Below are positions 1 to 64,000 of a stretch of DNA of 64,000 nucleotides, piece after piece. Each line of letters opens with the position of its first letter. Position 1 is the stretch's first letter. A program made the position numbers and the translations under genes. The notes under the pieces are model-generated. The model saw only the letters and a program-made list of their open reading frames with translations. It ran no database searches and was not told the origin of the DNA. Origin of the DNA: Comamonas sp. JUb58 (GTDB lineage Bacteria; Pseudomonadota; Gammaproteobacteria; Burkholderiales; Burkholderiaceae_C); assembly GCF_004364775.1 (NCBI RefSeq), contig NZ_SOAL01000002.1, forward strand, positions 186,001 to 250,000, in the 5' to 3' direction.

Positions 1-291
1 AAGGGCAAGGTCATGACCTCCGAGCAAGTGCGCTGGGGCCTGGAGAACATGAACATGACCCAGGAACGCCTCAATGAGCTGGGCTTTGGCAAGATCATCC
101 GCCCCTTCAAGACCAGCTGTGACAACCACCTGGGCGCCGACTGGGCCCGTATCGCCACCTGGGACGGCAGCAAGTTCAACGTCACCTCGGACTGGTACCA
201 ATCGGACAAGAGCCTGATCGACCCGCTGGTCAAGGAATACGCCGACAAGTACGCCAAGGAAAAGAACGTGACGCCACGTTCCTGCAGCTAA
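1..291 (+). CDS. Branched-chain-type ABC transporter substrate-binding protein, C-terminal part
   Basis: Only the last 96 codons are present; the frame is open from the first base and stops at 291. The fragment (GLENMNMTQERLNELGF, then KIIRPFKTSCDNHLGADWARI) resembles the C-terminal lobe of periplasmic type I solute-binding proteins of the LivJ/UrtA class (Peripla_BP_6 fold). The next gene encodes a LivF-type ATPase on the same strand, which fits a branched-chain amino acid or aromatic acid uptake operon that starts outside the window. The ligand cannot be judged from this fragment. The downstream CoA ligase suggests an organic or aromatic acid rather than an amino acid, but that is inference. 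Confidence 0.75.
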   Translation, partial: KGKVMTSEQVRWGLENMNMTQERLNELGFGKIIRPFKTSCDNHLGADWARIATWDGSKFNVTSDWYQSDKSLIDPLVKEYADKYAKEKNVTPRSCS

Positions 292-420
292 GGCTGCGTG
301 GTCCCTGGGCCTGGTGGCCCGGGGCCTCTCGTGGCAGGCCCCTGGCGCCCTTCCCCTGCGGAAGGCGCCCGCTCCCCGGGGCCGCCCACCCTCCATTTTG
401 TTGAGAGATCAGGTGACGGC

Positions 421-1260
421 ATGACCGATTCCCCGCAAACAGCTTCCACCCCATCCGCAGCAGCGCCGCTTTTGGTCGTCAACGGCATCGAGGTGATCTA
501 TAACCATGTGATCCTGGTGCTCAAAGGCGTCTCGCTGTCGGTGCCGCGTGAATCGATCGTAGCCATCCTGGGCGGCAATGGCGCCGGCAAGACCACCACC
601 TTGCGCGCCATCTCCAACCTGCTCAAGGGCGAGCGCGGCGAAGTCACCAAGGGCAGCATCGAGCTCGAAGGCGAGCGCATCGAAGCGCTGACCCCGTCGG
701 ACCTGGTCAAGCGCGGCGTCGTACAGGTGATGGAAGGCCGGCACTGCTTTGCCCACCTGACCATCGAAGAGAACCTGCTCACCGGCAGCTACACCCGCAC
801 CAGCAAGGGCGAGATCGCCGCCAACCTGGACAAGGTCTACAACTATTTCCCCCGCCTCAAGACGCGCCGCACCAGCCAGGCGGCCTACACCTCGGGCGGC
901 GAGCAGCAGATGTGCGCCATTGGCCGCGCGCTGATGAGCAACCCGCGCCTGGTGCTGCTCGATGAGCCCTCGATGGGCCTGGCGCCGCAGATCGTTGAAG
1001 AGGTCTTCAACATCGTGCAGGACCTGAACCAGAAGGAAAAGGTCACCTTCGTGCTGGCCGAGCAGAACACCAACATGGCGCTGAAGTACGCCGACTACGG
1101 CTACATCATGGAGAGCGGTCGCATCATGATGGACGGCGCCGCCAAGGACCTCGCCAACAACGAGGACGTCAAGGAGTTCTACCTGGGCATGGGCGGCGGC
1201 GAGCGCAAGAGCTTCAAGGACGTCAAGAGCTACAAGCGCAGAAAACGCTGGCTGGCCTGA
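421..1260 (+). CDS. livF: ABC transporter ATP-binding protein, LivF type
   Basis: This 279-residue ATPase energises a branched-chain-type importer on the cytoplasmic face of the membrane. Walker A is GGNGAGKTT, the signature reads TSGGEQQ, and Walker B is LVLLDEPSMGLAP followed by the switch region FVLAEQN, all typical of LivF. The frame is open from 298, but the residues before 421 are low-complexity and the family alignment begins just after the ATG at 421, so that start is chosen. It has a Thr/Ser/Ala-rich N-terminal tail of about 16 residues and a basic tail (KSYKRRKRWLA) longer than usual for LivF. It sits between the substrate-binding protein and a phenylacetate-CoA-ligase-like gene. 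Confidence 0.85.
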   Translation: MTDSPQTASTPSAAAPLLVVNGIEVIYNHVILVLKGVSLSVPRESIVAILGGNGAGKTTTLRAISNLLKGERGEVTKGSIELEGERIEALTPSDLVKRGVVQVMEGRHCFAHLTIEENLLTGSYTRTSKGEIAANLDKVYNYFPRLKTRRTSQAAYTSGGEQQMCAIGRALMSNPRLVLLDEPSMGLAPQIVEEVFNIVQDLNQKEKVTFVLAEQNTNMALKYADYGYIMESGRIMMDGAAKDLANNEDVKEFYLGMGGGERKSFKDVKSYKRRKRWLA

Positions 1261-1368
1261 CCGCACTGCTTCAACGCACCCGATTACCGCGCCGGCTGAT
1301 GCCCAGATGCCGGCGTCTGCGGCAGATTCGCCCTCAAAAATACCGATCACACGTCCCGGAGAACCCGC

Positions 1369-2628
1369 ATGAGCCAGCATTACGACGATCTGGAGTCCCG
1401 CGCCCCAGCTGCCCGCGAAGCCGATCTGATGGCCCGCCTGCCCGCCCAGATTCGGCACGCCCAGCAACACTCCCCCGCCTTTGCCAGCATCCTGCAAGGG
1501 ATCGATGCCGCCAGCATCAACAGCCGCGCGGCGCTGGCGCAGCTGCCCGTGACCCGCAAGCATGAACTGCTGGAGCGCCAAAAGGCCGAGCGCACCCAGC
1601 ACCCAGGCCGCGCCATCTTTGGCGGCTTCAACACCGCGCCCTTTGGCAGCGCCATGCCACGCATGTTTGCCAGCCCCGGCCCCATCTATGAACCCGAGGG
1701 CCAGCGCCCCGACTACTGGCGCATGGCCCGCGCCATCTATGCGGCCGGCTTTCGCGCTGGCGAGCTGGTGCACAACAGCTTCAGCTACCACTTTGTGCCC
1801 GCCGGCTCGATGATGGAGTCAGGCGCCCAGGCGCTGGGCGCCACCGTCTTCCCCGCCGGCACTGGCCAGACCGAGCAGCAGGTGCAGGCCATGGCCGATC
1901 TGCACCCGCATGGCTACATCGGCACGCCCAGCTTTTTGAAGATCATCCTGGAGAAGGCCGAAGCCCAGGGCCAGCGCATCGCATCGCTGACCAAGGCGCT
2001 CGTCTCCGGCGAGGCCTGCCCGCCCTCACTGCGCGACTGGTTCAGTGCCCGGGGCGTGGCTGCCTACCAGTGCTATGCGACCGCCGACCTGGGCCTGATT
2101 GCCTATGAAACCGAGGCCCGCGAAGGCCTGGTGCTGGACGAGAACGTGATTGTCGAGATCGTGCGCCCCGGCACCGGCGACCCGGTGGCCGAAGGCGAGG
2201 TCGGCGAGCTGGTCGTCACCACCCTCAACACCGACTACCCGCTGATCCGCTTTGGCACCGGCGACCTGTCGGCCGTCCTCCCCGGCCAGTGCCCCAGCGG
2301 CCGCACCAACACCCGCATCAAGGGCTGGATGGGCCGCGCCGACCAGACCACCAAGGTGCGCGGCATGTTTGTGCACCCCGGCCAGATCGCCGAGGTCGTC
2401 AAACGCTTTCCCCAGGTGCAAAAGGCGCGCCTGGTTGTCAGCGGCGCCATGGCCCAGGACCAGATGAGCCTGCAGGTGGAAACCACCGAGCTGGGCGCCG
2501 GCCTGGCCGAACAGATCGCCGACGCCGTGCGCGAAGTCACCAAGCTGCGCGCCGACATCGCGCTGCTGCGCCCGGGTGAGCTGCCGAATGATGGCAAGGT
2601 GATTGAGGATGCGCGGAGTTATGACTGA
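1369..2628 (+). CDS. Phenylacetate-CoA ligase family (AMP-binding) protein
   Basis: The 419-residue product resembles the PaaK branch of the adenylate-forming superfamily, which makes acyl-CoA from a carboxylic acid and ATP. Supporting segments are GYIGTPSFLKIIL, the adenylate-contacting region YATADLGLIAYE, the hinge-type segment LIRFGTGDLS, the C-terminal-domain segment GRADQTTKVRGMFVHP, and a terminal DGKVIEDAR with a lysine in the position of the usual catalytic lysine. It follows livF by about 110 bp on the same strand. Coupling of uptake to CoA activation of the imported acid is the likely logic. The substrate is unknown and paaK itself should not be assumed. The ATG is preceded by GGAG. 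Confidence 0.8.
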   Translation: MSQHYDDLESRAPAAREADLMARLPAQIRHAQQHSPAFASILQGIDAASINSRAALAQLPVTRKHELLERQKAERTQHPGRAIFGGFNTAPFGSAMPRMFASPGPIYEPEGQRPDYWRMARAIYAAGFRAGELVHNSFSYHFVPAGSMMESGAQALGATVFPAGTGQTEQQVQAMADLHPHGYIGTPSFLKIILEKAEAQGQRIASLTKALVSGEACPPSLRDWFSARGVAAYQCYATADLGLIAYETEAREGLVLDENVIVEIVRPGTGDPVAEGEVGELVVTTLNTDYPLIRFGTGDLSAVLPGQCPSGRTNTRIKGWMGRADQTTKVRGMFVHPGQIAEVVKRFPQVQKARLVVSGAMAQDQMSLQVETTELGAGLAEQIADAVREVTKLRADIALLRPGELPNDGKVIEDARSYD

Positions 2629-2688
2629 CCAGCGGTGGCGCTGGGCCAGGTCCGGGGCCCGCCGCACCTGCGGGCTCGCCCTATCGCA

Positions 2689-3825
2689 CTACACCGGGCT
2701 AAGCACATAGCTCGTGCTGCGCCCACCTGCTGGCTCCTTGGCCAACACTCCCAGCGTCAGCAACTCGTTGATATCTCGTAGTGCCGTGTCGCTGGAGCAC
2801 TTGGCGATGGCCGCCCATTTCCCGGTCGTGAGCTTTCCGTCAAAGCCATCGAGCAAGCGGTTCAGCACCTTGATATGGCGCTCGTTCATCGGCGCCATCG
2901 CCCAATGGCGCCAAAACCGCGCCTTATAGAGTACGACCGCCAAACCCTCGTTCGCTTGTAGGACCGCCTGGTGCAAGGTCTTCAGAAACCACAGCAGCCA
3001 TGGCGTCACATCCATGCCGCCCTTTTGCGTGCGCTCCAAAACCTCGTAATAGGCCTTGCGCTCGCGCTGTATTTGGGCAGACAGGCTGTAAAAGCGCTGC
3101 GCACTGCCATCCGCGCGCGCCAACAGCAGATCACCGATGGCCCGCGCCATACGACCATTGCCGTCATCAAAAGGGTGGATGGTCACAAACCACAAATGCC
3201 CCAACCCAGATTTGAGCAATGCCGGAAGGGTGGAATGCACCGGGTCATTGATCCAGGCCAGCAACTTGGCCATCTCTGCAGGCACTTGGGGGGCAGGAGG
3301 CGCTTCGTAATGCACTTTCTGGCGGCCGATCGGGCCTGATACCACCTGCATGGGGCCCGCTGCGTCATCGCGCCACGTGCCCACCGCTATCTTGCTCATG
3401 CCCGAATAACCGGTTGGGAACAAGGCGGCATGCCAGCCATAGATGCGCTGCTCGGTGACGGCTTGCTGGTGGTTTGCCGTCGCGTCGAGCACCATCTCGA
3501 CCACACCCTCCACATGCCGGTCTACCGGTGCGAGCGCCCCAATGTCCAACCCCAACCGCCGGGCGATGGAGGAGCGCACAGACGCCACATTGAGCGACTC
3601 CCCTTCGATCTCGGAAGTCTTGAGCACATCCTGCGTCAGCGCAGCCAGGCTCGCCTGGTCCCTTAGGCCCATGCCGACATCCGCCAGGCGCCCAAGCAGC
3701 ATGCCTTGCGCCTGACTGACCTGCGCCAGTGGAGCAGCCAGGGCATCGCTATCGAACTGCCACTGAGGCCAGTGCGGGGATTGCCAGATATATTCACCGC
3801 TAAACATGCGGTGAATAATAGACAT
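2689..3825 (-). CDS. Fic family protein (probable AMP transferase)
   Basis: The 378-residue protein has the complete Fic active-site motif HPFDDGNGRMAR at residues 217-228, in which the His is the catalytic base and the acidic/GNGR part binds the nucleotide phosphates. Such proteins usually transfer AMP to a Ser, Thr or Tyr of a target. An N-terminal inhibitory helix motif of the (S/T)xxxE(G/N) type is visible as TSEIEG at residues 70-75, which places it in the intramolecularly inhibited class. The C-terminus (about 310-378) looks like a winged-helix domain. There is no small antitoxin gene beside it, consistent with self-inhibition. It stands alone between two unrelated operons. The ATG at 3825 has a weak ribosome site; ATG 3807 is an alternative. 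The target is unknown. Confidence 0.88.
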   Translation of the reverse strand: MSIIHRMFSGEYIWQSPHWPQWQFDSDALAAPLAQVSQAQGMLLGRLADVGMGLRDQASLAALTQDVLKTSEIEGESLNVASVRSSIARRLGLDIGALAPVDRHVEGVVEMVLDATANHQQAVTEQRIYGWHAALFPTGYSGMSKIAVGTWRDDAAGPMQVVSGPIGRQKVHYEAPPAPQVPAEMAKLLAWINDPVHSTLPALLKSGLGHLWFVTIHPFDDGNGRMARAIGDLLLARADGSAQRFYSLSAQIQRERKAYYEVLERTQKGGMDVTPWLLWFLKTLHQAVLQANEGLAVVLYKARFWRHWAMAPMNERHIKVLNRLLDGFDGKLTTGKWAAIAKCSSDTALRDINELLTLGVLAKEPAGGRSTSYVLSPV

Positions 3826-3898
3826 AAACGCCGCAAATGTCTATCGCGTCTCCAAAACTTGCCTGGCTGTGCGCAACCGCATCTCTGATCCAGGCCCC

Positions 3899-4267
3899 TC
3901 AGTGGCTAATCATCCAAGGCCGATTCCCCACCTGGCTTTTTAGCGCCGGCTGCGCCGCAGCCGCAGCGGCGCCGGTCTTGGCACCCCCACTGCAACACCC
4001 ACAGCCACTGGGATGCCGCAGCCGCCCATAGTTGCCCGCAGCAGGATCGTTATCCCGCGACATACGCGGCGCATGGCGGGCGCGTTCGTTGACCTCGGCG
4101 GCGCGGCGCTGCTGGGGGGAGGTGCAGGCCAGGCGCGGTGCCTGGCTGATGACGCGCTCGGAGGCCGCGCCGCAGCGGGGGCAGGCGCAGGCCAGGTTGC
4201 GGTCGGCCAGGCGGCGCAGCGCGTCGAATTCGCCGCAGTGCTGGCAGGCGTAGTCATAGGTGGGCAT
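3899..4267 (-). CDS. fmdB: FmdB family zinc-ribbon protein
   Basis: This 122-residue protein begins MPTYDYACQHCGEFDALR and continues with CACPRCG, the paired CxxC knuckles of the FmdB/CxxC_CxxC_SSSS putative regulatory family. The C-terminal half is low-complexity, with a GCGCCSGG patch. The ATG at 4267 is chosen over an upstream GTG because AGGAG lies at the right distance and the conserved MPTYDY start coincides with it. It is the last gene of the urt-fmdA operon. In Methylophilus methylotrophus FmdB was proposed to regulate the formamidase operon; a role here in regulation or in metal delivery to formamidase is inference. Confidence 0.85.
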   Translation of the reverse strand: MPTYDYACQHCGEFDALRRLADRNLACACPRCGAASERVISQAPRLACTSPQQRRAAEVNERARHAPRMSRDNDPAAGNYGRLRHPSGCGCCSGGAKTGAAAAAAQPALKSQVGNRPWMISH

Positions 4268-4329
4268 CACAGTCTCCTGCACAAAAAGATAAAAGCGGGC
4301 CGGCGCTGCGGCCCGCGCAAGCCAGCGTC

Positions 4330-5553
4330 TTACTTGTCGTACGAGATCGGCATATCGATGCTGCCGTCCAGGTACTTGACCGGCCCAGCCGCGCTGGGGT
4401 TGATGTCGAAATCAAAGATCTGCGTGGGCAGCCACAGCGTGGCGCAGGCATTGGGCACGTCCACCACGCCGCTGATATGGCCCTGCACCGGGGCGGTGCC
4501 GAGGATGGAATAGGCCTGGGCGCCCGAGTAGCCAAACTTCTTGAGGTACTCGATGGCGTTCAGGCAGGCCTGCTTGTAGGCCACGTTCACATCCAGGTAG
4601 TACTGCTTGCCCGATTCGTCGACGCTGATGCCTTCAAAGATCACATAGTCGTTGTAGGTCGGCACGATGGGGCTGGGCTTGAAGATGGGGTTCTTGATGC
4701 CGTACTTGGCCATGCCGCCCTTGATGATGGACACCTTCATGTGCACCCAGCCGGCCATCTCGATCGCGCCGCAGAAGGTGATTTCGCCATCGCCCTGGCT
4801 GAAGTGCAGATCGCCCACCGACAGGCCGGCGCCATCGACATAGACCGGGAAGAAGATCTTGGAGCCGCGCGAGAGGTCCTTGATATCGCAGTTGCCGCCA
4901 TGCTCGCGCGGGGGCACGGTGCGCGCGCCGCTGGCTGCGGCCTTGTCGCGTGCCTCGCCCTTGAGCTGGCCCATGTGCGCCGTCGCCATGAAGGGCGGGT
5001 TGGCCAGGTTGCCGTCCGGGTTGGTGTCGATCAGCGCCTGCTCGCGCGCATTCCAGGTCTCGAGCATCTTGGGATCGGGCAAGGTGCCGATCAGGCCGGG
5101 GTGGATCAAACCGGCATAGCGCACGCCGGGGATGTGGCGCGAGGTGGTGAACATGCCCTGGAAATCCCAGATCGATTTTTGCGCGGACGGGAAATGGTCC
5201 GTCAGGAATCCGCCGCCGTTCTTCTGCGAGAAAAAGCCGTTGAAGCCCCATTGGCTCTCGTCCTTGGCGCCGATGTCGAGCAGGTCCACAACCAGCAGGT
5301 CGCCCGGCTCGGCACCTTTGACGCCGACCGGGCCCGAGAGGTAGTGCACCGTGGTCAGGTCCACATCGCGCACATCGTCGGCGCTGTCGTTGTTCTGGAT
5401 GAAGCCCCCCGTCCAGTCGTAGGTCTCCAGCACAAAGTCATCGCCGGGGTTCACCCAGCAGGCCATCGGAATATCGGGGTGCCAGCGGTTGTGCACCTTC
5501 TCGTTGGAGGGGGCCGGTTGGGACAGATCAACCTTGATCAGGGTTTCGGGCAT
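4330..5553 (-). CDS. fmdA: Formamidase (acetamidase/formamidase family)
   Basis: The product is 407 residues, in line with the formamidase of Methylophilus, and hydrolyses formamide to formate and ammonia in the cytoplasm. Recognisable family segments are NRWHPDIPMACWVNPGDD, EPGDLLVVDLLDI, HPGLIGTLP, PPREHGGNCDIKDL and VGDLHFSQGDGE. The start at 5553 (MPETLIKVDL) is preceded by AGGAG; an in-frame ATG eight codons upstream lacks a comparable site. It lies between urtE and fmdB, with 80 and 62 bp gaps, and is probably co-transcribed with both. The context indicates that the neighbouring transporter imports short-chain amides, urea or both as a nitrogen source. Confidence 0.93.
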   Translation of the reverse strand: MPETLIKVDLSQPAPSNEKVHNRWHPDIPMACWVNPGDDFVLETYDWTGGFIQNNDSADDVRDVDLTTVHYLSGPVGVKGAEPGDLLVVDLLDIGAKDESQWGFNGFFSQKNGGGFLTDHFPSAQKSIWDFQGMFTTSRHIPGVRYAGLIHPGLIGTLPDPKMLETWNAREQALIDTNPDGNLANPPFMATAHMGQLKGEARDKAAASGARTVPPREHGGNCDIKDLSRGSKIFFPVYVDGAGLSVGDLHFSQGDGEITFCGAIEMAGWVHMKVSIIKGGMAKYGIKNPIFKPSPIVPTYNDYVIFEGISVDESGKQYYLDVNVAYKQACLNAIEYLKKFGYSGAQAYSILGTAPVQGHISGVVDVPNACATLWLPTQIFDFDINPSAAGPVKYLDGSIDMPISYDK

Positions 5554-5633
5554 GTGCAGCTCCTGTGATGCAGTCAATGAAACAGAAAAATGCGGGCCGG
5601 CAGCGCAGTGCCAGCGGCCGGCCGCGCAAGGAC

Positions 5634-6323
5634 CTAAACCGACAGATAGGACTTGATGTGGGCCTCGTTGGTGTTGGCGCGGTCGGTCTCGTGCACGATG
5701 CGCCCGCCCTCGATGACAAAGAGCCGGTCGGCCACATCCATCGCAAAATGCAGCACCTGCTCGGAGACGACGATGGTGATTTCGCGCATCTTGCGGATCT
5801 CATTGAGCGCCTTGGCGATGTCCTTGATGATGGACGGCTGTATGCCCTCGGTGGGCTCGTCGAGCAGCAGCACCTTGGGGTTGGTGACCAGCGCGCGGGC
5901 AATGGCCAGCTGCTGCTGCTGCCCGCCCGAGAGGTTGCCGCCCTTGCGCCGGCGCATGTCCCAGAGCACCGGGAACAGCGCATAGATCTCGTCGGGGATC
6001 TTGCGGTCGCGGGCGTTTTCCAGACCGGTCTCGATGTTCTCCTCGACGCTCAGGGTCGGGAAGATCATGCGGCCCTGGGGCACATAGGCAATGCCCTTGG
6101 CCACGCGCAGATAGCTCTCGTCGCGCGATACGTCCTGCCCCGCCACCTGCACCGCCCCGCTCTTGAGCGGCAGCACGCCCATCAGCGCCTTGAACAAGGT
6201 GGTCTTGCCCATGCCGTTGCGGCCCATGATGGCCAGGGTTTCATTGGGCCGGCCTTCGAAGGAGATGCCATGCAGCGCCTCGCTCTGTCCGTAGGCCACG
6301 TGGATATCGTTGACTTTCAGCAT
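5634..6323 (-). CDS. urtE: Urea/amide ABC transporter ATP-binding protein UrtE
   Basis: A 229-residue LivF-type ATPase with Walker A GRNGMGKTT, signature LSGGQQQQLAIARAL, Walker B VLLLDEPTEGIQPSII and the switch histidine position replaced as usual in this family (VSEQVL). The motifs PTEGIQPSII and MGVLPLKSG are typical of UrtE. The ATG at 6323 (MLKVNDIHVAYGQSEAL) lies 10 bp downstream of the urtD stop. It would pair with UrtD to drive the UrtBC permease. The frame is open upstream of 6323 but those codons overlap urtD and are not conserved. Confidence 0.9.
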   Translation of the reverse strand: MLKVNDIHVAYGQSEALHGISFEGRPNETLAIMGRNGMGKTTLFKALMGVLPLKSGAVQVAGQDVSRDESYLRVAKGIAYVPQGRMIFPTLSVEENIETGLENARDRKIPDEIYALFPVLWDMRRRKGGNLSGGQQQQLAIARALVTNPKVLLLDEPTEGIQPSIIKDIAKALNEIRKMREITIVVSEQVLHFAMDVADRLFVIEGGRIVHETDRANTNEAHIKSYLSV

Positions 6324-6333
6324 ATGCGGCTCC

Positions 6334-7077
<744 letters not shown>

Positions 7078-7091
7078 TGCTCACTCCTGGT

Positions 7092-8291
7092 TCAGACGCC
7101 TTCGGCCGCGGGCTTACCGGCGACCGGCTCCTGCGCCTTGCTGCTGGCCGGGCTGGTGATGGGTTTGCTGACCGTGCTGTTCGCCGCAGGGATGGGCGGG
7201 CTGGCAGGTTTGGCGGCGCGCCGGGCCAGCATGGGCTTGAGCTTGCTCGCATACAGGCCCGCCAGGCCGTTGGGGAAGAACATGGTCACCACAATGAAGA
7301 GGCCGGCCATGCAGAACATCCAGAGATCGGGGAAGGTCTCGGAGAAATAGGTCTTGCCAAAGTTGACCAGCAGCGCGCCATAGACGGCACCGACCAGGCT
7401 CATGCGGCCACCGACGGCGGCAAAGATCACCATCTCGATCGAGGGAACAATGCCGACGATGGAGGGCGACATAAAGCCCACCTGCAGCGCAAACATGGCG
7501 CCGCCAATGCCCGATATCGCAGCGGCCAGGCAGAACACAAAGACCTTGAACATCGACACGTCGTAGCCGGAGAAGCGCACGCGGTCTTCCTTGTCGCGCA
7601 TCGCCAGCAGCAGGGTGCCGAGCTTGCTTTTCTGGATCCAGAGGCAGGCCACCACCGACAGCAGCAGCAGGCCGCAGCAGACGTAGTAGAGGATGTACTT
7701 GGCGCTGTCGGTGCGGATGTCCCAGCCCAGCATGGTGCGCAGGTCGGTCATGCCGTTGACACCGCCGGTGTAGCCCTGCTGGCCGATGATCAGCACCGTG
7801 AGGATCAGCGCCACGGCCTGGGTGATGATGGCAAAGTAGACATCGCCCACCCGGCGGCGGAACATCGCAAAGCCGATGATGAAGGCCAGCAGCGCGGGGG
7901 CAGCCACCACGGCAAACAGCGCAAACGGCAGGTGCTCGAACGGCGTCCACCACAGCGGCAGCGCGGTGAGCTGGTTCCAGTCCATGAAGTCGGGGATGCC
8001 CGGTGTGGACTGGATGCTGGTGCTGGCCTTGTCCGAGGCTTCGAGCTTGAGGAACATGGCCATCGCATAACCGCCCAGGCCAAAGAACACGCCCTGCCCC
8101 AGGCTCAGCACGCCGCCCCAACCCCAGAGCATGACCAGGCCCACGGCCACAAAGGCGTAGCAGAGGTACTTGCCCACCAGGTTCAGGCGGAAGGAATCCA
8201 GCGCCAAGGGGAACACCAGCAGCAGCACCACGGCCAGCAGTGCCACATGTCCCAGGCCGGTTCGTTCCAGCCACGCACGCATATCTTTCAT
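7092..8291 (-). CDS. urtC: Urea/amide ABC transporter permease UrtC
   Basis: A 399-residue polytopic LivM-type permease with about ten hydrophobic segments. Family segments include LCYAFVAVGLVMLWGWGGVL, SLGQGVFFGLGGYAMAMFL, QGYTGGVNGMTDL and the EAA-like loop FSGYDVSMFKVFVFCLAA. The start at 8291 (MKDMRAWL) is favoured because AAAGGA lies nine bases upstream; an ATG three codons earlier sits directly on that site. A Pro/Ser/Ala-rich cytoplasmic tail of about 40 residues follows the last helix and is longer than in typical UrtC. It forms the inner-membrane channel with UrtB. Confidence 0.92.
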   Translation of the reverse strand: MKDMRAWLERTGLGHVALLAVVLLLVFPLALDSFRLNLVGKYLCYAFVAVGLVMLWGWGGVLSLGQGVFFGLGGYAMAMFLKLEASDKASTSIQSTPGIPDFMDWNQLTALPLWWTPFEHLPFALFAVVAAPALLAFIIGFAMFRRRVGDVYFAIITQAVALILTVLIIGQQGYTGGVNGMTDLRTMLGWDIRTDSAKYILYYVCCGLLLLSVVACLWIQKSKLGTLLLAMRDKEDRVRFSGYDVSMFKVFVFCLAAAISGIGGAMFALQVGFMSPSIVGIVPSIEMVIFAAVGGRMSLVGAVYGALLVNFGKTYFSETFPDLWMFCMAGLFIVVTMFFPNGLAGLYASKLKPMLARRAAKPASPPIPAANSTVSKPITSPASSKAQEPVAGKPAAEGV

Positions 8292-8314
8292 GGTTGTCAT
8301 CCTTTCCACCGGCT

Positions 8315-9229
8315 TTAGCGGCGCACCTTGCTGGCAAACAAACCTTGGGGCCGCAGCATCAAGACCACGACGATGAAGGACAAGGTCAGCACCTTGGCCA
8401 TGGAGCCGCTCAGGAAGAACTCCGTGATGGACTGCACCTGGGCAATGCCAAAGGCCGATGCCACGGTGCCCAGCAGGCTGGCGGCGCCGCCAAAGGTGAC
8501 GACCAGGAAGGAATCCACGATGTAGAGCGAGCCGGAGGTGGGCCCCGTCGAGCCGATGGTGGTGAAGGCCGCCCCGGCAATGCCTGCCACCCCGCAGCCA
8601 ATGGCAAAGGTCAGGCGGTCGGTCTTCTTGGTGTTGATGCCGATGGCATTGGCCATCACGCGGTTGCTGACCGTGGCCCGCACCCGCAGGCCCCAACGGC
8701 TGCGGTAGAGCGCAATCAGCACACCGGCCGTCACCAGCAGCGCCAGCGCCAGCACAAACATGCCGTTGATCGGAATGTCCAGCCCCTCGCTGGGCGACCA
8801 GGAGCCCATCAACCAGTCAGGCAAGGTGGGGCTCACCTCTTTGGGGCCGATCACCGAGCGGAACACCTGCTGCAGCCCCAGGCTCAGGCCCCAGGTGGCC
8901 AGCAGGGTATCGAGCGGGCGCTTGTACAGATGGCGGATCAGCGCCCATTCGGCCAGCCAGCCCAGCACAAACGCAAAAACAAAGGCAGCCACGATCGACA
9001 AGGGAAAGTAGTAGGGCATCCAGGCCGGTGCATGGGCTTCCACCAGGGTGGAGGCCATGAACACGGTGTAGGCGCCGATGGTCATGAACTCGCCATGCGC
9101 CATGTTGATGACACCCATCTGGCCAAAAATAATCGCCAGGCCCAGGCCCATCAGCAGCAATACCGCAAACAGGCTGAGGCCTGCAAAGCCCTGCATCAGC
9201 CCGATATTCATCATTTCAGAAAAGGTCAT
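8315..9229 (-). CDS. urtB: Urea/amide ABC transporter permease UrtB
   Basis: A 304-residue LivH-type permease. Recognisable segments are GLGLAIIFGQMGVINMAHGEFMTIGAY near the N-terminus, LLATWGLSLGLQQ in the middle and the conserved RATVSNRVMANAIGINT loop that contacts the ATPases. The ATG at 9229 (MTFSEMMNIGLMQGF) follows AAGAGAG and is preferred to an upstream ATG inside a less conserved stretch. It lies between urtA (77 bp) and urtC (23 bp). Confidence 0.92.
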   Translation of the reverse strand: MTFSEMMNIGLMQGFAGLSLFAVLLLMGLGLAIIFGQMGVINMAHGEFMTIGAYTVFMASTLVEAHAPAWMPYYFPLSIVAAFVFAFVLGWLAEWALIRHLYKRPLDTLLATWGLSLGLQQVFRSVIGPKEVSPTLPDWLMGSWSPSEGLDIPINGMFVLALALLVTAGVLIALYRSRWGLRVRATVSNRVMANAIGINTKKTDRLTFAIGCGVAGIAGAAFTTIGSTGPTSGSLYIVDSFLVVTFGGAASLLGTVASAFGIAQVQSITEFFLSGSMAKVLTLSFIVVVLMLRPQGLFASKVRR

Positions 9230-9306
9230 GGCGCTCTCTTGTCGGGTGGTCGGCGGCAATGCGGGCCAGAGGCCTATGCCCCGTGGCCCGCTCTCGGGGT
9301 CCGGAC

Positions 9307-10554
9307 TTATTGGTAACCCTTGGGGAATGGATCCGGTTTGATCAATTCAGGCGACTCGGACACGACCTTGAAAGTCCCGTCCGGCAGGCCTTGCGAGATG
9401 CGCGACTTGCTCCAGAGGTGGTGGTTGGCGTCGATCTTCACGTAGCCTTCGGGGGCGGTGTTCAGCTCGATGCCTGGCGATGCGGCCACGACCTTGTCCA
9501 CATCGAAGCTGCCGGCCTTCTCGACAGCGGCCTTCCACAGCCAGGGGCCCAGGTAGCCGGCCTGGGTCACATCGCCGATGACCGACTTGGGGCCGTACTT
9601 GGCCTTGAAAGCCTCGACAAACTTCTTGTTGTTGGGGTTGTCCAGCGACTGGAAGTACTTCATGCTCGAGTAGAAGCCGGCAAAGTTCTCGCCGCCAATG
9701 CCCAGCATTTCGTCCTCGGTCACCGACAGGGTCACCAGGAACTGCTTGTCACCGGTGATGCCTGCGGCCTTGAGCTGCTTGTAGAAGGCCACGTTGGAGC
9801 CACCCACTACAGCCGCAAAGATCAGATCGGGCTTGGCCACCTTGATCTTGTTGATCAGCGAGTTGAAGTTGGTGTTGCTCAGCGGGTAGTACTCCTCGCC
9901 GACGACCTTACCCTTCTGGAAGGTCTCGATGTGCTTGCGCGCAATCTTCATCGAGGTGCGCGGCCAGATGTAGTCGGAGCCCACCAGGAAGACCTTGGAG
10001 GCGTTCTTCTCCTTCTTGGCCCAGTCGAGGCTGTACAGAATTTGCTGGGTCGCTTCCTGGCCGGTGTAGATGACGTTCTTGCTCTGCTCCAGGCCTTCGT
10101 AGAAGGTGGGGTAGTAGAGCAGGCCGTTTTCCTTCTCGAAGACCGGCAGCACGGCCTTGCGCGAGGCCGAGGTCCAGCAGCCGAAGACGGTGGCCACATG
10201 GTCGCTGATGAGCAGCTTCTTGGCCTTTTCGGCAAAGGTGGGCCAGTCGGAGGCGCCGTCTTCCTTGATCACGCGGATCTTGCGGCCCAGCACACCGCCC
10301 ATGGCGTTGATCTGGTCAATGGCCAGTTGCTCGGCCTGGATGGAGCCGGTCTCGGAGATCGCCATCGTGCCGGTCGAGGAGTGCAGCTGCCCGACCACCA
10401 CCTCGGTATCGGTCACCGCCAGCTTGCTGGTGTTGACCTGGGTGGTGGGTGGCGTCTGGGCACGCGACAGCATGGGCAGACCCGCCATGCTGATGGCACC
10501 CAGGCCTTGCAAGAGACGGCGGCGGCGGAGCGACTGTTGGAAATCCTGAGACAT
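9307..10554 (-). CDS. urtA: Urea/short-chain amide substrate-binding protein UrtA
   Basis: A 415-residue periplasmic solute-binding protein. The N-terminus SLRRRRLLQGLGAISMAGLPMLSRAQT has a twin-arginine-like run and an AQ-type cleavage site, so export by Tat is possible. The family signature FGCWTSASRKAVLPVFEKEN at about 120-140, with GLLYYPTFYEGLEQS, marks UrtA/FmdD rather than LivJ. It is the first gene of the minus-strand operon; the start is preceded by GAGGAG. Clustering with formamidase suggests that formamide, acetamide or urea is bound. Expression is probably under the divergent two-component system through the intergenic palindromes. Confidence 0.92.
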   Translation of the reverse strand: MSQDFQQSLRRRRLLQGLGAISMAGLPMLSRAQTPPTTQVNTSKLAVTDTEVVVGQLHSSTGTMAISETGSIQAEQLAIDQINAMGGVLGRKIRVIKEDGASDWPTFAEKAKKLLISDHVATVFGCWTSASRKAVLPVFEKENGLLYYPTFYEGLEQSKNVIYTGQEATQQILYSLDWAKKEKNASKVFLVGSDYIWPRTSMKIARKHIETFQKGKVVGEEYYPLSNTNFNSLINKIKVAKPDLIFAAVVGGSNVAFYKQLKAAGITGDKQFLVTLSVTEDEMLGIGGENFAGFYSSMKYFQSLDNPNNKKFVEAFKAKYGPKSVIGDVTQAGYLGPWLWKAAVEKAGSFDVDKVVAASPGIELNTAPEGYVKIDANHHLWSKSRISQGLPDGTFKVVSESPELIKPDPFPKGYQ

Positions 10555-10612
10555 GCTTTTCTCCTCAAGTGGTTCAGGGGCTGAACCGGTAACGGGTTGA
10601 AACCTGTTGGTC

Positions 10613-10641
10613 ACTCTAAAAGTGCCGCCCCCAATCACCCA
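10613..10641 (-). promoter_or_regulatory. Candidate activator-dependent urtA promoter
   Basis: Read on the minus strand, TAGAGT (10613-10618) could serve as a -10 element and TGGGTG (10636-10641) as a poor -35, 17 bp apart. The palindrome at 10642-10657 abuts the weak -35 on its upstream side, the position expected for a class II activator such as a NarL/LuxR-type response regulator. This is only a pattern reading; the transcription start is unknown. Confidence 0.35.
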
Positions 10642-10657
10642 TACGTCATTTGACGTA
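10642..10657. promoter_or_regulatory. Perfect inverted repeat TACGTCA-TT-TGACGTA, candidate response-regulator operator
   Basis: Two 7-bp arms are exact reverse complements separated by TT. The repeat lies in the 245-bp region between the divergent urtA operon and the hybrid kinase/LuxR genes. LuxR/NarL-type regulators bind dyads of this size as dimers, and a two-component system is encoded next to it, so it is a likely operator. Binding is inferred. Confidence 0.55.
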
Positions 10658-10662
10658 GCCCC

Positions 10663-10672
10663 TGCGTACGCA
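10663..10672. promoter_or_regulatory. Second palindrome TGCGTACGCA beside the operator
   Basis: A perfect 10-bp palindrome starting five bases after the 16-bp dyad. The two centres are about 18 bp apart, nearly two helical turns, which would suit two regulator dimers on one face of the DNA. Palindromes of this length can arise by chance in GC-rich DNA. Confidence 0.35.
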
Positions 10673-10799
10673 CGCCGGGCTAAGCTTGCGCGCCCACTGC
10701 ACTTTGGGTCACACCTCGCCGGCCGCGCCAGCCTTGCCGTGGCCTGAATATTGCTTAGTCCGCTGATCCCTTGCCCACAGCGCCTGCGCGCTGCCTGTG

Positions 10800-13700
10800 A
10801 TGACCAAGCCCTCCCAAAAGATCTTCCCGATCCGCCGCGAATACAACGCCTGGGTGGCCGACGAGACCATGGAGGACTACGCACTGCGCTTTACGCCGCA
10901 GAAAGCACGGCGCTGGAGCGAATGGCAGCTGCTGAACACGGCGATGGGCGGGCTGTCCTTTCTGGCGCTGGAGGCCATTGGCGCGACCATCACCCTGGCC
11001 TATGGCTTCAGCAGCGCCGCCTGGGCCATTACGGTGATGGGCATCGTGATCTTTCTGACCGCCTGGCCCATCTCGGTCTGCGCGGCGCGCTATGGGCTGG
11101 ACATGGACCTGCTCACCCGGGGCGCCGGCTTTGGCTACCTGGGCTCGACCATCACCTCGCTGGTCTATGCCACCTTCACCTTCATCTTCTTTGCGCTGGA
11201 GGCGGCCATCATGGCGCTGGCGGTGCAGATGGCGCTGGGCTGGCCGCTGGTGGTCTGCTATGTGCTGTGCGCGCTGGTGGTGATACCGATGGTGCTGTAT
11301 GGCGTCACCTTCATCTCCAAGCTGCAGGCCTGGACCCAGCCGCTGTGGGCACTGATGCTGCTGACGCCCTACCTCTGGCTGGCGTTTGCGCAGCCCCAGT
11401 TTGTGCATGAGCTGCCGGGCCTGTCGGGCCTGACCTCGGGCAGCGCCGATTTCAACTGGCTGTATTTCGGCTCGGCCAGCACGGTGATCTTTGCGCTGAT
11501 CGTGCAGGTGGGCGAGCAGGTCGATTACCTGCGCTTCATGCCGCGCAAGACGGCGGCCAACCGGGGGCGCTGGTGGTTTTGTGTGCTGATGGGCGGGCCG
11601 GGCTGGATCCTGATGGGTGCCGCACGCATGCTGGGCGGCGCCTACCTGGCCTATGTGGCGCTGCAGTTTGGCTCGACTGTGGCCGAGGCCTCGGACCCCA
11701 CCCACCTCTACCTGACGGCCTTTGGCAAGATCATCCAGGACCCGGGCATCGCCCTCTGGGTCACCCTCGTCTTCGTCATCATGGCGCAGATCAAGATCAA
11801 TGTGACCAATGCCTATGCCGGCTCGCTGGCCTGGTCCAATGTGTTCTCGCGCATCACCCGCAGCCACCCCGGCCGTGTGGTGTGGCTGGTGTTCAATGTG
11901 ATGATCGCGATGCTGATCATGACCCTGGGCGTGTTCAGCGCCTTGGAGAAGGTGCTGGGCATCTACAGCAACATCGCCGTCGCCTGGGTGGGCGCGCTGG
12001 TGGCCGATCTGGTCATCAACAAGCCGCTGGGGCTGAGCCCGCCGGGCACCGAGTTCCGGCGCGCCTACCTGCATGACCTCAACCCCGTCGGCCTGGGGGC
12101 CATGGGCATTGCCGCGCTGGCCGCCGGCATTGCCTACAGCGGCCTGCTGGGCGAGCTGGCCAGCGCCTTTGCGCCCTATATCGCACTGGTGATTGCGCTG
12201 CTGGTATCGCCCTTGCTGGCCTGGGCCACGCGCGGGCGCTGGTACATCGCCCGCCAGCCCGCGCTGTTTGAGGCGCCCGAGCTGCCATGCGCCGTGTGCC
12301 AGAACCAGTTTGAGCGCGCCGACATGGCCGCCTGCCCCGCCTATGGCGCGCCGATCTGCTCGCTGTGCTGCTCGCTCGATTCGCGCTGCCATGACCGCTG
12401 CAAACCCAGCACCGCGCGCGCCCAGGTGCAGTGGCGCAGCCTGTACGAAAGCCTGCTGCCCCAGCGCATCCAGCGCAGCATCAATTTTCGGCTGGCATCC
12501 TATGCCGGCACGGTGCTGCTGCTGACCAGCCCGATGGCGCTGGCCTTGTTCGTGGTCTATATGCAGCAAAGCCTGTCGCCCGGGCAGACCGATTTGCGCT
12601 GGGCCTTTGTGCGCGCCTTCTCGCTGCTGGCGCTGCTGTGCGCGCTCTACGCCTGGTGGCTGGTGCTGGCCAAGGACAGCCGGCGCATGGCGCGCGAGGA
12701 ATCGGAGCGCCAGACGCAGATGCTGCTGCAGGAGATCGAGGCCCACCAGCGCACCGATGCGCAGTTGCAGGCCGCCAAGGAGCATGCCGAGGCGGCCAAC
12801 CAGGCCAAGTCACGCTATGTGGCCGGCATGGCCCATGAGCTGCGCACGCCGCTGACCAGCATCCTTGGCTATGCCCAGCTGCTGCTGCGCCGTAGCGACC
12901 TGCCCGGCCCCGCGCACGAAAACATCAGCACCATGCTGCACAGCGGCCAGCACATGCATTCGCTGATCGACGAGCTGCTGGACCTGGCGCGCATCGAGGC
13001 TGGGCGCCTGCGGCTGGACCCGGCGCCGTTGCAGTTCCCCGAGTTTCTGGAAGCGGTCAACCGCATGGTGCGGCCCCAGGCCCAGGCCAAGGGCTTGCAG
13101 TTCGAGCTGCAGACGCAGGGCCGCATTCCGCAGTGGGTGCGGGCGGACGCCAAGCGCCTGCGCCAGATTCTGATCAACCTGCTGGGCAATGCCATCCGTT
13201 TTACCGACAGCGGCAGCATCCGCCTGCAGGTGGACTGCCACAGCGATGTGGTGCGCTTTGACATCCGCGACACCGGCATCGGCATTGCCCCGCAGGACCA
13301 TGAGCGCATCTTCATGCCCTTTGAGCGGGGCAGCGCCGGGCGCCGCGCAGCCAGCACCGGCACCGGCCTGGGCCTGACCATCACCCGCATGCTGACCCTG
13401 CTGATGGGCGGCGAGCTGAGCCTGCAAAGCACGCCCGGCCAAGGCAGCACCTTCTCGGTACGCCTCTACCTGAGCGAGGTGCACAACCCGCCGCGCGCGC
13501 TGGCAGGCCAGCCCCAGGCGCGGCCCTTTATCGGTGGCTACCTGGGCCCGCGCAGAAGCCTGCTGCTGGTCGATGACCAGCCCATTCACCGCCAGCTGAT
13601 CGCCGGGGTGCTGATCCCGCTGGGCTTTACCGTGCTGGAGGCGGCCAGCGGCCATGAGTGCCTGGAGATCATCCGCGATGCGCCACCCGACGCCATCCTG

Positions 13701-14183
13701 CTGGACCTGAGCATGGACGACCTGAGCGGCTGGCAGACCGCTGCGCTGGTGCGCCAGCAGTACAGCGCCGCGCACCTGCCCATCGTCATCGTTTCGGCCG
13801 ACCTGTTCGAGAACCAGCCCGAGCAGCTCGAGCGTGCCGGCTGCCAGGCCTTTGTCGGCAAGCCGGTGCTGGAGTCCGAACTGATGGACACCCTGGCCTG
13901 GCTGCTGAAGCTGGAATGGCTGGAAGACACAGCCGCGCCCCCGCCCCCCGCAGCGCTGCCCACTAGCGCGCAGGAGCCGCCGCTGCCGCCGGATCTGCAA
14001 TCGGACCTCACCCGCCTGGCCCGCTTTGGCGATGGCGCCGGCCTGCGCAAGCTGCTGGCCGCCGCCCAGGCCAGCCACCCTGAATCACGCCATGCGCTGC
14101 AGGCCCTGGATGCGGCGGCTCAGCGTTTTGATTTCCCCTTCATCCTGGAGCGCCTGGCGCCTGCGGAGCACAGCGAGCCCTGA
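10800..14183 (+). CDS. Hybrid sensor kinase fused to an NCS1-type permease domain
   Basis: This 1127-residue protein has a composite architecture. Residues 1 to about 470 resemble a complete nucleobase:cation symporter-1 permease (purine/cytosine/allantoin family), with ARYGLDMDLLTRGAGFGYLGS and about twelve hydrophobic segments. Residues 497-534 hold eight cysteines (497, 500, 512, 520, 523, 524, 530, 534). Two more membrane segments lie around 555-635, then a coiled linker, HisKA with MAHELRTPL (phospho-His 679), HATPase_c (N-box LINLLGNAIRF, G1 DTGIGIA, G2 GTGLGLTIT), and a REC domain with Asp969 in ILLDLSMDD. The ATG at 10800 is taken; a GTG directly before it is in frame. The gene ends 2 bp before the LuxR regulator and diverges from the amide transporter operon, suggesting that it senses amides, urea or nucleobase-like nitrogen sources. 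The CbrA kinase, with its SLC5 transporter domain, is a conceptual parallel from another family. Confidence 0.88.
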   Translation: MTKPSQKIFPIRREYNAWVADETMEDYALRFTPQKARRWSEWQLLNTAMGGLSFLALEAIGATITLAYGFSSAAWAITVMGIVIFLTAWPISVCAARYGLDMDLLTRGAGFGYLGSTITSLVYATFTFIFFALEAAIMALAVQMALGWPLVVCYVLCALVVIPMVLYGVTFISKLQAWTQPLWALMLLTPYLWLAFAQPQFVHELPGLSGLTSGSADFNWLYFGSASTVIFALIVQVGEQVDYLRFMPRKTAANRGRWWFCVLMGGPGWILMGAARMLGGAYLAYVALQFGSTVAEASDPTHLYLTAFGKIIQDPGIALWVTLVFVIMAQIKINVTNAYAGSLAWSNVFSRITRSHPGRVVWLVFNVMIAMLIMTLGVFSALEKVLGIYSNIAVAWVGALVADLVINKPLGLSPPGTEFRRAYLHDLNPVGLGAMGIAALAAGIAYSGLLGELASAFAPYIALVIALLVSPLLAWATRGRWYIARQPALFEAPELPCAVCQNQFERADMAACPAYGAPICSLCCSLDSRCHDRCKPSTARAQVQWRSLYESLLPQRIQRSINFRLASYAGTVLLLTSPMALALFVVYMQQSLSPGQTDLRWAFVRAFSLLALLCALYAWWLVLAKDSRRMAREESERQTQMLLQEIEAHQRTDAQLQAAKEHAEAANQAKSRYVAGMAHELRTPLTSILGYAQLLLRRSDLPGPAHENISTMLHSGQHMHSLIDELLDLARIEAGRLRLDPAPLQFPEFLEAVNRMVRPQAQAKGLQFELQTQGRIPQWVRADAKRLRQILINLLGNAIRFTDSGSIRLQVDCHSDVVRFDIRDTGIGIAPQDHERIFMPFERGSAGRRAASTGTGLGLTITRMLTLLMGGELSLQSTPGQGSTFSVRLYLSEVHNPPRALAGQPQARPFIGGYLGPRRSLLLVDDQPIHRQLIAGVLIPLGFTVLEAASGHECLEIIRDAPPDAILLDLSMDDLSGWQTAALVRQQYSAAHLPIVIVSADLFENQPEQLERAGCQAFVGKPVLESELMDTLAWLLKLEWLEDTAAPPPPAALPTSAQEPPLPPDLQSDLTRLARFGDGAGLRKLLAAAQASHPESRHALQALDAAAQRFDFPFILERLAPAEHSEP

Positions 14184-14185
14184 CC

Positions 14186-15070
14186 ATGCCTACTTTCCAA
14201 GCCCATGCCGGCGTTGTTCTTGTGGTGGACGATGCCGTCGAGACCCTGGGATTTCTCTGCGAGGCGCTGAGCCAGCAGGACTACACCGTGCTGCTGGCCC
14301 GCAATGCGGCCGAGGCGCTGGAGCGCCTGGAGATCGCCACGCCCGATGCCCTGCTGCTGGACTGCGTGATGCCCGGCGAAAGCGGCTTCTCGCTGTGCCG
14401 CAAGATCAAGGCCCACCCGGCCTGGACCCATGTGCCGGTGATCTTCATGACCGGGCTGTCGGAGACCGACCATATCGTGGAAGGCTTTGCCTGCGGCGGG
14501 GTGGACTATGTGGTCAAACCGCTGAAGCTGCCCGAGGTGCTGGCCCGGCTGGCTCGCCATATGCACAACGCCCATGTGGGCCGCATGGCCCAGGCCGCCG
14601 TCGATGTGGCCGGCATGGGCGTGGTGGTGTTGGACCGCCAGGGGCGCCTGGCCTGGCGCTCGCCCCAGGCGGCGCTGTGGCTGGAGCAGGCCTTTGGCGC
14701 CAGCGCGGCAACGGCTGCGGCCTGGCTGCAATCGGCCCGCCACCAGTCCGCCCAGCAGGCGCTGGGGCAAGGCACCCTGGTGGCCCAGGATGTCGGCGAG
14801 GTGGGCATTGGCGAGCGCATGCTGGTGCTGCGCCTGGGCCATGACAGCCTGCGCGCCAGCACCCAGCGCCTGCAGGATGCCGCGCTGACCCCACGCGAGA
14901 CGGAGGTGCTGGGCTGGCTGGCCAAGGGCAAGACCAACCGCGACATTGCGCAGATCCTGGGCATGAGCCCGCGCACCGTCAACAAGCACCTGGAGCATGT
15001 GTTTGAAAAGCTGGGCGTGGAGACGCGTGCGGCGGCAGCGGCCATCGTCAGCGGCTCGCTGACGGCGTAA
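14186..15070 (+). CDS. Response regulator: REC, PAS-like linker, LuxR-type HTH
   Basis: The 294-residue protein starts with a receiver domain (VVDD near residue 15, phospho-acceptor Asp59 in LLLDCVMPG, Lys in VVKPLK). Residues of about 130-225 (AVDVAGMGVVVLDRQGRLAWRS onward) resemble a PAS fold, and the C-terminus has a LuxR/GerE helix-turn-helix (LTPRETEVLGWLAKGKTNRDIA, then RTVNKHLEHVFEKLGVETR). It begins 2 bp after the hybrid kinase stop, so the two are almost certainly co-translated and form one phosphorelay. The natural target is the divergent urt-fmd operon. No ligand for the PAS-like part can be assigned. Confidence 0.88.
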   Translation: MPTFQAHAGVVLVVDDAVETLGFLCEALSQQDYTVLLARNAAEALERLEIATPDALLLDCVMPGESGFSLCRKIKAHPAWTHVPVIFMTGLSETDHIVEGFACGGVDYVVKPLKLPEVLARLARHMHNAHVGRMAQAAVDVAGMGVVVLDRQGRLAWRSPQAALWLEQAFGASAATAAAWLQSARHQSAQQALGQGTLVAQDVGEVGIGERMLVLRLGHDSLRASTQRLQDAALTPRETEVLGWLAKGKTNRDIAQILGMSPRTVNKHLEHVFEKLGVETRAAAAAIVSGSLTA

Positions 15071-15097
15071 GCTTGGTGAAAGCCATAGGAAGGCTAC

Positions 15098-15164
15098 GGA
15101 CATTTCGGGGTCTGGCGCGGCCCGGCAAGGCCCCTGCGGCTTGCGCCAGCGCAAATAAATGTCC
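15098..15164. other. Long imperfect hairpin downstream of the LuxR gene
   Basis: GGACATTT (15098-15105) pairs with AAATGTCC (15157-15164), and inside it CTGGCGC (15112-15118) pairs with GCGCCAG (15143-15149), giving a 67-bp stem-loop with internal bulges. No T-run follows, so it is not a classical terminator. It may be a factor-dependent terminator, an mRNA-stabilising structure or a small RNA. Confidence 0.4.
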
Positions 15165-15215
15165 ATCACTGCCTCTGGCTGCACGACATTTCGCCCGGAA
15201 CTAATGACATTTTAA

Positions 15216-15231
15216 CTATCAATATTGATAG
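15216..15231. promoter_or_regulatory. 16-bp perfect palindrome CTATCAATATTGATAG
   Basis: An uninterrupted AT-rich palindrome lies 174-189 bp upstream of the Bug receptor start at 15405. Its length and symmetry suit a dimeric regulator. No adjacent regulator gene makes an obvious partner except the LuxR protein directly upstream, whose other candidate site at 10642 has a different sequence. Confidence 0.45.
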
Positions 15232-15404
15232 CATCTATCGCAAACCGTGGTTGAGCCGGGCAGCCATTGGGCTTTAAGTTCGCGAAAAACGGCCGTGTCA
15301 AAAACTAGAAACACTCTGGAAAAACAAGGGTTTACCTTAGAAAAAACCCAAGCACTCTCTCGGTAGGATGGCAGTCTTTTTCTCCACTAAAGAGACAAGC
15401 CGTT

Positions 15405-16391
15405 ATGAACAAGATGATGCAATGGACTGCACTGGCCCTGGCGGCCGCTACCGCCACCGGCGCCTATGCCGACGCCTCCTACCCCAACAAGCCCATCACC
15501 ATCGTCGTCCCGTTCACGGCAGGCGGCCCGACCGACCGCGTGGCACGCGATCTGGCCGAAGCACTGCGCAAGCCCCTCAATGGCGTGACCGTCGTCATCG
15601 ACAATGCCGACGGCGCGGGCAGCACCATCGGCATGGCCAAGGCCGCACGCGCCAAGGCTGACGGCTACACCCTGCTGCTCAACCACATCGGCGTGGCCAC
15701 CGCTCCTATCCTGTACCGCAAGCTGTCCTTTGATGTGACCAAGGACTTTGAATACCTGGGCATCATCAACGACGTGCCGATGACCCTGATCGGCAAGCCC
15801 ACCTTGGCACCGAACAACTACAAGGAACTGGCCGCCTACCTGAACAAGGAAAAGGACAAGGTCAACCTGGCCAATGCCGGTATTGGTTCCGCCTCGCACC
15901 TCTGCGGCCTGCTGCTGCAAAGCACCCTGAAGATCCCGCTGACCGCAGTGCCTTACAAGGGCGCCGCACCGGCGATTGCCGACCTGATGGGCAACCAGGT
16001 GGATGTGCTCTGCGACCAGACCACCAACACCACCGGCCAGATCGAAGGCAAGAAGGTCAAGGCCTATGCCGTGACCACCAACAAGCGCCTGACCACGCCA
16101 TCGCTGAAGGACCTGCCGACTCTGCAGGAAGAAGGCCTGAACGGCTTTGAAGTGACGATCTGGCACGGTCTGTACGCCCCCAAGGGCACGCCGGCCGACA
16201 TCCTGAAGAAGGTGAACGACGCACTGAAGGTGGCCTTGAAGGACCCCGAGTTCATCAAGAAGTCCGAGAACCTGAGCGCCGTGGTTGCCACCGACCAACG
16301 CATCACGCCCGAAGGCCACAAGGCCTTTGTGCAGGCTGAAATCGCCAAGTGGACGCCCATCATCAAGGCGGCCGGCACCTTCGCTGACTGA
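15405..16391 (+). CDS. Bug/TctC family tripartite tricarboxylate receptor
   Basis: A 328-residue extracytoplasmic solute receptor. The Sec signal peptide (MNKMMQWTALALAAATATGAYA) ends with an AYA-type site, followed by the mature start SYPNKPITIVVPFTAGGPTD, diagnostic for the Bug family. Later segments VPYKGAAPAIADLMGNQVDV and GLYAPKGTPADI also fit. Such receptors bind carboxylates or other small anions for TctAB-type carriers, but no tctA or tctB is near. It is a monocistronic unit bounded by a strong terminator at 16407-16437. The ligand is unknown; the large upstream region suggests regulated expression. Confidence 0.88.
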   Translation: MNKMMQWTALALAAATATGAYADASYPNKPITIVVPFTAGGPTDRVARDLAEALRKPLNGVTVVIDNADGAGSTIGMAKAARAKADGYTLLLNHIGVATAPILYRKLSFDVTKDFEYLGIINDVPMTLIGKPTLAPNNYKELAAYLNKEKDKVNLANAGIGSASHLCGLLLQSTLKIPLTAVPYKGAAPAIADLMGNQVDVLCDQTTNTTGQIEGKKVKAYAVTTNKRLTTPSLKDLPTLQEEGLNGFEVTIWHGLYAPKGTPADILKKVNDALKVALKDPEFIKKSENLSAVVATDQRITPEGHKAFVQAEIAKWTPIIKAAGTFAD

Positions 16392-16406
16392 TCGGGCATA
16401 CCCCAT

Positions 16407-16437
16407 GCAAAAAGACTGCCTCGGCAGTCTTTTTTTC
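16407..16437. terminator. Bidirectional rho-independent terminator
   Basis: AAAGACTGCC and GGCAGTCTTT form a perfect 10-bp stem with a two-base loop, with an A-run on the left and a T-run of seven on the right. It ends the Bug receptor gene on the plus strand and can also end the minus-strand CFA synthase-DUF1840 transcript. Confidence 0.9.
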
Positions 16438-16463
16438 GTTGGTGTGAGTAACTCTGTGAACGA

Positions 16464-16799
16464 TCAGCCGCCCCAGACCACATCGGCCTGCTCGGCCGCA
16501 CTGCGGCGCAGCATCTCGATAAAGGGCACGGCCCGCTGCTTGAGGCCGACGCTGGCCTTCACATCCTGGCCATCGGCATCTTCGGGGTCCTGGTCCAGAT
16601 CGGGGGCCTTGGCGGCCTGGGCGCGTTCGTCCTCAGCTGCCACGGCGGCTTGCAAGGCAGCTATGGCCTGGGGAATCTGGTCGGTGGTGATGATGCCGCG
16701 TGGCGATGCGTCCTTGCCGATGATCTGCAGCACCTTGCGGGCATCTGGCTCCAGCATGATCAGGTCTGCAGTGGCCTGTGATTTGAATTTGAATAGCAC
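16464..16799 (-). CDS. DUF1840 family protein
   Basis: A 111-residue protein starting VLFKFKSQATADLIMLEPDARKVLQIIGK, the conserved opening of DUF1840, with the ending VPFIEMLRRSAAEQADVVWGG also characteristic. The start is a GTG at 16799, chosen because AAGGAGAG lies just upstream; an ATG further up would overlap the previous gene. It lies 10 bp behind the cyclopropane fatty acid synthase-like gene on the same strand and is probably translated from the same mRNA. The function is unknown. Confidence 0.82.
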   Translation of the reverse strand: MLFKFKSQATADLIMLEPDARKVLQIIGKDASPRGIITTDQIPQAIAALQAAVAAEDERAQAAKAPDLDQDPEDADGQDVKASVGLKQRAVPFIEMLRRSAAEQADVVWGG

Positions 16800-16809
16800 G
16801 GCGCTCTCC

Positions 16810-18075
16810 TTATCGATACATATAGTCCCGGGTGAATGGGTATTGTGATTGTGCACCAGGCATGGTCCCTGTCGTCATCGATCTATCGGGCATGACAGCC
16901 AGCATCTGGTGCAAGGCCACCCAGCCATGCTCAAAGCCGGTGGCGCAGCCCGCCAGGTAGAGGCGGTAGGCGCGCAAGGTCTTGCCGGCCTGCGCGGGAT
17001 TGCCCTTTTGCGAGAGGATGGCCAGCGCCTCGTCCAGCTGCGCCTCCAGCGCATCGGACCAGGCCCACAGAGTCTTGGCGTAATGCGGGCGCAGGTTGTC
17101 GGTGTCCACCATCTCCCAGCCGGCATGCGCCATCTCTTCGAGCACGGCGCTGACGTGGATCAGCTCGCCACCGGGGAAGATGTATTTCTCGATGAAATCG
17201 CCCATGCCGGCCCCCAGTTGCTCGTTGTCGGTACCACCGGCGGTGATGCCATGGTTCATCAGCAGGCCGCCGGGCTTGATCAGGCGCTTGAGCACGCTGA
17301 AGTACTCGTGCATATGGGCGCGGCCCACATGCTCGAACATGCCCACCGAGGCCAGCTTGTCAAAGGGCTGGTCCACCTGCAGCTGGCGGTAGTCGCTCAG
17401 CAGCATCTTGACCCTGCCCTGCAGGCCTTTTTGCTCTATCAGCCGGTTGACATGGGCATGCTGGTTCTTCGATAAGGTAATGCCCGTGCCCTCGATGCCA
17501 TAGTGCTCGGCGGCCCAGAGCAGCAGGCCGCCCCAGCCCGCGCCCACATCCAGAAAGCGCTCGCCGGGCTGCAGCCGCAGCTTGCGGCAGATCAGGTCCA
17601 GCTTGGCCTCCTGGGCCTGGGCCAGGTTGTAATCGGGCTGGGCATAGTAGGCGCAAGAATAGACGCGGCGCGGGTCCAGCCACAGACCGTAGAAGTCGTC
17701 CGAGACGTCGTAGTGGAACTGGATCTGCTCGGAATCCTTGGTCAAGGTATGGAGCGCCGCCGAGCGCGAGCGCGCCAGCAGCCGGCTCCACCAGGTCGAG
17801 CGGGCCGCCACCGGGTCGGCGGGCATCAGGGCCACGGCGGCGGCCATCGCATCGCGCATGCTGCCTTCGATCTCGACATGGCCCTCCACCATGGCCGCAC
17901 CGACCACCCCCACATCGCCCGCCGCCAGCGCGGCCAGTGCCGCCGCGTTGTGGCATCGGATGCGCACCTGGGCCTGGTCGGGCGGACCGATCCATCCGCC
18001 GTTGGGCATGGAGATGGCAACCAACACTGGCAAACCCGCCAGCTTGTCTTCGAGCTTGGACTGCAGGATATTCAT
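16810..18075 (-). CDS. cfa: Cyclopropane-fatty-acyl-phospholipid synthase family methyltransferase
   Basis: A 421-residue SAM-dependent enzyme of the CFA/mycolic acid synthase family. Key segments are IQFHYDVSDDFYGLWLDP, VYSCAYYAQPDYNLAQAQEAKLD, the SAM-binding LDVGAGWGGLLLWAAEHYG, and SVGMFEHVGRAHMHEYF. It would transfer a methylene group from SAM to unsaturated acyl chains of membrane phospholipids. The start at ATG 18075 (MNILQSKLED) is preferred over codons further upstream that are not family-like. It is followed after 10 bp by a DUF1840 gene. Whether it makes cyclopropane rings or another methylated fatty acid cannot be told. Confidence 0.85.
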   Translation of the reverse strand: MNILQSKLEDKLAGLPVLVAISMPNGGWIGPPDQAQVRIRCHNAAALAALAAGDVGVVGAAMVEGHVEIEGSMRDAMAAAVALMPADPVAARSTWWSRLLARSRSAALHTLTKDSEQIQFHYDVSDDFYGLWLDPRRVYSCAYYAQPDYNLAQAQEAKLDLICRKLRLQPGERFLDVGAGWGGLLLWAAEHYGIEGTGITLSKNQHAHVNRLIEQKGLQGRVKMLLSDYRQLQVDQPFDKLASVGMFEHVGRAHMHEYFSVLKRLIKPGGLLMNHGITAGGTDNEQLGAGMGDFIEKYIFPGGELIHVSAVLEEMAHAGWEMVDTDNLRPHYAKTLWAWSDALEAQLDEALAILSQKGNPAQAGKTLRAYRLYLAGCATGFEHGWVALHQMLAVMPDRSMTTGTMPGAQSQYPFTRDYMYR

Positions 18076-18201
18076 GCCACTTATTGTGTGACGCCGCCCC
18101 GTTCCGTCAATGGCATTTGTCTGACACACCTACTGACAGCATATGTATAAAAGATACAGCGAGCGGCCTCTCCGAAGCGCGCTTAGCATTGCTCTCAGAC
18201 C

Positions 18202-18756
18202 ATGCCCACATCCCAGCCAGCCCCCCCCTCTGCCCCTTTGTCCACCGCGCTGCCGCCCGGTTGGGCAGCGCTGCAAGCGCGCTTTCCAGACCATGACTGG
18301 CTGGTGCTGCAGGCCGACCCGGATGCCTGCCATGTCTGGCGTGTGGCAGCGCAAAACGCGTCACCTATTCGACACGATCTGCCCCTGGGGTATGGCCAAT
18401 TGGCAACACAGTACCTGAGCCGCGCATCGGCAGGTGCCGGCCAGGTGGAGCAGGTGATTGAGTTGGTGGAAGACCAGATCATGCCGCTGACCCGCAGCTG
18501 GCCAGCGCCGGGCCCGCAGTTGGCCTTGCTGTGCAGCGCGCCGGACATGGCCGCGCTGCTGGCGCAGCTGCCCAACCCGCAAGCCGCGCTGCAGACCACC
18601 GACGCGGTTGAGCAGCTGTTTAACCGCTATGCCCAGCACATGATGGGCGGCAGCCATGGCGGCCTGCAACTGACGCCGGCGCAGGCGGCGCTGCTGGTTC
18701 TGCTGCGCGAATGCCTGCACCACTGGGGCTGCCAGCAGGTTGCGCTGCAGGCTTAA
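18202..18756 (+). CDS. Hypothetical protein, 184 residues
   Basis: I do not recognise this protein. It is soluble, starts with a Pro/Ser/Ala-rich tail of about 20 residues, then has a folded-looking part (GWAALQARFPDHDWLVLQADPDACHVWRV) and a Leu/Ala-rich C-terminal helix region (LTPAQAALLVLLRECLHHWGCQQ). It has no signal peptide and no known motif. It is divergent from the CFA synthase gene and convergent with the DUF2817 gene, stopping 3 bp short of that gene's end. Codon use is like its neighbours and no competing reading is better, so it is probably real. Confidence 0.6.
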   Translation: MPTSQPAPPSAPLSTALPPGWAALQARFPDHDWLVLQADPDACHVWRVAAQNASPIRHDLPLGYGQLATQYLSRASAGAGQVEQVIELVEDQIMPLTRSWPAPGPQLALLCSAPDMAALLAQLPNPQAALQTTDAVEQLFNRYAQHMMGGSHGGLQLTPAQAALLVLLRECLHHWGCQQVALQA

Positions 18757-18759
18757 AAA

Positions 18760-19869
18760 TCAGCGCGCTTCGCTGCTGAGCCCATCCACCGTCTGGAACA
18801 GCGCCTGGCGCGCCTGGCTGATGATCTGCCCTTTCCAGGCCGCGCTCTCGTCATAAAAGGCTTCGCGCATCTGCTGGTGGATGGCGGCCTGCTGGGCGGC
18901 GGGCGCCTCGGGGTGCTGGTGCCGCCAGTGGTCGGCGCGCAGGGCATCCAGGGTGGCATGCACGGGCTGCACGCCGTACTCCAGGGCCATGCCGGTAAAG
19001 CTGGCCTGCGGGCATTCCTGCGCCACGCTGTTCCAGAGCAGGCCGGTCAATGGCGGCGATGAGGAGCTGCCATCGTCCAGCGAGGTGACCGGCGTGGCGC
19101 CTGCGCCATCCCACCAGCGACGCGCCCGCGCCAGCATGGCGGCATCACCGGGCGGGCCGGTAAAGATGCGCTCTCCATAGCCATTGGGGCCCAGGCCGGT
19201 GTGCACATCGATCCAGGCAATCTGGCGCGCCTGGCTGCCGTGCTGGCGCAGCACCTGGCGCAGGGTCTGGTTGCTCCAGGTGGGGGCCTGGCCGCCAAAG
19301 AACACCCCTTGCGGATGGCGATACTGGCCTTGGGCTACGGCAGCTTGCCAGGCCTTGAGGCCCTGCGTATCAATAAAGTCCTGCATCGCCTGCTGCACCT
19401 GGGCAGTCGGCGGCCACTGGGCAGGCACGATCACCTCATGCAGCTGGTCATAGGCCGGGTTGCCCGGCAGCGGCTGCGAAAAATCGACAAAGTTGCGGTT
19501 CAGGTCAACGTTCTCCTGCGTCACCCGCCGACCGTAGGAAAAGCCATGGGGGTTGAGCGCATGCACATAGAGCACGGCCACACCGGCACTGCGCGCCTTG
19601 TCCAGCCACTCGGCATCGCGCAGCGCATAGACCTGCACGCCGCTGCCGCAATAGCCTTCGATGCCATGGCAGGCGCTGCTGAGGATCAGCAGCTTGTCGG
19701 CGTCCATCGCACCATCCCGGGCCACATCCATGGCCAGCGCCTCACCCGCCACCCCGGTCAGCGGATGGGGCTGCGACTGCAGCGCCAGGCCGGCGGAGGC
19801 GGCGGCCTCCAGAAACTGCTGGCGCGCTACTGCATAGCTGGGGGAAAAGGCTTGTTCTACGACGCTCAT
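18760..19869 (-). CDS. DUF2817 family M14-like metallopeptidase
   Basis: The 369-residue protein belongs to the DUF2817 group related to M14 zinc carboxypeptidases. The zinc ligands are seen in SACHGIEGYCGS (HxxE) and later in WIDVHTGLGPNGYGE. ENVDLNRNFVDF is the conserved substrate-binding region, and ALEYGV with the following acidic residues carries the probable general base. No signal peptide is evident, so it is probably cytoplasmic. Its start overlaps the stop of the molybdopterin oxidoreductase by four bases (ATGA at 19866-19869), so the two are translationally coupled. The substrate is unknown. Confidence 0.82.
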   Translation of the reverse strand: MSVVEQAFSPSYAVARQQFLEAAASAGLALQSQPHPLTGVAGEALAMDVARDGAMDADKLLILSSACHGIEGYCGSGVQVYALRDAEWLDKARSAGVAVLYVHALNPHGFSYGRRVTQENVDLNRNFVDFSQPLPGNPAYDQLHEVIVPAQWPPTAQVQQAMQDFIDTQGLKAWQAAVAQGQYRHPQGVFFGGQAPTWSNQTLRQVLRQHGSQARQIAWIDVHTGLGPNGYGERIFTGPPGDAAMLARARRWWDGAGATPVTSLDDGSSSSPPLTGLLWNSVAQECPQASFTGMALEYGVQPVHATLDALRADHWRHQHPEAPAAQQAAIHQQMREAFYDESAAWKGQIISQARQALFQTVDGLSSEAR

Positions 19870-21959
19870 GCGGCAATACCTCCGTGGCTCATGTCGGCAG
19901 TGACCATGCGCTCGACCTGCACCGCACAGTCGTAAAAGGACGGTGCACGTCCGATATCGGTCAGCTGCTGGTGGGTCAGCTCATTGACGTTGGTGCCATT
20001 GGGCCCGTCCTTCCGCCACCAGATGCCCAGCCCCACCACCACGCCGGGCCGGGCGCGGCCATTGATGCTGGCATGGCAGACATGCTCGCCCCGGCCGTTG
20101 AAGACGCGCACCAGATCGCCATCTTCAATCTGGCGGCTTTGCGCATCGCTGGGGTGCATCTCCAGCATCGGGCGCTCCTCGGCACTGCGCAGCTTGCGCA
20201 CGTTGACGAAGGTGGAGTTGAGAAAGTTGCGCGCCGGCGGCGAGATCATTGCCAGCGGGTGGCTGGCCGTGGGCAGCTCATGGTTGGGCAGGTAGTCGGG
20301 CAAGGGGTTGATGCCCATGGCTTCGAGCGCCGCGCTGTGGAATTCGCACTTGCCCGAGGGCGTGGCAAAGCCGCCATTGGCAAAGGGGGCCTCGGGCAGG
20401 TTCTGGGCGACAAAGCCCTGCTCCAGCAGCTGCTCAAACGGGATGCGCGTCGGGTCCACCGCCTGGCGGCACAGTTCCTCGTCGCTGTCGGCAAAATGCG
20501 GCGCGGCAAAGGCACTGTCGTAGCGCGCCATCTGCGCGGCCAGGTCGCGGAAGATCTGGGCATTGCTGCGCGCCTGGCCCAGCGGCGCAATGGCCGGGCG
20601 GTTGAGCAGCACATCGGTATGGCCGTAGCTGGTGTGGATGTCCCAGTGCTCCAGCTGGCTGGTGGCGGGCAGCACATAGTCGGCATAGTCGGCCGTGTCG
20701 GTCATGAAGTGCTCCAGCACCACGGTGAACAGGTCCTCGCGGGCAAAGCCCTTGACCACCTTGGCCGAGTCGGGGGCCACCGCGACCGGGTTGCTGTTGT
20801 AGCAGATGAGCGCCGCAATTTGCGGGCCGAACTCGGCGCTGGCGGGATTGAGCAGCGCATCGCCAATCGTGCTCATGTTGACGGTGCGGGGCTGGCGCGC
20901 GCCCAGCAGCGCCGGCATTTGCAGCGCGCCCCGGCGCGCCGGTGCCGACGAGGAGCTGGACAGCAGCAGCCCGCCTGCACGCTGGCGCCAGGCACCGGTG
21001 AGCGCTGGCAGGCAGGCCACGGCGCGCACCGCATTGCCGCCGCCGCGCGCACGCTGCATGCCGTAGTTGAGGCGGATGGCCGCCCGCTCGGTGGTGCCGT
21101 AATCGCGCGCCAGGCTGCGGATCTGCGCCGCATCGATGCCGCAGACCTGGGCGGCGCGTTCGGGCGACCACTGCAGTGCGCGGGCCTTCAGCGCATCCCA
21201 GCCCAGCGTGTGCTGGGCGATGTAGTCGTGGTCCAGCCAGTCGTTGCTGATCAGCTCATGCATCAAGGCCAGCGCCAGCGCCGCATCGGTGCCGGGCAGC
21301 AGCTGCAGGTGCTCATGGCATTTGTCGGCGGTCTCGCTCTTGCGCGGGTCGATGCAGACCAGCTTGGCGCCATTGCGCTTGGCCTCCATCGCATAGCGCC
21401 AGAAATGCAGGTTGCTGCCAATGCTGTTGCTGCCCCAGATGAGGATCAGCTGGCTCTCGGCAAAGAACTGCACATGCATGCCCAGCTTGCCGCCATAGGT
21501 GTGCAGCAAGGCCTCCGAGCCCGCGCTGGCGCATATGGTGCGGTCCAGCAGCGAGGCGCCCAGCTGGTGGAAAAAGCGCCGGTCCATGCTCTCGCCCTGC
21601 ACCAGGCCCATGGTGCCGGCATAGCTGTAGGGCAGGATGGCCTGCGGATCGGTCTGTGCAATGCCGTGCAGCCGTGCGCTGATATCGGCCAGCGCCTCGT
21701 CCCAGCCCACCGGCTCAAACTGGCCGCTGCCCTTGGGACCGACCCGCTTCATCGGCTGCAGCACGCGGTCTTCGTGGTAGCTGCGCTCGGTGTATTTGCT
21801 GACCTTGGCGCAAAGCACGCCACCCGTATGCGCATGCGCGGGGTTGCCGCTGACCTTGGTGGCCACGCCATCGACCACCGTGGTGACCAGCGAGCAGGTG
21901 TCGGGGCAGTCATGGGGGCAGGCCCCCAAAACGGTAGTGGTGGCAGCGGTGGTGGTCAT
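19866..21959 (-). CDS. Molybdopterin-dependent oxidoreductase with an N-terminal [4Fe-4S] motif
   Basis: The 697-residue enzyme belongs to the DMSO reductase superfamily (bis-MGD). The cluster-binding motif is CPHDCPDTC with the fourth Cys at about residue 50 (GGVLCAK). Then come LQPMKRVGPKGSGQFEPVGWDEAL, the cofactor segments ILIWGSNSIGSNLHFW and VCIDPRKSETADKC, and the C-terminal molydop_binding domain (LEMHPSDAQSRQIEDGDLVRV). There is no Tat signal, so it acts in the cytoplasm. The ATG at 21959 is chosen because family similarity begins there; an open frame runs further up. No electron-transfer subunit is adjacent and the substrate is unknown. It is coupled to the DUF2817 peptidase by a 4-bp overlap. 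Confidence 0.87.
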   Translation of the reverse strand: MTTTAATTTVLGACPHDCPDTCSLVTTVVDGVATKVSGNPAHAHTGGVLCAKVSKYTERSYHEDRVLQPMKRVGPKGSGQFEPVGWDEALADISARLHGIAQTDPQAILPYSYAGTMGLVQGESMDRRFFHQLGASLLDRTICASAGSEALLHTYGGKLGMHVQFFAESQLILIWGSNSIGSNLHFWRYAMEAKRNGAKLVCIDPRKSETADKCHEHLQLLPGTDAALALALMHELISNDWLDHDYIAQHTLGWDALKARALQWSPERAAQVCGIDAAQIRSLARDYGTTERAAIRLNYGMQRARGGGNAVRAVACLPALTGAWRQRAGGLLLSSSSSAPARRGALQMPALLGARQPRTVNMSTIGDALLNPASAEFGPQIAALICYNSNPVAVAPDSAKVVKGFAREDLFTVVLEHFMTDTADYADYVLPATSQLEHWDIHTSYGHTDVLLNRPAIAPLGQARSNAQIFRDLAAQMARYDSAFAAPHFADSDEELCRQAVDPTRIPFEQLLEQGFVAQNLPEAPFANGGFATPSGKCEFHSAALEAMGINPLPDYLPNHELPTASHPLAMISPPARNFLNSTFVNVRKLRSAEERPMLEMHPSDAQSRQIEDGDLVRVFNGRGEHVCHASINGRARPGVVVGLGIWWRKDGPNGTNVNELTHQQLTDIGRAPSFYDCAVQVERMVTADMSHGGIAA

Positions 21960-22226
21960 GGCAGTGGCGGCGCCCAGGCGGGCGCGAAATCGTGGGTATC
22001 GGGGGGAAAGCAGTGCTGCACATGGTAGCGCCAGTTGGCAAGCGCTGGCGTCTCCTGCAGCATGTTCCTGAGCGGGGCCCAGGCCCAGGGTTATTCCCAA
22101 GACATTTCAGCGCAGGGCCGCCCTGCTTTGCTGCACCATAGAGGGCTTGGCAGGCCGCCCGCCCATGCCTTGGCCCCGCAGGCGCCGCCAGACAGATACA
22201 CCCCCATGTAGCCAACAGGATTTCCC

Positions 22227-23432
22227 ATGAAGCTGATTGATTCCATCGTGGCCGAAGCGGCCAGCATCGCCCAGATCCGCAAAGACATCCATGCCCACCC
22301 GGAGCTGTGCTTTGAAGAAGTGCGCACGGCCGATCTGGTGGCAGCCAAGCTGACGGAATGGGGCATTCCTATCCACCGTGGCCTGGGCACCACCGGCGTG
22401 GTCGGCATCGTGCACGGCAAGGACGGCGGCGCCAGCGGCCAGGCCGTGGGCCTGCGCGCCGATATCGATGCGCTGCCAATGCAGGAGTCCAACACCTTCG
22501 AACACGCCAGCCGCCATGCCGGCAAGATGCACGCCTGCGGCCATGACGGCCACACTGCGATGCTGCTGGCCGCTGCCAAGCACTTCTCCAAGTTCCGCGA
22601 TTTTGACGGCACCGTCTACCTGATCTTCCAACCCGCCGAAGAAGGCGGTGGCGGCGCGCGCGAGATGATCAAGGACGGCCTGTTCGAGAAATTCCCGATG
22701 CAGGCCGTGTTCGGCATGCACAACTGGCCCGGCATGGCCGCTGGCAACATGGCTGTCAGCCCCGGCCCGGTCATGGCCTCCAGCAACGACTTCAAGATCA
22801 CCATCACCGGCAAGGGCGGCCACGGCGCGATGCCGCACATGGGCAATGACCCCGTGCCGATCGCCTGCCAGATCGTGACCGCCTTCCAGACCATCATCAC
22901 CCGCAACAAGAAGCCGCTCGATACCGGCGTGATCTCCGTGACCATGATCCACGGCGGCGAAGCCAACAACGTGATCCCCGACCGCGTGGAGCTGCAAGGC
23001 ACGGTGCGCACCTTCCGCACCGAAGTGCTGGACCTGATCGAATCGCGCATGCGCCAGGTGGCCGAAGGCTGCTGCGCAATGAACAACGCGCAGTGCGACT
23101 TCTACTTCAACCGCAACTACCCCGCCACCGTCAACAGCGTCCCCGAAGCCGAGTTCGCCCGCCAGGTGATGATCGACATCATCGGTGCCGATAAAGTGAA
23201 AGCGCAAGAGCCCACCATGGGCGCCGAAGACTTCTCCTTCATGCTCGAAGCCAAGCCCGGCGCCTACTGCTTCATCGCCAACGGCGAAGGCGACCACCGC
23301 GCCATCGGCCACGGCGGCGGCCCCTGCACCCTGCACAACCCCAGCTACGACTTCAACGACGACCTGATCCCCCTGGGCGCCACCTACTGGGTAGAGCTGG
23401 CCACCAAGTGGCTGGCCCAAGCGAAGAAATAA
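22227..23432 (+). CDS. M20 family amidohydrolase (hippurate hydrolase-like)
   Basis: A 401-residue zinc amidohydrolase of the HipO/IAA-amino acid hydrolase branch of M20. Metal and catalytic segments are HAHPELCFEE, LRADIDALPM, MHACGHDGHTAMLL, FQPAEEGGGGAREMI and AVFGMHNWPG, and the dimerisation-domain segment GGHGAMPHMGNDP is present. It probably cleaves an N-acyl amino acid or a similar amide in the cytoplasm. It is monocistronic and ends in a strong hairpin at 23456-23496. It is divergent from the molybdoenzyme gene across 267 bp. The substrate cannot be specified. Confidence 0.88.
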   Translation: MKLIDSIVAEAASIAQIRKDIHAHPELCFEEVRTADLVAAKLTEWGIPIHRGLGTTGVVGIVHGKDGGASGQAVGLRADIDALPMQESNTFEHASRHAGKMHACGHDGHTAMLLAAAKHFSKFRDFDGTVYLIFQPAEEGGGGAREMIKDGLFEKFPMQAVFGMHNWPGMAAGNMAVSPGPVMASSNDFKITITGKGGHGAMPHMGNDPVPIACQIVTAFQTIITRNKKPLDTGVISVTMIHGGEANNVIPDRVELQGTVRTFRTEVLDLIESRMRQVAEGCCAMNNAQCDFYFNRNYPATVNSVPEAEFARQVMIDIIGADKVKAQEPTMGAEDFSFMLEAKPGAYCFIANGEGDHRAIGHGGGPCTLHNPSYDFNDDLIPLGATYWVELATKWLAQAKK

Positions 23433-23455
23433 GAAGCGAAACCAGCGAATCAAAA

Positions 23456-23496
23456 GCAAAAAGCGCCCGAGGACACCCCGGGCGCTTTACTTTTTG
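23456..23496 (+). terminator. Rho-independent terminator after the M20 gene
   Basis: AAAGCGCCCG (23460-23469) pairs with CGGGCGCTTT (23479-23488), loop of nine, followed by AC and a run of five T. The outer GCAAAA and TTTTTGC can extend the stem. Confidence 0.85.
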
Positions 23497-23624
23497 CATT
23501 GAAAATTTGACCAACCGCTGAACCCGCCCAACCAAAAGCGGTAGCAAGAAGCGCAGCATTCAACCAAGCGGTATGCCGGAGCGGGCCAAAGAAGCAAGCG
23601 CAGCGCCCACCCCACCACCCCAAC

Positions 23625-23738
23625 GCCGAGATAGGGCCTGAGACGAGGCGCGCAGGCGCAGACAGTACGCCTGTACGGCAAGCCTGCGCAACGAAGGATC
23701 AGGCCCTATATCGGCGCCCCCGCACGATTAACAGCCCA
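23625..23738. repeat. Palindromic intergenic element, complete copy
   Basis: The outer arms at 23625-23641 (GCCGAGATAGGGCCTGA) and 23699-23715 (TCAGGCCCTATATCGGC) are inverted with one mismatch. The inner arms GCGCAGGC (23650-23657) and GCCTGCGC (23682-23689) are exact. The core also has alternating CAGGCG/CGCCTG and GTAC motifs. The result is a nested 91-bp cruciform-like structure. From 23643 onward it is repeated 120 bp downstream. This is a REP/BIME-like layout; I cannot name the family. Confidence 0.75.
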
Positions 23739-23762
23739 CTGCCAGCAAATAAAACAATCTAA

Positions 23763-23858
23763 ACAAGGCGCGCAGGCGCAGACAGCACGCCTGTACGGCA
23801 AGCCTGCGCAACGAAGGATCAGGCCCTATATCGGCGCGTCCGCACGATCGACAGCCCA
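23763..23858. repeat. Palindromic intergenic element, second copy lacking the left outer arm
   Basis: This 96-bp stretch matches 23643-23738 at an exact offset of 120 bp with only a handful of substitutions (for example T to C at the position matching 23666). The left outer arm of the first copy is absent, so only the inner palindrome and the right arm are kept. Confidence 0.75.
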
Positions 23859-23881
23859 AACCTCCAAACAACAAACAAAAC

Positions 23882-24583
23882 TCAACATCCCAGCTGATCA
23901 GCAAGATCGAGAAGATTCAGACAGTGGTAGGTATTGTTGGGTTGGGGGGCCACATCTTTGGGCTGGTTGGCCCCATATTCATGGGGTCTTTGGACATAAG
24001 CCGTCCGCAACCCACACCCCCGAGCCGCCGCCAAATCACTATGATGCGCAGCCACCAGCATCACGGCAGCAGCCTCCACCCCAAAAACATCCGCCACACC
24101 AAGGTAAGCCCGGGGATCCGGCTTGTAAGCCTGAAAAACCTCCGCCGACAAAACACAATCCCAAGGCAGCCCCGCGTTCTTGGCCATGTAGGTCAGCAAG
24201 GCAATATTGCCGTTGGACAGCGGCGTAATGACAAAGCGGCTTTTGAGCCGCTGCAGGCCGGCAACAGCGTCCGGCCAGGGCGCCAGCCGGTGCCAGACCC
24301 GGTTCAGCTCGGCACGCTCGGCCTCGGGCATGTCCTCCAGCCCAAACTGCGGCAGGATGCCGTCCAGAATGCGGCGGTGCAGCGCATCCATGCGCGTCCA
24401 GCCCAGTTGGCCCTGGCGCACCAGGTCCATCGCCGGCTGGTAGCCCTTGCGCCAGGCCAAGGCAAAGGCGTCGCCATCCACCTGGGGATAGCGCTCGGCC
24501 ATCTCGCGCTGGATGCTGCCGTGCCAGTCCACCACGGTGCCAAACACGTCAAAAGCCAAGATCTGGGGAAGCGCAGCAGCCAT
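23882..24583 (-). CDS. HAD superfamily hydrolase, haloacid dehalogenase type II-like
   Basis: A 233-residue member of the L-2-haloacid dehalogenase subfamily. The nucleophile Asp12 lies in ILAFDVFGTVVDWHGS, motif II in FVITPLSNGN, motif III Lys in AYKPDPRAYLGVADVFG, and motif IV in VMLVAAHHSDLAAARGCGL. The last has HHSD where typical L-2-haloacid dehalogenases have SSNxxD, so the substrate may not be a haloacid. The ATG at 24583 has AAGGAA upstream and fits the family start; an ATG at 24616 is an alternative. It lies behind the terminator of the homogentisate-type operon and probably has its own promoter. Confidence 0.8.
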   Translation of the reverse strand: MAAALPQILAFDVFGTVVDWHGSIQREMAERYPQVDGDAFALAWRKGYQPAMDLVRQGQLGWTRMDALHRRILDGILPQFGLEDMPEAERAELNRVWHRLAPWPDAVAGLQRLKSRFVITPLSNGNIALLTYMAKNAGLPWDCVLSAEVFQAYKPDPRAYLGVADVFGVEAAAVMLVAAHHSDLAAARGCGLRTAYVQRPHEYGANQPKDVAPQPNNTYHCLNLLDLADQLGC

Positions 24584-24683
24584 GGGGGTTCCTTGCAAAA
24601 AAACAGGGCCCAGCATGCGCCAGCAGGGGCGGTCGCCCTATCGCGCAGGTGTCAGCCCAGGGAATCTGCTATAGCGCAGGCAC

Positions 24684-24715
24684 AAAAAAAGCGCGATGTC
24701 TAGGACATCGCGCTT
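24684..24715 (-). terminator. Rho-independent terminator of the hmgA-fahA-Bug transcript
   Basis: AAGCGCGATGTC (24689-24700) and GACATCGCGCTT (24704-24715) form a perfect 12-bp stem with a three-base loop. On the minus strand it is followed by a run of seven T. It lies 75 bp past the stop of the Bug receptor gene. Confidence 0.92.
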
Positions 24716-24789
24716 GGTGACTTAACTTTTTTAAACCGAATGGTTAACCAACTGGCGCTTCGATTTTAACGCGATTCGACAATTTTTAA

Positions 24790-25761
24790 CTAATCTAATT
24801 GGATATTGTTGCTTTTTATCACAGGGCCCAACTTATTACGCTCTGTGACGAGGAATTTCTCCATCTCGCTGCGGCTCGTCGGCGTCACCTCGAGCCCCAT
24901 GTCTTCGAGGCGCTTGACCACAGCCGGGTCCTTCAAAGTGGCCTGTAACTGTTCGCTCAGACGGTTGACACGGTCTTCCGGCGTGGCCTTGGGGACCACC
25001 AGGCCCTGCCAGGCATAGGCCTCAAAGCCCTTCACACCCTGCTCATCCAGGGTGGGAACGTCTGGAAACACCTTGGAGCGCTGCGGTGTCGCAATGCCGA
25101 TGGCGCGCAGCTTGCCCGCCTGGATGTTCTGGAAACCGGCCACCGAGTCGACAAACATGAAGGGCACCTGGCCGCCCAGCACATCCTGCACGGCGGGCGC
25201 TGCGCCCTTGTACGGCACATGTACCAGGCTCAGCTTGGCCTGCTCCTTGAAAATCTCGGTCGCCAGGTGGTGGGGCGAGCCGGCGCCGGGCGTTGCATAG
25301 CTGACGCCGCCTTGCTGCGCCTTGGCCCAGGCCGTGAACTCGGCCAGGTTCTTGATCGGCAGCTTGGGGTTGACGACCAAGATCAGCGGAAAGCGCACCA
25401 GCATGCCGACCGGCGCAAAGTCCTTTTCGGCGTTGTAGCTGAGTTTTTGGTACAGAAAGGCGTTGGCCGCCAGGGTGCCGGTGTCGCCGGTCAGCAAGGT
25501 GTAGCCATCGGGCTTGGCGCGCGCGGCGTAGTCGGCACCGATATTGGTGGCCGCGCCGGGCTTGTTGAGGATGATGATGGACTGGCCCAGGGCCTTGGCC
25601 ATCGGCTCGGCCACCACGCGGGCGACCACATCAGAGCCGCCGCCCGCCGCATAGGGCACGACCCATTCAATGGGACGCTCGGGGTAGGCGGCCTGGCTCA
25701 GCGCCGGCAAGGCCAGCGCGGCGGCAGCCAGCAGCTGGCGCAGGGAAAAAGGGGTGGGCAT
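24790..25761 (-). CDS. Bug/TctC family solute receptor behind the homogentisate genes
   Basis: A 323-residue Bug receptor. The signal peptide (MPTPFSLRQLLAAAALALPALSQAA) precedes YPERPIEWVVPYAAGGGSDVVAR, the family opening, and VPYKGAAPAVQDVLGGQVPFMF is also typical. The start has AGGAGA upstream. It follows fahA on the same strand with a 136-bp gap that holds a hairpin but no T-run, and a terminator follows it, so it may be the third gene of the hmgA-fahA unit. In that case homogentisate or a related aromatic acid is a plausible ligand, which is inference. No tctAB partner is present. Confidence 0.88.
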   Translation of the reverse strand: MPTPFSLRQLLAAAALALPALSQAAYPERPIEWVVPYAAGGGSDVVARVVAEPMAKALGQSIIILNKPGAATNIGADYAARAKPDGYTLLTGDTGTLAANAFLYQKLSYNAEKDFAPVGMLVRFPLILVVNPKLPIKNLAEFTAWAKAQQGGVSYATPGAGSPHHLATEIFKEQAKLSLVHVPYKGAAPAVQDVLGGQVPFMFVDSVAGFQNIQAGKLRAIGIATPQRSKVFPDVPTLDEQGVKGFEAYAWQGLVVPKATPEDRVNRLSEQLQATLKDPAVVKRLEDMGLEVTPTSRSEMEKFLVTERNKLGPVIKSNNIQLD

Positions 25762-25800
25762 GGGTTGTCTCCTGTTGGTAATCTTTGTTGTCTCTGTGGG

Positions 25801-25828
25801 GCCCCTAGCCGGGCGCCCGCCTAGGGGC
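25801..25828. other. Stem-loop between fahA and the Bug receptor gene
   Basis: GCCCCTAG (25801-25808) and CTAGGGGC (25821-25828) are exact inverted repeats around a GC-rich 12-base loop. No T-run follows on the minus strand, so read-through is likely, perhaps with reduced expression or changed mRNA stability for the distal gene. Confidence 0.4.
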
Positions 25829-25897
25829 GCCCAGCTACAGGCGCCGGGCTGGGGCCTGGTGGCATTGTCCACCTGCCCCCGGCCCCTGACCTGTCGC

Positions 25898-27217
25898 TTA
25901 AAGCGTGCGCGCCGGCAGCATCTGGCCTTCGCAGATGCCAAAGCCGATGCGGGCCGCGCCGGGCCGCTCGCACCAGCCGCGCAGCACCACGGCGTCGCCA
26001 TCTTCCAGCCAGGTGCGGGTTTCGCCATTGGGGAGGGTCAGCGGCTGCTTGCCGCCAACGGTCAGCTCGATCAGCGCAGCGGCCTGGTCCAGGCTGGGGC
26101 CGGACAAGGTGCCGGTGCCCAGCAGGTCGCCGGGCTGCAGGTTGCAGCCGTTGATGGTGTGGTGGGCCACCAGCTGCGCCACCGTCCAGTAGGCATGGCG
26201 GTAGTTGGACTGGGTGATCTGCACGGCCTTTTCACCGGCAGCACGCATCTGGGAGGTCTGCAGGTCCACGGCCAGCGCGATGTCGAAGGCGCCGGCATCG
26301 CGGTTGTGGGCGCTGTCCATATAGGGCAGCGGCTGCGGATCGCCTTCGGGGCGGGCAAAGGCCACGCGGTAAGGCGCCAGCGCCTCCAGGGTCACGACCC
26401 AGGGGGAGAGGGTCGAGGCAAAGTTCTTCGACAGAAACGGGCCCAGCGGCTGGTATTCCCAGGGCTGGATGTCGCGCGCCGACCAGTCATTGAGCAGGCA
26501 GAGGCCAAACACATGGTCCTCGGCCTCGCCGATGCTGACGGGCTCGCCCAGCGCATTGGACTGGCCCACGAAGATGCCCATTTCCAGCTCGATGTCCATG
26601 CGCGCGCTGGCCTTGACCGTTGGCACTGCTGCATCGGGCGCCTTGGTCTGGCCCACCGGGCGCTTGAACGGCGTGCCCGAGACCACGATGCTCGACGAGC
26701 GGCCGTGGTAGCCAATGGGCACCCACTGGTAGTTGGGCAGCAGGGGGTTGTCCGGGCGGAACTGCTTGCCGATGTTGGTGGCGTGGTGGATGGAGGTGTA
26801 GAAGTCGGTGTAGTCGCCGATCCGCGCCGGCAGGTTGTAGGCGGCCTGCGCCTGCGGCACCAGGAAACCCTGCCACTGCGCCTGCTCGGCCGCGCCCACG
26901 CGCAGACCACGCGACAGCGCCAGGCGCAGCGCGCTCCAGGCTTTCGGGCCCAGCGCCATCAGGGCGTTGAGCGATTCCTGCGCGCCCGCCTCGGCTGCGC
27001 GTTGCGCATCACCGCTCAGGCTGCCGCTGGCGGCCAGCGCCTGCAGGTCGACAATCTGGTCGCCAATGGCGACGCCACCACGCCAGGCGTCCTGGCTGCC
27101 TTGGCGGCGAAAGCTGGCAAAGGGCAGGTTCTGCAGCGGGAAATCGCTGCCAGCGGCCTGGGCGCTGCTGACCCAGCTTTGCAGTGCGGGGTCATGGGTT
27201 TCGTTGAGCAGGGTCAT
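25898..27217 (-). CDS. fahA: Fumarylacetoacetase
   Basis: The 439-residue enzyme cleaves fumarylacetoacetate to fumarate and acetoacetate, the last step of tyrosine/homogentisate degradation. Family segments are PARIGDYTDFYTSIHHATNIG, PNYQWVPIGYHGRSSSIVVSG, the metal-binding ELEMGIFVG, and LCLLNDWSARDIQPWEYQPLGPFLSKNF. Length matches two-domain FAH enzymes. The ATG at 27217 (MTLLNETHDPAL) is preceded by GGAGA. It lies 29 bp behind hmgA. The maleylacetoacetate isomerase gene is not in the window, so that step must be encoded elsewhere or bypassed. Confidence 0.95.
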   Translation of the reverse strand: MTLLNETHDPALQSWVSSAQAAGSDFPLQNLPFASFRRQGSQDAWRGGVAIGDQIVDLQALAASGSLSGDAQRAAEAGAQESLNALMALGPKAWSALRLALSRGLRVGAAEQAQWQGFLVPQAQAAYNLPARIGDYTDFYTSIHHATNIGKQFRPDNPLLPNYQWVPIGYHGRSSSIVVSGTPFKRPVGQTKAPDAAVPTVKASARMDIELEMGIFVGQSNALGEPVSIGEAEDHVFGLCLLNDWSARDIQPWEYQPLGPFLSKNFASTLSPWVVTLEALAPYRVAFARPEGDPQPLPYMDSAHNRDAGAFDIALAVDLQTSQMRAAGEKAVQITQSNYRHAYWTVAQLVAHHTINGCNLQPGDLLGTGTLSGPSLDQAAALIELTVGGKQPLTLPNGETRTWLEDGDAVVLRGWCERPGAARIGFGICEGQMLPARTL

Positions 27218-27246
27218 GCGGGATGTCTCCAAGTGGGGGAATCGCC

Positions 27247-28557
27247 TCAGGCTTTGCGCTGGGGCTTGAAATGCTTTTGCAGCCCTTGCCAGCAGCGGTA
27301 GTACTCGTGCTGGAGCTGCACCGTCTCCAGCGCATAGGCGGTGGGTTGGATGACGGCCGGGGTCTCGAACATGAAGGCCATCGTGTTGTCGATGTAGTGC
27401 GGCTTGTGCGTGTCGGCCTTGCTGGCTTTGTCGAAGGTGTCGGCATCGGGCCCGTGGCCGCTCATGCAGTTGTGCAGGGAGGCGCCACCGGGCACAAAGC
27501 CCTCGGCCTTGGCGTCGTAGGCGCCTTCGATCAGGCCCATGAACTCGCTGGCGAAATTGCGGTGGAACCAGGGCGGACGGAAGGTGTCCTGCGCCACCAG
27601 CACGCGCGGTGGGAAGATGACAAAGTCCAGCGCATCCACGCCAGGCAGTGAGGTGGGCGATTGCAGCACCAGAAAGATCGACGGATCGGGGTGGTCGTAG
27701 CTGATCGAGCCGATGGTGTTGAAGCGGCGCAGATCGTATTTGTAGGGCGCGTAGTTGCCATGCCAGGCCACCACATCCAGGGGCGAATGGCCAATGCGCG
27801 CCGACCAGAAGTGGCCGCGCAGCTTGGCCACCAGCTCAAAGTCGCCCTCCTTGTCCTCATAGGCAGCGACCGGCGTCTGAAAATCACGCGGATTGGCCAG
27901 GCCGTTGGAGCCGATCACGCCCAGGTCGGGCAGCTTGAGCAACTCGCCGTAGTTCTCGCAGACATAGCCGCGTGCGCTGCCGTCCAGCAAGGTCACCGCA
28001 AAGCGCACGCCCCGGGGTACTACGCAGATCTCCTGCGGCTCCACCTCCAACGTGCCCAGCTCGGTGGCAATCTGCAGGCGCCCTTGCTGGGGCACGATCA
28101 GCAGCTCGCCATCGGCGTTGTAGAAGTAGCGGCCTTCCATGCTGCGGTTGGCCGCATACAGGTGGATGCCGCAGGCGGCATTGCCAGCCATGCTGACCAT
28201 GCCCTGCAGAAAATCGCAGGGCGCATCGGGCGGCGGCAGCGGATCCCAGCGCAGCTGGTTGGGGGGCGTGGGCACCTCGTCGAAACCGCCGGTGGCATGA
28301 CTTTTCCAGCGCGGCAGCGCCAGCGGCGCAAAGGGCTCATGCATGGCGCCGGGCCGGATGCGGTAGAGCCAGCTGCGGCGGTTGCTGTGGCGCGGCGCGG
28401 TAAAGGCCGTGCCCGACAGCTGCTCGGCATACAGGCCCAACGGCGCCACCTGCGGCGAGTTGCGGCCGACCGGCAAGGCACCCGGCTCGGCCTCGGTTGC
28501 CCATTCATTGGCAAAACCTGTCATATAGTGCCGGGGCTCGGCGCTCAAACTGCTCAT
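27247..28557 (-). CDS. hmgA: Homogentisate 1,2-dioxygenase
   Basis: The 436-residue non-haem iron dioxygenase opens the ring of homogentisate to maleylacetoacetate. Iron ligands His332, Glu338 and His368 are in place ([14 protein letters not shown] and [11 protein letters not shown]), and the opening [13 protein letters not shown] is characteristic. It is the first gene of the minus-strand operon with fahA. The divergent MarR-type gene 173 bp away is the probable regulator. The start has GGAGAC upstream. Confidence 0.96.
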
Positions 28558-28730
28558 GCTTGTCTCCTGTCAGTCATTCTGGGGGGCAGCTGCGCAGGCC
28601 CGGGGACCTGGCGGCTAGGGTAAACACTTGACGCTGTCTTGACTTGGGCGCTTCCGCAAAGCGGGGCTCCGTGACATAGTCGCGGTAGCTGCTTTCCCAG
28701 CCAGCATCGATACAAAACCAAGGAGACGCG

Positions 28731-29177
28731 TTGAACACGCCGCTGGACCGTACCTATACCCACCGCCTGCATGCGCTGGCCAAGATCACCGACCGCACCA
28801 CCCAGATGGTGTACGAGGAGGAGGTGGGCATACCTATCAGCGAGGCCCGCTGCCTGGCAGCGATTGGCGCGTTCCATCCCCTGTCGGTCAATGACCTGGC
28901 GATGCGCGCCAACCTGAACAAGGCCCAGGCCAGCCGCTCCACCCAGGCCCTGGTCGAGCAGGGCATGGTGCTCAAGCAGGCCAGCGAGGTGGATGGGCGC
29001 GGCGTGGTGCTCAGCCTCACACCCAAGGGCTGTGCCTGCTGGGAGAAGGTGATGGTGGTGATCGCCCGCCGCAACGAAGAAATCCTCTCGGCCCTGACCA
29101 TTGACGAGCGCGAGCAGCTCAGTGTGCTGCTGGACCGCTTGCTGCAGCACGCGCGCCAGACCAGCCTGCCCGAATAG
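28731..29177 (+). CDS. MarR family regulator divergent from hmgA
   Basis: A 148-residue winged-helix regulator with the MarR pattern: SEARCLAAIGAFHPLSVNDLAMRANLNKAQASRSTQALVEQGMV, then the wing region ASEVDGRGVVLSLTPKG. The start is TTG at 28731 because AAGGAG lies seven bases upstream and no ATG follows before the conserved region. Being divergent from hmgA-fahA, it probably represses that operon until a pathway intermediate is bound; this is inferred from position only. No clear operator palindrome was found in the shared 173-bp region. Confidence 0.85.
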   Translation: MNTPLDRTYTHRLHALAKITDRTTQMVYEEEVGIPISEARCLAAIGAFHPLSVNDLAMRANLNKAQASRSTQALVEQGMVLKQASEVDGRGVVLSLTPKGCACWEKVMVVIARRNEEILSALTIDEREQLSVLLDRLLQHARQTSLPE

Positions 29178-29257
29178 CGGCACCCTGCGGCCCGCATGGC
29201 TGCATGCATGGCGCAGCAGTGGCTTGCGCCACCGCTGGCAGGCATGCAGCCTGGCGC

Positions 29258-30307
29258 TCATGCAGCGGCCTCCGGCTCAGCCACGGCATCGGTCTGCGCC
29301 TGGTAGAGCGAGGCCACATTCTGGTCAATCGCGCCAAACAGGCTGTTGCCGTCCTTGCCCTTCATCTCGATGCGCACCGTGTCGCCAAACTGCATGAAGC
29401 CGGTTTGGCTCTTGCTTTTTTGCAGCGCTTCCATGCTGCGCTTTTCAGCGATGCAGCCATAGCCCTTGGGCCAGTCCATGCGGCCATGCTTTTCGGCGCC
29501 GCTGTTGCTGACGGTGCCGCTGCCCAGCACGGTGCCGGCGCGCAGGTTACGCGTCTTGGCCGCATGGGCGATCAGCTGGCCAAAGTGAAAGCCCATTTCC
29601 GGGCCCGCATCGCACATGCCGACCTTGCGGCCGTTCCAGCTGGTCTGCAAGGCCAGGTGCACCTTGCCGCCCCGCCAGGCATCGCCCAGCTCATCGGGCG
29701 TGATGGCCACCGGGCTGAAGGCCGTCACCGGCTTGCTCTGCACCAGGCCGGCGCTCTTGTCGCGCTCGGCCGCTTCCAGCTGGCGCAGGCTGACCGGATT
29801 GGCCAGCATCAGCAGGCGCACGCTGTCCAGCGCATCTTCGGGGCTGCTGTCCTGCTTCACATCGCCGGTGATGACGGCCAGCTCGGCGGAGAAATCAATG
29901 CCCATGGCCTCGCTGGCCACGACGATGTCATCGTTGGGGCCGATGAAGGCGTCGCTGGCGCCCTGGTGGAGCAAGGGGTCGGTCTTCAGCGCAGCGGGCA
30001 GGTCCTCGCCCGGTGCCTGGCGCAGCAAGGCCACATGGCTCAGGTAGGCCGCCCCGCTCAACCACTGGTAAGCGCGTGGCAGCGGTGCCATGCACTGGGC
30101 GGGGTTGAAGTCAAAGCTGTGGCGGGCGCGGTCGGCATTGAGCGCGTCGTACAGGTCCTGCAGCTGGGGGGCATAGAAATACCAGTCGTCGAGCACCTGC
30201 TGGAGGCGGTGCGCAATCCCGGAGGCGTAGTGGGCCGTACGCAGGTCGCGCGACACGACGACCAACTGGCCGTCGCGCGATCCGTCTTTATAGCTTGCAA
30301 GCTTCAT
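29258..30307 (-). CDS. Fumarylacetoacetate hydrolase family protein
   Basis: A 349-residue protein with the C-terminal FAH catalytic domain (DSVRLLMLANPVSLRQLE, GDAWRGGKVHLALQTSWNGRKVG, then LRAGTVLGSGTVSNSG). It has an N-terminal part (FYAPQLQDLYDALNADRARHSFDFNP, PLPRAYQWLSGAAYLSHVALL) different from FahA and typical of a separate FAH subgroup. It may hydrolyse a fumarylpyruvate- or acylpyruvate-like ring-cleavage product, but the reaction is not known. It is divergent from an IclR regulator and not in an operon with hmgA. The ATG at 30307 is the obvious start. Confidence 0.85.
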   Translation of the reverse strand: MKLASYKDGSRDGQLVVVSRDLRTAHYASGIAHRLQQVLDDWYFYAPQLQDLYDALNADRARHSFDFNPAQCMAPLPRAYQWLSGAAYLSHVALLRQAPGEDLPAALKTDPLLHQGASDAFIGPNDDIVVASEAMGIDFSAELAVITGDVKQDSSPEDALDSVRLLMLANPVSLRQLEAAERDKSAGLVQSKPVTAFSPVAITPDELGDAWRGGKVHLALQTSWNGRKVGMCDAGPEMGFHFGQLIAHAAKTRNLRAGTVLGSGTVSNSGAEKHGRMDWPKGYGCIAEKRSMEALQKSKSQTGFMQFGDTVRIEMKGKDGNSLFGAIDQNVASLYQAQTDAVAEPEAAA

Positions 30308-30465
30308 ACCGGTGTCTCACAGTCAAACATGCCTCTATCGTGCCAGATTGGCCCCGGGCTGGGCGCTTGCCACGCTGCTTGCGCCTATCGCAATGCACGC
30401 CTTGCAGCGTGAAATTACGATTAGTGAAATGCATTCCTTTATTTAGAATACCTTAAACTAGCGCC

Positions 30466-31266
30466 ATGGACAAGGATCGTGCAGGCATTCAGTCGGTGGA
30501 GGTGGGATTTGCGCTGTTGCAGGCGCTGGTGGAGGCCCGTGGCCCGCTGGCGCTCAAAGACCTGGCGCATGCCGCTGCGATGCCGGCAGCCAAGGCCCAC
30601 CGCTACCTGGTCAGCTACCAGCGCAGCGGCCTGGTCAAGCAGGACGCGGCCACCTCGCGCTATGACCTGGGCCCGATGGCCTTGCAGCTGGGGCTGGCGG
30701 CGCTGCGCCGCAGCGATGCGGTGCGGCTGGCGCGCGAGCGCATGCCCGACTGGCTGGAGCGCCTGGACCATACCGTGGCGCTGGCCGTCTGGGGCAACCA
30801 TGGCGCAACCATCGTGCACTGGGAAGAACCACCGCACGGCACCACCGGCCACCTGCGTCTGGGCGATGTGATGCCCCTGCTCTCGTCCGCCACTGGGCGC
30901 TGCTTTGGCGCCTGGCTGCCCGCCGCCCGCACGGAGCCCGCGCTGGAGCGCGAACTGGCGCAGGCACGCCTGGCCGGGCGCAGCGACCTGCCCCAAACTG
31001 CCGCCGACGCCCACCAGCTGTTCGCCCAGGTACGCAGCCAGGGCACCGCCTGCGTGGTCGATACCTTGCTACCCAGCGTGGTGGCGCTGTGCGCCCCGGT
31101 CTTTGATGCGCGGGGCCAGCTGGTGCTGGGCATCACCAGCCTGGGCACGCAAGCGACCTTTGACCCCACCCCCGATGGCGCCATGGCCCAGGGCCTGCAG
31201 GCCATCGCCGCGCAGCTCTCCCACGAACTGGGCTACAGCCCCGCAGAACCCCGCCTGCAGCGCTAA
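30466..31266 (+). CDS. IclR family regulator
   Basis: The 266-residue protein has the N-terminal winged helix of IclR (AGIQSVEVGFALLQALVEARGPLALKDLAHAAAMPAAKAHRYLVSYQRSGLV) and the effector-binding domain (GDVMPLLSSATGRCFGAWLP, VVALCAPVFDARGQLVLGITSLG). It is divergent from the FAH-family gene across 158 bp and most likely controls it. Effector unknown. The ATG at 30466 lies just after an AT-rich stretch. Confidence 0.88.
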   Translation: MDKDRAGIQSVEVGFALLQALVEARGPLALKDLAHAAAMPAAKAHRYLVSYQRSGLVKQDAATSRYDLGPMALQLGLAALRRSDAVRLARERMPDWLERLDHTVALAVWGNHGATIVHWEEPPHGTTGHLRLGDVMPLLSSATGRCFGAWLPAARTEPALERELAQARLAGRSDLPQTAADAHQLFAQVRSQGTACVVDTLLPSVVALCAPVFDARGQLVLGITSLGTQATFDPTPDGAMAQGLQAIAAQLSHELGYSPAEPRLQR

Positions 31267-31314
31267 TCCAGCGGACCTGTGGGCCTGCGCAGCAGGCACT
31301 ACACTGAGCGTCTC

Positions 31315-32586
31315 ATGCGCCAACGCCCCCTGATCCTGCTGACTTTTGCCGTGCTGGCCGCCCACGGGCTGCTGCTGGCCTGGCCCGGGGTGCAGGAGGC
31401 CATCAGAAAGGCGCGCATCACCGGCAGCACCCCGAACGAGCTGCGCTTTGAGGTGCGCCAGATCAGCCCCCCGCCCCCGGTGGCCGCGCCGTCGGCACCC
31501 GCACCGGCCTCCAGGCCCAGCCTAGCGCAATCGGCCCCCATCCCCCCCCGGCCCCAGGTCCAGGCCCAGAAAGCACCGCCAAAACAGGCGCCGGCCAGTC
31601 GCGCCAGTGTGGGCCCGGTGGCCCAAAAGGTGGCAGCCAACCCTAGCGCGCCCGCCGCCGAAACTGCGCCGCCGGAAGAAAGCCCTGCAGCGCCCGCCGC
31701 GCCTTCGGCTCTCGACCAGCTGCTCGCATCGGGCGACGCCAGCGCCGCGCCCACGCCCATCCCCGGCTCCGCGGCCGATCTGCAACCGCTTAACAATGTC
31801 GCCGGCCAGGGCGATGCCGGCGCCACGCCCGCCCCGGCCGCCGCTGAGGCCAAGGCCGACACGGAGGCGCCCAGTGCCAGCGAACCTGCCCCGCCGATCG
31901 GCATTGGCAGCCCCGGCTATGCCGGCCCGATGCCGGCGATCAAGCTGCCGCCTTCGGCGCGGCTGCAGTTCCAGGCTAAAGGCTCGGCCAAGGGCTTCCA
32001 GTATTCGGCCAAGGCGCAGCTGAGCTTCAAGACCGATGGCCAGCGCTACCAGGCGGAGCAGGAGGTATCGGCCTTTTTGATGGGCAGCCGCAGCCAGACC
32101 AGCAGCGGCCAGATTACGCCCCATGGCCTGGCACCCCAGCGCTTTGTGGACAAGGCGCGCAAAGAGCGCAGCGCCGAGCTGGATGCCTCGGCGGGCCGCA
32201 TCCGCTACAGCGATGGCGACGAGCCCCAGGCCGTCAGCGCCGGCGTGCAGGACCGGCTGTCGATCTTTTTGCAGCTGTCGAGCATGGTGGCGGCCAACCC
32301 CGAGCGCTATGCGCCGGGCAGCACGGTGGCGATCAATGTGACCAGCGCGCGCAGCACGGAGGTATGGACCTTTGTCGTCGACGCCAAGGAGACCCTGGAT
32401 TTGCCCGCCGGCCCCACGGAAGCGCTGCGCCTGACGCGCCAGCCCCGCAAAGACCAGGACCAGACCGCCCACCTCTGGCTGGCCCCGTCAATGCAGTACC
32501 TGCCGGTGCGCATCCGGCTGTCCCAGTCCAATGGCGATTTTGCAGATCTGCAGCTGCAGGCCGCCACGGTGGACAGCCCACCTTGA
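31315..32586 (+). CDS. DUF3108 domain protein with TonB-like Pro/Ala-rich linker
   Basis: The 423-residue protein has an N-terminal membrane anchor (RPLILLTFAVLAAHGLLLAW), then a Pro/Ala-rich region to about residue 200, and then a DUF3108-type beta-rich domain (LQFQAKGSAKGFQYSAKAQLSFKTDGQRYQAEQEVSAF, ITPHGLAPQRFVDKARKERSAELD). The layout suggests an envelope protein anchored in the inner membrane with its domain reaching into the periplasm. The ATG at 31315 is preferred over an upstream frame because the membrane anchor starts there. Function unknown. It stands alone, 48 bp behind the IclR gene. Confidence 0.78.
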   Translation: MRQRPLILLTFAVLAAHGLLLAWPGVQEAIRKARITGSTPNELRFEVRQISPPPPVAAPSAPAPASRPSLAQSAPIPPRPQVQAQKAPPKQAPASRASVGPVAQKVAANPSAPAAETAPPEESPAAPAAPSALDQLLASGDASAAPTPIPGSAADLQPLNNVAGQGDAGATPAPAAAEAKADTEAPSASEPAPPIGIGSPGYAGPMPAIKLPPSARLQFQAKGSAKGFQYSAKAQLSFKTDGQRYQAEQEVSAFLMGSRSQTSSGQITPHGLAPQRFVDKARKERSAELDASAGRIRYSDGDEPQAVSAGVQDRLSIFLQLSSMVAANPERYAPGSTVAINVTSARSTEVWTFVVDAKETLDLPAGPTEALRLTRQPRKDQDQTAHLWLAPSMQYLPVRIRLSQSNGDFADLQLQAATVDSPP

Positions 32587-32768
32587 CGGCGGTTCCGCCC
32601 AGCCTTGTACGACAAAGCCTGCGCGATACGTCCCCGATTTGCGACGTTTGGCTGTAAAAACAGCGCGAATGGCCTGGAATGCCATCAAAACCTGCTACAA
32701 CGGACGTGTGGACGCAGACTTGCAATGCTGCAAACTGCCACCACCTGCACTTCACAAGGAGGAACATC

Positions 32769-33074
32769 ATGCAAATGATTTACGACTCGGACTCTTTTGT
32801 GGTGTTGCACCTGACGCCAGAGCTGCCCCTGTCCAATGATGGTGCTTCCGTCACCACCCCCACCATCACCGAACCCCTGCGCCATCTGCAGCGCCAGGGT
32901 TTTGAAATTGTGGACAAGCGCAGCGGCAAGGAGCTGTACCTGGATGGCGCCTGGGCAGAAATGTTCCACCAGCAAATCCAGGCCTGGCAAGCCAATGCAC
33001 CGACCGAAGAAGAAGTCGAGGCGACGTTGGACCGCTATACCGGCCTCGCTCAACAACCGGTGATCGTGCATTAA
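32769..33074 (+). CDS. DUF3567 family protein
   Basis: A 101-residue protein starting MQMIYDSDSFVVLHLTPE, the conserved opening of DUF3567, a small family found mainly in betaproteobacteria. GFEIVDKRSGKELYLDGAWAEMFHQQIQAW is also conserved. An AAGGAGGAA ribosome site precedes the ATG at 32769. It is monocistronic and ends at a good terminator (33104-33143). The strong ribosome site suggests high expression. No function is known to me. Confidence 0.85.
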   Translation: MQMIYDSDSFVVLHLTPELPLSNDGASVTTPTITEPLRHLQRQGFEIVDKRSGKELYLDGAWAEMFHQQIQAWQANAPTEEEVEATLDRYTGLAQQPVIVH

Positions 33075-33103
33075 ACCCCTGCACCTCTCCCCCAACCCAT
33101 CCC

Positions 33104-33143
33104 AGCTGTTTGCGTGCCCTCCAGGCGCAAACAGCTTTTTTTT
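33104..33143 (+). terminator. Rho-independent terminator after DUF3567
   Basis: AGCTGTTTGCG (33104-33114) pairs with CGCAAACAGCT (33126-33136), an 11-bp perfect stem with an 11-base loop, followed by eight T. Confidence 0.93.
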
Positions 33144-33164
33144 GCCCAAGCTGGTCAGCGCCCC

Positions 33165-33195
33165 TTGACTTAGAGTGCGCTCTAACTTTGACAAT
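33165..33195 (+). promoter_or_regulatory. MerR-type promoter with 19-bp spacer and central operator
   Basis: TTGACT (33165-33170) and GACAAT (33190-33195) are separated by 19 bp rather than 17, and the spacer holds the dyad TAGAG-TGCG-CTCTA (33171-33184). Overlong spacers with a central palindrome are the hallmark of promoters controlled by MerR-family proteins, and a MerR gene starts 7 bp past the -10 element. Transcription would begin at or near the ATG, so the mRNA may be leaderless. Confidence 0.65.
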
Positions 33196-33201
33196 GCCTG
33201 C

Positions 33202-33624
33202 ATGGAACCACCCCTCAGCATTGAAGAAGCAGCGCAACGCACCGGGCTGAGCGCCCACACCTTGCGCTATTACGAACGCATTGGCCTGATTGCCGCCGTC
33301 ACGCGCGCAGCCGGCGGCCAACGCCGCTATGCCGCCGCCGACCTGGCCTGGCTCGCCTTTCTGACCCGGCTGCGCACCACCCGCATGTCCATCCAGAAGA
33401 TGCGCGTGTTTGCCCAGCTGCGCAGCAGCGGCGATGCCACCGTGCCCGCACGGCGCCAGATGCTGCAGACGCATCTGGCCGAGGTGCAGGCCGACATCAG
33501 CGCCATGCAGCAAGCCGCCCAGGCGCTGCAAGACAAGATTGCCCACTATCAGGCACTGGAAGACGCGGCCTCTGCGCCCACCCACAAAAACAACACGCCC
33601 AAGAAGGAGTCGAACCATGGCTGA
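33202..33624 (+). CDS. MerR family transcriptional regulator
   Basis: A 140-residue regulator with the MerR helix-turn-helix (LSIEEAAQRTGLSAHTLRYYERIGLIAAVTRAAGGQRRYAAADLAWLAFL) and a coiled dimerisation helix (ARRQMLQTHLAEVQADISAMQQAAQALQDKIAHYQALE). It lacks the conserved metal-binding cysteines of MerR/CueR/ZntR, so it fits the aldehyde- or stress-responsive AdhR/NmlR-like branch better. The ATG at 33202 lies directly behind a MerR-type promoter; an upstream ATG at 33175 falls inside the operator. It overlaps the next gene by 8 bp. Confidence 0.87.
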   Translation: MEPPLSIEEAAQRTGLSAHTLRYYERIGLIAAVTRAAGGQRRYAAADLAWLAFLTRLRTTRMSIQKMRVFAQLRSSGDATVPARRQMLQTHLAEVQADISAMQQAAQALQDKIAHYQALEDAASAPTHKNNTPKKESNHG

Positions 33625-34006
33625 AACCACCCGCTACCAACAAGGCCTGGACAAGCTGCGCGAGATCGATGGCCACGCCGGCGAACAGGTGGTGGCCAGC
33701 CTGGCCGGTATCGCGCCTGACTTTGCGGATTACCTGATCGAATTCCCCTTCGGCGACATCTACAGCCGCCCCGGGCTGGACCTCAAAAGCCGCGAGATTG
33801 CCACAGTGGCCGCCCTCACAGCCCTGGGCCATGCCGCACCGCAGCTCAAGGTGCATATCCAGGCGGCCTTGAATGTGGGCTGCAGCCAGGAAGAAGTGGT
33901 GGAGACCATCATGCAGATGGCCGTGTATGCGGGCTTTCCGGCAGCGCTCAATGGCCTGTTTGTAGCCAAGGAGGTGTTTGCGCAGCGCCCGGCCGATGGC
34001 GTCTGA
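33617..34006 (+). CDS. Carboxymuconolactone decarboxylase family protein
   Basis: A 129-residue protein of the CMD/AhpD-like family (LDLKSREIATVAALTALGHAAPQLKVHIQAALNVGCSQEEVVETIMQMAVYAGFPAALNGL). It has one Cys (in VGCSQEE) and no CxxC, so it is not an AhpD-type peroxidase and is closer to gamma-carboxymuconolactone decarboxylase-like proteins. No protocatechuate genes are near, and pairing with MerR suggests a role in electrophile or stress response. It overlaps merR by 8 bp and is convergent with the AraC gene (stops adjacent at 34006/34007). AAGGAG precedes the ATG. Confidence 0.87.
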   Translation: MAETTRYQQGLDKLREIDGHAGEQVVASLAGIAPDFADYLIEFPFGDIYSRPGLDLKSREIATVAALTALGHAAPQLKVHIQAALNVGCSQEEVVETIMQMAVYAGFPAALNGLFVAKEVFAQRPADGV

Positions 34007-34780
34007 TCAGCGGAAGAACCCCGACGGCGTCTGGCCAAACTGGCGCTTGAACATCGTGGCAAAGGCGCCCGGGCTGTCATAGCCCAGCGCCAGCGCGACG
34101 TCGATCACCTTCTGGCCCTGGGCCAGCCGCTCCAGCGCCTGCAGCAGCCGGGCCTGCTGGCGCCAGCGGGCAAAGCCCATGCCGGTATCGCGCAGAAAGA
34201 GGCGCTGCAAGGTCTTGGGATCTACCTCGAAATAACGCGCCCAGTCGGCCAACGTGGCCTGGTCCTCGGGCTTGCGCTGGATATGGCTGCAGATGCGCTG
34301 CAGGCGCGGGTCGGCGGGGCTGGGCAGGTGCATGGGCAGGACGGGCAGCACCTGCAGTTCGTCGAGCAGCAGCCGCATCAGGCGGCCATCGCGTGAATCA
34401 ACCTCGTAGGGGATGTCGATCTGCATGGCCGCATGGATCAGCTCGCGCAGCAGCGGCGAGATGCCCACCACCTGGGCCTGCTCGGCCAGGCCGGGGGCAG
34501 CATGGGGGCGCACAAACAGGCTGCGCATGCGCACCTCGCCAATATGGCGCACCTGGTGCTCGGTGCCGGCCGGCATCCAGATGCCACGGGTGGGCGGCAC
34601 GATCCACTGCCCGCCTTCCGACGCGACCAGCATCACGCCATGCACCGCATGGATGAGCTGGTGGTGGAAAGGATGGCGGTGCGTGCCGGTGCTGCTGCCC
34701 GGCGCATAGTCGGTGGCATGGCAGGCGATGGGCACGGGGCTGCGCTCCATCTCCTCCAGGGTCTGGAAGTAGTAAGGCAT
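34007..34780 (-). CDS. AraC family regulator with cupin N-terminus
   Basis: A 257-residue regulator. The N-terminal cupin-like sensor (HRHPFHHQLIHAVHGVMLVASEGGQWIVPPTRGIWMPAGTEHQVR) is typical of the YdeC/NimR-like AraC subgroup, which often controls an adjacent divergent efflux gene. The C-terminus has the two AraC helix-turn-helix motifs (ATLADWARYFEVDPKTLQRLF and VIDVALALGYDSPGAFATMFKRQFGQTPSGF). It is divergent from the MFS exporter gene across 104 bp and is its probable regulator. ATG 34780 is used; the codon before it is an in-frame TTG. Confidence 0.88.
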   Translation of the reverse strand: MPYYFQTLEEMERSPVPIACHATDYAPGSSTGTHRHPFHHQLIHAVHGVMLVASEGGQWIVPPTRGIWMPAGTEHQVRHIGEVRMRSLFVRPHAAPGLAEQAQVVGISPLLRELIHAAMQIDIPYEVDSRDGRLMRLLLDELQVLPVLPMHLPSPADPRLQRICSHIQRKPEDQATLADWARYFEVDPKTLQRLFLRDTGMGFARWRQQARLLQALERLAQGQKVIDVALALGYDSPGAFATMFKRQFGQTPSGFFR

Positions 34781-34884
34781 CAAATGTCCGTTTCGCGGAG
34801 ACTTTATCCCAAAATGCGCAAGACAGGCAAATGAGCCGGCCCTAGCATGGCTGCTTTCTGTTGAACCGCACAGGCCATGCCGCC

Positions 34885-36090
34885 ATGAACTCCACCCTCG
34901 CCGCCCATCCCGCGCAGCGCTCTGCTGCCCCGCCCCGCACCGCCTTTGGCGTGCTGGGCGCCATCAGTACCGCCCACATGGTCAACGACATGATGCAGTC
35001 GCTGATCCTGGCGCTCTACCCCATCCTGCAGGGCAACTTCCAGCTCAGCTTCAGCCAGATCGGCTTCATCACCCTGGTCTACCAGGTCACCGCCTCACTG
35101 CTGCAGCCGCTGGTAGGCCTCTACACCGACAAGCGCAGCACGCCCTATTCGCTGCCGCTGGGCATGTGCTTTACCCTGGGCGGCCTGCTGCTGCTGGCCT
35201 TTGCGCCCAACTACAGCACGGTGCTGGTGGCCGCGGCCTTGGTGGGAACGGGCTCGTCGATCTTCCACCCCGAATCCTCGCGCGTGGCCCGCATGGCCTC
35301 GGGCGGCAAGCATGGCATGGCGCAGTCGCTGTTCCAGGTGGGTGGCAACACCGGCACAGCGCTGGGCCCGCTGCTGGCGGCGGCAGTGATCGTGCCCTTT
35401 GGCCAGCAGAGCATTGCCTGGTTTGGGCTGGCTGCGCTGGGCGGCATTGCGCTGCTGACCTGGGTGAGCCGCTGGTATGCGCTGCAGCACCGCGCGGCCA
35501 AGGGCGCAGGCGCCCCGGTGGCCAATGGCCTGCCGCGCTCGCAGGTGCTGGGTGCCGTGGCCGTGCTGCTGGTGCTGATCTTCTCCAAGTACTTCTACAT
35601 CGCCAGCCTGTCGAGCTACTACACCTTCTACCTGATGGAGCACTTTGGCGTGGGCGTGCAAAACGCGCAGCTGCTGCTGTTTGTCTTCCTGCTGGCCTCG
35701 GCCGTGGGCACGGTGGTGGGCGGCCCGATTGGCGACCGCATTGGCCGCAAGCCCGTCATCTGGGCCTCGATCCTGGGCGTGGCGCCGTTCGCGCTGATCC
35801 TCCCCCATGCCAACCTGGGCTGGACGGTGGTGCTCACCATCATCATCGGCCTGGTGCTGTCTTCCGCGTTCTCGGCCATCCTGGTCTACGCGCAGGAACT
35901 GATTCCCGGCAAGATCGGCATGGTCTCGGGCCTGTTCTTTGGCCTGGCCTTTGGCATGGGTGGTTTGGGCGCTGCCGTGCTGGGCATGATCGCCGACCGC
36001 AGCGGTATCGAGCATGTCTATGCCATGGCGGCCTACCTGCCGCTGCTGGGCATGGTGGCCATCCTGCTGCCCAAGGTGCCCAAGCGCTGA
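34885..36090 (+). CDS. MFS transporter, fosmidomycin resistance (Fsr)-like
   Basis: A 401-residue major facilitator with twelve predicted membrane helices. AISTAHMVNDMMQSLILALYPIL near the N-terminus, GTGSSIFHPESSRVARMASGGKHGMAQSLFQVGGNTGTALGPLLAA and the late PIGDRIGRKPVIW are characteristic of the Fsr/YfnC-type efflux branch. It probably exports a toxic small molecule by proton antiport. The ATG at 34885 is taken; an in-frame TTG lies 24 bp upstream. It is divergent from the AraC regulator and ends in a terminator at 36117-36147. Confidence 0.87.
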   Translation: MNSTLAAHPAQRSAAPPRTAFGVLGAISTAHMVNDMMQSLILALYPILQGNFQLSFSQIGFITLVYQVTASLLQPLVGLYTDKRSTPYSLPLGMCFTLGGLLLLAFAPNYSTVLVAAALVGTGSSIFHPESSRVARMASGGKHGMAQSLFQVGGNTGTALGPLLAAAVIVPFGQQSIAWFGLAALGGIALLTWVSRWYALQHRAAKGAGAPVANGLPRSQVLGAVAVLLVLIFSKYFYIASLSSYYTFYLMEHFGVGVQNAQLLLFVFLLASAVGTVVGGPIGDRIGRKPVIWASILGVAPFALILPHANLGWTVVLTIIIGLVLSSAFSAILVYAQELIPGKIGMVSGLFFGLAFGMGGLGAAVLGMIADRSGIEHVYAMAAYLPLLGMVAILLPKVPKR

Positions 36091-36116
36091 TGCCCGTTTG
36101 AACCCCTGAAAACACC

Positions 36117-36147
36117 AACGCCCGGTCTTGCGACACGGGCGTTTTTC
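36117..36147 (+). terminator. Rho-independent terminator after the MFS gene
   Basis: AACGCCCG (36117-36124) pairs with CGGGCGTT (36136-36143), followed by a short T-run (TTTTTC). It is also close to the 3-prime end of nrdJ on the other strand. Confidence 0.75.
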
Positions 36148-36184
36148 TTAGGGACAAGGTGCCAGGTTCAGCACCAGCGCAGGC

Positions 36185-38662
36185 TTAGCCGCAGGCACCC
36201 ACGGCACCGCAGGAGGTGCAGTACTCGCAGCCATCCTTGCGGATCACCGCATGGGCGCCGCACTCGTTGCACTTTTTGCCGGCCATGGTCTGCAGGGCCT
36301 GGCTCACCACGGGCGCGGGCACGGCCGGGGTCAGGGTGGAGCTGCTGATGCCGGGCAGGTTCTGCTGGCGGCGGCGCTCCAGGATCTGCTGCACCGCGTA
36401 GGCGATGGCAGCCACTTCCGAGTCATGCCACATCGGCACATGGGTACCGTCAGCGCGCTGGTAGGTGCCCAAGCGCACGGGGCCCCGGTCCCAGGCGACC
36501 TTGCGCATGTCGGCCAGCGCACGCTCCAGGAAACCACCGCGCGCAGCCAGCGACAGCAGGCGCATGCTGGAGGTGATCCACTGCTGCGACTCGCCGCTCT
36601 GGCCCACGGGCATGAAGAACTCCACCGCGCGGTCCACCATGCTCTTGCCATCGGCGCTGGGCACCGGCAGGAAGGAGACGATGATGTAGAGGCGCTGCTG
36701 GCCTTCCTGCGTCCAGTACTCGACCTTGTCGGCCACGGCGCTGAGCTCGCCCTCGGGGCGGCGCTCGATCACCAGCTTCATCGGGTCCACCACGGCAGCA
36801 GCGGGGGCCTTGTCAGCGGCGGCTGCTGCCTCGGGCTTGGCGGCGGGCGTGGTCTCCAGCACCGCACCCAGAATGCTGTTGGGGCGGTAGGTGGCCAGGC
36901 CCTTCAGGTTGCCGCGCCAGGCCTGCAGGTAGAGGTTCTTGAAATCCTCATAGGGGTAGTCGGCGGGGATGTTCACCGTCTTGGAGATGGCGGTGTCCAC
37001 ATAGGGCTGCACGGTTTCCATCATCGCCAGGTGCTCGGTGGCCGACATCTCCAGCGCCGAGACAAAGTAGGCAGGCAGCTGCTCCACATCGCCGCCCAGC
37101 TCACGGTACAGGCGCCAGCTGTGGTCTTCGACCTGGTACTGGCTCTTGCTGCCATCGGCCTCGCGTTTGTTGCGGGTGTAGGTCCAGGAGAAAGCCGGCT
37201 CGATGCCGTTGGAGGCATTGTCGGCAAAGGCCAGCGAGACGGTGCCAGTCGGCGCAATCGACAGCAGGTGGCTGTTGCGGATGCCGTGCTTTTGGATGTC
37301 GTCCTGGATGTCCTGGGGCAGGCGGCTGGCAAAGGTGCCCTTGGCCAGATAGCCCTTGGCATCGAACTTGGGGAAAGCGCCCTTCTCTTGAGCCAGGCCG
37401 ACCGAGGCGCGGTAGGAGGCATCGCGCATGCATTCGGCAATGCGCTTGGCCATGTCGCGGCCTTCCTGGTCGGAGTAGCGCAGGGTCAGCATGGTCAAGG
37501 TATTGCCCATGCCGGTAAAGCCCACGCCGATGCGGCGCTTGGCAGCCGATTCCTCGCGCTGCTGCTCCAGCGGCCAGAAGGTGGCGTCCAGCACATTGTC
37601 GAGCGCCCGCACCTGGGTGGCCACCACCTGCTCGAAGCTGTCGAAATCAAAGCTCGGCAGGCCGCCAAAACCAAAGGGGTTGCGCACAAAGCGGGTCAGG
37701 ATGATGGGGCCCAGATCGCAGCAGCCATAGGACGGCAGCGGCTGCTCGCCACAAGGGTTGGTGGCGGCAATGCGCTCGCAGTAGCGCAGGTTGTTGTCGT
37801 CGTTGATGTGGTCGAGGAACAGAATGCCCGGCTCGGCAAAGTCATAGGTCGAGGTCATGATCGTGTCCCACATCGCGCTGGCACGCACCGTCTTGTAGAC
37901 CCATTTGCCATCGTCGCGCAGCACGGCACCTTCGGCCCGCAGCTTGGCATTGGGCTTGCCGCTGTGCACCAGCTGCCAGTCGGCATCGTCCACCACCGCC
38001 TGCATGAAGGCATCGGGCACGCCCACCGACACATTGAAGTTGTTCCAGCGGCCTGGCGTACGCTTGGCGGTGATGAACTCCATCACATCGGGGTGGTCGA
38101 TGCGCAGCACGCCCATTTGCGCGCCCCGGCGTGCGCCGGCCGATTCCACGGTCGAGCAGCTCTGGTCAAACACATTGATATAGCTGCAAGGGCCCGAGGC
38201 CATTGAGGCCGTGCCCTTGACCTCGGCACCCCGGGGGCGGATGCGCGAGAAGTCATAGCCCACGCCACCGCCGCGCCGCATGGTCTCTGCGGCTTCGCGC
38301 AGTGCCTCGTAAATGCCGGGATAGCCTTCGTCGTCAAAGCCCTGGATGCAGTCGCCCACCGGCTGCACAAAGCAGTTGATCAAGGTGGCCTGGATGTCGG
38401 TACCTGCGGCCGACATGATGCGGCCCGCGCCAATCGCGCCGGCATGCAGGTTGGCGTAGAACCTGGCTTCCCACTCGGCCTGCAGCTCGGGCTTTTCCAC
38501 CGAGGCCAGCGCGCGTGCGACGCGGCTGTACAGGTCCTCGATGCTGGACTCATCACCCTTGAAGTACTTCTCCTTGAGCACATCCAGGCTGATGGCCTGG
38601 GGTGCCTGGGGTGCCTGGGCAGCCAGGGCCTGGGGAGACTGGGTGATGTTGTCGCGTTTCAT
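36185..38662 (-). CDS. nrdJ: Adenosylcobalamin-dependent (class II) ribonucleotide reductase
   Basis: An 825-residue class II enzyme that makes deoxyribonucleotides with a B12-generated thiyl radical. Key segments are ATLINCFVQPVGD (redox Cys), ETMRRGGGVGYDFSRIRPRGA, the active-site ATNPCGEQPLPSYGCCDLG (Cys304), IAPTGTVSL, and a C-terminal zinc-ribbon-like tail KKCNECGAHAVIRKDGCEYCTSCGAVGACG that probably shuttles reducing equivalents. It has no partner subunit nearby, as expected for this class. The N-terminus has a Gln/Ala/Pro-rich segment before family similarity starts. No adjacent gene seems functionally linked. Confidence 0.94.
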   Translation of the reverse strand: MKRDNITQSPQALAAQAPQAPQAISLDVLKEKYFKGDESSIEDLYSRVARALASVEKPELQAEWEARFYANLHAGAIGAGRIMSAAGTDIQATLINCFVQPVGDCIQGFDDEGYPGIYEALREAAETMRRGGGVGYDFSRIRPRGAEVKGTASMASGPCSYINVFDQSCSTVESAGARRGAQMGVLRIDHPDVMEFITAKRTPGRWNNFNVSVGVPDAFMQAVVDDADWQLVHSGKPNAKLRAEGAVLRDDGKWVYKTVRASAMWDTIMTSTYDFAEPGILFLDHINDDNNLRYCERIAATNPCGEQPLPSYGCCDLGPIILTRFVRNPFGFGGLPSFDFDSFEQVVATQVRALDNVLDATFWPLEQQREESAAKRRIGVGFTGMGNTLTMLTLRYSDQEGRDMAKRIAECMRDASYRASVGLAQEKGAFPKFDAKGYLAKGTFASRLPQDIQDDIQKHGIRNSHLLSIAPTGTVSLAFADNASNGIEPAFSWTYTRNKREADGSKSQYQVEDHSWRLYRELGGDVEQLPAYFVSALEMSATEHLAMMETVQPYVDTAISKTVNIPADYPYEDFKNLYLQAWRGNLKGLATYRPNSILGAVLETTPAAKPEAAAAADKAPAAAVVDPMKLVIERRPEGELSAVADKVEYWTQEGQQRLYIIVSFLPVPSADGKSMVDRAVEFFMPVGQSGESQQWITSSMRLLSLAARGGFLERALADMRKVAWDRGPVRLGTYQRADGTHVPMWHDSEVAAIAYAVQQILERRRQQNLPGISSSTLTPAVPAPVVSQALQTMAGKKCNECGAHAVIRKDGCEYCTSCGAVGACG

Positions 38663-39206
38663 CTGTTAAATCCTCAAAAAAACGGTCGTATGCAAGCAGA
38701 TCGCGGCGATGGGCTGCCGCTGGGGCAGCACTGGCGCCAGACGACCCGCACCCCGGCGCCATGCAGCGGGGCATGGTGGCTCGGGCATGCCCAGGGTCAG
38801 GGCGGCAGTTTGGTGAAATCTATAGGCCGATCCAAACGCACTTGGGGGTTTGGAGGCCAACAACCAATCTACCCCCATTCGCCGAACATGGAAACCACGA
38901 AACCACCCTTGTGGTGTGGCTGCATACCCGCTCGGCCCGAGCGCCGAAATGCTGCGCTGCCACGGCTCGAGAAGCGAGGAAGCGCTTATTTACGGCGGGA
39001 TCCGAAGCAGCACGGGTTCTGGTCGATGTCTTTGATTTTCAGCGGTTTTCCGGGTCGTCAATGGACCCGCATGACGGCTGGATGCCAGAACAATAAATTT
39101 ATAATCTTGACGTTTATTTACAAAGTCGCAGCTTCGTTCTACCCGGCAAAAAGACCAAACCCCGACTGGGGAACTCCCTTAGCCAACACTGCGACAATGG
39201 CAGGTT
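38663..39206. other. 544-bp intergenic region between nrdJ and purU
   Basis: This divergent region is unusually long for this genome. Near 39091-39122 there is an AT-rich stretch with TATAAT (39100-39105, plus strand), a candidate -10 for purU without a clear -35. Toward nrdJ the motifs TGGGGGT (near 38852) and ACCCCCA (near 38872) are inverted about 20 bp apart. I could not find the B12-box or the conserved core of a cobalamin riboswitch, nor a convincing pair of NrdR boxes. An open frame of about 110 codons at 38761-39096 looks spurious. Confidence 0.4.
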
Positions 39207-40052
39207 ATGACCAACGCTTACATCCTCACTCTCTCGTGCCCTGATCGCCGGGGGCTGGTCCACGCGGTATCCGGATTCCTGCTGGAGCACGGCAGCAATA
39301 TTGAAGAAGCCGCCCAGTTCAACGATCCGGCCACTGGCCTGTTTTTCATGCGCGTGCGCTTTGCCAGCGAAGGAGACCCCAGCCAGCTGCGGGAGGATCT
39401 GGATGCTTTTGCCAAGCCTTTCGAGATGCACTGGCGCCTGCATGCGGCCGAAGAAAAGATCAAGACCGTCATCATGGTCAGCCGCCAGGGCCACTGCCTC
39501 AACGACCTGCTGTTCCGCTGGAAGGAAGGCCTGCTGCCGATCGACATCCGCGCCATCGTCAGCAACCACCGCGACTTCTACCAACTGGCGGCCAGCTACA
39601 ACATCCCCTTCCACCACATCCCGGTGACGGCGGCCACCAAGGCCCAGGCCGAGGCCAAGCAGTTCGAGATCATCCAGGCAGAAGGCGCCGAGCTGGTCGT
39701 GCTGGCGCGCTATATGCAAGTGCTGTCCAACGACCTGTGCAGCAAGCTGTCGGGCCGTGCGATCAACATCCACCACAGCTTTCTGCCAAGCTTCAAGGGT
39801 GCCAAGCCCTACTACCAGGCCCATGACCGCGGCGTGAAGCTGATCGGCGCCACCGCCCACTATGTGACGGCCGACCTCGACGAAGGCCCGATCATCGAGC
39901 AGGACGTGGCCCGCGCCTACCACACTGACACGGTGGAAGACCTGACCGCCCGTGGCCAGGACACCGAGAGCCAGGTGCTGGCCCGTGCGGTGAAGTGGCA
40001 CAGCGAGCACCGCGTGCTGATGAACGGCCACAAGACCGTCATCTTCCGTTGA
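39207..40052 (+). CDS. purU: Formyltetrahydrofolate deformylase
   Basis: The 281-residue enzyme hydrolyses 10-formyl-THF to THF and formate, supplying formate for purine synthesis. The N-terminal ACT domain (YILTLSCPDRRGLVHAVSGFLLEHG) is followed by the formyltransferase domain with the catalytic regions SNHRDFYQLAASYNIPFHHIP, NIHHSFLPSFKGAKPYYQA and GATAHYVTADLDEGPIIEQD. Length matches PurU. It is followed by a GlcD-like gene 75 bp on. Confidence 0.95.
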   Translation: MTNAYILTLSCPDRRGLVHAVSGFLLEHGSNIEEAAQFNDPATGLFFMRVRFASEGDPSQLREDLDAFAKPFEMHWRLHAAEEKIKTVIMVSRQGHCLNDLLFRWKEGLLPIDIRAIVSNHRDFYQLAASYNIPFHHIPVTAATKAQAEAKQFEIIQAEGAELVVLARYMQVLSNDLCSKLSGRAINIHHSFLPSFKGAKPYYQAHDRGVKLIGATAHYVTADLDEGPIIEQDVARAYHTDTVEDLTARGQDTESQVLARAVKWHSEHRVLMNGHKTVIFR

Positions 40053-40127
40053 TCCAGCCCCGGGGCCTGCCAGCAGGCGGTTGCCCCGGTGACCTGGAAA
40101 GGCACTGCAACTTGCTACAGTGTGGGC

Positions 40128-41633
40128 ATGAGCCAGGTTGACCTCCCCACGCCCCCACCGGCCACCACCGAGCGCGCAGAACGCCAGCGCGAAGTCGTGG
40201 CCGCCCTGCGCAAGCTGCTGCCCGACGACTGCCTGCTGTGGCACGACGAGGACACCACGCCTTATGAATGCGATGGCCTGACGGCCTACCGCCAGCGCCC
40301 GCTGGTGGTGGCGCTGCCCGAGACCTATGCCCAGGTGCAGGCGGTGCTGCAGGCCTGCCATGCGCTGCAGGTGCCGGTGGTGGCGCGCGGCGCGGGCACC
40401 GGCCTGTCCGGCAGCGCGCTGCCGATTGCGCTGGGCGTGACCCTGTCCATGGCGCGCTTCAACCAGATCCTGCACATCGACCCGGCTGCCTGCACGGCGG
40501 TGGTGCAATGCGGTGTGCGCAACCTCGCCATCAGCGATGCAGCGGCGCCCTATGGCCTCTATTACGCGCCGGATCCCTCGAGCCAGATCGCCTGCACCAT
40601 TGGCGGAAACATTGCCGAGAATTCCGGCGGTGTGCACTGCCTCAAATACGGGCTGACGGTGCACAACGTGCTGCAGATCAAGGGCTTCACCGTCGAGGGC
40701 GAGCCCATCGAGTTTGGCAGCCAGGCGCTGGATGTGCCGGGCTATGACCTGCTGGCCGCCGTGATCGGCAGCGAAGGCATGCTGGCCGTGGCCACCGAGG
40801 TAACGGTCAAGCTGGTGCCCAAGCCGCAGCTGGCGCGCTGCATCATGGCCAGCTTTGACGATGTGCGCAAGGCGGGTGACGCGGTAGCCGCGGTGATTGC
40901 CGCCGGCATCATCCCGGCCGGGCTGGAGATGATGGACAAGCCGATGACGGCCGCCGTCGAGGATTTTGTGCATGCCGGCTATGACCTGAGCGCCGAGGCC
41001 ATCCTGCTCTGCGAGAGCGATGGCACGCCCGAGGAGGTGGCCGAAGAGATCGCCCATATGAGCCAGGTGCTGCGCGCCGCTGGCGCCACCGCCATCAGCA
41101 TCAGCGAGGACGAAGAAGAGCGCCTGCGCTTCTGGAGCGGCCGCAAGAACGCCTTCCCCGCCAGTGGCCGCATGAGCCCGGACTATATGTGCATGGACTC
41201 GACCATTCCGCGCAAGCGCCTGGCCGATATCCTGCTCGCCATCCAGCAGATGGAGAAAAAGTACCAGCTGCGCTGTGCCAATGTCTTCCATGCGGGTGAC
41301 GGCAACCTGCACCCGCTGATCCTGTTCGATGCCAATGACCCCGACCAGCTGCACCGCTGCGAGCTGTTTGGCGCCGACATTCTGGAAACCAGTGTCGCCA
41401 TGGGCGGCACGGTGACCGGCGAGCATGGCGTGGGCGTGGAAAAGCTCAACAGCATGTGCGTGCAGTTCTCGGCCGAGGAAAACGCGCAGATGCTGGCCCT
41501 GAAAGCCGCCTTTGACCCGCAGGGCAGCCTCAACCCCGGCAAGGTGATCCCGACCCTGAACCGCTGTGCGGAGTACGGCAAGATGCTGGTGCGCGCCGGC
41601 AAGCTGTCGCATCCGGATTTGCCACGCTTCTAA
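40128..41633 (+). CDS. FAD-linked oxidase, glycolate oxidase GlcD-like
   Basis: The 501-residue protein has the PCMH FAD-binding fold (VVARGAGTGLSGSALPIALGVTLSMARFNQI, then PDPSSQIACTIGGNIAENSGGVHCLKYGLT) and the FAD_oxidase_C domain (VFHAGDGNLHPLILFD, GGTVTGEHGVG with the family His). Its closest kin are GlcD subunits of glycolate oxidase and D-lactate/D-2-hydroxyacid dehydrogenases. No glcE or glcF follows here, so either the partners are elsewhere or it is a stand-alone hydroxyacid dehydrogenase. The ATG at 40128 is chosen over an upstream ATG; the extended -10-like TGCTACAGT ends 6 bp before it. Confidence 0.88.
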   Translation: MSQVDLPTPPPATTERAERQREVVAALRKLLPDDCLLWHDEDTTPYECDGLTAYRQRPLVVALPETYAQVQAVLQACHALQVPVVARGAGTGLSGSALPIALGVTLSMARFNQILHIDPAACTAVVQCGVRNLAISDAAAPYGLYYAPDPSSQIACTIGGNIAENSGGVHCLKYGLTVHNVLQIKGFTVEGEPIEFGSQALDVPGYDLLAAVIGSEGMLAVATEVTVKLVPKPQLARCIMASFDDVRKAGDAVAAVIAAGIIPAGLEMMDKPMTAAVEDFVHAGYDLSAEAILLCESDGTPEEVAEEIAHMSQVLRAAGATAISISEDEEERLRFWSGRKNAFPASGRMSPDYMCMDSTIPRKRLADILLAIQQMEKKYQLRCANVFHAGDGNLHPLILFDANDPDQLHRCELFGADILETSVAMGGTVTGEHGVGVEKLNSMCVQFSAEENAQMLALKAAFDPQGSLNPGKVIPTLNRCAEYGKMLVRAGKLSHPDLPRF

Positions 41634-41744
41634 GTCGCTGTTTTAAGCCGCCGCTGGCGTACTGCCATGTCCGCCCTTGGCTGACAGGCGCCAGCGCCCG
41701 CCAGGCGCACAGTCACAGCAGATCCATGACTGCAAAGGACTGCT

Positions 41745-42161
41745 TTGAAAAACCGCACCCCCACCCTCCATGCCGCGCTGCTCTGCGCGGCCTTGCTGTC
41801 TGCCAGCGCCGCCCATGCCCAGCACCCGGCGCTGCAAAAAGCAGGCGATCTGCAATATGTCTGCGGCGGCATTGGTATTGATGAATCGACCGCGATGCGC
41901 GCGGCGATGAAGGACTACCCGTTGTCCCTGCTGTTTGCCACCAAATCCGGCGACTACCTGGCGAAGATCCACGTGGTGGTGGCCGATGGCAAGGGGCAGG
42001 AAGTGGCGCAGTTCCAGGCCCAGGGGCCCGTCTGCCTGCTGCGTCTGGAAGCGGGGCGCTATACCGTCAAAGCCAGTGCCGAGGGCGGCAAGAGCATTGA
42101 CCAGAGTGTGGAAGTGGCGCCAGCCGGTGCGCCCGGCAAGACGCTGGACTACCGCTTCTGA
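41745..42161 (+). CDS. Periplasmic hypothetical protein, 138 residues
   Basis: The product has a signal peptide (MKNRTPTLHAALLCAALLSASAAHAQ, cleavage after AHA) and a small beta-rich mature part (AKIHVVVADGKGQEVAQFQAQGPVCLLRLEAGRYTVKASAEGGKSIDQSVEVAP), which looks like a carboxypeptidase-regulatory-like or immunoglobulin-like fold. Two cysteines (VCGG, PVCL) may form a disulphide. The start is TTG at 41745 with AAAGGA upstream. It ends exactly beside the convergent DUF6882-like gene. No function can be assigned. Confidence 0.72.
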   Translation: MKNRTPTLHAALLCAALLSASAAHAQHPALQKAGDLQYVCGGIGIDESTAMRAAMKDYPLSLLFATKSGDYLAKIHVVVADGKGQEVAQFQAQGPVCLLRLEAGRYTVKASAEGGKSIDQSVEVAPAGAPGKTLDYRF

Positions 42162-43136
42162 TCAGACAGCCGGGCCCAGGCTGCCGGAGACGGCGCTGAT
42201 GCGGCCCTGGCTGTCCAGGTCGGCAACGATGCGGTTCACGCCGAGCTGGCCGGTGATGCGCGAGCCAGTTTCCTGCACGCTGAATCCCTTGGCCGGCAGG
42301 TAGTGCTGCAGCAGCACGCGGTGGTCCAGCTCAAAATCGCTGATCAGCTGTGACACGACGGTCGGCACGCGCTCGGGCTTGGGTGCCGTGCTGGGCAGGC
42401 CATGGTCGGGGTCGATCAGCGCCAGCAAGATGCCTTCGCCATAGTTGCCCAGGTAGTAGCCGGCGCTGTTGTCGGCGCCTGCAGCGATCAGGCCGATCAC
42501 ATGCAGGTCTTCCTGGCGCAGCGCGGTGCGTGGCTGGGTGAACAGCTCCAGGTTCTTGGCAGCGCCAAAGCCTTGCAGCTGGCGTGCGACTTCGGTAAAA
42601 GCGGGAGCCACCTCGGCCTGGGTATGCGCCCAGATCCACAGCCAGGTGCCCGATTGGAAGGAGTAGGAGCCCAGCACCTGCATGCGAAAGCGCAGGTCAT
42701 CGCCAAAGGCAATCAGGCCCTGGGCGGTGTCGGCCGACCAGGCCCGATCGCCGACCTTCTCGGCAAAGTCAAGCTGGCGGTCCCAGGCCATGCCGGCATA
42801 GGCAGACAGCGCTTCGCGCAGCGCGGGATTGGCAATGGCGGGGGGAACTTCGGCTTCGCGGGCGGCTGCGGCCTCGAACAGATCGGCTTGGGGGCTGGGT
42901 GCGGCCTCAGCGGTGGGCTGGGCGGCAGTGGCTACCGGCACATCGCCAGCGCTGGGGATGGCCACCGGTGCGGCCAGTTCGGCAGAAGGGTCAAAGGCCG
43001 GTTCGCGCGAGCCGCGCGCAGGATCTTGCGGCACGGCGCCTGCTGCCGCAGCGGGGTGCGGGTTCAGGGTTTCAGCGGGGGCAGCCGTTGGCGCGGAGGG
43101 GTTCAGCCAGCCAAACAGTTTTTGCCACAATCCCAT
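42162..43136 (-). CDS. DUF6882-like protein with acidic/Ala-Pro-rich N-terminal half
   Basis: The 324-residue protein has an N-terminal half rich in Ala, Pro and Glu and a folded C-terminal half from about residue 110. The segment AYAGMAWDRQLDFAEKVGDRAWSADTAQGLIAFGDDLRFRMQVLGSYS and the W-rich SGTWLWIWAH resemble DUF6882 from recall. It has no signal peptide and no membrane helix. The ATG at 43136 has CAGGAGA upstream. Function unknown. Confidence 0.7.
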   Translation of the reverse strand: MGLWQKLFGWLNPSAPTAAPAETLNPHPAAAAGAVPQDPARGSREPAFDPSAELAAPVAIPSAGDVPVATAAQPTAEAAPSPQADLFEAAAAREAEVPPAIANPALREALSAYAGMAWDRQLDFAEKVGDRAWSADTAQGLIAFGDDLRFRMQVLGSYSFQSGTWLWIWAHTQAEVAPAFTEVARQLQGFGAAKNLELFTQPRTALRQEDLHVIGLIAAGADNSAGYYLGNYGEGILLALIDPDHGLPSTAPKPERVPTVVSQLISDFELDHRVLLQHYLPAKGFSVQETGSRITGQLGVNRIVADLDSQGRISAVSGSLGPAV

Positions 43137-43353
43137 GGTGTTGATTCTCCTGCGGTAGCGGCACGCCCCATGCGCCCCAAGCGTCAAAGACCGTAATTCA
43201 GGGCCTATTGACGCTCAAAATGGGCACCTGCGCGCACCCATTGCCGCTTTGCTGCTATCAGTATAGGTGCAAACCACGATACCCCTGTTTTGCAGTTGCA
43301 ACGGGGTGTAGGGTCTGACTGTACAGGAAGCGCGGCGCTAATGTCGCAGCAAC

Positions 43354-44310
43354 TCAGTTCAGCGCCATGCTCAGGCGGCGGCGGTAGCTGCTCAAGAGCG
43401 CGCCCACTTCGTCTTCCTGCTTGCTGGCTTTGCCGGTCAGCGCAATGCCGCCAGCGGTGGTGCCGGGCACGGCATCGTTGGCCTTGGGCTTGGGGGGAGT
43501 CAGCAGCTCCAGAATGGCGACAAACAGCTTGCGCGCAGCCTGGTCGTTCCAGGTTTTGTCGCGCATGATGATCTCCAGCAGCTCGTCCATGCTGGCCGTC
43601 CACTGGCCTTCGGCCATCAGCGCCTGCGCCTTGGCAAAGCGGGTGTCGAAATCGCGCTTGTTGGCGGCAATGGCCGCGTCGAACTGCTCCAGCGGCCAAT
43701 CGCCCCGGTCGTCCTCGTGCACAAAGCGGATCGCCTGGGCCCAGGCCTTGAGCGCCACAAAGCGCAGCGGCTGCTGGATACGCTTGAGCGGCTCCTCGAT
43801 CTGGGCCTCGGCCTCGGTCACGGCACCGGTCTGGATCAGCAGGCGGGCGTAGTCAAAACGGGCATCGTCATTGCTGGGGTCGGCCGCCAGCGACTCATGC
43901 AGCATCTGCAGCGCAGCCTGCACATCGCCGCTGTCCAGCAGCTGCTGGGCTTCGTCGGCACCGGCTTCGGCGGCCATCGCGGCCTCGGATGGGAGGTGCT
44001 TGTCCAGGAACTCGCGCAGCTTGCCCTCCGGCTGGGCGCCCATGAAGCCGTCCACCGGCTTGCCGCCAATCATCAGCACGCAAGTCGGGATCGAGCGGAT
44101 GCCGAACATGCCCGCCAGCTGCTGCTCCTGGTCGGAATCGATCTTGGCCAGCTTGAAGCGGCCGCCGTAGTCGACTTCCAACTTATCCAGCATGGGACCC
44201 AGGGTTTTGCAGGGGCCGCACCAAGGTGCCCAGAAGTCCACCAGGACCGGCACCTGCATGGAGGCCTGGATGACTTCGGCTTCAAAATTCTCAATGGTGA
44301 CGTCGATCAT
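43354..44310 (-). CDS. ybbN: Thioredoxin-TPR co-chaperone, CnoX/YbbN-like
   Basis: The 318-residue protein has an N-terminal thioredoxin domain with an intact WCGPC site (Cys31, Cys34) and the cis-Pro segment [11 protein letters not shown], followed by a helical TPR-like region ([43 protein letters not shown]). That matches CnoX/YbbN proteins, which protect unfolded clients under oxidative stress; E. coli YbbN lacks the second Cys, whereas here both are kept. It is divergent from purE across 112 bp. Confidence 0.88.
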
Positions 44311-44422
44311 GTCGCTAAAAATCCGTGTTGATCAGGCAGCTTCACTGCAAAAAGTAAAATGGCGGGTTCCATCCTGGCGCGGGGCCGGCATTCTTGCCCT
44401 TAGACACCCGCCAACCCACACT

Positions 44423-44917
44423 ATGACACCCATCCAAGTTGGCGTGGTCATGGGCTCCAGCAGCGACTGGGAGACCATGCAGCACGCAGTTGCCATTCTC
44501 CAGCAATTCGGTATTGCCTTTGAGGCCCAGGTGGTCTCGGCCCACCGGATGCCCGACGACATGTTCCGCTTTGCCGAGAGCGCCGTAGAACGGGGCCTCA
44601 AAGCCATCATCGCCGGCGCTGGGGGCGCAGCCCACCTGCCAGGGATGATAGCCGCTAAAACCCCGGTGCCCGTCCTGGGCGTGCCGGTGGCCAGCCGCCA
44701 CCTGCAAGGCGTTGATTCGCTGCACTCCATCGTGCAGATGCCCAAGGGCGTGCCGGTGGCCACCTTTGCCATCGGCCAGGCCGGCGCTGCCAATGCAGCG
44801 CTGTTTGCCGTGGCCATGCTGGCCAACGAAGACCCTGCGCTGCGCGCCAAGCTCGATGCCTTCCGCGCCGAGCAGACCGAGGCGGCCCGCAACATGACCC
44901 TGCCGGTGAACGAATGA
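44423..44917 (+). CDS. purE: 5-(carboxyamino)imidazole ribonucleotide mutase
   Basis: A 164-residue class I PurE that converts N5-CAIR to CAIR in purine synthesis. [16 protein letters not shown], the catalytic [39 protein letters not shown] and [18 protein letters not shown] are diagnostic. Its stop overlaps the purK start by four bases (ATGA), so the two are coupled. No strong ribosome site is visible before the ATG at 44423. Confidence 0.95.
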
Positions 44918-46110
44918 GCACCAGCAGCCCCAGCGCCCAGGCGCACCACCAGACCCAAGTGATCTTGCCCGGCGCCACCTTGGGCGTGCTGGGCGGCGGC
45001 CAACTGGGCCGCATGTTTGCCCATGCCGCCCAGTCGATGGGTTATTTCACCGCCGTGCTGGATGCCGATGCCACCAGCCCGGCTGGTCTGGTCAGCCACC
45101 ACCATGTGCGCAGCGGCTATGAAGACCCGCAAGGCCTGGCCGAGCTGGCGCGCCTGTGTGCTGCGGTGACCACCGAGTTCGAGAATGTGCCCGCCGCCGC
45201 GCTGAACCAGCTGGCCCAGAGCCTGCCGGTCTCGCCCGCAGGTGCGTCCGTGGCCATCGCCCAGGACCGCGCTGCAGAAAAAGCCCATTTCGTGAAATGC
45301 GGCGTGCCCTGCGCGCCCTACGCCGTCGTCGAGACAGCCGAGCAACTGGCCGCCGTCAACGACGCGCTGCTGCCCGGCATCCTGAAAACCGCGCGCATGG
45401 GCTATGACGGCAAGGGCCAGATCCGCGTCAAGACCCGCGAAGAGCTGGTCGCAGCCTGGAACGAACTCAAGCAAGTGGCCTGCGTGCTCGAAAAGATGCT
45501 ACCGCTGGCGCATGAGTGCTCGGTCATCGTCGCGCGCAGCCGCAACGGCGATATCGTGCACCTGCCGGTACAGCGCAACCTGCACCGCGAAGGCATTCTG
45601 GCCGTGACCGAGGTCTATGCCGGCAACCTGCCCGCCGCGCAGGCCGAGCAGGCCATTGCCGCTGCCCAGTCGGTGGCCCAGGGCCTGGACTATGTCGGCG
45701 TGCTCTGCGTGGAATTCTTTGTGCTCGAAAGCGGCCAGCTGGTCGTCAACGAGATCGCCCCGCGCCCACACAACAGCGGCCACTACAGCCAGAACGCGCT
45801 GGATGTGTCGCAGTTCGAGCTGCAGGTGCGCTGCATGGCCAACCTGCCGCTGGTGCAACCGCGCCAGCACAGCGCCGCCATCATGCTGAACCTGCTGGGC
45901 GACCTGTGGTTCAAGGACAGCGCAAGCGCGCAGACCCCGGCCTGGGACCAGGTGCTGGCCCTGCCCGGCTGCCACCTGCACCTGTACGGCAAGGTCGATG
46001 CCAAGCGCGGCCGCAAGATGGGCCACCTGAACATCACGGCCGCCACGCCCGAGCAGGTGCGCGAGACGGCCCTGAAGGCCGCTGCCATCCTGGGCATTGC
46101 CGCGTTCTAA
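44914..46110 (+). CDS. purK: N5-carboxyaminoimidazole ribonucleotide synthase
   Basis: The 398-residue ATP-grasp enzyme makes N5-CAIR from AIR, bicarbonate and ATP, the step before Pur[60 protein letters not shown] and [17 protein letters not shown] are diagnostic. It overlaps purE by 4 bp and is followed 11 bp later by a Sua5-like gene, so the three form an operon. Confidence 0.95.
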
Positions 46111-46121
46111 GAGGACAACAC

Positions 46122-47120
46122 GTGATTCTGGATGGAAAGCTCGATGCCTCGGTGCGCGCTGCGGCCCTGGCGCTGCAGGCGGGGCAACTCGTTGGCCTGC
46201 CGACCGAGACGGTCTACGGCCTGGCCGCCGACAGCGACAACGATGCCGCCGTGGCGCAGATCTTCAGCGCAAAGGGCCGCCCTGCCGATCACCCGCTGAT
46301 CGTGCATGTGGCCGATGCCGCTGGTGTGCAGCGCTATGCCAAGGCCGTGCCGGTGTTTGCCCAGCAGCTCATCGATGCGTTCTGGCCCGGCCCCCTCACC
46401 CTGATCCTGCCGCGCCTGCCCGGTGCGGCCGTGGCCTCGACGGCGGGGCAGGACAGCGTGGGCCTGCGCTGCCCCTCGCACCCGGTGGCACAAGCCGTGC
46501 TGCGGGCCTGCCAGCAGCTCCAGCCACCGGTCTGGGGCGTCTCGGCGCCCAGCGCCAACCGCTTTGGCCGCGTCAGCCCCACCACGGCCGCCCATGTGGC
46601 GGCGGAGCTCGGTGATGACCTGCTGGTGCTCGATGGCGGCGCCTGTGACATCGGCATCGAGTCGACCATCGTCGATTGCACGCGCGGCGTGCCCGTGCTG
46701 CTGCGCCCCGGCGCCATCACGCGCGACGACATCGAACGGGCCTGCGGCACCCGCCCCTTGTCGATGCAGGAGCTGACGGCCGATACCCCGCGCGCCTCGG
46801 GCACCCTGCTCGCGCACTACGCGCCCAGCGCCAAGGTCCGGCTGATGAATGCCAAGCAGCTGCAATCGGCGCTCGATGTGCTGGGTGGCGACGCGCGGCA
46901 TATCGCCATCTACCACCGCAGCCCGCTGCGCAGTGCCAGCCGGCATCTGCGCCTGCAGCCCATGCCCGATGCCCCGCTGGCTGCGGCCCGCGAGCTGTTT
47001 GGCCTGCTGCGCGACCTGGACGACTGGGGCGCCAAGCTCATCTGGATCGAGACGCCACCGGACTCGGCCGACTGGGAAGGCGTCAGCGACCGTCTGCAGC
47101 GCGCTGCGGCGGCGGGCTGA
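46122..47120 (+). CDS. L-threonylcarbamoyladenylate synthase, long Sua5 type
   Basis: A 332-residue protein with the YrdC domain (AALALQAGQLVGLPTETVYGLAADS, FSAKGRPADHPLIVHV, VWGVSAPSANRFGRVSPT) and a C-terminal Sua5 domain after the linker RASGTLLAHYAPSAKVRLM. It makes threonylcarbamoyl-AMP for the t6A37 modification of tRNAs. The start is GTG at 46122 with GAGGAC upstream; no in-frame ATG suits. It is the third gene of the purEK operon. The long form rather than the short TsaC form is notable. Confidence 0.9.
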   Translation: MILDGKLDASVRAAALALQAGQLVGLPTETVYGLAADSDNDAAVAQIFSAKGRPADHPLIVHVADAAGVQRYAKAVPVFAQQLIDAFWPGPLTLILPRLPGAAVASTAGQDSVGLRCPSHPVAQAVLRACQQLQPPVWGVSAPSANRFGRVSPTTAAHVAAELGDDLLVLDGGACDIGIESTIVDCTRGVPVLLRPGAITRDDIERACGTRPLSMQELTADTPRASGTLLAHYAPSAKVRLMNAKQLQSALDVLGGDARHIAIYHRSPLRSASRHLRLQPMPDAPLAAARELFGLLRDLDDWGAKLIWIETPPDSADWEGVSDRLQRAAAAG

Positions 47121-47217
47121 TTCGCTTAGCCCCTGGCGTTTTACCTCTCTTTACCTCATCACCTTGGTGGCCTGGATCAGCCTCGCTACACTACGCTCTA
47201 CTTACTGGAGAACTCAC

Positions 47218-48210
47218 ATGGCAGCAAATTGGATGCGCCGTACCGTGTTGACTGCCGTGGCTGGTGCCTCGGTGGCCATGCTGGCGGCCTGCGGATCGAG
47301 CTCAACCGCGGACTCGATTCGCCCCGACAGCATCATCACCTTTGGTGATGCAATGTCCGACCTGGGCCAAAACCCCAATGGCCGTCCCTACTCGGTCAGC
47401 AACGGCAGCTACAACAACTGGACGCGTGAAATCGCCTACCGCTATGACCTGACGATCACGGCGGCCAAGGAAGGCGGTACCGCCTATGCCTACGGCAATG
47501 CCCGCGTGTCCCAGGCCGATGCGACCGGCGTGACCAATGCCCCCTCCATCACCTCCCAGATCGACAGCTACCTCGCTGCCAACCCGACCTTCTCCAGCAA
47601 GCAGTTTGTGCTGATGAGCGGCGGCATGAGCGACGTGATTGCCGGCTACAACGAATACGCCGCCGGCACCAAGACCCGCGACCAGTACCTGGCCGACATG
47701 ACCACCGCCGGCCAGCAAATGGCTGCGCAGGTGCGCCGCCTCAACACCGCGGGTGCTCCCCGCGTGCTGACCGTGGGCACGCCCAACCTGGGCCGTACCC
47801 TGTGGGCCACCACGCTGGACAACGCGCAACCCAGCGCCGATCCCAAGCCCTCCAACACGCTGGAAGCTGCCACCACCGCCTTCAACAATGGCCTGCTGAA
47901 CGCCTTGTATGGTCTGTCGGGCACCCAGGTGCTGTACGCTGACGTGCAGTACTACTTCAACTCGATGACCGGCAACCCCGGCAGCTACAGCTTCACCAAC
48001 TACACCGATCCGGCCTGCACCACTGCAGATGCCACCAATGGCCTGAACATTGGTCTCAACCAGATCAACTCCTCGCTGTGCACCGGCGACACCTTGGTGG
48101 ATGCCTCCAAGATCGACCAGTACCTCTTCTCCGACCTGGTGAACTACACGCCCCAAGCGCACCGCCGCTTTGGCGACTGGGTATACGACCGCATGAAAGC
48201 GAATTGGTAA
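47218..48210 (+). CDS. GDSL/SGNH-family lipoprotein with degenerate active site
   Basis: The 330-residue protein has a lipoprotein signal with lipobox LAAC (Cys25). The fold signature SIITFGDAMSDLGQNPNG lines up with block I of GDSL esterases, but the nucleophile Ser is Ala45 (GDAMSD instead of GDSLSD). Block III reads SGGMSD, with Ser138 where the oxyanion-hole Asn is expected. Block V reads FSDLVNYTPQAH, so the catalytic His of DxxHPT is Asn309 while Asp306 remains. It is thus probably inactive as an esterase and may bind a ligand or act as an assembly factor. The ATG at 47218 has GGAG upstream. It has its own transcript, ended by a terminator at 48239-48270. Confidence 0.82.
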   Translation: MAANWMRRTVLTAVAGASVAMLAACGSSSTADSIRPDSIITFGDAMSDLGQNPNGRPYSVSNGSYNNWTREIAYRYDLTITAAKEGGTAYAYGNARVSQADATGVTNAPSITSQIDSYLAANPTFSSKQFVLMSGGMSDVIAGYNEYAAGTKTRDQYLADMTTAGQQMAAQVRRLNTAGAPRVLTVGTPNLGRTLWATTLDNAQPSADPKPSNTLEAATTAFNNGLLNALYGLSGTQVLYADVQYYFNSMTGNPGSYSFTNYTDPACTTADATNGLNIGLNQINSSLCTGDTLVDASKIDQYLFSDLVNYTPQAHRRFGDWVYDRMKANW

Positions 48211-48238
48211 GCCCTCGCGTTTTTAGCGAACTACCCAG

Positions 48239-48270
48239 CAAAAATGGACACCGAGGTGTCCATTTTTTAT
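48239..48270. terminator. Bidirectional rho-independent terminator
   Basis: AAATGGACACC and GGTGTCCATTT form an 11-bp perfect stem with a two-base loop (GA), with an A-run on the left and T-run on the right. It ends the GDSL lipoprotein gene and may also end the convergent pirin transcript. Confidence 0.92.
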
Positions 48271-48309
48271 GGCCGCTTCAACGCGACCGAGGCAGATCAG
48301 ACCCGCCGG

Positions 48310-49173
48310 TCAAGCCTGCATGCTGCCAAACTTGCCGCTGTTGAAGTCATTGACCGCCTGCACGATCTCCTGCTGGCTGTTCATCACAAAGGGACCGTAG
48401 CCAACGATAGGCTCGTCGATGGGCTCGCCGCTCATCAGCAGCAAGGCGACATCGCCATTGGCCTCCAGGCTCAGCTTGCGGCCTTCCTGGGCCATCACCA
48501 CCAGCTGCGCCTCGCGCGCTACATCGTTGCCGTTGACCAGCACGGTGCCTTGCACGATGGCCAGCGCGGTGCTCCAGCCCTCGGGCAGCTCCAGCTCCAG
48601 CTTTTCACCGGCCACCAGGCGCAGATCCCAGACATGCATCGGCGTAAAGGTCTTGGCGGGGCCTTGCTGGCCTTGGTAATCGCCGGCAATCACGCGCACT
48701 TGGCCGCCACCGGGCAAGGCCACCGCAGGGATCTGCGATTGCACGATGGCCTGGTAGCCAGCGGCTGCGCCCTTGTCCTTGGCAGGCAGGTTGACCCAGA
48801 GCTGCAGCATGCGCAGCTTGCCACCCTTGGCGGTAAATGCAGGCGAATGGAACTCCTCGTGCAGAATGCCGGCGCCGGCCGTCATCCACTGCACATCGCC
48901 GGGGCCGATCTCGCCGCCCTGGCCGGTAGAGTCCCGGTGCGCCACCTCGCCGTCATAGACGATGGTCACGGTCTCAAAGCCCCGGTGCGGGTGCTGGCCC
49001 ACGCCACGCGGTGCGCTGGCAGGTGCAAATTCAGCGGGGCCGGCAAAATCGAGCAGCAAAAAGGGGCTCAACACCTTGCCGTGGCTTTGGTAGGAAAACA
49101 GTGAACGCACAGGAAAGCCGTCGCCAACCCAGTGCTGGCGGGGTGCGTCTTGGACATGCAGTACGTTTTTCAT
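48310..49173 (-). CDS. Pirin family protein
   Basis: A 287-residue bicupin of the pirin/YhhW family. The metal-binding HPHRGFETVTIVYDGEVAHRDS and GDVQWMTAGAGILHEEFH are intact, so Fe or another divalent metal should bind. Bacterial pirins have quercetinase or regulatory roles, and the substrate is open. It is divergent from a LysR regulator across 144 bp that holds a candidate binding site. The ATG at 49173 (MKNVLHVQDA) fits the family start. Confidence 0.9.
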   Translation of the reverse strand: MKNVLHVQDAPRQHWVGDGFPVRSLFSYQSHGKVLSPFLLLDFAGPAEFAPASAPRGVGQHPHRGFETVTIVYDGEVAHRDSTGQGGEIGPGDVQWMTAGAGILHEEFHSPAFTAKGGKLRMLQLWVNLPAKDKGAAAGYQAIVQSQIPAVALPGGGQVRVIAGDYQGQQGPAKTFTPMHVWDLRLVAGEKLELELPEGWSTALAIVQGTVLVNGNDVAREAQLVVMAQEGRKLSLEANGDVALLLMSGEPIDEPIVGYGPFVMNSQQEIVQAVNDFNSGKFGSMQA

Positions 49174-49274
49174 CGGGGATTCCTGTCTGGCCTCCAAGCT
49201 AGGTGTCGGAAGGCTGTACCGTTATTGTGGGGTTGAAACACTGGAAGCGGTAGACGGCATAATTCGCCTTGATA

Positions 49275-49290
49275 GTTCTATTTCTTGAAC
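49275..49290. promoter_or_regulatory. Candidate LysR-type binding site GTTC-N8-GAAC
   Basis: An inverted repeat (arms at 49275-49278 and 49287-49290) lies between the divergent pirin and LysR genes, 28 bp before the LysR start. LysR-type sites usually show a short interrupted dyad with TTC/GAA-like arms. The repeat is only four bases per arm, so chance is possible. Confidence 0.35.
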
Positions 49291-49317
49291 GATAAAGACC
49301 ATCCAGCTGAGCGCCCC

Positions 49318-50229
49318 ATGCAGCAATTTGACCTCAACGACCTGTTCTATTTCGTCCAAGTCGTCGACCACGGCGGCTTTGCGCCTGCCGGGCGCGCGCT
49401 GGGCATGCCCAAGTCCAAGCTCAGCCGCCGCATCGCGCTGCTGGAAGAGCGCCTGGGCGTGCGCCTGCTGCTGCGCTCCACGCGCAAGTTTGCCGTGACC
49501 GAGCTGGGCCAGACCTACTACCAGCACTGCAAGGCCATGCTGGTCGAGGCCGAGGCCGCGCAGCTGAGCATCGACGCCGTGCAATCACAGCCCCGGGGCG
49601 TTGTGCGCCTGAGCTGCCCCATCACCTTGCTGCATGAGCTGGTCGAACGCATGCTGACCGACTTCATGGTCATGTACCCCGAAGTAACGATCCAGCTGGA
49701 GGCCACCAACCGCCCCGTCGATGTGATTGGCGAAGGCTTTGACCTGGCCATCCGCGTACGCACCATGCCGCTGGAAGACAGCGACCTGTCGGTGCGCATG
49801 CTCTCGGTCCATGCCCAGCACCTGGTGGCCAGCCCCATCCTGACCGCACGCCAGGGCATTGTGCGCAGCCCCGCCGATCTGTCGCAGTGGCCCAGCCTTT
49901 GGCTGGGCTCGCCCGAGCAGCAGTTTGTATGGAAGCTCGAACACGACAGCCAGCCCAGCGTCCAGGTGGCCCATGCGCCGCGCCTGATCACCACCGACAT
50001 GGTGGCGCTGCGCAGCGCGGCCATGGCCGGCCTCGGTGTCGTGCAGTTGCCAATGATCATGGTGCACGAGCAGCTGGAGAAAGGCACCCTCGTTAAGGTG
50101 CTGCCCGAATGGGGGCCGCGCAAGGAGGCGGTGCATGCGGTCTTCGCCTCCCGCCGGGGCATGCTGCCGGCGGTGCGGGCGCTGATCGACCATCTGGCGG
50201 CCGCATTTGCCAAAGTGCCCGGCTGCTGA
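49318..50229 (+). CDS. LysR family regulator
   Basis: A 303-residue LysR protein with the N-terminal helix-turn-helix (LNDLFYFVQVVDHGGFAPAGRALGMPKSKLSRRIALLEERLGVRLLLRSTRKFAVTELG) and an effector domain with PRGVVRLSCPITLLHELVERML. The subgroup resembles regulators of pirin and quinone-related genes. It is divergent from pirin, which it probably regulates. The ATG at 49318 (MQQFDLNDLFYF) is chosen. Confidence 0.9.
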   Translation: MQQFDLNDLFYFVQVVDHGGFAPAGRALGMPKSKLSRRIALLEERLGVRLLLRSTRKFAVTELGQTYYQHCKAMLVEAEAAQLSIDAVQSQPRGVVRLSCPITLLHELVERMLTDFMVMYPEVTIQLEATNRPVDVIGEGFDLAIRVRTMPLEDSDLSVRMLSVHAQHLVASPILTARQGIVRSPADLSQWPSLWLGSPEQQFVWKLEHDSQPSVQVAHAPRLITTDMVALRSAAMAGLGVVQLPMIMVHEQLEKGTLVKVLPEWGPRKEAVHAVFASRRGMLPAVRALIDHLAAAFAKVPGC

Positions 50230-50278
50230 TGCGGCCGGGCACGGGTTGGCATGGTGCCAGCGCTGAGGCGCTGCGCGC

Positions 50279-53200
50279 TTACAGCATGCGCTTTCTGCGC
50301 GCCATGGCCAGGGCGGCGATCAGGCCAGTCAACAGCAGGTAGGCCCAGGGGCTGCCCGCCGGCACGGCATGGGGTTTGGCCGGGCCAATCGGGTCAACCA
50401 CACTGCCATCCTGGGTCAGCGGGTTGCGCACGCTGACTGCCACATCGCTGTCTGCAGGCACCACCACGGGATTGGCGCTGTACACCGGCGCAGCCCACTG
50501 GTAGGCCGCAGGGGCGGCGGCCTTGCCCGTTTCCGTCACCGTGCAGCTGGCATTCGCAGGCAGATCGGCCACGTGGACGCTGGCCTCCTGCCCATTGGCC
50601 ACCGTCAGGCTGGCGGTATGCACGCCGTCCGGGCCGCAATCCAGGCTGAAGTCGAAGCTGCCATTGACGGCGGCAACCGCTGCTGCTGGGCCGCTGAAGC
50701 GCTTGGTCAGCTGCACACCACCGCTGAGGCGCTGCAGGCGGTTGGTCACCGTAAAGCCCTGCGCCTGTTCTGCAATCTCTGGCGCACCGCTCCAGCCATA
50801 GCCGGCCGGCGCTGCCGGTGGCGTGTCCTCGGTAGCCGTGCAGCTATCACCCTGGAACACCGTCAGCGCCGCACTGCTGCCGCTGGTAGCGCCGGCGGCC
50901 ACGGTCGCCGTCCAGGTCTGTACAGGCTGCGTGCCGCAGCTCAGGCTGCCGCTGAAGCTCATCGCCTGGGGCAGACCGGCGGGCAGGCCGGCGATCTCCT
51001 TGGTCACCGTCTTGGTGGTGGTCGGCGCAAAAATCTGCAGGTTCACATAGCTCTGGTTGGACGCCAGGATCGGATCAATCACGCCGGCTGGCACAGCGGC
51101 ATAGGCCGTATTGGTGTAGGTGCCAGGCTGCGCGCCCGCCGTGGTGTGGATGACAAACTGCACCGCGCCGCCATTGCCCAGCGATGTCACCGTGCTGCTC
51201 ACGGTGCGGGTGGCCGGGTCGTAGTCCACCGTGGCGCCGCACTGCGCAGGCGCCACCAGCACGCTGCAGCTGGCATTGCTGAACACCACGCCTGCCGGCA
51301 GCGGGTCCGAGAACAGCACATTGCTGGTGTCCGCAGGGCCGGCATTGTGCATGTCCACCGTGTAAGTGACCGCCGCGCCACTGGTGGCCGTCACCGGGTT
51401 GACCGCCTTGTTGACCGACACATTCGAGCAGCTGAAGCGTTGCATGGTCGTTGTCGCGACGTTGTCCGACGGGGTGATTTCGCCCACGCCATCGCCAGGG
51501 TTCGCCGAGAACTCGTTGACCAGGGAGCCCGAGGGCCAGTCGCAGCTGCCTCGCGAGAAGCTGTAGGTCAGGCTGTAGCTGATGGTCAGCGAACCACCCA
51601 CGGGCAGCTGTGGCACCTCCGCCTGGAAAGGGCCGACATAGCTATTGAGGCTGCCCGAATAAGGCGCTGGAAACGCTGCAGAGGCGGGACACTCTGCACC
51701 ACCGGCTGCCGTGCAGCTGATCGCAGACGACTGTACATCCAGGCTGTTGGCCAACTCAAACTTGATGAGGCGGTCAGCGATGTAGGCGCTGCTGAGTGCT
51801 GCCGGGCCTTGGTTGGTCACCGTCATCGTGTAGGTCACGGGTACACCAGGCTGGTACACATCCGAATTCTGGGTCTTGGTCACCACCAGGTCGGTACGGG
51901 GGCAGTCAGGTGTAGCAGGCACCGTGATCCCCACCCATGCCATGTTGTTGCTGGTATTGGAATCGCTCAGGTTATCCGGCGTGGACGCGGAGAACTCGTT
52001 ATTCAAACCACCCAAGGTACGGCCGCAAGGGACGGTGTCATTGAAGCTGGTTCGCACTTCGTAAATGATGGTCAGCCGGCCATTGACTGGCAACTTCGGC
52101 ACCGGGGTGTTGAACAACATGGCAGACGATGCATTGCCGGTCGGTTTCAAGAATGTCGAGCCGGCAGGACAGACGGCCCCCCCTTCCGGCAAGCAACTGA
52201 CGTACTGCGCAGCAATGTTGAAATAGCTGGCCGAACCGCCATGGGTGCGGATGACATCGGCCATATTGGCACCATCAGCGTCGTTCGGACCCGCATTGGT
52301 CAGGACCATCGTGTAGGTGACCACATCGCCTATGGTCGGCACCGGAGGATCCTGGCTTTTGCTCACCTGCAGGTCGGTCTGCAGGCAGTCGGGCGTACCC
52401 GGCACCTGCAGGATGGCCGTCTGCTCGTTGTCGGCCGGCGTGGTGTCCACCATGCCGTCGAGCAGCTGGATCGACGCCTGGTTGAACAATTGTCCCGCTG
52501 GGCGGCCACAGGCGGCATTGGGCACCAGATACGGTGTCATCGTGTAGGTGACGACCACGGCGCCGCCGGGTGGCAGCACCGGCACGGTGGCGTTGAACAC
52601 CGGGCTGTAGTCGTTGCTACCGCTGCGGTTGGGAAAGCTGGCGTTGTCCGGGCACTGGGCGCCGCCGCTGGCCGTGCATTGGTTGAACACCAGGTTAGCC
52701 CCAATATGGCTGATAAAGCTGTTGCTCAGCCGGTCGTAGAGCGTCACGCCATCGGCCGAGCCCACGCCGTTGTTGCGCAAGGTGATGGTGTAGGTCAGCG
52801 GCACACCGTTCTGGTAGTTGTCGCTGCTTTGCGTCTTGGTCACCGCTAGGTTCACCTCATAGCGCATGGCCGTGCTGATGGAGCTGCTGTTGGATCCCGG
52901 CACCGGGTCGGTCACTCCGGCAGGCGGGGCGATGGTGGCGGTATTGGTCAAGGTGCTGGGCCCCGTCACGCCAAAGCGTGCCTGAATCTCCACCCGCACC
53001 TTGCCCTGGTTGGGAAAGCTGCCCAAGCTGCCAGACACCACGCCATTGGCCACCGACAGATCCGCAGGACAGGTCGCGCCCCCCGATGCCGAGGCACACA
53101 GCGCCGTCACATTCGTCAATCCCGCAGGCAGCACATCCTGAAACTGGGCACCATCGGCCCCATTGGGGCCGTTGTTGTCCATCTCCAGCACATAGACCAC

Positions 53201-53371
53201 CGGCGTACCACCCAGGGCCGAGGAAGGACCAGATTTGGTGATCTGGACATCCGCCGACTGCGCAAGCGCATACAGCGGCGAGGCAGCCATCAGCAGCACG
53301 GCTGCCTTGGCCTGGGTGCTGCCGACAAGTGCGCGCATCCACCATTTTTTATACGTCATTGTTTTTCCCAT
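50279..53371 (-). CDS. DUF11-repeat surface protein with C-terminal membrane sorting tail
   Basis: A 1030-residue exported protein. After a signal peptide (ending about LYALAQS) come about five beta-sandwich DUF11 repeats, each with a pattern like VVYVLEMDNNGPNGADGAQFQDVLPAGL or YTMTVTNQGPAALSSAYIADRL. Two DUF5979-like domains follow at about 790-985 (TVTKEIAGLPAGL, VQLTKRFSGPAAAVAAVNGSFDF). The end AVPAGSPWAYLLLTGLIAALAMARRKRML has a short motif, one hydrophobic helix and a basic cluster, the plan of IPTL/PEP-CTERM-type sorting signals but with a divergent motif. It is rich in Thr, Ser, Asn and Cys pairs and is probably a cell-surface or exopolymer-associated protein. ATG 53371 is used; ATG 53359 is possible. 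Confidence 0.82.
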   Translation of the reverse strand: MGKTMTYKKWWMRALVGSTQAKAAVLLMAASPLYALAQSADVQITKSGPSSALGGTPVVYVLEMDNNGPNGADGAQFQDVLPAGLTNVTALCASASGGATCPADLSVANGVVSGSLGSFPNQGKVRVEIQARFGVTGPSTLTNTATIAPPAGVTDPVPGSNSSSISTAMRYEVNLAVTKTQSSDNYQNGVPLTYTITLRNNGVGSADGVTLYDRLSNSFISHIGANLVFNQCTASGGAQCPDNASFPNRSGSNDYSPVFNATVPVLPPGGAVVVTYTMTPYLVPNAACGRPAGQLFNQASIQLLDGMVDTTPADNEQTAILQVPGTPDCLQTDLQVSKSQDPPVPTIGDVVTYTMVLTNAGPNDADGANMADVIRTHGGSASYFNIAAQYVSCLPEGGAVCPAGSTFLKPTGNASSAMLFNTPVPKLPVNGRLTIIYEVRTSFNDTVPCGRTLGGLNNEFSASTPDNLSDSNTSNNMAWVGITVPATPDCPRTDLVVTKTQNSDVYQPGVPVTYTMTVTNQGPAALSSAYIADRLIKFELANSLDVQSSAISCTAAGGAECPASAAFPAPYSGSLNSYVGPFQAEVPQLPVGGSLTISYSLTYSFSRGSCDWPSGSLVNEFSANPGDGVGEITPSDNVATTTMQRFSCSNVSVNKAVNPVTATSGAAVTYTVDMHNAGPADTSNVLFSDPLPAGVVFSNASCSVLVAPAQCGATVDYDPATRTVSSTVTSLGNGGAVQFVIHTTAGAQPGTYTNTAYAAVPAGVIDPILASNQSYVNLQIFAPTTTKTVTKEIAGLPAGLPQAMSFSGSLSCGTQPVQTWTATVAAGATSGSSAALTVFQGDSCTATEDTPPAAPAGYGWSGAPEIAEQAQGFTVTNRLQRLSGGVQLTKRFSGPAAAVAAVNGSFDFSLDCGPDGVHTASLTVANGQEASVHVADLPANASCTVTETGKAAAPAAYQWAAPVYSANPVVVPADSDVAVSVRNPLTQDGSVVDPIGPAKPHAVPAGSPWAYLLLTGLIAALAMARRKRML

Positions 53372-53702
53372 CTACCAATATAAAAACTATCAGCAATAGA
53401 CAAAATCGATTGGTTTGGGCAAAAAAATTTCTTTGCAGGACGACCTCGCATAGCGCGTTGGGTCACCCCACAAAGAACAGATTTTTCAGCGCAAAACCAA
53501 AGACGCCATTATCGGTACGACGTTAAAAAATGTATCGATGCCTAAGTTAACAAAACATTAAGAAACATTTGTTGTAGATTCATTAACAATCTATTGACAA
53601 TTGACCCTGGGTAAACCAGAACGACCCGCGCAAAAAGGCTCCTGCACGAGGACCCCTTGGGGGTGGAAGACAGCAGGCCGGCTGCGGCTGTCTGCAGGAC
53701 TG
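53372..53702. other. 331-bp AT-rich intergenic region, no gene
   Basis: Between the DUF11 gene start and the end of the organosulfur cluster. The part from 53372 to about 53620 is markedly AT-rich compared with the rest of the window and must contain the DUF11 promoter; TATATT at 53377-53382 (minus strand) is very close to the start codon. Near 53668-53693, AGACAGC and GCTGTCT flank GCCGGC and could form a hairpin ending the minus-strand cluster, but no T-run follows. I see no credible gene. Confidence 0.45.
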
Positions 53703-54554
53703 TTAAAGCTTCAAAATGCGCGCCGCATTGTCATGCAGCAGCTTGGGCAGCACGGCCTCGTCAAAGCCCAGCGCCAGAAAGTCGTCAATGCTCTGGCGGA
53801 TGGGGCGGAAGGGGTAGGACGAGCCAAACAGCAGCTGGTCGCCCAGGAACTGGTTGGCGGCCTGCACATAGGCCTGGCTGCCGGGCTGGAACACATACAT
53901 GTCCGGCACCAGGTAGACATTGGCATAGCGGAAGGCCAGGCCAATGGCCTCCTGCACGCGCGGCCAGTAGCCGTGGTAGACGACCAGCGGCAGATCGGGA
54001 AAGGCCTGCGCCACCTTGGCCAGGCGCGCCGGGTCGTTGAAGCTCGGGTCCGGCGTGGTCGGGCCGCTCATCAGGAACAGCGGCACGCCCAGGGCCTGCG
54101 CACGCTCATAGATCGGCCAGTAGACAGGGTCATCGGGATGGCGCGCCGGGTCGCCAAAGCCGGGCTCCAGGTCGATGCCACGCAGGCCCAGCACCTTGAT
54201 GGCGCGCTCGATCTCGTCCAGCGCCGCCTGCTCGCCCTGCAGCACCGGGTCGACCCCGGCAATGCCCAGCAACTCGCGGTGGCCATGCACGATCTGGTGG
54301 ATGGTGTCGTTGGGCAGGTGCTGCGAAGGCGTGTGCCGCCCCACGACCACGGCCTGGCTCAGGCCGGCATCGCGCACCGCCTGCAAAAAGCCGTCCTGGG
54401 TCAGCGATTTCTCAAAATGCGTGTCGCTGCCGCGCGTGCCCACGCGCCGGTTCAGCCAGCGGGCGGTGTCATGCTCGGGCGAGCCGGGCGTTGCGCCAAA
54501 AAAGTTGTGCAAGAACGCTGGCCGGCAGCGCATATCGATCACGGGCAGGCTCAT
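53703..54554 (-). CDS. Amidohydrolase-family protein lacking canonical metal ligands
   Basis: A 283-residue amidohydrolase-2-type TIM-barrel protein. The N-terminal HxH metal motif is replaced by IDMRCRPAF (Arg9 and Arg11 in the His positions), and the late GSDxP is GSSYP (Ser246). His194 in VVYHGYWP is kept. A subgroup with RxR at this place is known to me from similar sequences, so this is a family feature rather than damage. It overlaps the SsuD-like gene by 4 bp (ATGA at 54551-54554) and is the last gene of the cluster, so it may act on the product of that monooxygenase. Reaction unknown. Confidence 0.78.
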
Positions 54555-55702
54555 GAAGCCGACTCCTTCCATTGTTGAACACCACGAACATCAAACGCGC
54601 CGCCGGTCTGCGAGCGCGCGGTGGTCACGCTCTTCTTGCCCAGCAGCGGAAACACCAATTCGGCAAAGCGGATCGACTCCTCCAGGTGCGGATAGCCCGA
54701 CAGCACAAAGGTATCGGCGCCGATCTCCATGTACTCGCGCAGGCGCTCCGCCACGGTGGCCGCATCGCCCACCAGCGCAGTACCGGCACCGCCGCGCACC
54801 AGGCCCACACCGGCCCAGAGGTTGGGTGCCACCTCCAGCTTCTGGCGGTTGCCGCCATGCAAGGCCGCCATGCGCGCCTGGCCGACCGAGTCCATGCGCG
54901 CATAGTTCTGCTGCGCCTTGGCAATGTCGTCGTCGGTCAGCTTGCTGATGAGGCGATCGGCATCGGCCCAGGCCTCCTCATTGGTCTCGCGCACGATCAC
55001 ATGCAGGCGCACGCCCAGGCGCAGCTGGCGGCCGGCAGCGGCGGCACGCGCCCGAATATCGGCAAACTTGCGCGCCACGGCCTGCGGCGGCTCGCCCCAG
55101 GTCAGGTAGGCATCGACATGCTTGGCCGCCAGGTCATGGGCCGCGTCGGAGGAGCCGCCAAAGTACAAAGGCGGATAGGGCTTTTGCAGCGGCTCGAAAA
55201 AGTTCTTGCCCTGCTTGACCTTGAAGTACTTGCCCTCGTGGTCCACCGTCTCGCCGGCCAGCAGGCGCCGCCAGATGCTCAGAAACTCATCGGCATAGGC
55301 ATAGCGCTCGTCGTGGGCCAGAAACACGCCATCGGCCTCCAGCTCGGTGGCATCGCCCCCGGGCACCACATTGAGCAGCAGGCGCCCGGCCAGCGCCTGG
55401 TCCAAGGTAGCGGCCTGGCGCGCGCTGGGCACCGGCATGCCCAGCGAGGTGCGCAGCGCCACCAGCAGCTTGATGCGCTGGGTGACCGCCACCAGGCTGG
55501 ATGCCACCACCCAGGGGTCCAGGCAGGAGCTGCCGGTCGGGATCAGCAGCCCGTCATAGCCCAGGTTCTCGCTGGTGGTGGCAATGCTGCGCAGGTACTC
55601 GGGCGTGGGCTGGCGGCCAAAGTCCGAGGCACCCAGGTAACGGGTGTCGCCGGACGTGGGCAGGAACCAGAACAGCTCCGGTGGGGATGAGGTAGAGGCC
55701 AT
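54551..55702 (-). CDS. ssuD: FMNH2-dependent alkanesulfonate monooxygenase
   Basis: The 383-residue bacterial luciferase-like protein matches SsuD in length and in [83 protein letters not shown] and [15 protein letters not shown]. It oxidises alkanesulfonates to aldehyde and sulfite with FMNH2 supplied by a reductase; an MsuE-like reductase is encoded upstream. It is translationally coupled to the downstream amidohydrolase. The usual ssuABC transporter genes are not next to it. Confidence 0.9.
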
Positions 55703-55821
55703 GGCAAAGGGTCAGGGAGGCTGCAAGGCAAGGGGCGTGCAGCAGACGCCGCAGGGCATGCTGCGCCAGCCCGCCGGCAGCGTATGCAGGCGGGTGGCGT
55801 TTAAAAGAAGCCCGAACGCGC

Positions 55822-56445
55822 TCAGGCGGCCTGGCGCTCCAGCGCATGCAAGGCAGGCTGGCTGCTGCGCTGGGTGTGCGCCAGCGCGCTCAGCACCGGC
55901 ACCGCCAGGTCCACGGCCAGCGCGATGTGCTTGTGCAGCGCTTCGCTCACCACCACACCGTTCTGGATGTCTTCGGGCGTTGCATAGACGCCGATCGGCA
56001 AGGTCAATGCCGAGAAGAAGCCGAACAGCGGGCGCAGCTGGTGGTCCAGCACCAGCGAATGGCGCGGGCTGCCACCAGTCGCGGCCAGCAGCACGGGCGT
56101 GCCCTGCAGCGCATGCTGGTCCACCAGGTCAAACAGGTGCTTGAGCAGGCCCGGCAGGCTGCCCCGGAACACCGGCGAGCCGACGATCAGGAAGTCCGCC
56201 GTCTCGATCGCCTCCAGCACATCACGGGCCTGGGCAGACAGCGCATCCTTGTACAGCACCGGGCCAATGTCGGCCACCAGATCGACCAGGTCGATATGGC
56301 GCACATCCAGGCGCACGGCCTGGGCGGACTGGCCCAGGGCCTGACCCAGTTGGAGGTGCAAGCTGTCCAGCAGGCTGCGGGTGCGCGAAGGCTTGCCCAG
56401 GCTGCCATTGACGATGACGGTTTTCAAGATGCGGCTCATGTTCAT
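55822..56445 (-). CDS. msuE: NAD(P)H-dependent FMN reductase, MsuE/SsuE-like
   Basis: A 207-residue flavodoxin-fold reductase (VIVNGSLGKPSRTRSLLDSL, ETADFLIVGSPVFRGSLPGLLKHLFDLVDQHALQGTPVLLAATGGSPRHSLVLDHQLRPLFGFF), closest to MsuE/SsuE, which make the free FMNH2 used by two-component monooxygenases. It probably serves SsuD and the DszA-like enzymes of the cluster. Gaps of about 119 bp on both sides suggest an internal promoter. The ATG at 56445 is used; one two codons later is possible. Confidence 0.88.
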   Translation of the reverse strand: MNMSRILKTVIVNGSLGKPSRTRSLLDSLHLQLGQALGQSAQAVRLDVRHIDLVDLVADIGPVLYKDALSAQARDVLEAIETADFLIVGSPVFRGSLPGLLKHLFDLVDQHALQGTPVLLAATGGSPRHSLVLDHQLRPLFGFFSALTLPIGVYATPEDIQNGVVVSEALHKHIALAVDLAVPVLSALAHTQRSSQPALHALERQAA

Positions 56446-56479
56446 TCCAGTCGTTCACACGCAAGGGGCCAGGGCCCGG

Positions 56480-56508
56480 CCTATCCGGGTCGCTGCCTCC
56501 AGCGTCAA
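56480..56508 (-). promoter_or_regulatory. Candidate promoter upstream of msuE
   Basis: On the minus strand TTGACG (56503-56508) and GATAGG (56480-56485) are 17 bp apart, about 35 bp before the msuE start. The -35 fits sigma-70 well and the -10 poorly. It lies in one of the few gaps of the cluster. Confidence 0.35.
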
Positions 56509-56563
56509 GACAACCATTACAACCACTGCGCCGCCTCAGGCCAAGGAATGAAATCTCATGTTC

Positions 56564-57838
56564 TTATGCGTTTTTTGCTGCGAGGCCCACCTGCCAGAAG
56601 TAGACCGGCTCCGCGCCGTTGAGCAGCATGTCGCCCACCGACTTGGCCTTGTAGATGACCGGGTTGTGTGAGGCCAGGGTGCGGGCATTGCGCCAGTGGC
56701 GGTCCAGCCTTAAACCTTCAGCCAGCGCGCTCGATCCGCCCACATCGAACATGCGGGTCGCCGCCTGCAGCACCGCATCCACCACGGCAACCTGGGCCTG
56801 GGCCGCACGCAGCTCCAGCGCATCGAGCTGGGCCTTGTCGGCGCGCGCCTGGCCGGCCTCGGCACTGCGCAGGATCGGGCCCAGCGCCTGGGCCACATCG
56901 CACACCACCAGCTCGCTCATATAGGCGGTGCTGGCCAGCTGGCCCACGATCTGCTGCACCAGCGGATCGTCCTTGGGCAAGGCCGCAGCCCCGTGGCTGA
57001 AGACGCGGCGGCGCGCCTGCACATAGGCCAGGGTGTCGCGGCTAAGCGCGCGGGCAATGCCCGCCAGGCTCGCCAGGTGGAACAGCTGTGCAAAGGCCAC
57101 GATGGGCGAAGGCTCGCCTGCGCGGAACTGCAGTACCGCATGCGCGGGCACCTGCACATCGCGCAGCAGCGTGGTGCCCGATCCGGTCAAGCGCTGGCCA
57201 AAGCCGCGCCAGTCATCGAGCCGCTCCACGCCGGCCGCATCCCCCGCTACCAGCGCATGCACCGTCTGATCCGGCTGGCCCGGCACCACCGCGCGCGCCA
57301 GCACGCTGATCCAGTCGGCATACAGGCTGCCGGTGCTGTAGAACTTCTGGCCGTTGAGCCGCCACTGGCCAGGCGCCGCAGCATCAGGCACCAAGCTGGT
57401 CTGCAGGCTGCCGACGGCCCCCTCGCCCACCTCGGTGGTCGCGTTGCCAAAGGTGGCGCCCTGGGCCACCAAGGGCAGCCAGTGGCGCTGCGCCTCGGCC
57501 GTGCCTTGGTAGAGCACGCGGTCCACAAACAGAAAATGCGGCCGCAGGATCTGGGTCAGGTTGGGATCGGCCTCGGCCAGGTCCACCAGCAAGGCCACCA
57601 GTTGCTCCAGCGTCGCGCCACTGCCGCCCAGGCTTTGGGGCAGGCGCAAGGCGGTAAAGCCAGCCTCGCGCAGCCATTGCAGCGGCGCATGGGCCAGGCT
57701 GCGGCTGTGCTCGCGCTCGGCCGCCCCTTCGGCAATGCGTGCAAACACCGGCGCAAAGCGCTGCTGCAGATCAGCCAGGCTCGGGGAGCTGGCATCGCTC
57801 GCCTCGGGCGCCTGGCGTGTCAATGTGGCTGCAGTCAT
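56564..57838 (-). CDS. SfnB/DszC-like acyl-CoA dehydrogenase-fold flavoprotein
   Basis: The 424-residue protein has the acyl-CoA dehydrogenase fold (LREAGFTALRLPQSLGGSGATLEQLVALLVDLAEADPNL, FGNATTEVGEGAVGS, WRLNGQKFYSTGSLYADWISVLA) and the C-terminal DVGGSSALAEGLRLDRHWRNARTLASHNPVIYKAKSVGD typical of SfnB/DszC sulfur-acquisition oxidoreductases. Such enzymes use reduced flavin and oxygen to oxidise sulfones or thiophenes, or to desaturate. It overlaps the first MetQ-like gene by 4 bp. The substrate is unknown, and a paralogue lies at the window edge. Confidence 0.87.
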   Translation of the reverse strand: MTAATLTRQAPEASDASSPSLADLQQRFAPVFARIAEGAAEREHSRSLAHAPLQWLREAGFTALRLPQSLGGSGATLEQLVALLVDLAEADPNLTQILRPHFLFVDRVLYQGTAEAQRHWLPLVAQGATFGNATTEVGEGAVGSLQTSLVPDAAAPGQWRLNGQKFYSTGSLYADWISVLARAVVPGQPDQTVHALVAGDAAGVERLDDWRGFGQRLTGSGTTLLRDVQVPAHAVLQFRAGEPSPIVAFAQLFHLASLAGIARALSRDTLAYVQARRRVFSHGAAALPKDDPLVQQIVGQLASTAYMSELVVCDVAQALGPILRSAEAGQARADKAQLDALELRAAQAQVAVVDAVLQAATRMFDVGGSSALAEGLRLDRHWRNARTLASHNPVIYKAKSVGDMLLNGAEPVYFWQVGLAAKNA

Positions 57839-58665
57839 GGTGCGGCCTTCGCGGTGTTCTTCCAGGGCAGCGAATAGAGCTTGGCGTCATCGGCGAACGA
57901 GGCGCTGATCTGCTTGGCGACGGCCGGCGATGCCTGGTAGAGCTGCACGAACTGCGCAATGCGCGGGTCCTGCTTGCGGTCGCTGCGGGCCACAAAGCGG
58001 ATGGCATAGTACAGATCATCGACGGTGGAGTACAGCAGCGCGCGGCTGGCCAGTTCGCGCTGGCCGGCGTTGACCAGATGGGCCGGATAGCCCTGTGCCA
58101 GCGCTACATCGTCGATCGCCCGTACCAGCTGCGGGCCCTCCACCTCCAGCAGCTTGAGCTTGCGCGGGTTGCTGACGATATCGTTCACGCTGGCCTTGGC
58201 GCCCACGCCGGGGCGCAGGCTGATGAGCCCGGCCGTTTGCAGCAGCAGCAGACCCCGGGCCTGGTTGACCGGGTCATTGGCCACCCCCACCGAGGAGCCG
58301 GCCGGGATGTCAGCCAGAGACGCATACTTTTTGGAATACAGGCCGATATTGGGCAGCAGGCCCACACCCACGCTCTCGATCTTGTAGCCCCGGTCGCGGA
58401 TCGCATTGTCCAAAAAGGCCTGGTGCTGGAAGTAGTTGATATCGATATCGCCGGCATCCAGCGCGGTGTTGGGCGCGGTCCAGTCGGTGAACTCGATCAC
58501 CTGCACATCGAGCCCGGCCTGGCGCGCCGCCTTGGCAGCGACCTGGACCGAATCGGCCAGCGAACCGGGCGTGACCCCGATTTTCAGCGGAGCGGCCACG
58601 GCGGTAGCCATAACGGCACCGGCACCCAGCGCCAGCAGGTATTTTTTCAGCGCAAACATCGTCAT
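57835..58665 (-). CDS. MetQ/NlpA-like substrate-binding protein (first of three)
   Basis: A 276-residue periplasmic receptor of the NlpA/MetQ family. It has a Sec signal (MTMFALKKYLLALGAGAVMATAVAA) without a lipobox Cys, then LKIGVTPGSLADSVQVAAKAARQAGLDVQVIEFTDWTAPNTALDAGDIDINYFQHQAF, the hallmark region. It is soluble rather than lipid-anchored, unlike E. coli MetQ. The start at 58665 has AAGGAAAG upstream. It probably captures an organosulfur compound for this cluster. No MetN or MetI gene is in view. Confidence 0.88.
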   Translation of the reverse strand: MTMFALKKYLLALGAGAVMATAVAAPLKIGVTPGSLADSVQVAAKAARQAGLDVQVIEFTDWTAPNTALDAGDIDINYFQHQAFLDNAIRDRGYKIESVGVGLLPNIGLYSKKYASLADIPAGSSVGVANDPVNQARGLLLLQTAGLISLRPGVGAKASVNDIVSNPRKLKLLEVEGPQLVRAIDDVALAQGYPAHLVNAGQRELASRALLYSTVDDLYYAIRFVARSDRKQDPRIAQFVQLYQASPAVAKQISASFADDAKLYSLPWKNTAKAAP

Positions 58666-58691
58666 CGTCTTTCCTTCAGTGGGTGGCTGGC

Positions 58692-59498
58692 TTACTTCAG
58701 CCAAGGCAGGCTGTAGAAGCGGCTTTCATTGGCGTAGGAGGCATGGATCTGCTGGCGCACCGCCTGGGATTGCTGGTAGATATCGATGAATTTGTGCACC
58801 CGCGCATCCTTCACGTTGTCGGCCCGCGTGACAAAGTGGATGGCCCAGAAGGCATCCGATCCGACGCTGTAGTACAGGCCCTGGCGGGCAGTCTCCAGCT
58901 GGCCCGCCTGCAGCAGGCCGCCCAGGCTCACGACGGTGATGTCGGCATCGTCGAGCGCCCGCGCCAGCTGGGGCCCGGCCACCTCGATGAACTTGAGCTT
59001 CTTGGGGTTGCTGGCGATGTCGTCGATCTGGGCCAGCTGCGGCGCATTGGCGCGCAAGGTCAACAGGCCCGCATCGCGCAAGGTGGCAATGGCACGCGCC
59101 TGGTTGGAGGTGTCATTGGCCAGCGCCACCTTGGCGCCCGTGGGCAGGCTGTCCAGGCTTTTGTAGCGCTTGGAGAAGATGCCGATATTGCCCCTCGAGC
59201 CCACGGCCACGGCGCGCAGATCCTGGCGGTTTTCGCGGTTGAAGGTGTCGAGAAAGGCCTGGTGCTGGTAGTAGTTCAGGTCCAGGTCGCGGTTGACCAG
59301 CGCGGTATTGGGCAGGGTCCAGTCGGTGAACTCGACGATCTGTACCTCCAGGCCCTGGGCCTTGGCCTCGCGCGCGGCAATCTGGGCCGAATCGGCCAAC
59401 GAGCCGGGCGTGACGCCCACGCGCAGTGGCTGGGCCTGGGCAGCACCCAGGGTGGCGAGCGACAGCAGCAGGGCTGTCAGAGCGGGGAAAAACTTCAT
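58692..59498 (-). CDS. MetQ/NlpA-like substrate-binding protein (second)
   Basis: A 268-residue paralogue of the preceding gene product. Signal peptide MKFFPALTALLLSLATLGAAQA, then QPLRVGVTPGSLADSAQIAAREAKAQGLEVQIVEFTDWTLPNTALVNRDLDLNYYQHQAF. No lipobox Cys. Both end in a near-identical segment (SRFYSLPWLK versus AKLYSLPWKN), so a tandem duplication is likely, but internal divergence is large enough for a distinct ligand. It lies 26 bp upstream of the first copy in transcription order. The ATG at 59498 is the start of the signal peptide. Confidence 0.88.
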   Translation of the reverse strand: MKFFPALTALLLSLATLGAAQAQPLRVGVTPGSLADSAQIAAREAKAQGLEVQIVEFTDWTLPNTALVNRDLDLNYYQHQAFLDTFNRENRQDLRAVAVGSRGNIGIFSKRYKSLDSLPTGAKVALANDTSNQARAIATLRDAGLLTLRANAPQLAQIDDIASNPKKLKFIEVAGPQLARALDDADITVVSLGGLLQAGQLETARQGLYYSVGSDAFWAIHFVTRADNVKDARVHKFIDIYQQSQAVRQQIHASYANESRFYSLPWLK

Positions 59499-59529
59499 GG
59501 CTGCTTTCAAAAAATCTCGGTGCTGGCGA

Positions 59530-60897
59530 TCAGGCCGCAGTGCAGCGCTGCTGCGCGCCGGGGTGGTTGGCGGGCAGGCCATCGCCACGGCCAAACAGCT
59601 TGTGGCGCAGGCTGCCCTCTTCGTAGCGTGTGCGGTAGCGGCCCCGGTTCTGCAGCTCGGGCACGGCCAGGCTGGCAAAGTCCTCCCAGGTCTCGGGCAC
59701 GACGATGCGGGTGAGATTGAAGCCATCGATCTCGCCCACATCGATCCAGCGCTCCAGCGCATCGGCCACCTGCTGCGGGTCGCCCACGATGGTGTTGTAG
59801 CGGCTGCCCAGGCTGAACTGTTCAAGCAGCTTGCGCCGCGTGGTCAGGCCCTGCTGCTGGGCGGCCTGCACGGCCGACTGGATGGCATTGCCCTGGCCGT
59901 AGACGATGGGCTCGTCCAGGTCGTACTGCGCAAAGTCCACACCGGTGCTGGCGGCAAAATGCGCCAGGCCGCCTTCGGCACTGGCATAGGCCAGGTAGTC
60001 GGCGTATTTCTCCTCGGCCTCGGCCTGGGTGGGCGCCACCACCACGGCCGCGCCCACATAGATCTTGATGTCATCGGGCCTGCGCCCGGCGGCCACGGCG
60101 GCCGCACGCAGCTTGCGCGAGGCATCCCTGGCCGCCTCCGGCGTGCGCGCGCCGATAAAGATGCCCTCGCCATGCTGGCCGGCAAACTGCAGCCCGCGCT
60201 GCGAGGTGCCGGCCTGGAACAGCACCGGCGTGCGCTGCGGCGATGGCGCGCTCATGTGGATGGCATTGGCGCGGTAGAACGGGCCCTCATGCACGACAGG
60301 GTGCACCTTGTCCGGCAGGGTGTGGATGCGGCGCGCCTTGTCGGCGATCACGGCGCCGTCTTCCCAGCTGCCTTCCCAGAACTTGTAGGCCAGCGCCAGA
60401 AAGTCATCGGCGCGGTCGTAGCGGCTGTCATGGTCGGCCAGGCCGTCCTGGCCCAGGCCGCGCGCGCCGCTGTCCACATAGCCGGTGACGATATTCCAGC
60501 CGATGCGGCCATTGCTCAGCTGGTCCAGGGTGCTGACATCGCGGGCAAAGGTGTAGGGCTGGTGCGCGTTGACGGTGGCGGTCAGGCCAAAGCCCAGGTG
60601 CTCGGTCACCGCCGCCATCGCCGATACCAGCAGCCAGGGGTTGTTCACCGGCAGCTGGATGGCCTCGCGCAGGGTCAGGTCCACGCCACGCTGGTAAACG
60701 TCGTAGTAGCCCACCACGTCGGCGATGAAGATGCCGTCGAACAGCCCACGCTCCAGCAGCTTGGCGATGTCGGTCCAGTACTTGAGCGTGTGGTACTGGG
60801 TGGACTGGTCGCGCGGGTGCGTCCACAGCCCGTGGTGGATATGTCCCACGCAGTTCATGTTGAACGCGTTGACATGCATGTGTTTCTTGTCAGTCAT
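59530..60897 (-). CDS. LLM flavin-dependent monooxygenase, NtaA/SnaA/DszA type
   Basis: A 455-residue bacterial-luciferase-family enzyme. VNAFNMNCVGHIHHGLWTHPRDQS at the N-terminus, RGLFDGIFIADVVGYYDVYQ, LSNGRIGWNIVTGYVDSGARGLG and SAPSPQRTPVLFQAGTSQRGLQFAGQHGEGIF are typical of the NtaA/DszA branch, which needs external FMNH2. Known members act on nitrilotriacetate, dibenzothiophene sulfone and dimethylsulfone or sulfide; location among MetQ and SfnB genes argues for an organosulfur substrate. It lies 31 bp upstream of the second MetQ gene. Confidence 0.88.
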   Translation of the reverse strand: MTDKKHMHVNAFNMNCVGHIHHGLWTHPRDQSTQYHTLKYWTDIAKLLERGLFDGIFIADVVGYYDVYQRGVDLTLREAIQLPVNNPWLLVSAMAAVTEHLGFGLTATVNAHQPYTFARDVSTLDQLSNGRIGWNIVTGYVDSGARGLGQDGLADHDSRYDRADDFLALAYKFWEGSWEDGAVIADKARRIHTLPDKVHPVVHEGPFYRANAIHMSAPSPQRTPVLFQAGTSQRGLQFAGQHGEGIFIGARTPEAARDASRKLRAAAVAAGRRPDDIKIYVGAAVVVAPTQAEAEEKYADYLAYASAEGGLAHFAASTGVDFAQYDLDEPIVYGQGNAIQSAVQAAQQQGLTTRRKLLEQFSLGSRYNTIVGDPQQVADALERWIDVGEIDGFNLTRIVVPETWEDFASLAVPELQNRGRYRTRYEEGSLRHKLFGRGDGLPANHPGAQQRCTAA

Positions 60898-60947
60898 GGC
60901 CGGTGTCGGTGAAGGAGCTCAGAGAACGCGGAAGGTCGGGCGCAGCA

Positions 60948-61811
60948 TCACCACGAGGGGATGACCACGCCGTTGAAGGCCTGCTGGATGTAGCTGCGCA
61001 CCTCGTCGGTGCGGTAGGCCGCCACCAGCTGCGGCACCCAGGGCGCATCGCGGTTTTTCTCCTGTACGGCGATGAGGCAGACATAGGGGCTGTCCCCGCC
61101 CTCCACCAGCAGCGAGTCCTTCGTGGGATTGAGCCCCGCCTTGTAGGCATAGTCGGCATTGATGGCGGCCAGCTCCACATCGTCCATCGCGCGCACCAGC
61201 ATGGGGGATTCCAGCTCGACAAAGCGCAGCTTGCGCGGGTTGTCGGTGATGTCCTGGGTCGAGGCAAACACGCCCTTGATCGGATCGATGCCGGGCTTGA
61301 GCTTGATGAGGCCGCCCTTCTCCAACAGCAGCAGCACGCGCCCGCCATTGGCCGGGTCATTGGGCAGCGCAATCTGCGCACCCACCGGCACATCCTCCAG
61401 CCGCTTGTAGCGCTTGGAGAACAGTGCAATCGGCCCCACCCAGGTGCGGCCAAATCCGACCAGCTTGTAGCCGCGTGCACGGATTGCCGCTTGCAAAAAC
61501 GGGCCGTGCTGGAAGCTGTTGGCATCCAGGTCGCCCGCATCCAGCGCGGCATTGGGCATCACATAGTCGCTGAAGGACACGATCTCGATCTTGAGACCAT
61601 AGTCGCGCTCAGCGACCTTTTTGACCGCCTCGAACACCTGCTCATGTGGGCCTGAGGTGACCCCCACTTTCAGCACCTTGGTCGTCACCGGTACCGCTGC
61701 CTGGGCCGTGCTGCGCCAGGCCCCGGTGGCCAGCGCGGCACCAGCCGCCAGCGACGAGGACAGAAAACGCCGGCGTTGGCCCGGCAGCGGAGAAGAGGGG
61801 TTCTGAGACAT
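60948..61811 (-). CDS. MetQ/NlpA-like substrate-binding protein (third), Tat-type signal
   Basis: A 287-residue receptor more distant from the other two. The N-terminus PGQRRRFLSSSLAAGAALATGAW with RRRF and an AQA cleavage site indicates Tat export, unlike the Sec signals of its paralogues. Then come VLKVGVTSGPHEQVFEAVKKVAERDYGLKIEIVSFSDYVMPNAALDAGDLDANSFQHGPFL. No lipobox. It lies between the two DszA-like monooxygenase genes, 50 bp and 20 bp away. Probably a different organosulfur ligand. Confidence 0.88.
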   Translation of the reverse strand: MSQNPSSPLPGQRRRFLSSSLAAGAALATGAWRSTAQAAVPVTTKVLKVGVTSGPHEQVFEAVKKVAERDYGLKIEIVSFSDYVMPNAALDAGDLDANSFQHGPFLQAAIRARGYKLVGFGRTWVGPIALFSKRYKRLEDVPVGAQIALPNDPANGGRVLLLLEKGGLIKLKPGIDPIKGVFASTQDITDNPRKLRFVELESPMLVRAMDDVELAAINADYAYKAGLNPTKDSLLVEGGDSPYVCLIAVQEKNRDAPWVPQLVAAYRTDEVRSYIQQAFNGVVIPSW

Positions 61812-61831
61812 GGGGAGTTCCTGGGTGGCGA

Positions 61832-63277
61832 TCAGGCCAAGGCCTGGGCGTATGGCGTAGAGAGAGCTGGCGATGCCTGGGCACCACCGCCTTGGATGGA
61901 CTGGCGAAACTGCTGCGCATGGTGCTGGGCTGGCAGGCGGTCCCCCAGGCCAAACAGCTTGTGGCGCATGCTGCCGGGCGCATAGGCGCTCTTGTGCAGG
62001 CCCCGCGACTGCAGCTCGGGGACGACCAGGTCGATAAAGTCGCCAAAGCATTCGGGCACGACGGTGCGGGCCAGGTTGAAGCCATCGACGCCGGCCTCCT
62101 CGACCCAGGACTGCATCTCGTCGGCAATCTGCTGGGCATCGCCCACCACGGTGGCATAGCGCCCGCCCAAGGCCAGCTCATCGAGCAAATCACCCAGGCG
62201 GTAGTCCTCGCGGCCATTGGCCAGGCGCTTGATCGAGTTCTCGATTCCATTGCTGCGGTGCTGCTGCAGCAGTGGCGTGTCGCGCTGGTAGGTGGAGAAA
62301 TCAATGCCGGCCGTGGCAGACAAATGCGCCAGCGCAGCTTCGGGGCTGGCATAGCGGCAGTACTCTTCGTACTTTTCCTGGGCCTGGCGTGTGGTGGCGC
62401 CCACCACGGGGGTCATGCCCACCAGCACCTTGATGTCGCCGGGCTGGCGGCCGGCACGCACGGCCTCTTCGCGCAGCTGGCGCACCAGCGCCGCGGTGGC
62501 GGCCTTGTCCTGGATGGCCATGAACACGCATTCGGCATGGCGCGCCGCAAACTGCAGGCCCCGGCCGGAGCTGCCCGCCTGCAGCAGCACAGGCGTGCGC
62601 TGCGGCGATGGCTCACTGAGGTGGTAACCATCCACCTGAAAATGCGGGCCGCTGTGCTGCACGCGCCGCACCTGCTGCGGATCGGCATAGATGCGGCCTG
62701 CCCGGTCGCGCCGCACGGCGCTGTCGCTCCAGCTGCCTTCCCAGAGCTGGTAGAGCACGTCCATGAACTCATCGGCACGGTCATAGCGCGCATCGTGCGC
62801 CAGCTGCTGCCGCTGGCCCATGGCGCGGGCGGCCGAGTCCAGGTAGCCGGTGACGATGTTCCAGCCGATGCGCCCCTGGGTCAGGTGGTCCAGGGTAGAA
62901 AAGCGCCGCGCCAGCAGATAGGGCTGTTCGTAGCTGAGGTTGACGGTGACACCAAAGCCCAGGTGCTCGGTCACCGCCGCCATTGCGGGCACCACCAGGG
63001 TCGGGTCGTTGATCGGCAGTTGCACCGATTCGCGCAGGGTCACATCGACCGACTGCTGGTAGGTATCGTAAGCACCGATGATGTCGGCGATGAAGAGCCC
63101 ATCGAACAGGCCGCGCTCCAGCTCCTTGGCCAGGCGGGTCCAATAATCCAGACGGTGGTAGTGGCTCGATTGGTCGCGCGGATGCGTCCACAGCCCATGG
63201 TTGATATGGCCCACGCTGGCCATGTTGAAGGCATTGAGGATGATGGGCGCCCGCGCGCTGGCGGGGGTGCTGGCCAT
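61832..63277 (-). CDS. LLM flavin-dependent monooxygenase, NtaA/SnaA/DszA type (second)
   Basis: A 481-residue paralogue of the other DszA-like enzyme, sharing LNAFNMASVGHINHGLWTHPRDQS, ERGLFDGLFIADIIGAYDTYQ, GRIGWNIVTGYLDSAARAMG and SPQRTPVLLQAGSSGRGLQFAARHAECVFMA. The extended C-terminus is rich in Gln/Ala/Ser. The ATG at 63277 overlaps the upstream gene's TGA by one base (TGATG); an in-frame GTG lies directly before it. Both genes are thus translationally coupled. Confidence 0.88.
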   Translation of the reverse strand: MASTPASARAPIILNAFNMASVGHINHGLWTHPRDQSSHYHRLDYWTRLAKELERGLFDGLFIADIIGAYDTYQQSVDVTLRESVQLPINDPTLVVPAMAAVTEHLGFGVTVNLSYEQPYLLARRFSTLDHLTQGRIGWNIVTGYLDSAARAMGQRQQLAHDARYDRADEFMDVLYQLWEGSWSDSAVRRDRAGRIYADPQQVRRVQHSGPHFQVDGYHLSEPSPQRTPVLLQAGSSGRGLQFAARHAECVFMAIQDKAATAALVRQLREEAVRAGRQPGDIKVLVGMTPVVGATTRQAQEKYEEYCRYASPEAALAHLSATAGIDFSTYQRDTPLLQQHRSNGIENSIKRLANGREDYRLGDLLDELALGGRYATVVGDAQQIADEMQSWVEEAGVDGFNLARTVVPECFGDFIDLVVPELQSRGLHKSAYAPGSMRHKLFGLGDRLPAQHHAQQFRQSIQGGGAQASPALSTPYAQALA

Positions 63278-64000
63278 CACAGTGCTCCGTGGCGCGGGGG
63301 CAGCACGCCGCTCAACGCATAGTTGCCGATGGCATGGTATTTCCAGCGCACGGGATCATGCAGGGTATGGGTGCGCACATTGCGCCAGTAGCTGTCAAAT
63401 CCATGCTCGGCAAAGGTGGCCGAGGTGCCGCCCAGCTCCAGCAGCTTGTTGGCCGCCAGCAGGCCGGCCGTATGCGCCAGCGCACGTGCCTGCGCCACGG
63501 CCACCGAGGCAGCAGCCACGGTATGCGCCGTGGGCTCCTGCTGCGCAGCATCGACCAGGCTGCCTGCGCGCCGCAGCAGCGCCCGCGCGGCATGCAGGCG
63601 CAGCTCCACATTGCCCAGCGCCTGCAGGGTCAAGGGGTCATCGCTGGCCTGCGCCACGCCGGCATCCACCCAGGCGCGCGACTGGCTGCGCACAAAGGGC
63701 AAGGTGGCGCGCAGCGCGCCCTCGCCAATGCCCAAGTCGATGGCGGCATGGATGATCTGCGCAAACGGCCCGATGGTGCTGGGGCTGTCAAAGCTCGATT
63801 GGAAAGGCACGATCCAGGCCTCGTCGATGGCAACGTTCTCCAGCAGCACCGAGCCGCTGCCGGTGACCCGCTGGCCCATGCCGTCCCAGTCGTCGATCAC
63901 CGTCACGCCCGGCGCCGTGCGCGGCACAAACACCATCACGCTAACAGGATCCTGGCCGGCATCGATGACCTGCATGGTCTGCACCGGAATCCAGTGCGCA
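63277..64000 (-). CDS. SfnB/DszC-like flavoprotein, second copy, cut by the window edge
   Basis: The last 241 codons are present; the frame runs off the end at 64000 and the true start lies outside. TVIDDWDGMGQRVTGSGSVLLENVAIDEAWIVPFQSS and the C-terminal KLLELGGTSATFAEHGFDSYWRNVRTHTLHDPVRWKYHAIGNYALSG show the same acyl-CoA-dehydrogenase-fold SfnB family as the gene at 56564. It heads the part of the cluster visible here, overlapping the second DszA-like gene. At least one more upstream gene or a promoter lies beyond the window. Confidence 0.85.
   Translation of the reverse strand, partial: AHWIPVQTMQVIDAGQDPVSVMVFVPRTAPGVTVIDDWDGMGQRVTGSGSVLLENVAIDEAWIVPFQSSFDSPSTIGPFAQIIHAAIDLGIGEGALRATLPFVRSQSRAWVDAGVAQASDDPLTLQALGNVELRLHAARALLRRAGSLVDAAQQEPTAHTVAAASVAVAQARALAHTAGLLAANKLLELGGTSATFAEHGFDSYWRNVRTHTLHDPVRWKYHAIGNYALSGVLPPRHGAL

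Follow-up and report, generated by a model that had tools for sequence, protein, structure and literature searches.

What does a histidine kinase sense when its amino-terminal half resembles a complete permease, and does it govern the operon for amide uptake and hydrolysis that lies divergently beside it? The question is posed by a gene in the window (the whole 64,000-nucleotide stretch of Comamonas sp. JUb58 DNA analysed here, to whose positions all coordinates refer): an open reading frame of 1127 codons on the plus strand, running from an ATG at 10800 to a stop ending at 14183, as the initial annotation had given it. The fusion, whose permease is related to cytosine transporters, adjoins genes for the uptake and splitting of urea-type compounds, and so it probably senses such compounds and switches these genes on. 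Our favoured answer, which we regard as quite probable, is therefore a transceptor-like kinase that senses urea or short amides and activates the operon via its regulator.

Residues 23–480, approximately (10866–12239, plus strand), belong with the NCS1 permeases on the evidence of both fold and profile. In a fold search with the AlphaFold model (pLDDT 84.8), the predicted structure matched CodB best (Z 35.5, rmsd 3.4, 398 residues aligned), with Mhp1 next (Z 27.9–30.8) and the following family at 25.2. SLC5 is not the nearest fold: the SLC5-type entries DUR3, SiaT, CHT1 and NIS scored 21.7–23.2 in the same list, against 27.9–35.5 for CodB and Mhp1. One-profile searches with hhalign aligned the sensor to CodB/Mhp1-type profiles with 98.2–98.8% probability (E 5.7e-14 and 1.1e-16), whereas the controls (reversed sequences, UrtB, UrtC and AmiS) gave 0.1% and E 0.4–0.6. 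Two NCS1 profiles were used, one of six rows, all clean, and one of ten rows, among which L254 is probably wrong-frame; the ungapped register was identical to that of another NCS1 profile, several rows of which were wrong-frame. Pfam PF02133 matched neither the sensor nor three unfused relatives at E values up to 10, the NCBIfam cytosine-permease model gave a weak match (E 6.8e-4), scoring 18.5 bits where the cut-off is 326, and Pfam, NCBIfam and PDB sequence searches yielded no usable family name for the N-terminus. Given the absence of a PF02133 match, we describe the domain as part of an NCS1-related clade outside PF02133 rather than as a plain member. The initial annotation, which had called this half an NCS1-like permease and would have abandoned the idea had domain searches failed to match NCS1, is thus borne out by the CodB and Mhp1 folds and by the profile alignments; PF02133 did fail, but its silence is countered by these two lines of evidence.

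The remainder of the protein is a hybrid histidine kinase: domain searches delineate HisKA (669–735) and HATPase (783–891) domains within 12804–13472, and a receiver (922–1032) at 13563–13895, all on the plus strand. The catalytic residues are present throughout: the H-box histidine is residue 679, the N, G1 and G2 boxes can be recognised, and the receiver has its acid pocket, Asp and Lys. Domain searches of the kinase revealed no HPt domain. Between permease and kinase lie a RING-like finger of eight cysteines (C497, C500, C512, C520, C523, C524, C530 and C534; 12288–12401, plus strand) and a pair of transmembrane helices. The extra transmembrane helix, 563–591, is followed by a helix spanning 597–697 (together 12486–12890, plus strand), which in the AF2 model is predicted to run unbroken from a transmembrane segment into the DHp helix that carries His679. 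No STAC-named Pfam family matched the linker, which is modelled as a small β-finger plus two long helices. All eight finger cysteines are invariant across the 156 sensors compared and are partly lost in most unfused permeases, which argues for a sensor-specific role. Their identity as a RING is suggestive only, since every comparison was non-significant: Prok-RING_1 at E 0.28–0.98, zinc/RING profiles from the PDB at E 3.7–7, and Foldseek matches to RING structures at E 0.79 and weaker. Other kinases of the same genome that match the protein do so only from residue 577 onwards, i.e. across the linker and kinase half.

The core of the permease domain is strongly conserved. Ten residues (Q236, E239, Q240, D242, R245, K332, N334, T336, N337 and Y339) are identical in 156/156 sensors and 10/10 unfused permeases, and E134, in the place of Mhp1 Gln121, recurs in 155 of the sensors and all ten unfused proteins. 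The Arg216–Tyr285 pair of CodB (residues as given in excerpts of PMC9379551) is kept as Arg245–Tyr339. The aromatic pair that sandwiches the substrate in CodB is not retained as such: the Trp108 position is Phe130 in 153/156 sensors, hence still aromatic, whereas the Phe204 position is Leu233 in 154/156. As to whether sodium residues remain, a check that the initial annotation had proposed, the alignment indicates that they are gone: the TM8 hydroxyl ligands of Na2 (CodB Thr278 and Thr279) appear to be replaced by Lys332 in 156/156 and by Ile333 in 155/156 sensors. The unfused permeases have Lys-Ile at the same positions in 10/10 cases; moreover, according to PMC13390362, not all NCS1 transport is coupled to sodium. 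Only conservative or peripheral positions were found to separate urease-linked from amide-linked sensors; with their core residues alike, the ligand can be specified no further than urea or a short amide.

The divergent operon is real. On the minus strand, UrtA (the amide/urea ABC binding protein; 9307–10557, TIGR03407), UrtB (8315–9229, TIGR03409), UrtC (7092–8261, with a candidate start codon, TIGR03408), UrtD (6334–7077, TIGR03411) and UrtE (5634–6323, its start taken from the open reading frame, TIGR03410; scanned as 5637–6305) all exceed their NCBIfam cut-offs, as does the formamidase FmdA (4330–5553; NF045496, 745.7 bits against 500). Next comes an open reading frame for an FmdB-type zinc-ribbon protein (3899–4267, minus strand), which has homologues in conserved order and takes its name from annotated relatives. 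Downstream of the kinase, domain searches identified a 294-residue response regulator (14186–15070, plus strand) with a receiver and a LuxR/GerE helix-turn-helix, which we call cognate. A relative of this regulator directly follows 122/158 sensors under a strict rule; none was seen beside L098, L100, L105, L113 and L168. No sigma-70-like promoters or terminators were found between urtA and the kinase.

Permease–kinase fusions of this kind are common in Proteobacteria, and urea or amide genes (urt-fmd, urease, or the amide channel AmiS with fmdA) lie within 10.5 kb of 151/158 distinct sensors, although many of these loci are close relatives, among which synteny is not independent evidence. The linkage to urt and fmd proposed initially is conserved in the amide-linked sensors, but related sensors adjoin urease instead; hydantoin-like ligands, also proposed, are unsupported, as the conserved neighbours concern urea or short amides. 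In two loci (L078 and L095), urt is missing, yet fmdAB is kept, with AmiS in place of the importer, suggesting that the sensor follows the substrate and not the ABC transporter. Unfused relatives show a similar association: in 7 of 11 records the neighbour is a urease, a formamidase or an (aliphatic) amidase, and one further relative lies divergently to a fused sensor. None of the tested urea or amide genes is present around L160, L190, L107 and L099, four sensors whose flanks are complete, and no urea or amide family is among the 25 families listed, out of 80 and 45, in Pfam tallies of their neighbours.

Of the two candidate operators put forward for the urtA–kinase intergenic region, the palindrome TACGTCA-TT-TGACGTA at 10642–10657 is strongly conserved, whereas the other strong inverted repeat, at 10571–10587, is absent from the listed top words and palindromes. 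The former is matched at no fewer than 11/14 bases upstream of 87/98 amide-linked sensors, the window included, against 0/98 in a shuffled control (one shuffle each); with up to two mismatches allowed, the palindrome occurs at a single site in the 5.46-Mb genome. Sites matching at 12–13 of 14 bases also accompany sensors on plasmids of Burkholderia, Chelatococcus and Klebsiella. Among 20 retrieved loci with operator-like sites, the sensor adjoins six of the seven perfect sites, counting that of the window, and none of the 13 imperfect ones. The match is poor in S. medicae L203, which reaches 10/14 and lacks the core, and in L098, L100, L105 and L113 (8–9/14). The core occurs in only 1/47 sensors linked to urease or urt, and a shared operator was sought for the urease-linked sensors and not found.

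The domain composition, the kinship with NCS1, and the conservation of gene context, unique operator and core residues are results of this analysis; from them we infer how ligand, response direction, phosphotransfer route and DNA binding by the regulator may fit together, as well as binding, transport and phosphotransfer by the sensor itself. A permease from a distinct NCS1-related clade that handles urea and short-chain amides would have been joined, probably in a single event, to a hybrid histidine kinase. The permease domain would serve as the sensor, with urea or a short amide (formamide or acetamide) binding at the central NCS1 site; the ensuing change between outward- and inward-facing states may be relayed via the cysteine finger, TM13–14 and the continuous helix into the DHp helix, and so alter autophosphorylation of His679. 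The phosphoryl group would then pass to the LuxR-type regulator, either directly or via the receiver within the kinase itself, and the regulator would bind TACGTCA-N2-TGACGTA and activate urtABCDE-fmdAB and probably its own operon too, such that the amide is imported and hydrolysed for nitrogen.

A transceptor of this type could also signal by flux, with the domain still transporting urea or an amide and the signal arising from turnover rather than from binding alone. We consider this possible but doubtful: the core residues do not differ from those of the unfused permeases and, in PMC13022988 and PMC7096432, histidine uptake is reported for the SLC5 part of CbrA, but the neighbouring operon already supplies a complete ABC importer, and the two hydroxyl ligands of Na2 have gone. 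The latter point is no argument against transport as such, since the unfused relatives also lack these ligands.

Less likely still is that the permease has degenerated into a membrane anchor, the true signal being cellular nitrogen status, a periplasmic partner such as UrtA, or a metal at the cysteine finger. A finger that is invariant in the sensors but partly lost in most unfused permeases would suit such a role, as would the four sensors without the usual neighbours; however, one would not expect a mere anchor to retain ten core residues in every sensor in common with the unfused permeases, and the L078/L095 arrangement showed no UrtA. That the kinase acts mainly on other targets, its closeness to urt-fmd being an inherited neighbourhood without function, strikes us as very improbable. 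The common ancestry of many of the 158 loci would allow it, but the partners vary (urt-fmd, urease, AmiS-fmd) and yet stay within urea and amide metabolism, the operator has no second copy in the genome and lies in the shared promoter region, and the sensor keeps to perfect operator sites rather than imperfect ones.

The fusion has parallels in other transporter-fused kinases. The SLC5/STAC kinases CbrA, CrbS and RpuS, as described in portions of PMC13022988, likewise join a complete LeuT-fold transporter to a histidine kinase and are followed by a response regulator, theirs controlling nutrient uptake or use. The permease here is NCS1-like, not SLC5, and its context is urea and amide nitrogen as opposed to histidine, acetate or pyruvate; where CbrA has STAC and PAS domains, the present protein appears to have the cysteine finger and transmembrane pair instead. 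A kinase of Kuenenia stuttgartiensis also fuses a nitrogen-compound transporter to a histidine kinase, but with an Amt domain and ammonium in place of NCS1 and urea or amide (parts of PMC5764959). Relative to CodB and Mhp1, with which it shares fold and profile homology, the sensor escapes PF02133, departs at Phe204 and the Na2 threonines, and adds finger, transmembrane pair and kinase. The metformin permease MetT, as described in PMC13390362, belongs to a branch of NCS1 whose substrate is likewise a small nitrogen compound without a ring; it is reported as likely proton-coupled rather than sodium-coupled and, unlike the present protein, is not a kinase. A word search of the main text of that paper found neither 'urea' nor 'histidine kinase'.

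Among the matches listed for open-licence papers, there was no report of an NCS1–kinase fusion or of urea with NCS1, and the bacterial transporter-fused kinases in the literature found, as far as the excerpts go, belong to the SLC5/STAC and Amt types; a fusion of NCS1 permease and kinase thus appears to be undescribed. On balance, though with somewhat less assurance than we attach to the sensor itself, we favour an unrecognised NCS1 clade of urea and short-amide permeases, annotated as allantoin or cytosine permeases, from which a single kinase fusion gave rise to a large family of proteins that sense urea and amides directly; signalling via a sensor-specific cysteine finger in place of STAC, these would regulate, throughout Proteobacteria and also in plasmid operons of Klebsiella, the genes for urease, for ABC importers of urea and amides and for formamidases. 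This would name a specific sensor of urea and amide nitrogen for many Proteobacteria and for those plasmid-borne operons. A mapped operator, a separate coupling module and, in some cases, an adjoining unfused relative make the NCS1 version a clean system for studying the conversion of a permease into a receptor. It also suggests substrates for the urease-adjoining 'allantoin/cytosine permeases', which are probably misannotated.

The forward strand of the window encodes a 1127-residue hybrid histidine kinase with a fused permease-like N-terminus (10800–14183), and immediately after it a response regulator of 294 residues that carries a LuxR/GerE domain (14186–15070). HisKA, HATPase and receiver domains are present in the kinase half, and every catalytic motif sought was found. 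The divergent urtABCDE–fmdAB operon described in the initial annotation is real: UrtA–E and FmdA each exceed their own NCBIfam cut-offs. A gene for an fmdB-type zinc-ribbon protein shares their strand, opposite to that of the kinase gene. In the best named relative, from Comamonas sp. B21-038 (locus L118), the N-terminus is 98% identical and the gene order is the same. In the window, a tripartite-type TctC solute receptor gene (15405–16388) comes after the regulator gene; L118 has one too, but it is rare in the other compared loci. Adjoining the fmdB end of the operon, an ORF (2689–3825) contains the stretch HPFDDGNGR, which we take to be a Fic-protein motif.

The N-terminus had been read as an NCS1-like permease, an assignment borne out by fold and profile comparisons with CodB and Mhp1, although not by PF02133, which has no match to it at E-values up to 10. 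A PDB sequence search with this region gave no match, and the NCBIfam cytosine-permease model touches it faintly (E = 6.8e-4, far under the cut-off of the model). As the sequence libraries were almost uninformative, the structure of residues 1–641 was predicted from a 53-row alignment (mean pLDDT 84.8, pTM 0.87). Two CodB chains and three Mhp1 entries make up the top five Foldseek matches among solved structures; by VIA-align, the model superposes on CodB with Z 35.5 and rmsd 3.4 (398/400 residues aligned), and on Mhp1 with Z 27.9–30.8, the next family scoring 25.2. A profile combining 53 sensors with 11 unfused relatives (permeases of the same clade lacking the kinase part) matched six CodB/Mhp1-type sequences at 98.2% (E = 5.7e-14) and ten at 98.8% (E = 1.1e-16; one row, from locus L254, is probably in the wrong reading frame), compared with 0.1% (E = 0.4–0.6) for reversed sequences, UrtB, UrtC and AmiS, all E-values being from single-profile comparisons. 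The fold matches and profile scores therefore place the N-terminus among NCS1-related domains, as a divergent one that PF02133 does not cover.

CodB numbering and the Mhp1 comparison follow PMC9379551 and PMC13390362, and a CodB/Mhp1 alignment; for the sensor-to-CodB register, MAFFT and profile–profile alignments agree (an earlier, thin profile gapped TM8). The comparison of substrate and sodium residues with Mhp1-type permeases, suggested in the initial annotation, gave a divided result: Arg216, Tyr285 and Asn280 of CodB are kept as Arg245, Tyr339 and Asn334, whereas the Na2 ligands Thr278 and Thr279 become Lys332 and Ile333. Additionally, CodB Trp108 and Phe204 are replaced by Phe130 and Leu233, and Mhp1 Gln121 by Glu134. 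Across 156 of the 158 sensors (two short ones left out) and 10 unfused permeases (one duplicate row left out), Q236, E239, Q240, D242, R245, K332, N334, T336, N337 and Y339 are invariant; E134 is present in 155/156 and 10/10, respectively. E58 in TM1 is sensor-specific (156/156), the unfused permeases having Phe or Gln there and carrying Asp57 in its place. With one stacking ring lost and Glu/Gln gained, a small amide would presumably fit the pocket more readily than would a base.

Past the permease core lies an eight-cysteine finger (Cys497, 500, 512, 520, 523, 524, 530 and 534), kept in full in 156/156 sensors; RING-like matches to it recur, none of them significant. In the predicted structures, the linker forms a small β finger and then a transmembrane helix (563–591), and one continuous helix (597–697) runs into the DHp helix, which bears His679.

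Genomic context was compared with reference proteins in 79 stretches (up to 19.5 kb), 80 named loci and the window, the loci being picked by sensor similarity, not by neighbours. The expected co-occurrence with urt and fmd genes was upheld: urt, fmd, ure, amiS or amiE lies within 10.5 kb of 151 of the 158 distinct sensors (window's included), many of which are close kin and so not 158 independent events. Chance proximity would be roughly 1–2%, because the JUb58 genome contains a single FmdA, a single UrtA above cut-off and a single urease UreC, the last on another contig. All five are absent within that distance of seven sensors, three on short loci (L123, L194 and L103) and four with full flanks (L160, L190, L107 and L099); in Pfam tallies around the latter, the 25 families listed (out of 80 and 45) include none for urea. 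The exchange of partners is more independent support than the locus count: sensors accompany urt–fmdAB, or urease and another urt set, or fmdAB plus AmiS, a channel for amides or urea. In the last case (loci L078 and L095), a channel gene, presumably of UreI/AmiS type, takes the place of urtABCDE, and fmdAB, sensor, regulator and operator are retained. Five of six annotated plasmid regions agree, namely those of B. vietnamiensis, Chelatococcus, S. medicae (urtABCDE three genes from the sensor), Methylovirgula (fmdAB) and Klebsiella, where amiF-urtEDCBA is divergent from sensor and regulator and the operator is matched at 13/14 (L206, 5900–16255); the Tistrella region is the exception. Under a strict rule, a LuxR-type regulator relative lies directly downstream of 122/158 sensors; seven further loci end too early and 29 fail, 10 of these with a weaker match. 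By reference-protein comparison, some failing loci show a regulator relative overlapping the long kinase frame; neither this comparison nor a strict-rule recount found one at L098, L100, L105, L113 and L168.

The 242-base divergent region of the window contains the putative operator TACGTCATTTGACGTA (10642–10657), a palindrome of the form TACGTCA-N2-TGACGTA. Of 98 amide-linked sensors (window's included), 87 have an upstream site that matches no fewer than 11 of the 14 bases, compared with 0/98 in a shuffled control (one shuffle each). The core, TACG-N8-CGTA, is found at 80 of these 98 (20-shuffle mean 0.3) and at 1/47 urease/urt-linked sensors. The operator persists where AmiS replaces urt (14/14 in L078, 13/14 in L095), and was not found (best 8–9/14) at L098, L100, L105 and L113, all loci with no visible regulator. 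Allowing up to two mismatches, the JUb58 genome has one site, that of the window; the pattern read backwards, which served as the control, occurs 15 times. A set of 20 loci drawn from 61 genomes, JUb58 included, has the sensor beside six of seven perfect sites, the window's among them, and 0/13 imperfect ones. The seventh (L265, from genome G723) adjoins a regulator with 68% identity and a UrtA with 39% identity; the sensor N-terminus was not found inside this 3-kb locus.

On our reading, the protein is probably a permease-derived sensor for urea or short amides that acts through its regulator to control the divergent operon; its ligand and the binding and phosphotransfer steps are predicted, and it may also transport. 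A B. japonicum urt-like set by a formamidase and an amidase was inferred from context in 2010 to carry an amide, not urea (PMC3098086), in a paper whose text has no word starting ‘kinase’; likewise, a 2026 preprint on the Klebsiella urea transporter with AmiF (PMC13060141) has no ‘histidine kinase’, ‘two-component’ or ‘sensor’. Transporter–kinase fusion is already known in SLC5/STAC and Amt types, whereas the transporter here is NCS1-like; as no NCS1-fused kinase was among the open-licence papers listed in literature searches, this version appears new.

Among the best 25 plasmid records for one unfused permease, 18 had an unfused match and 11 were examined, the other seven being near-copies or unannotated (one Arthrobacter). 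The permease adjoins urease in three of the 11 (A. johnsonii and A. ursingii, whose proteins are identical, and K. pneumoniae), fmdA in two (M. osloensis and Tsukamurella) and an aliphatic amidase in two (Arthrobacter U41 and Methylovirgula). No urea/amide gene is among the annotated neighbours in S. angustmyceticus and Arthrobacter NicSoilB11, and urea/amide queries found nothing in the unannotated S. chartreusis record. In the A. baumannii record (L241, 4338–9608), the unfused permease lies next to, and divergent from, a fused sensor of its own clade, and the two are separated by a region with a TACG-N8-CGTA palindrome. Dereplication of 156 sensors left 37, which were placed in a tree with 10 unfused permeases. 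In this tree, which does not fix the root, a single branch (100/97) parts the two, and 10 sensors, most of them linked to urease, cluster together (100/99); this topology fits a single fusion and a subsequent shift to urease. Unfused relatives beside urease/formamidase genes are labelled ‘allantoin permease’, ‘cytosine permease’ or hypothetical (L204, 5663–7270; L242, 5956–7563; L243, 5926–7569; L246, 5953–7641); all are candidate urea/amide permeases, and the names allantoin or cytosine permease may be wrong.

The N-terminus has matches (E up to 0.001) in 143/250 sampled genomes of the same family, at least four of them weak (E = 1e-9 to 1e-14), and in 58/398 of the phylum, where a hand count gave 52 genomes (window's own included) in which the matching reading frame is open for 894 residues or more and identity is no lower than 46%. 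Among plasmid records, 535/72,556 match, fused and unfused pooled, and 342 of the 535 are from Klebsiella. Two ‘plasmid’ records, NZ_CP104448.1 and CP125156.1, are chromosome-sized (4.1 and 5.4 Mb, respectively) and probably mislabelled.
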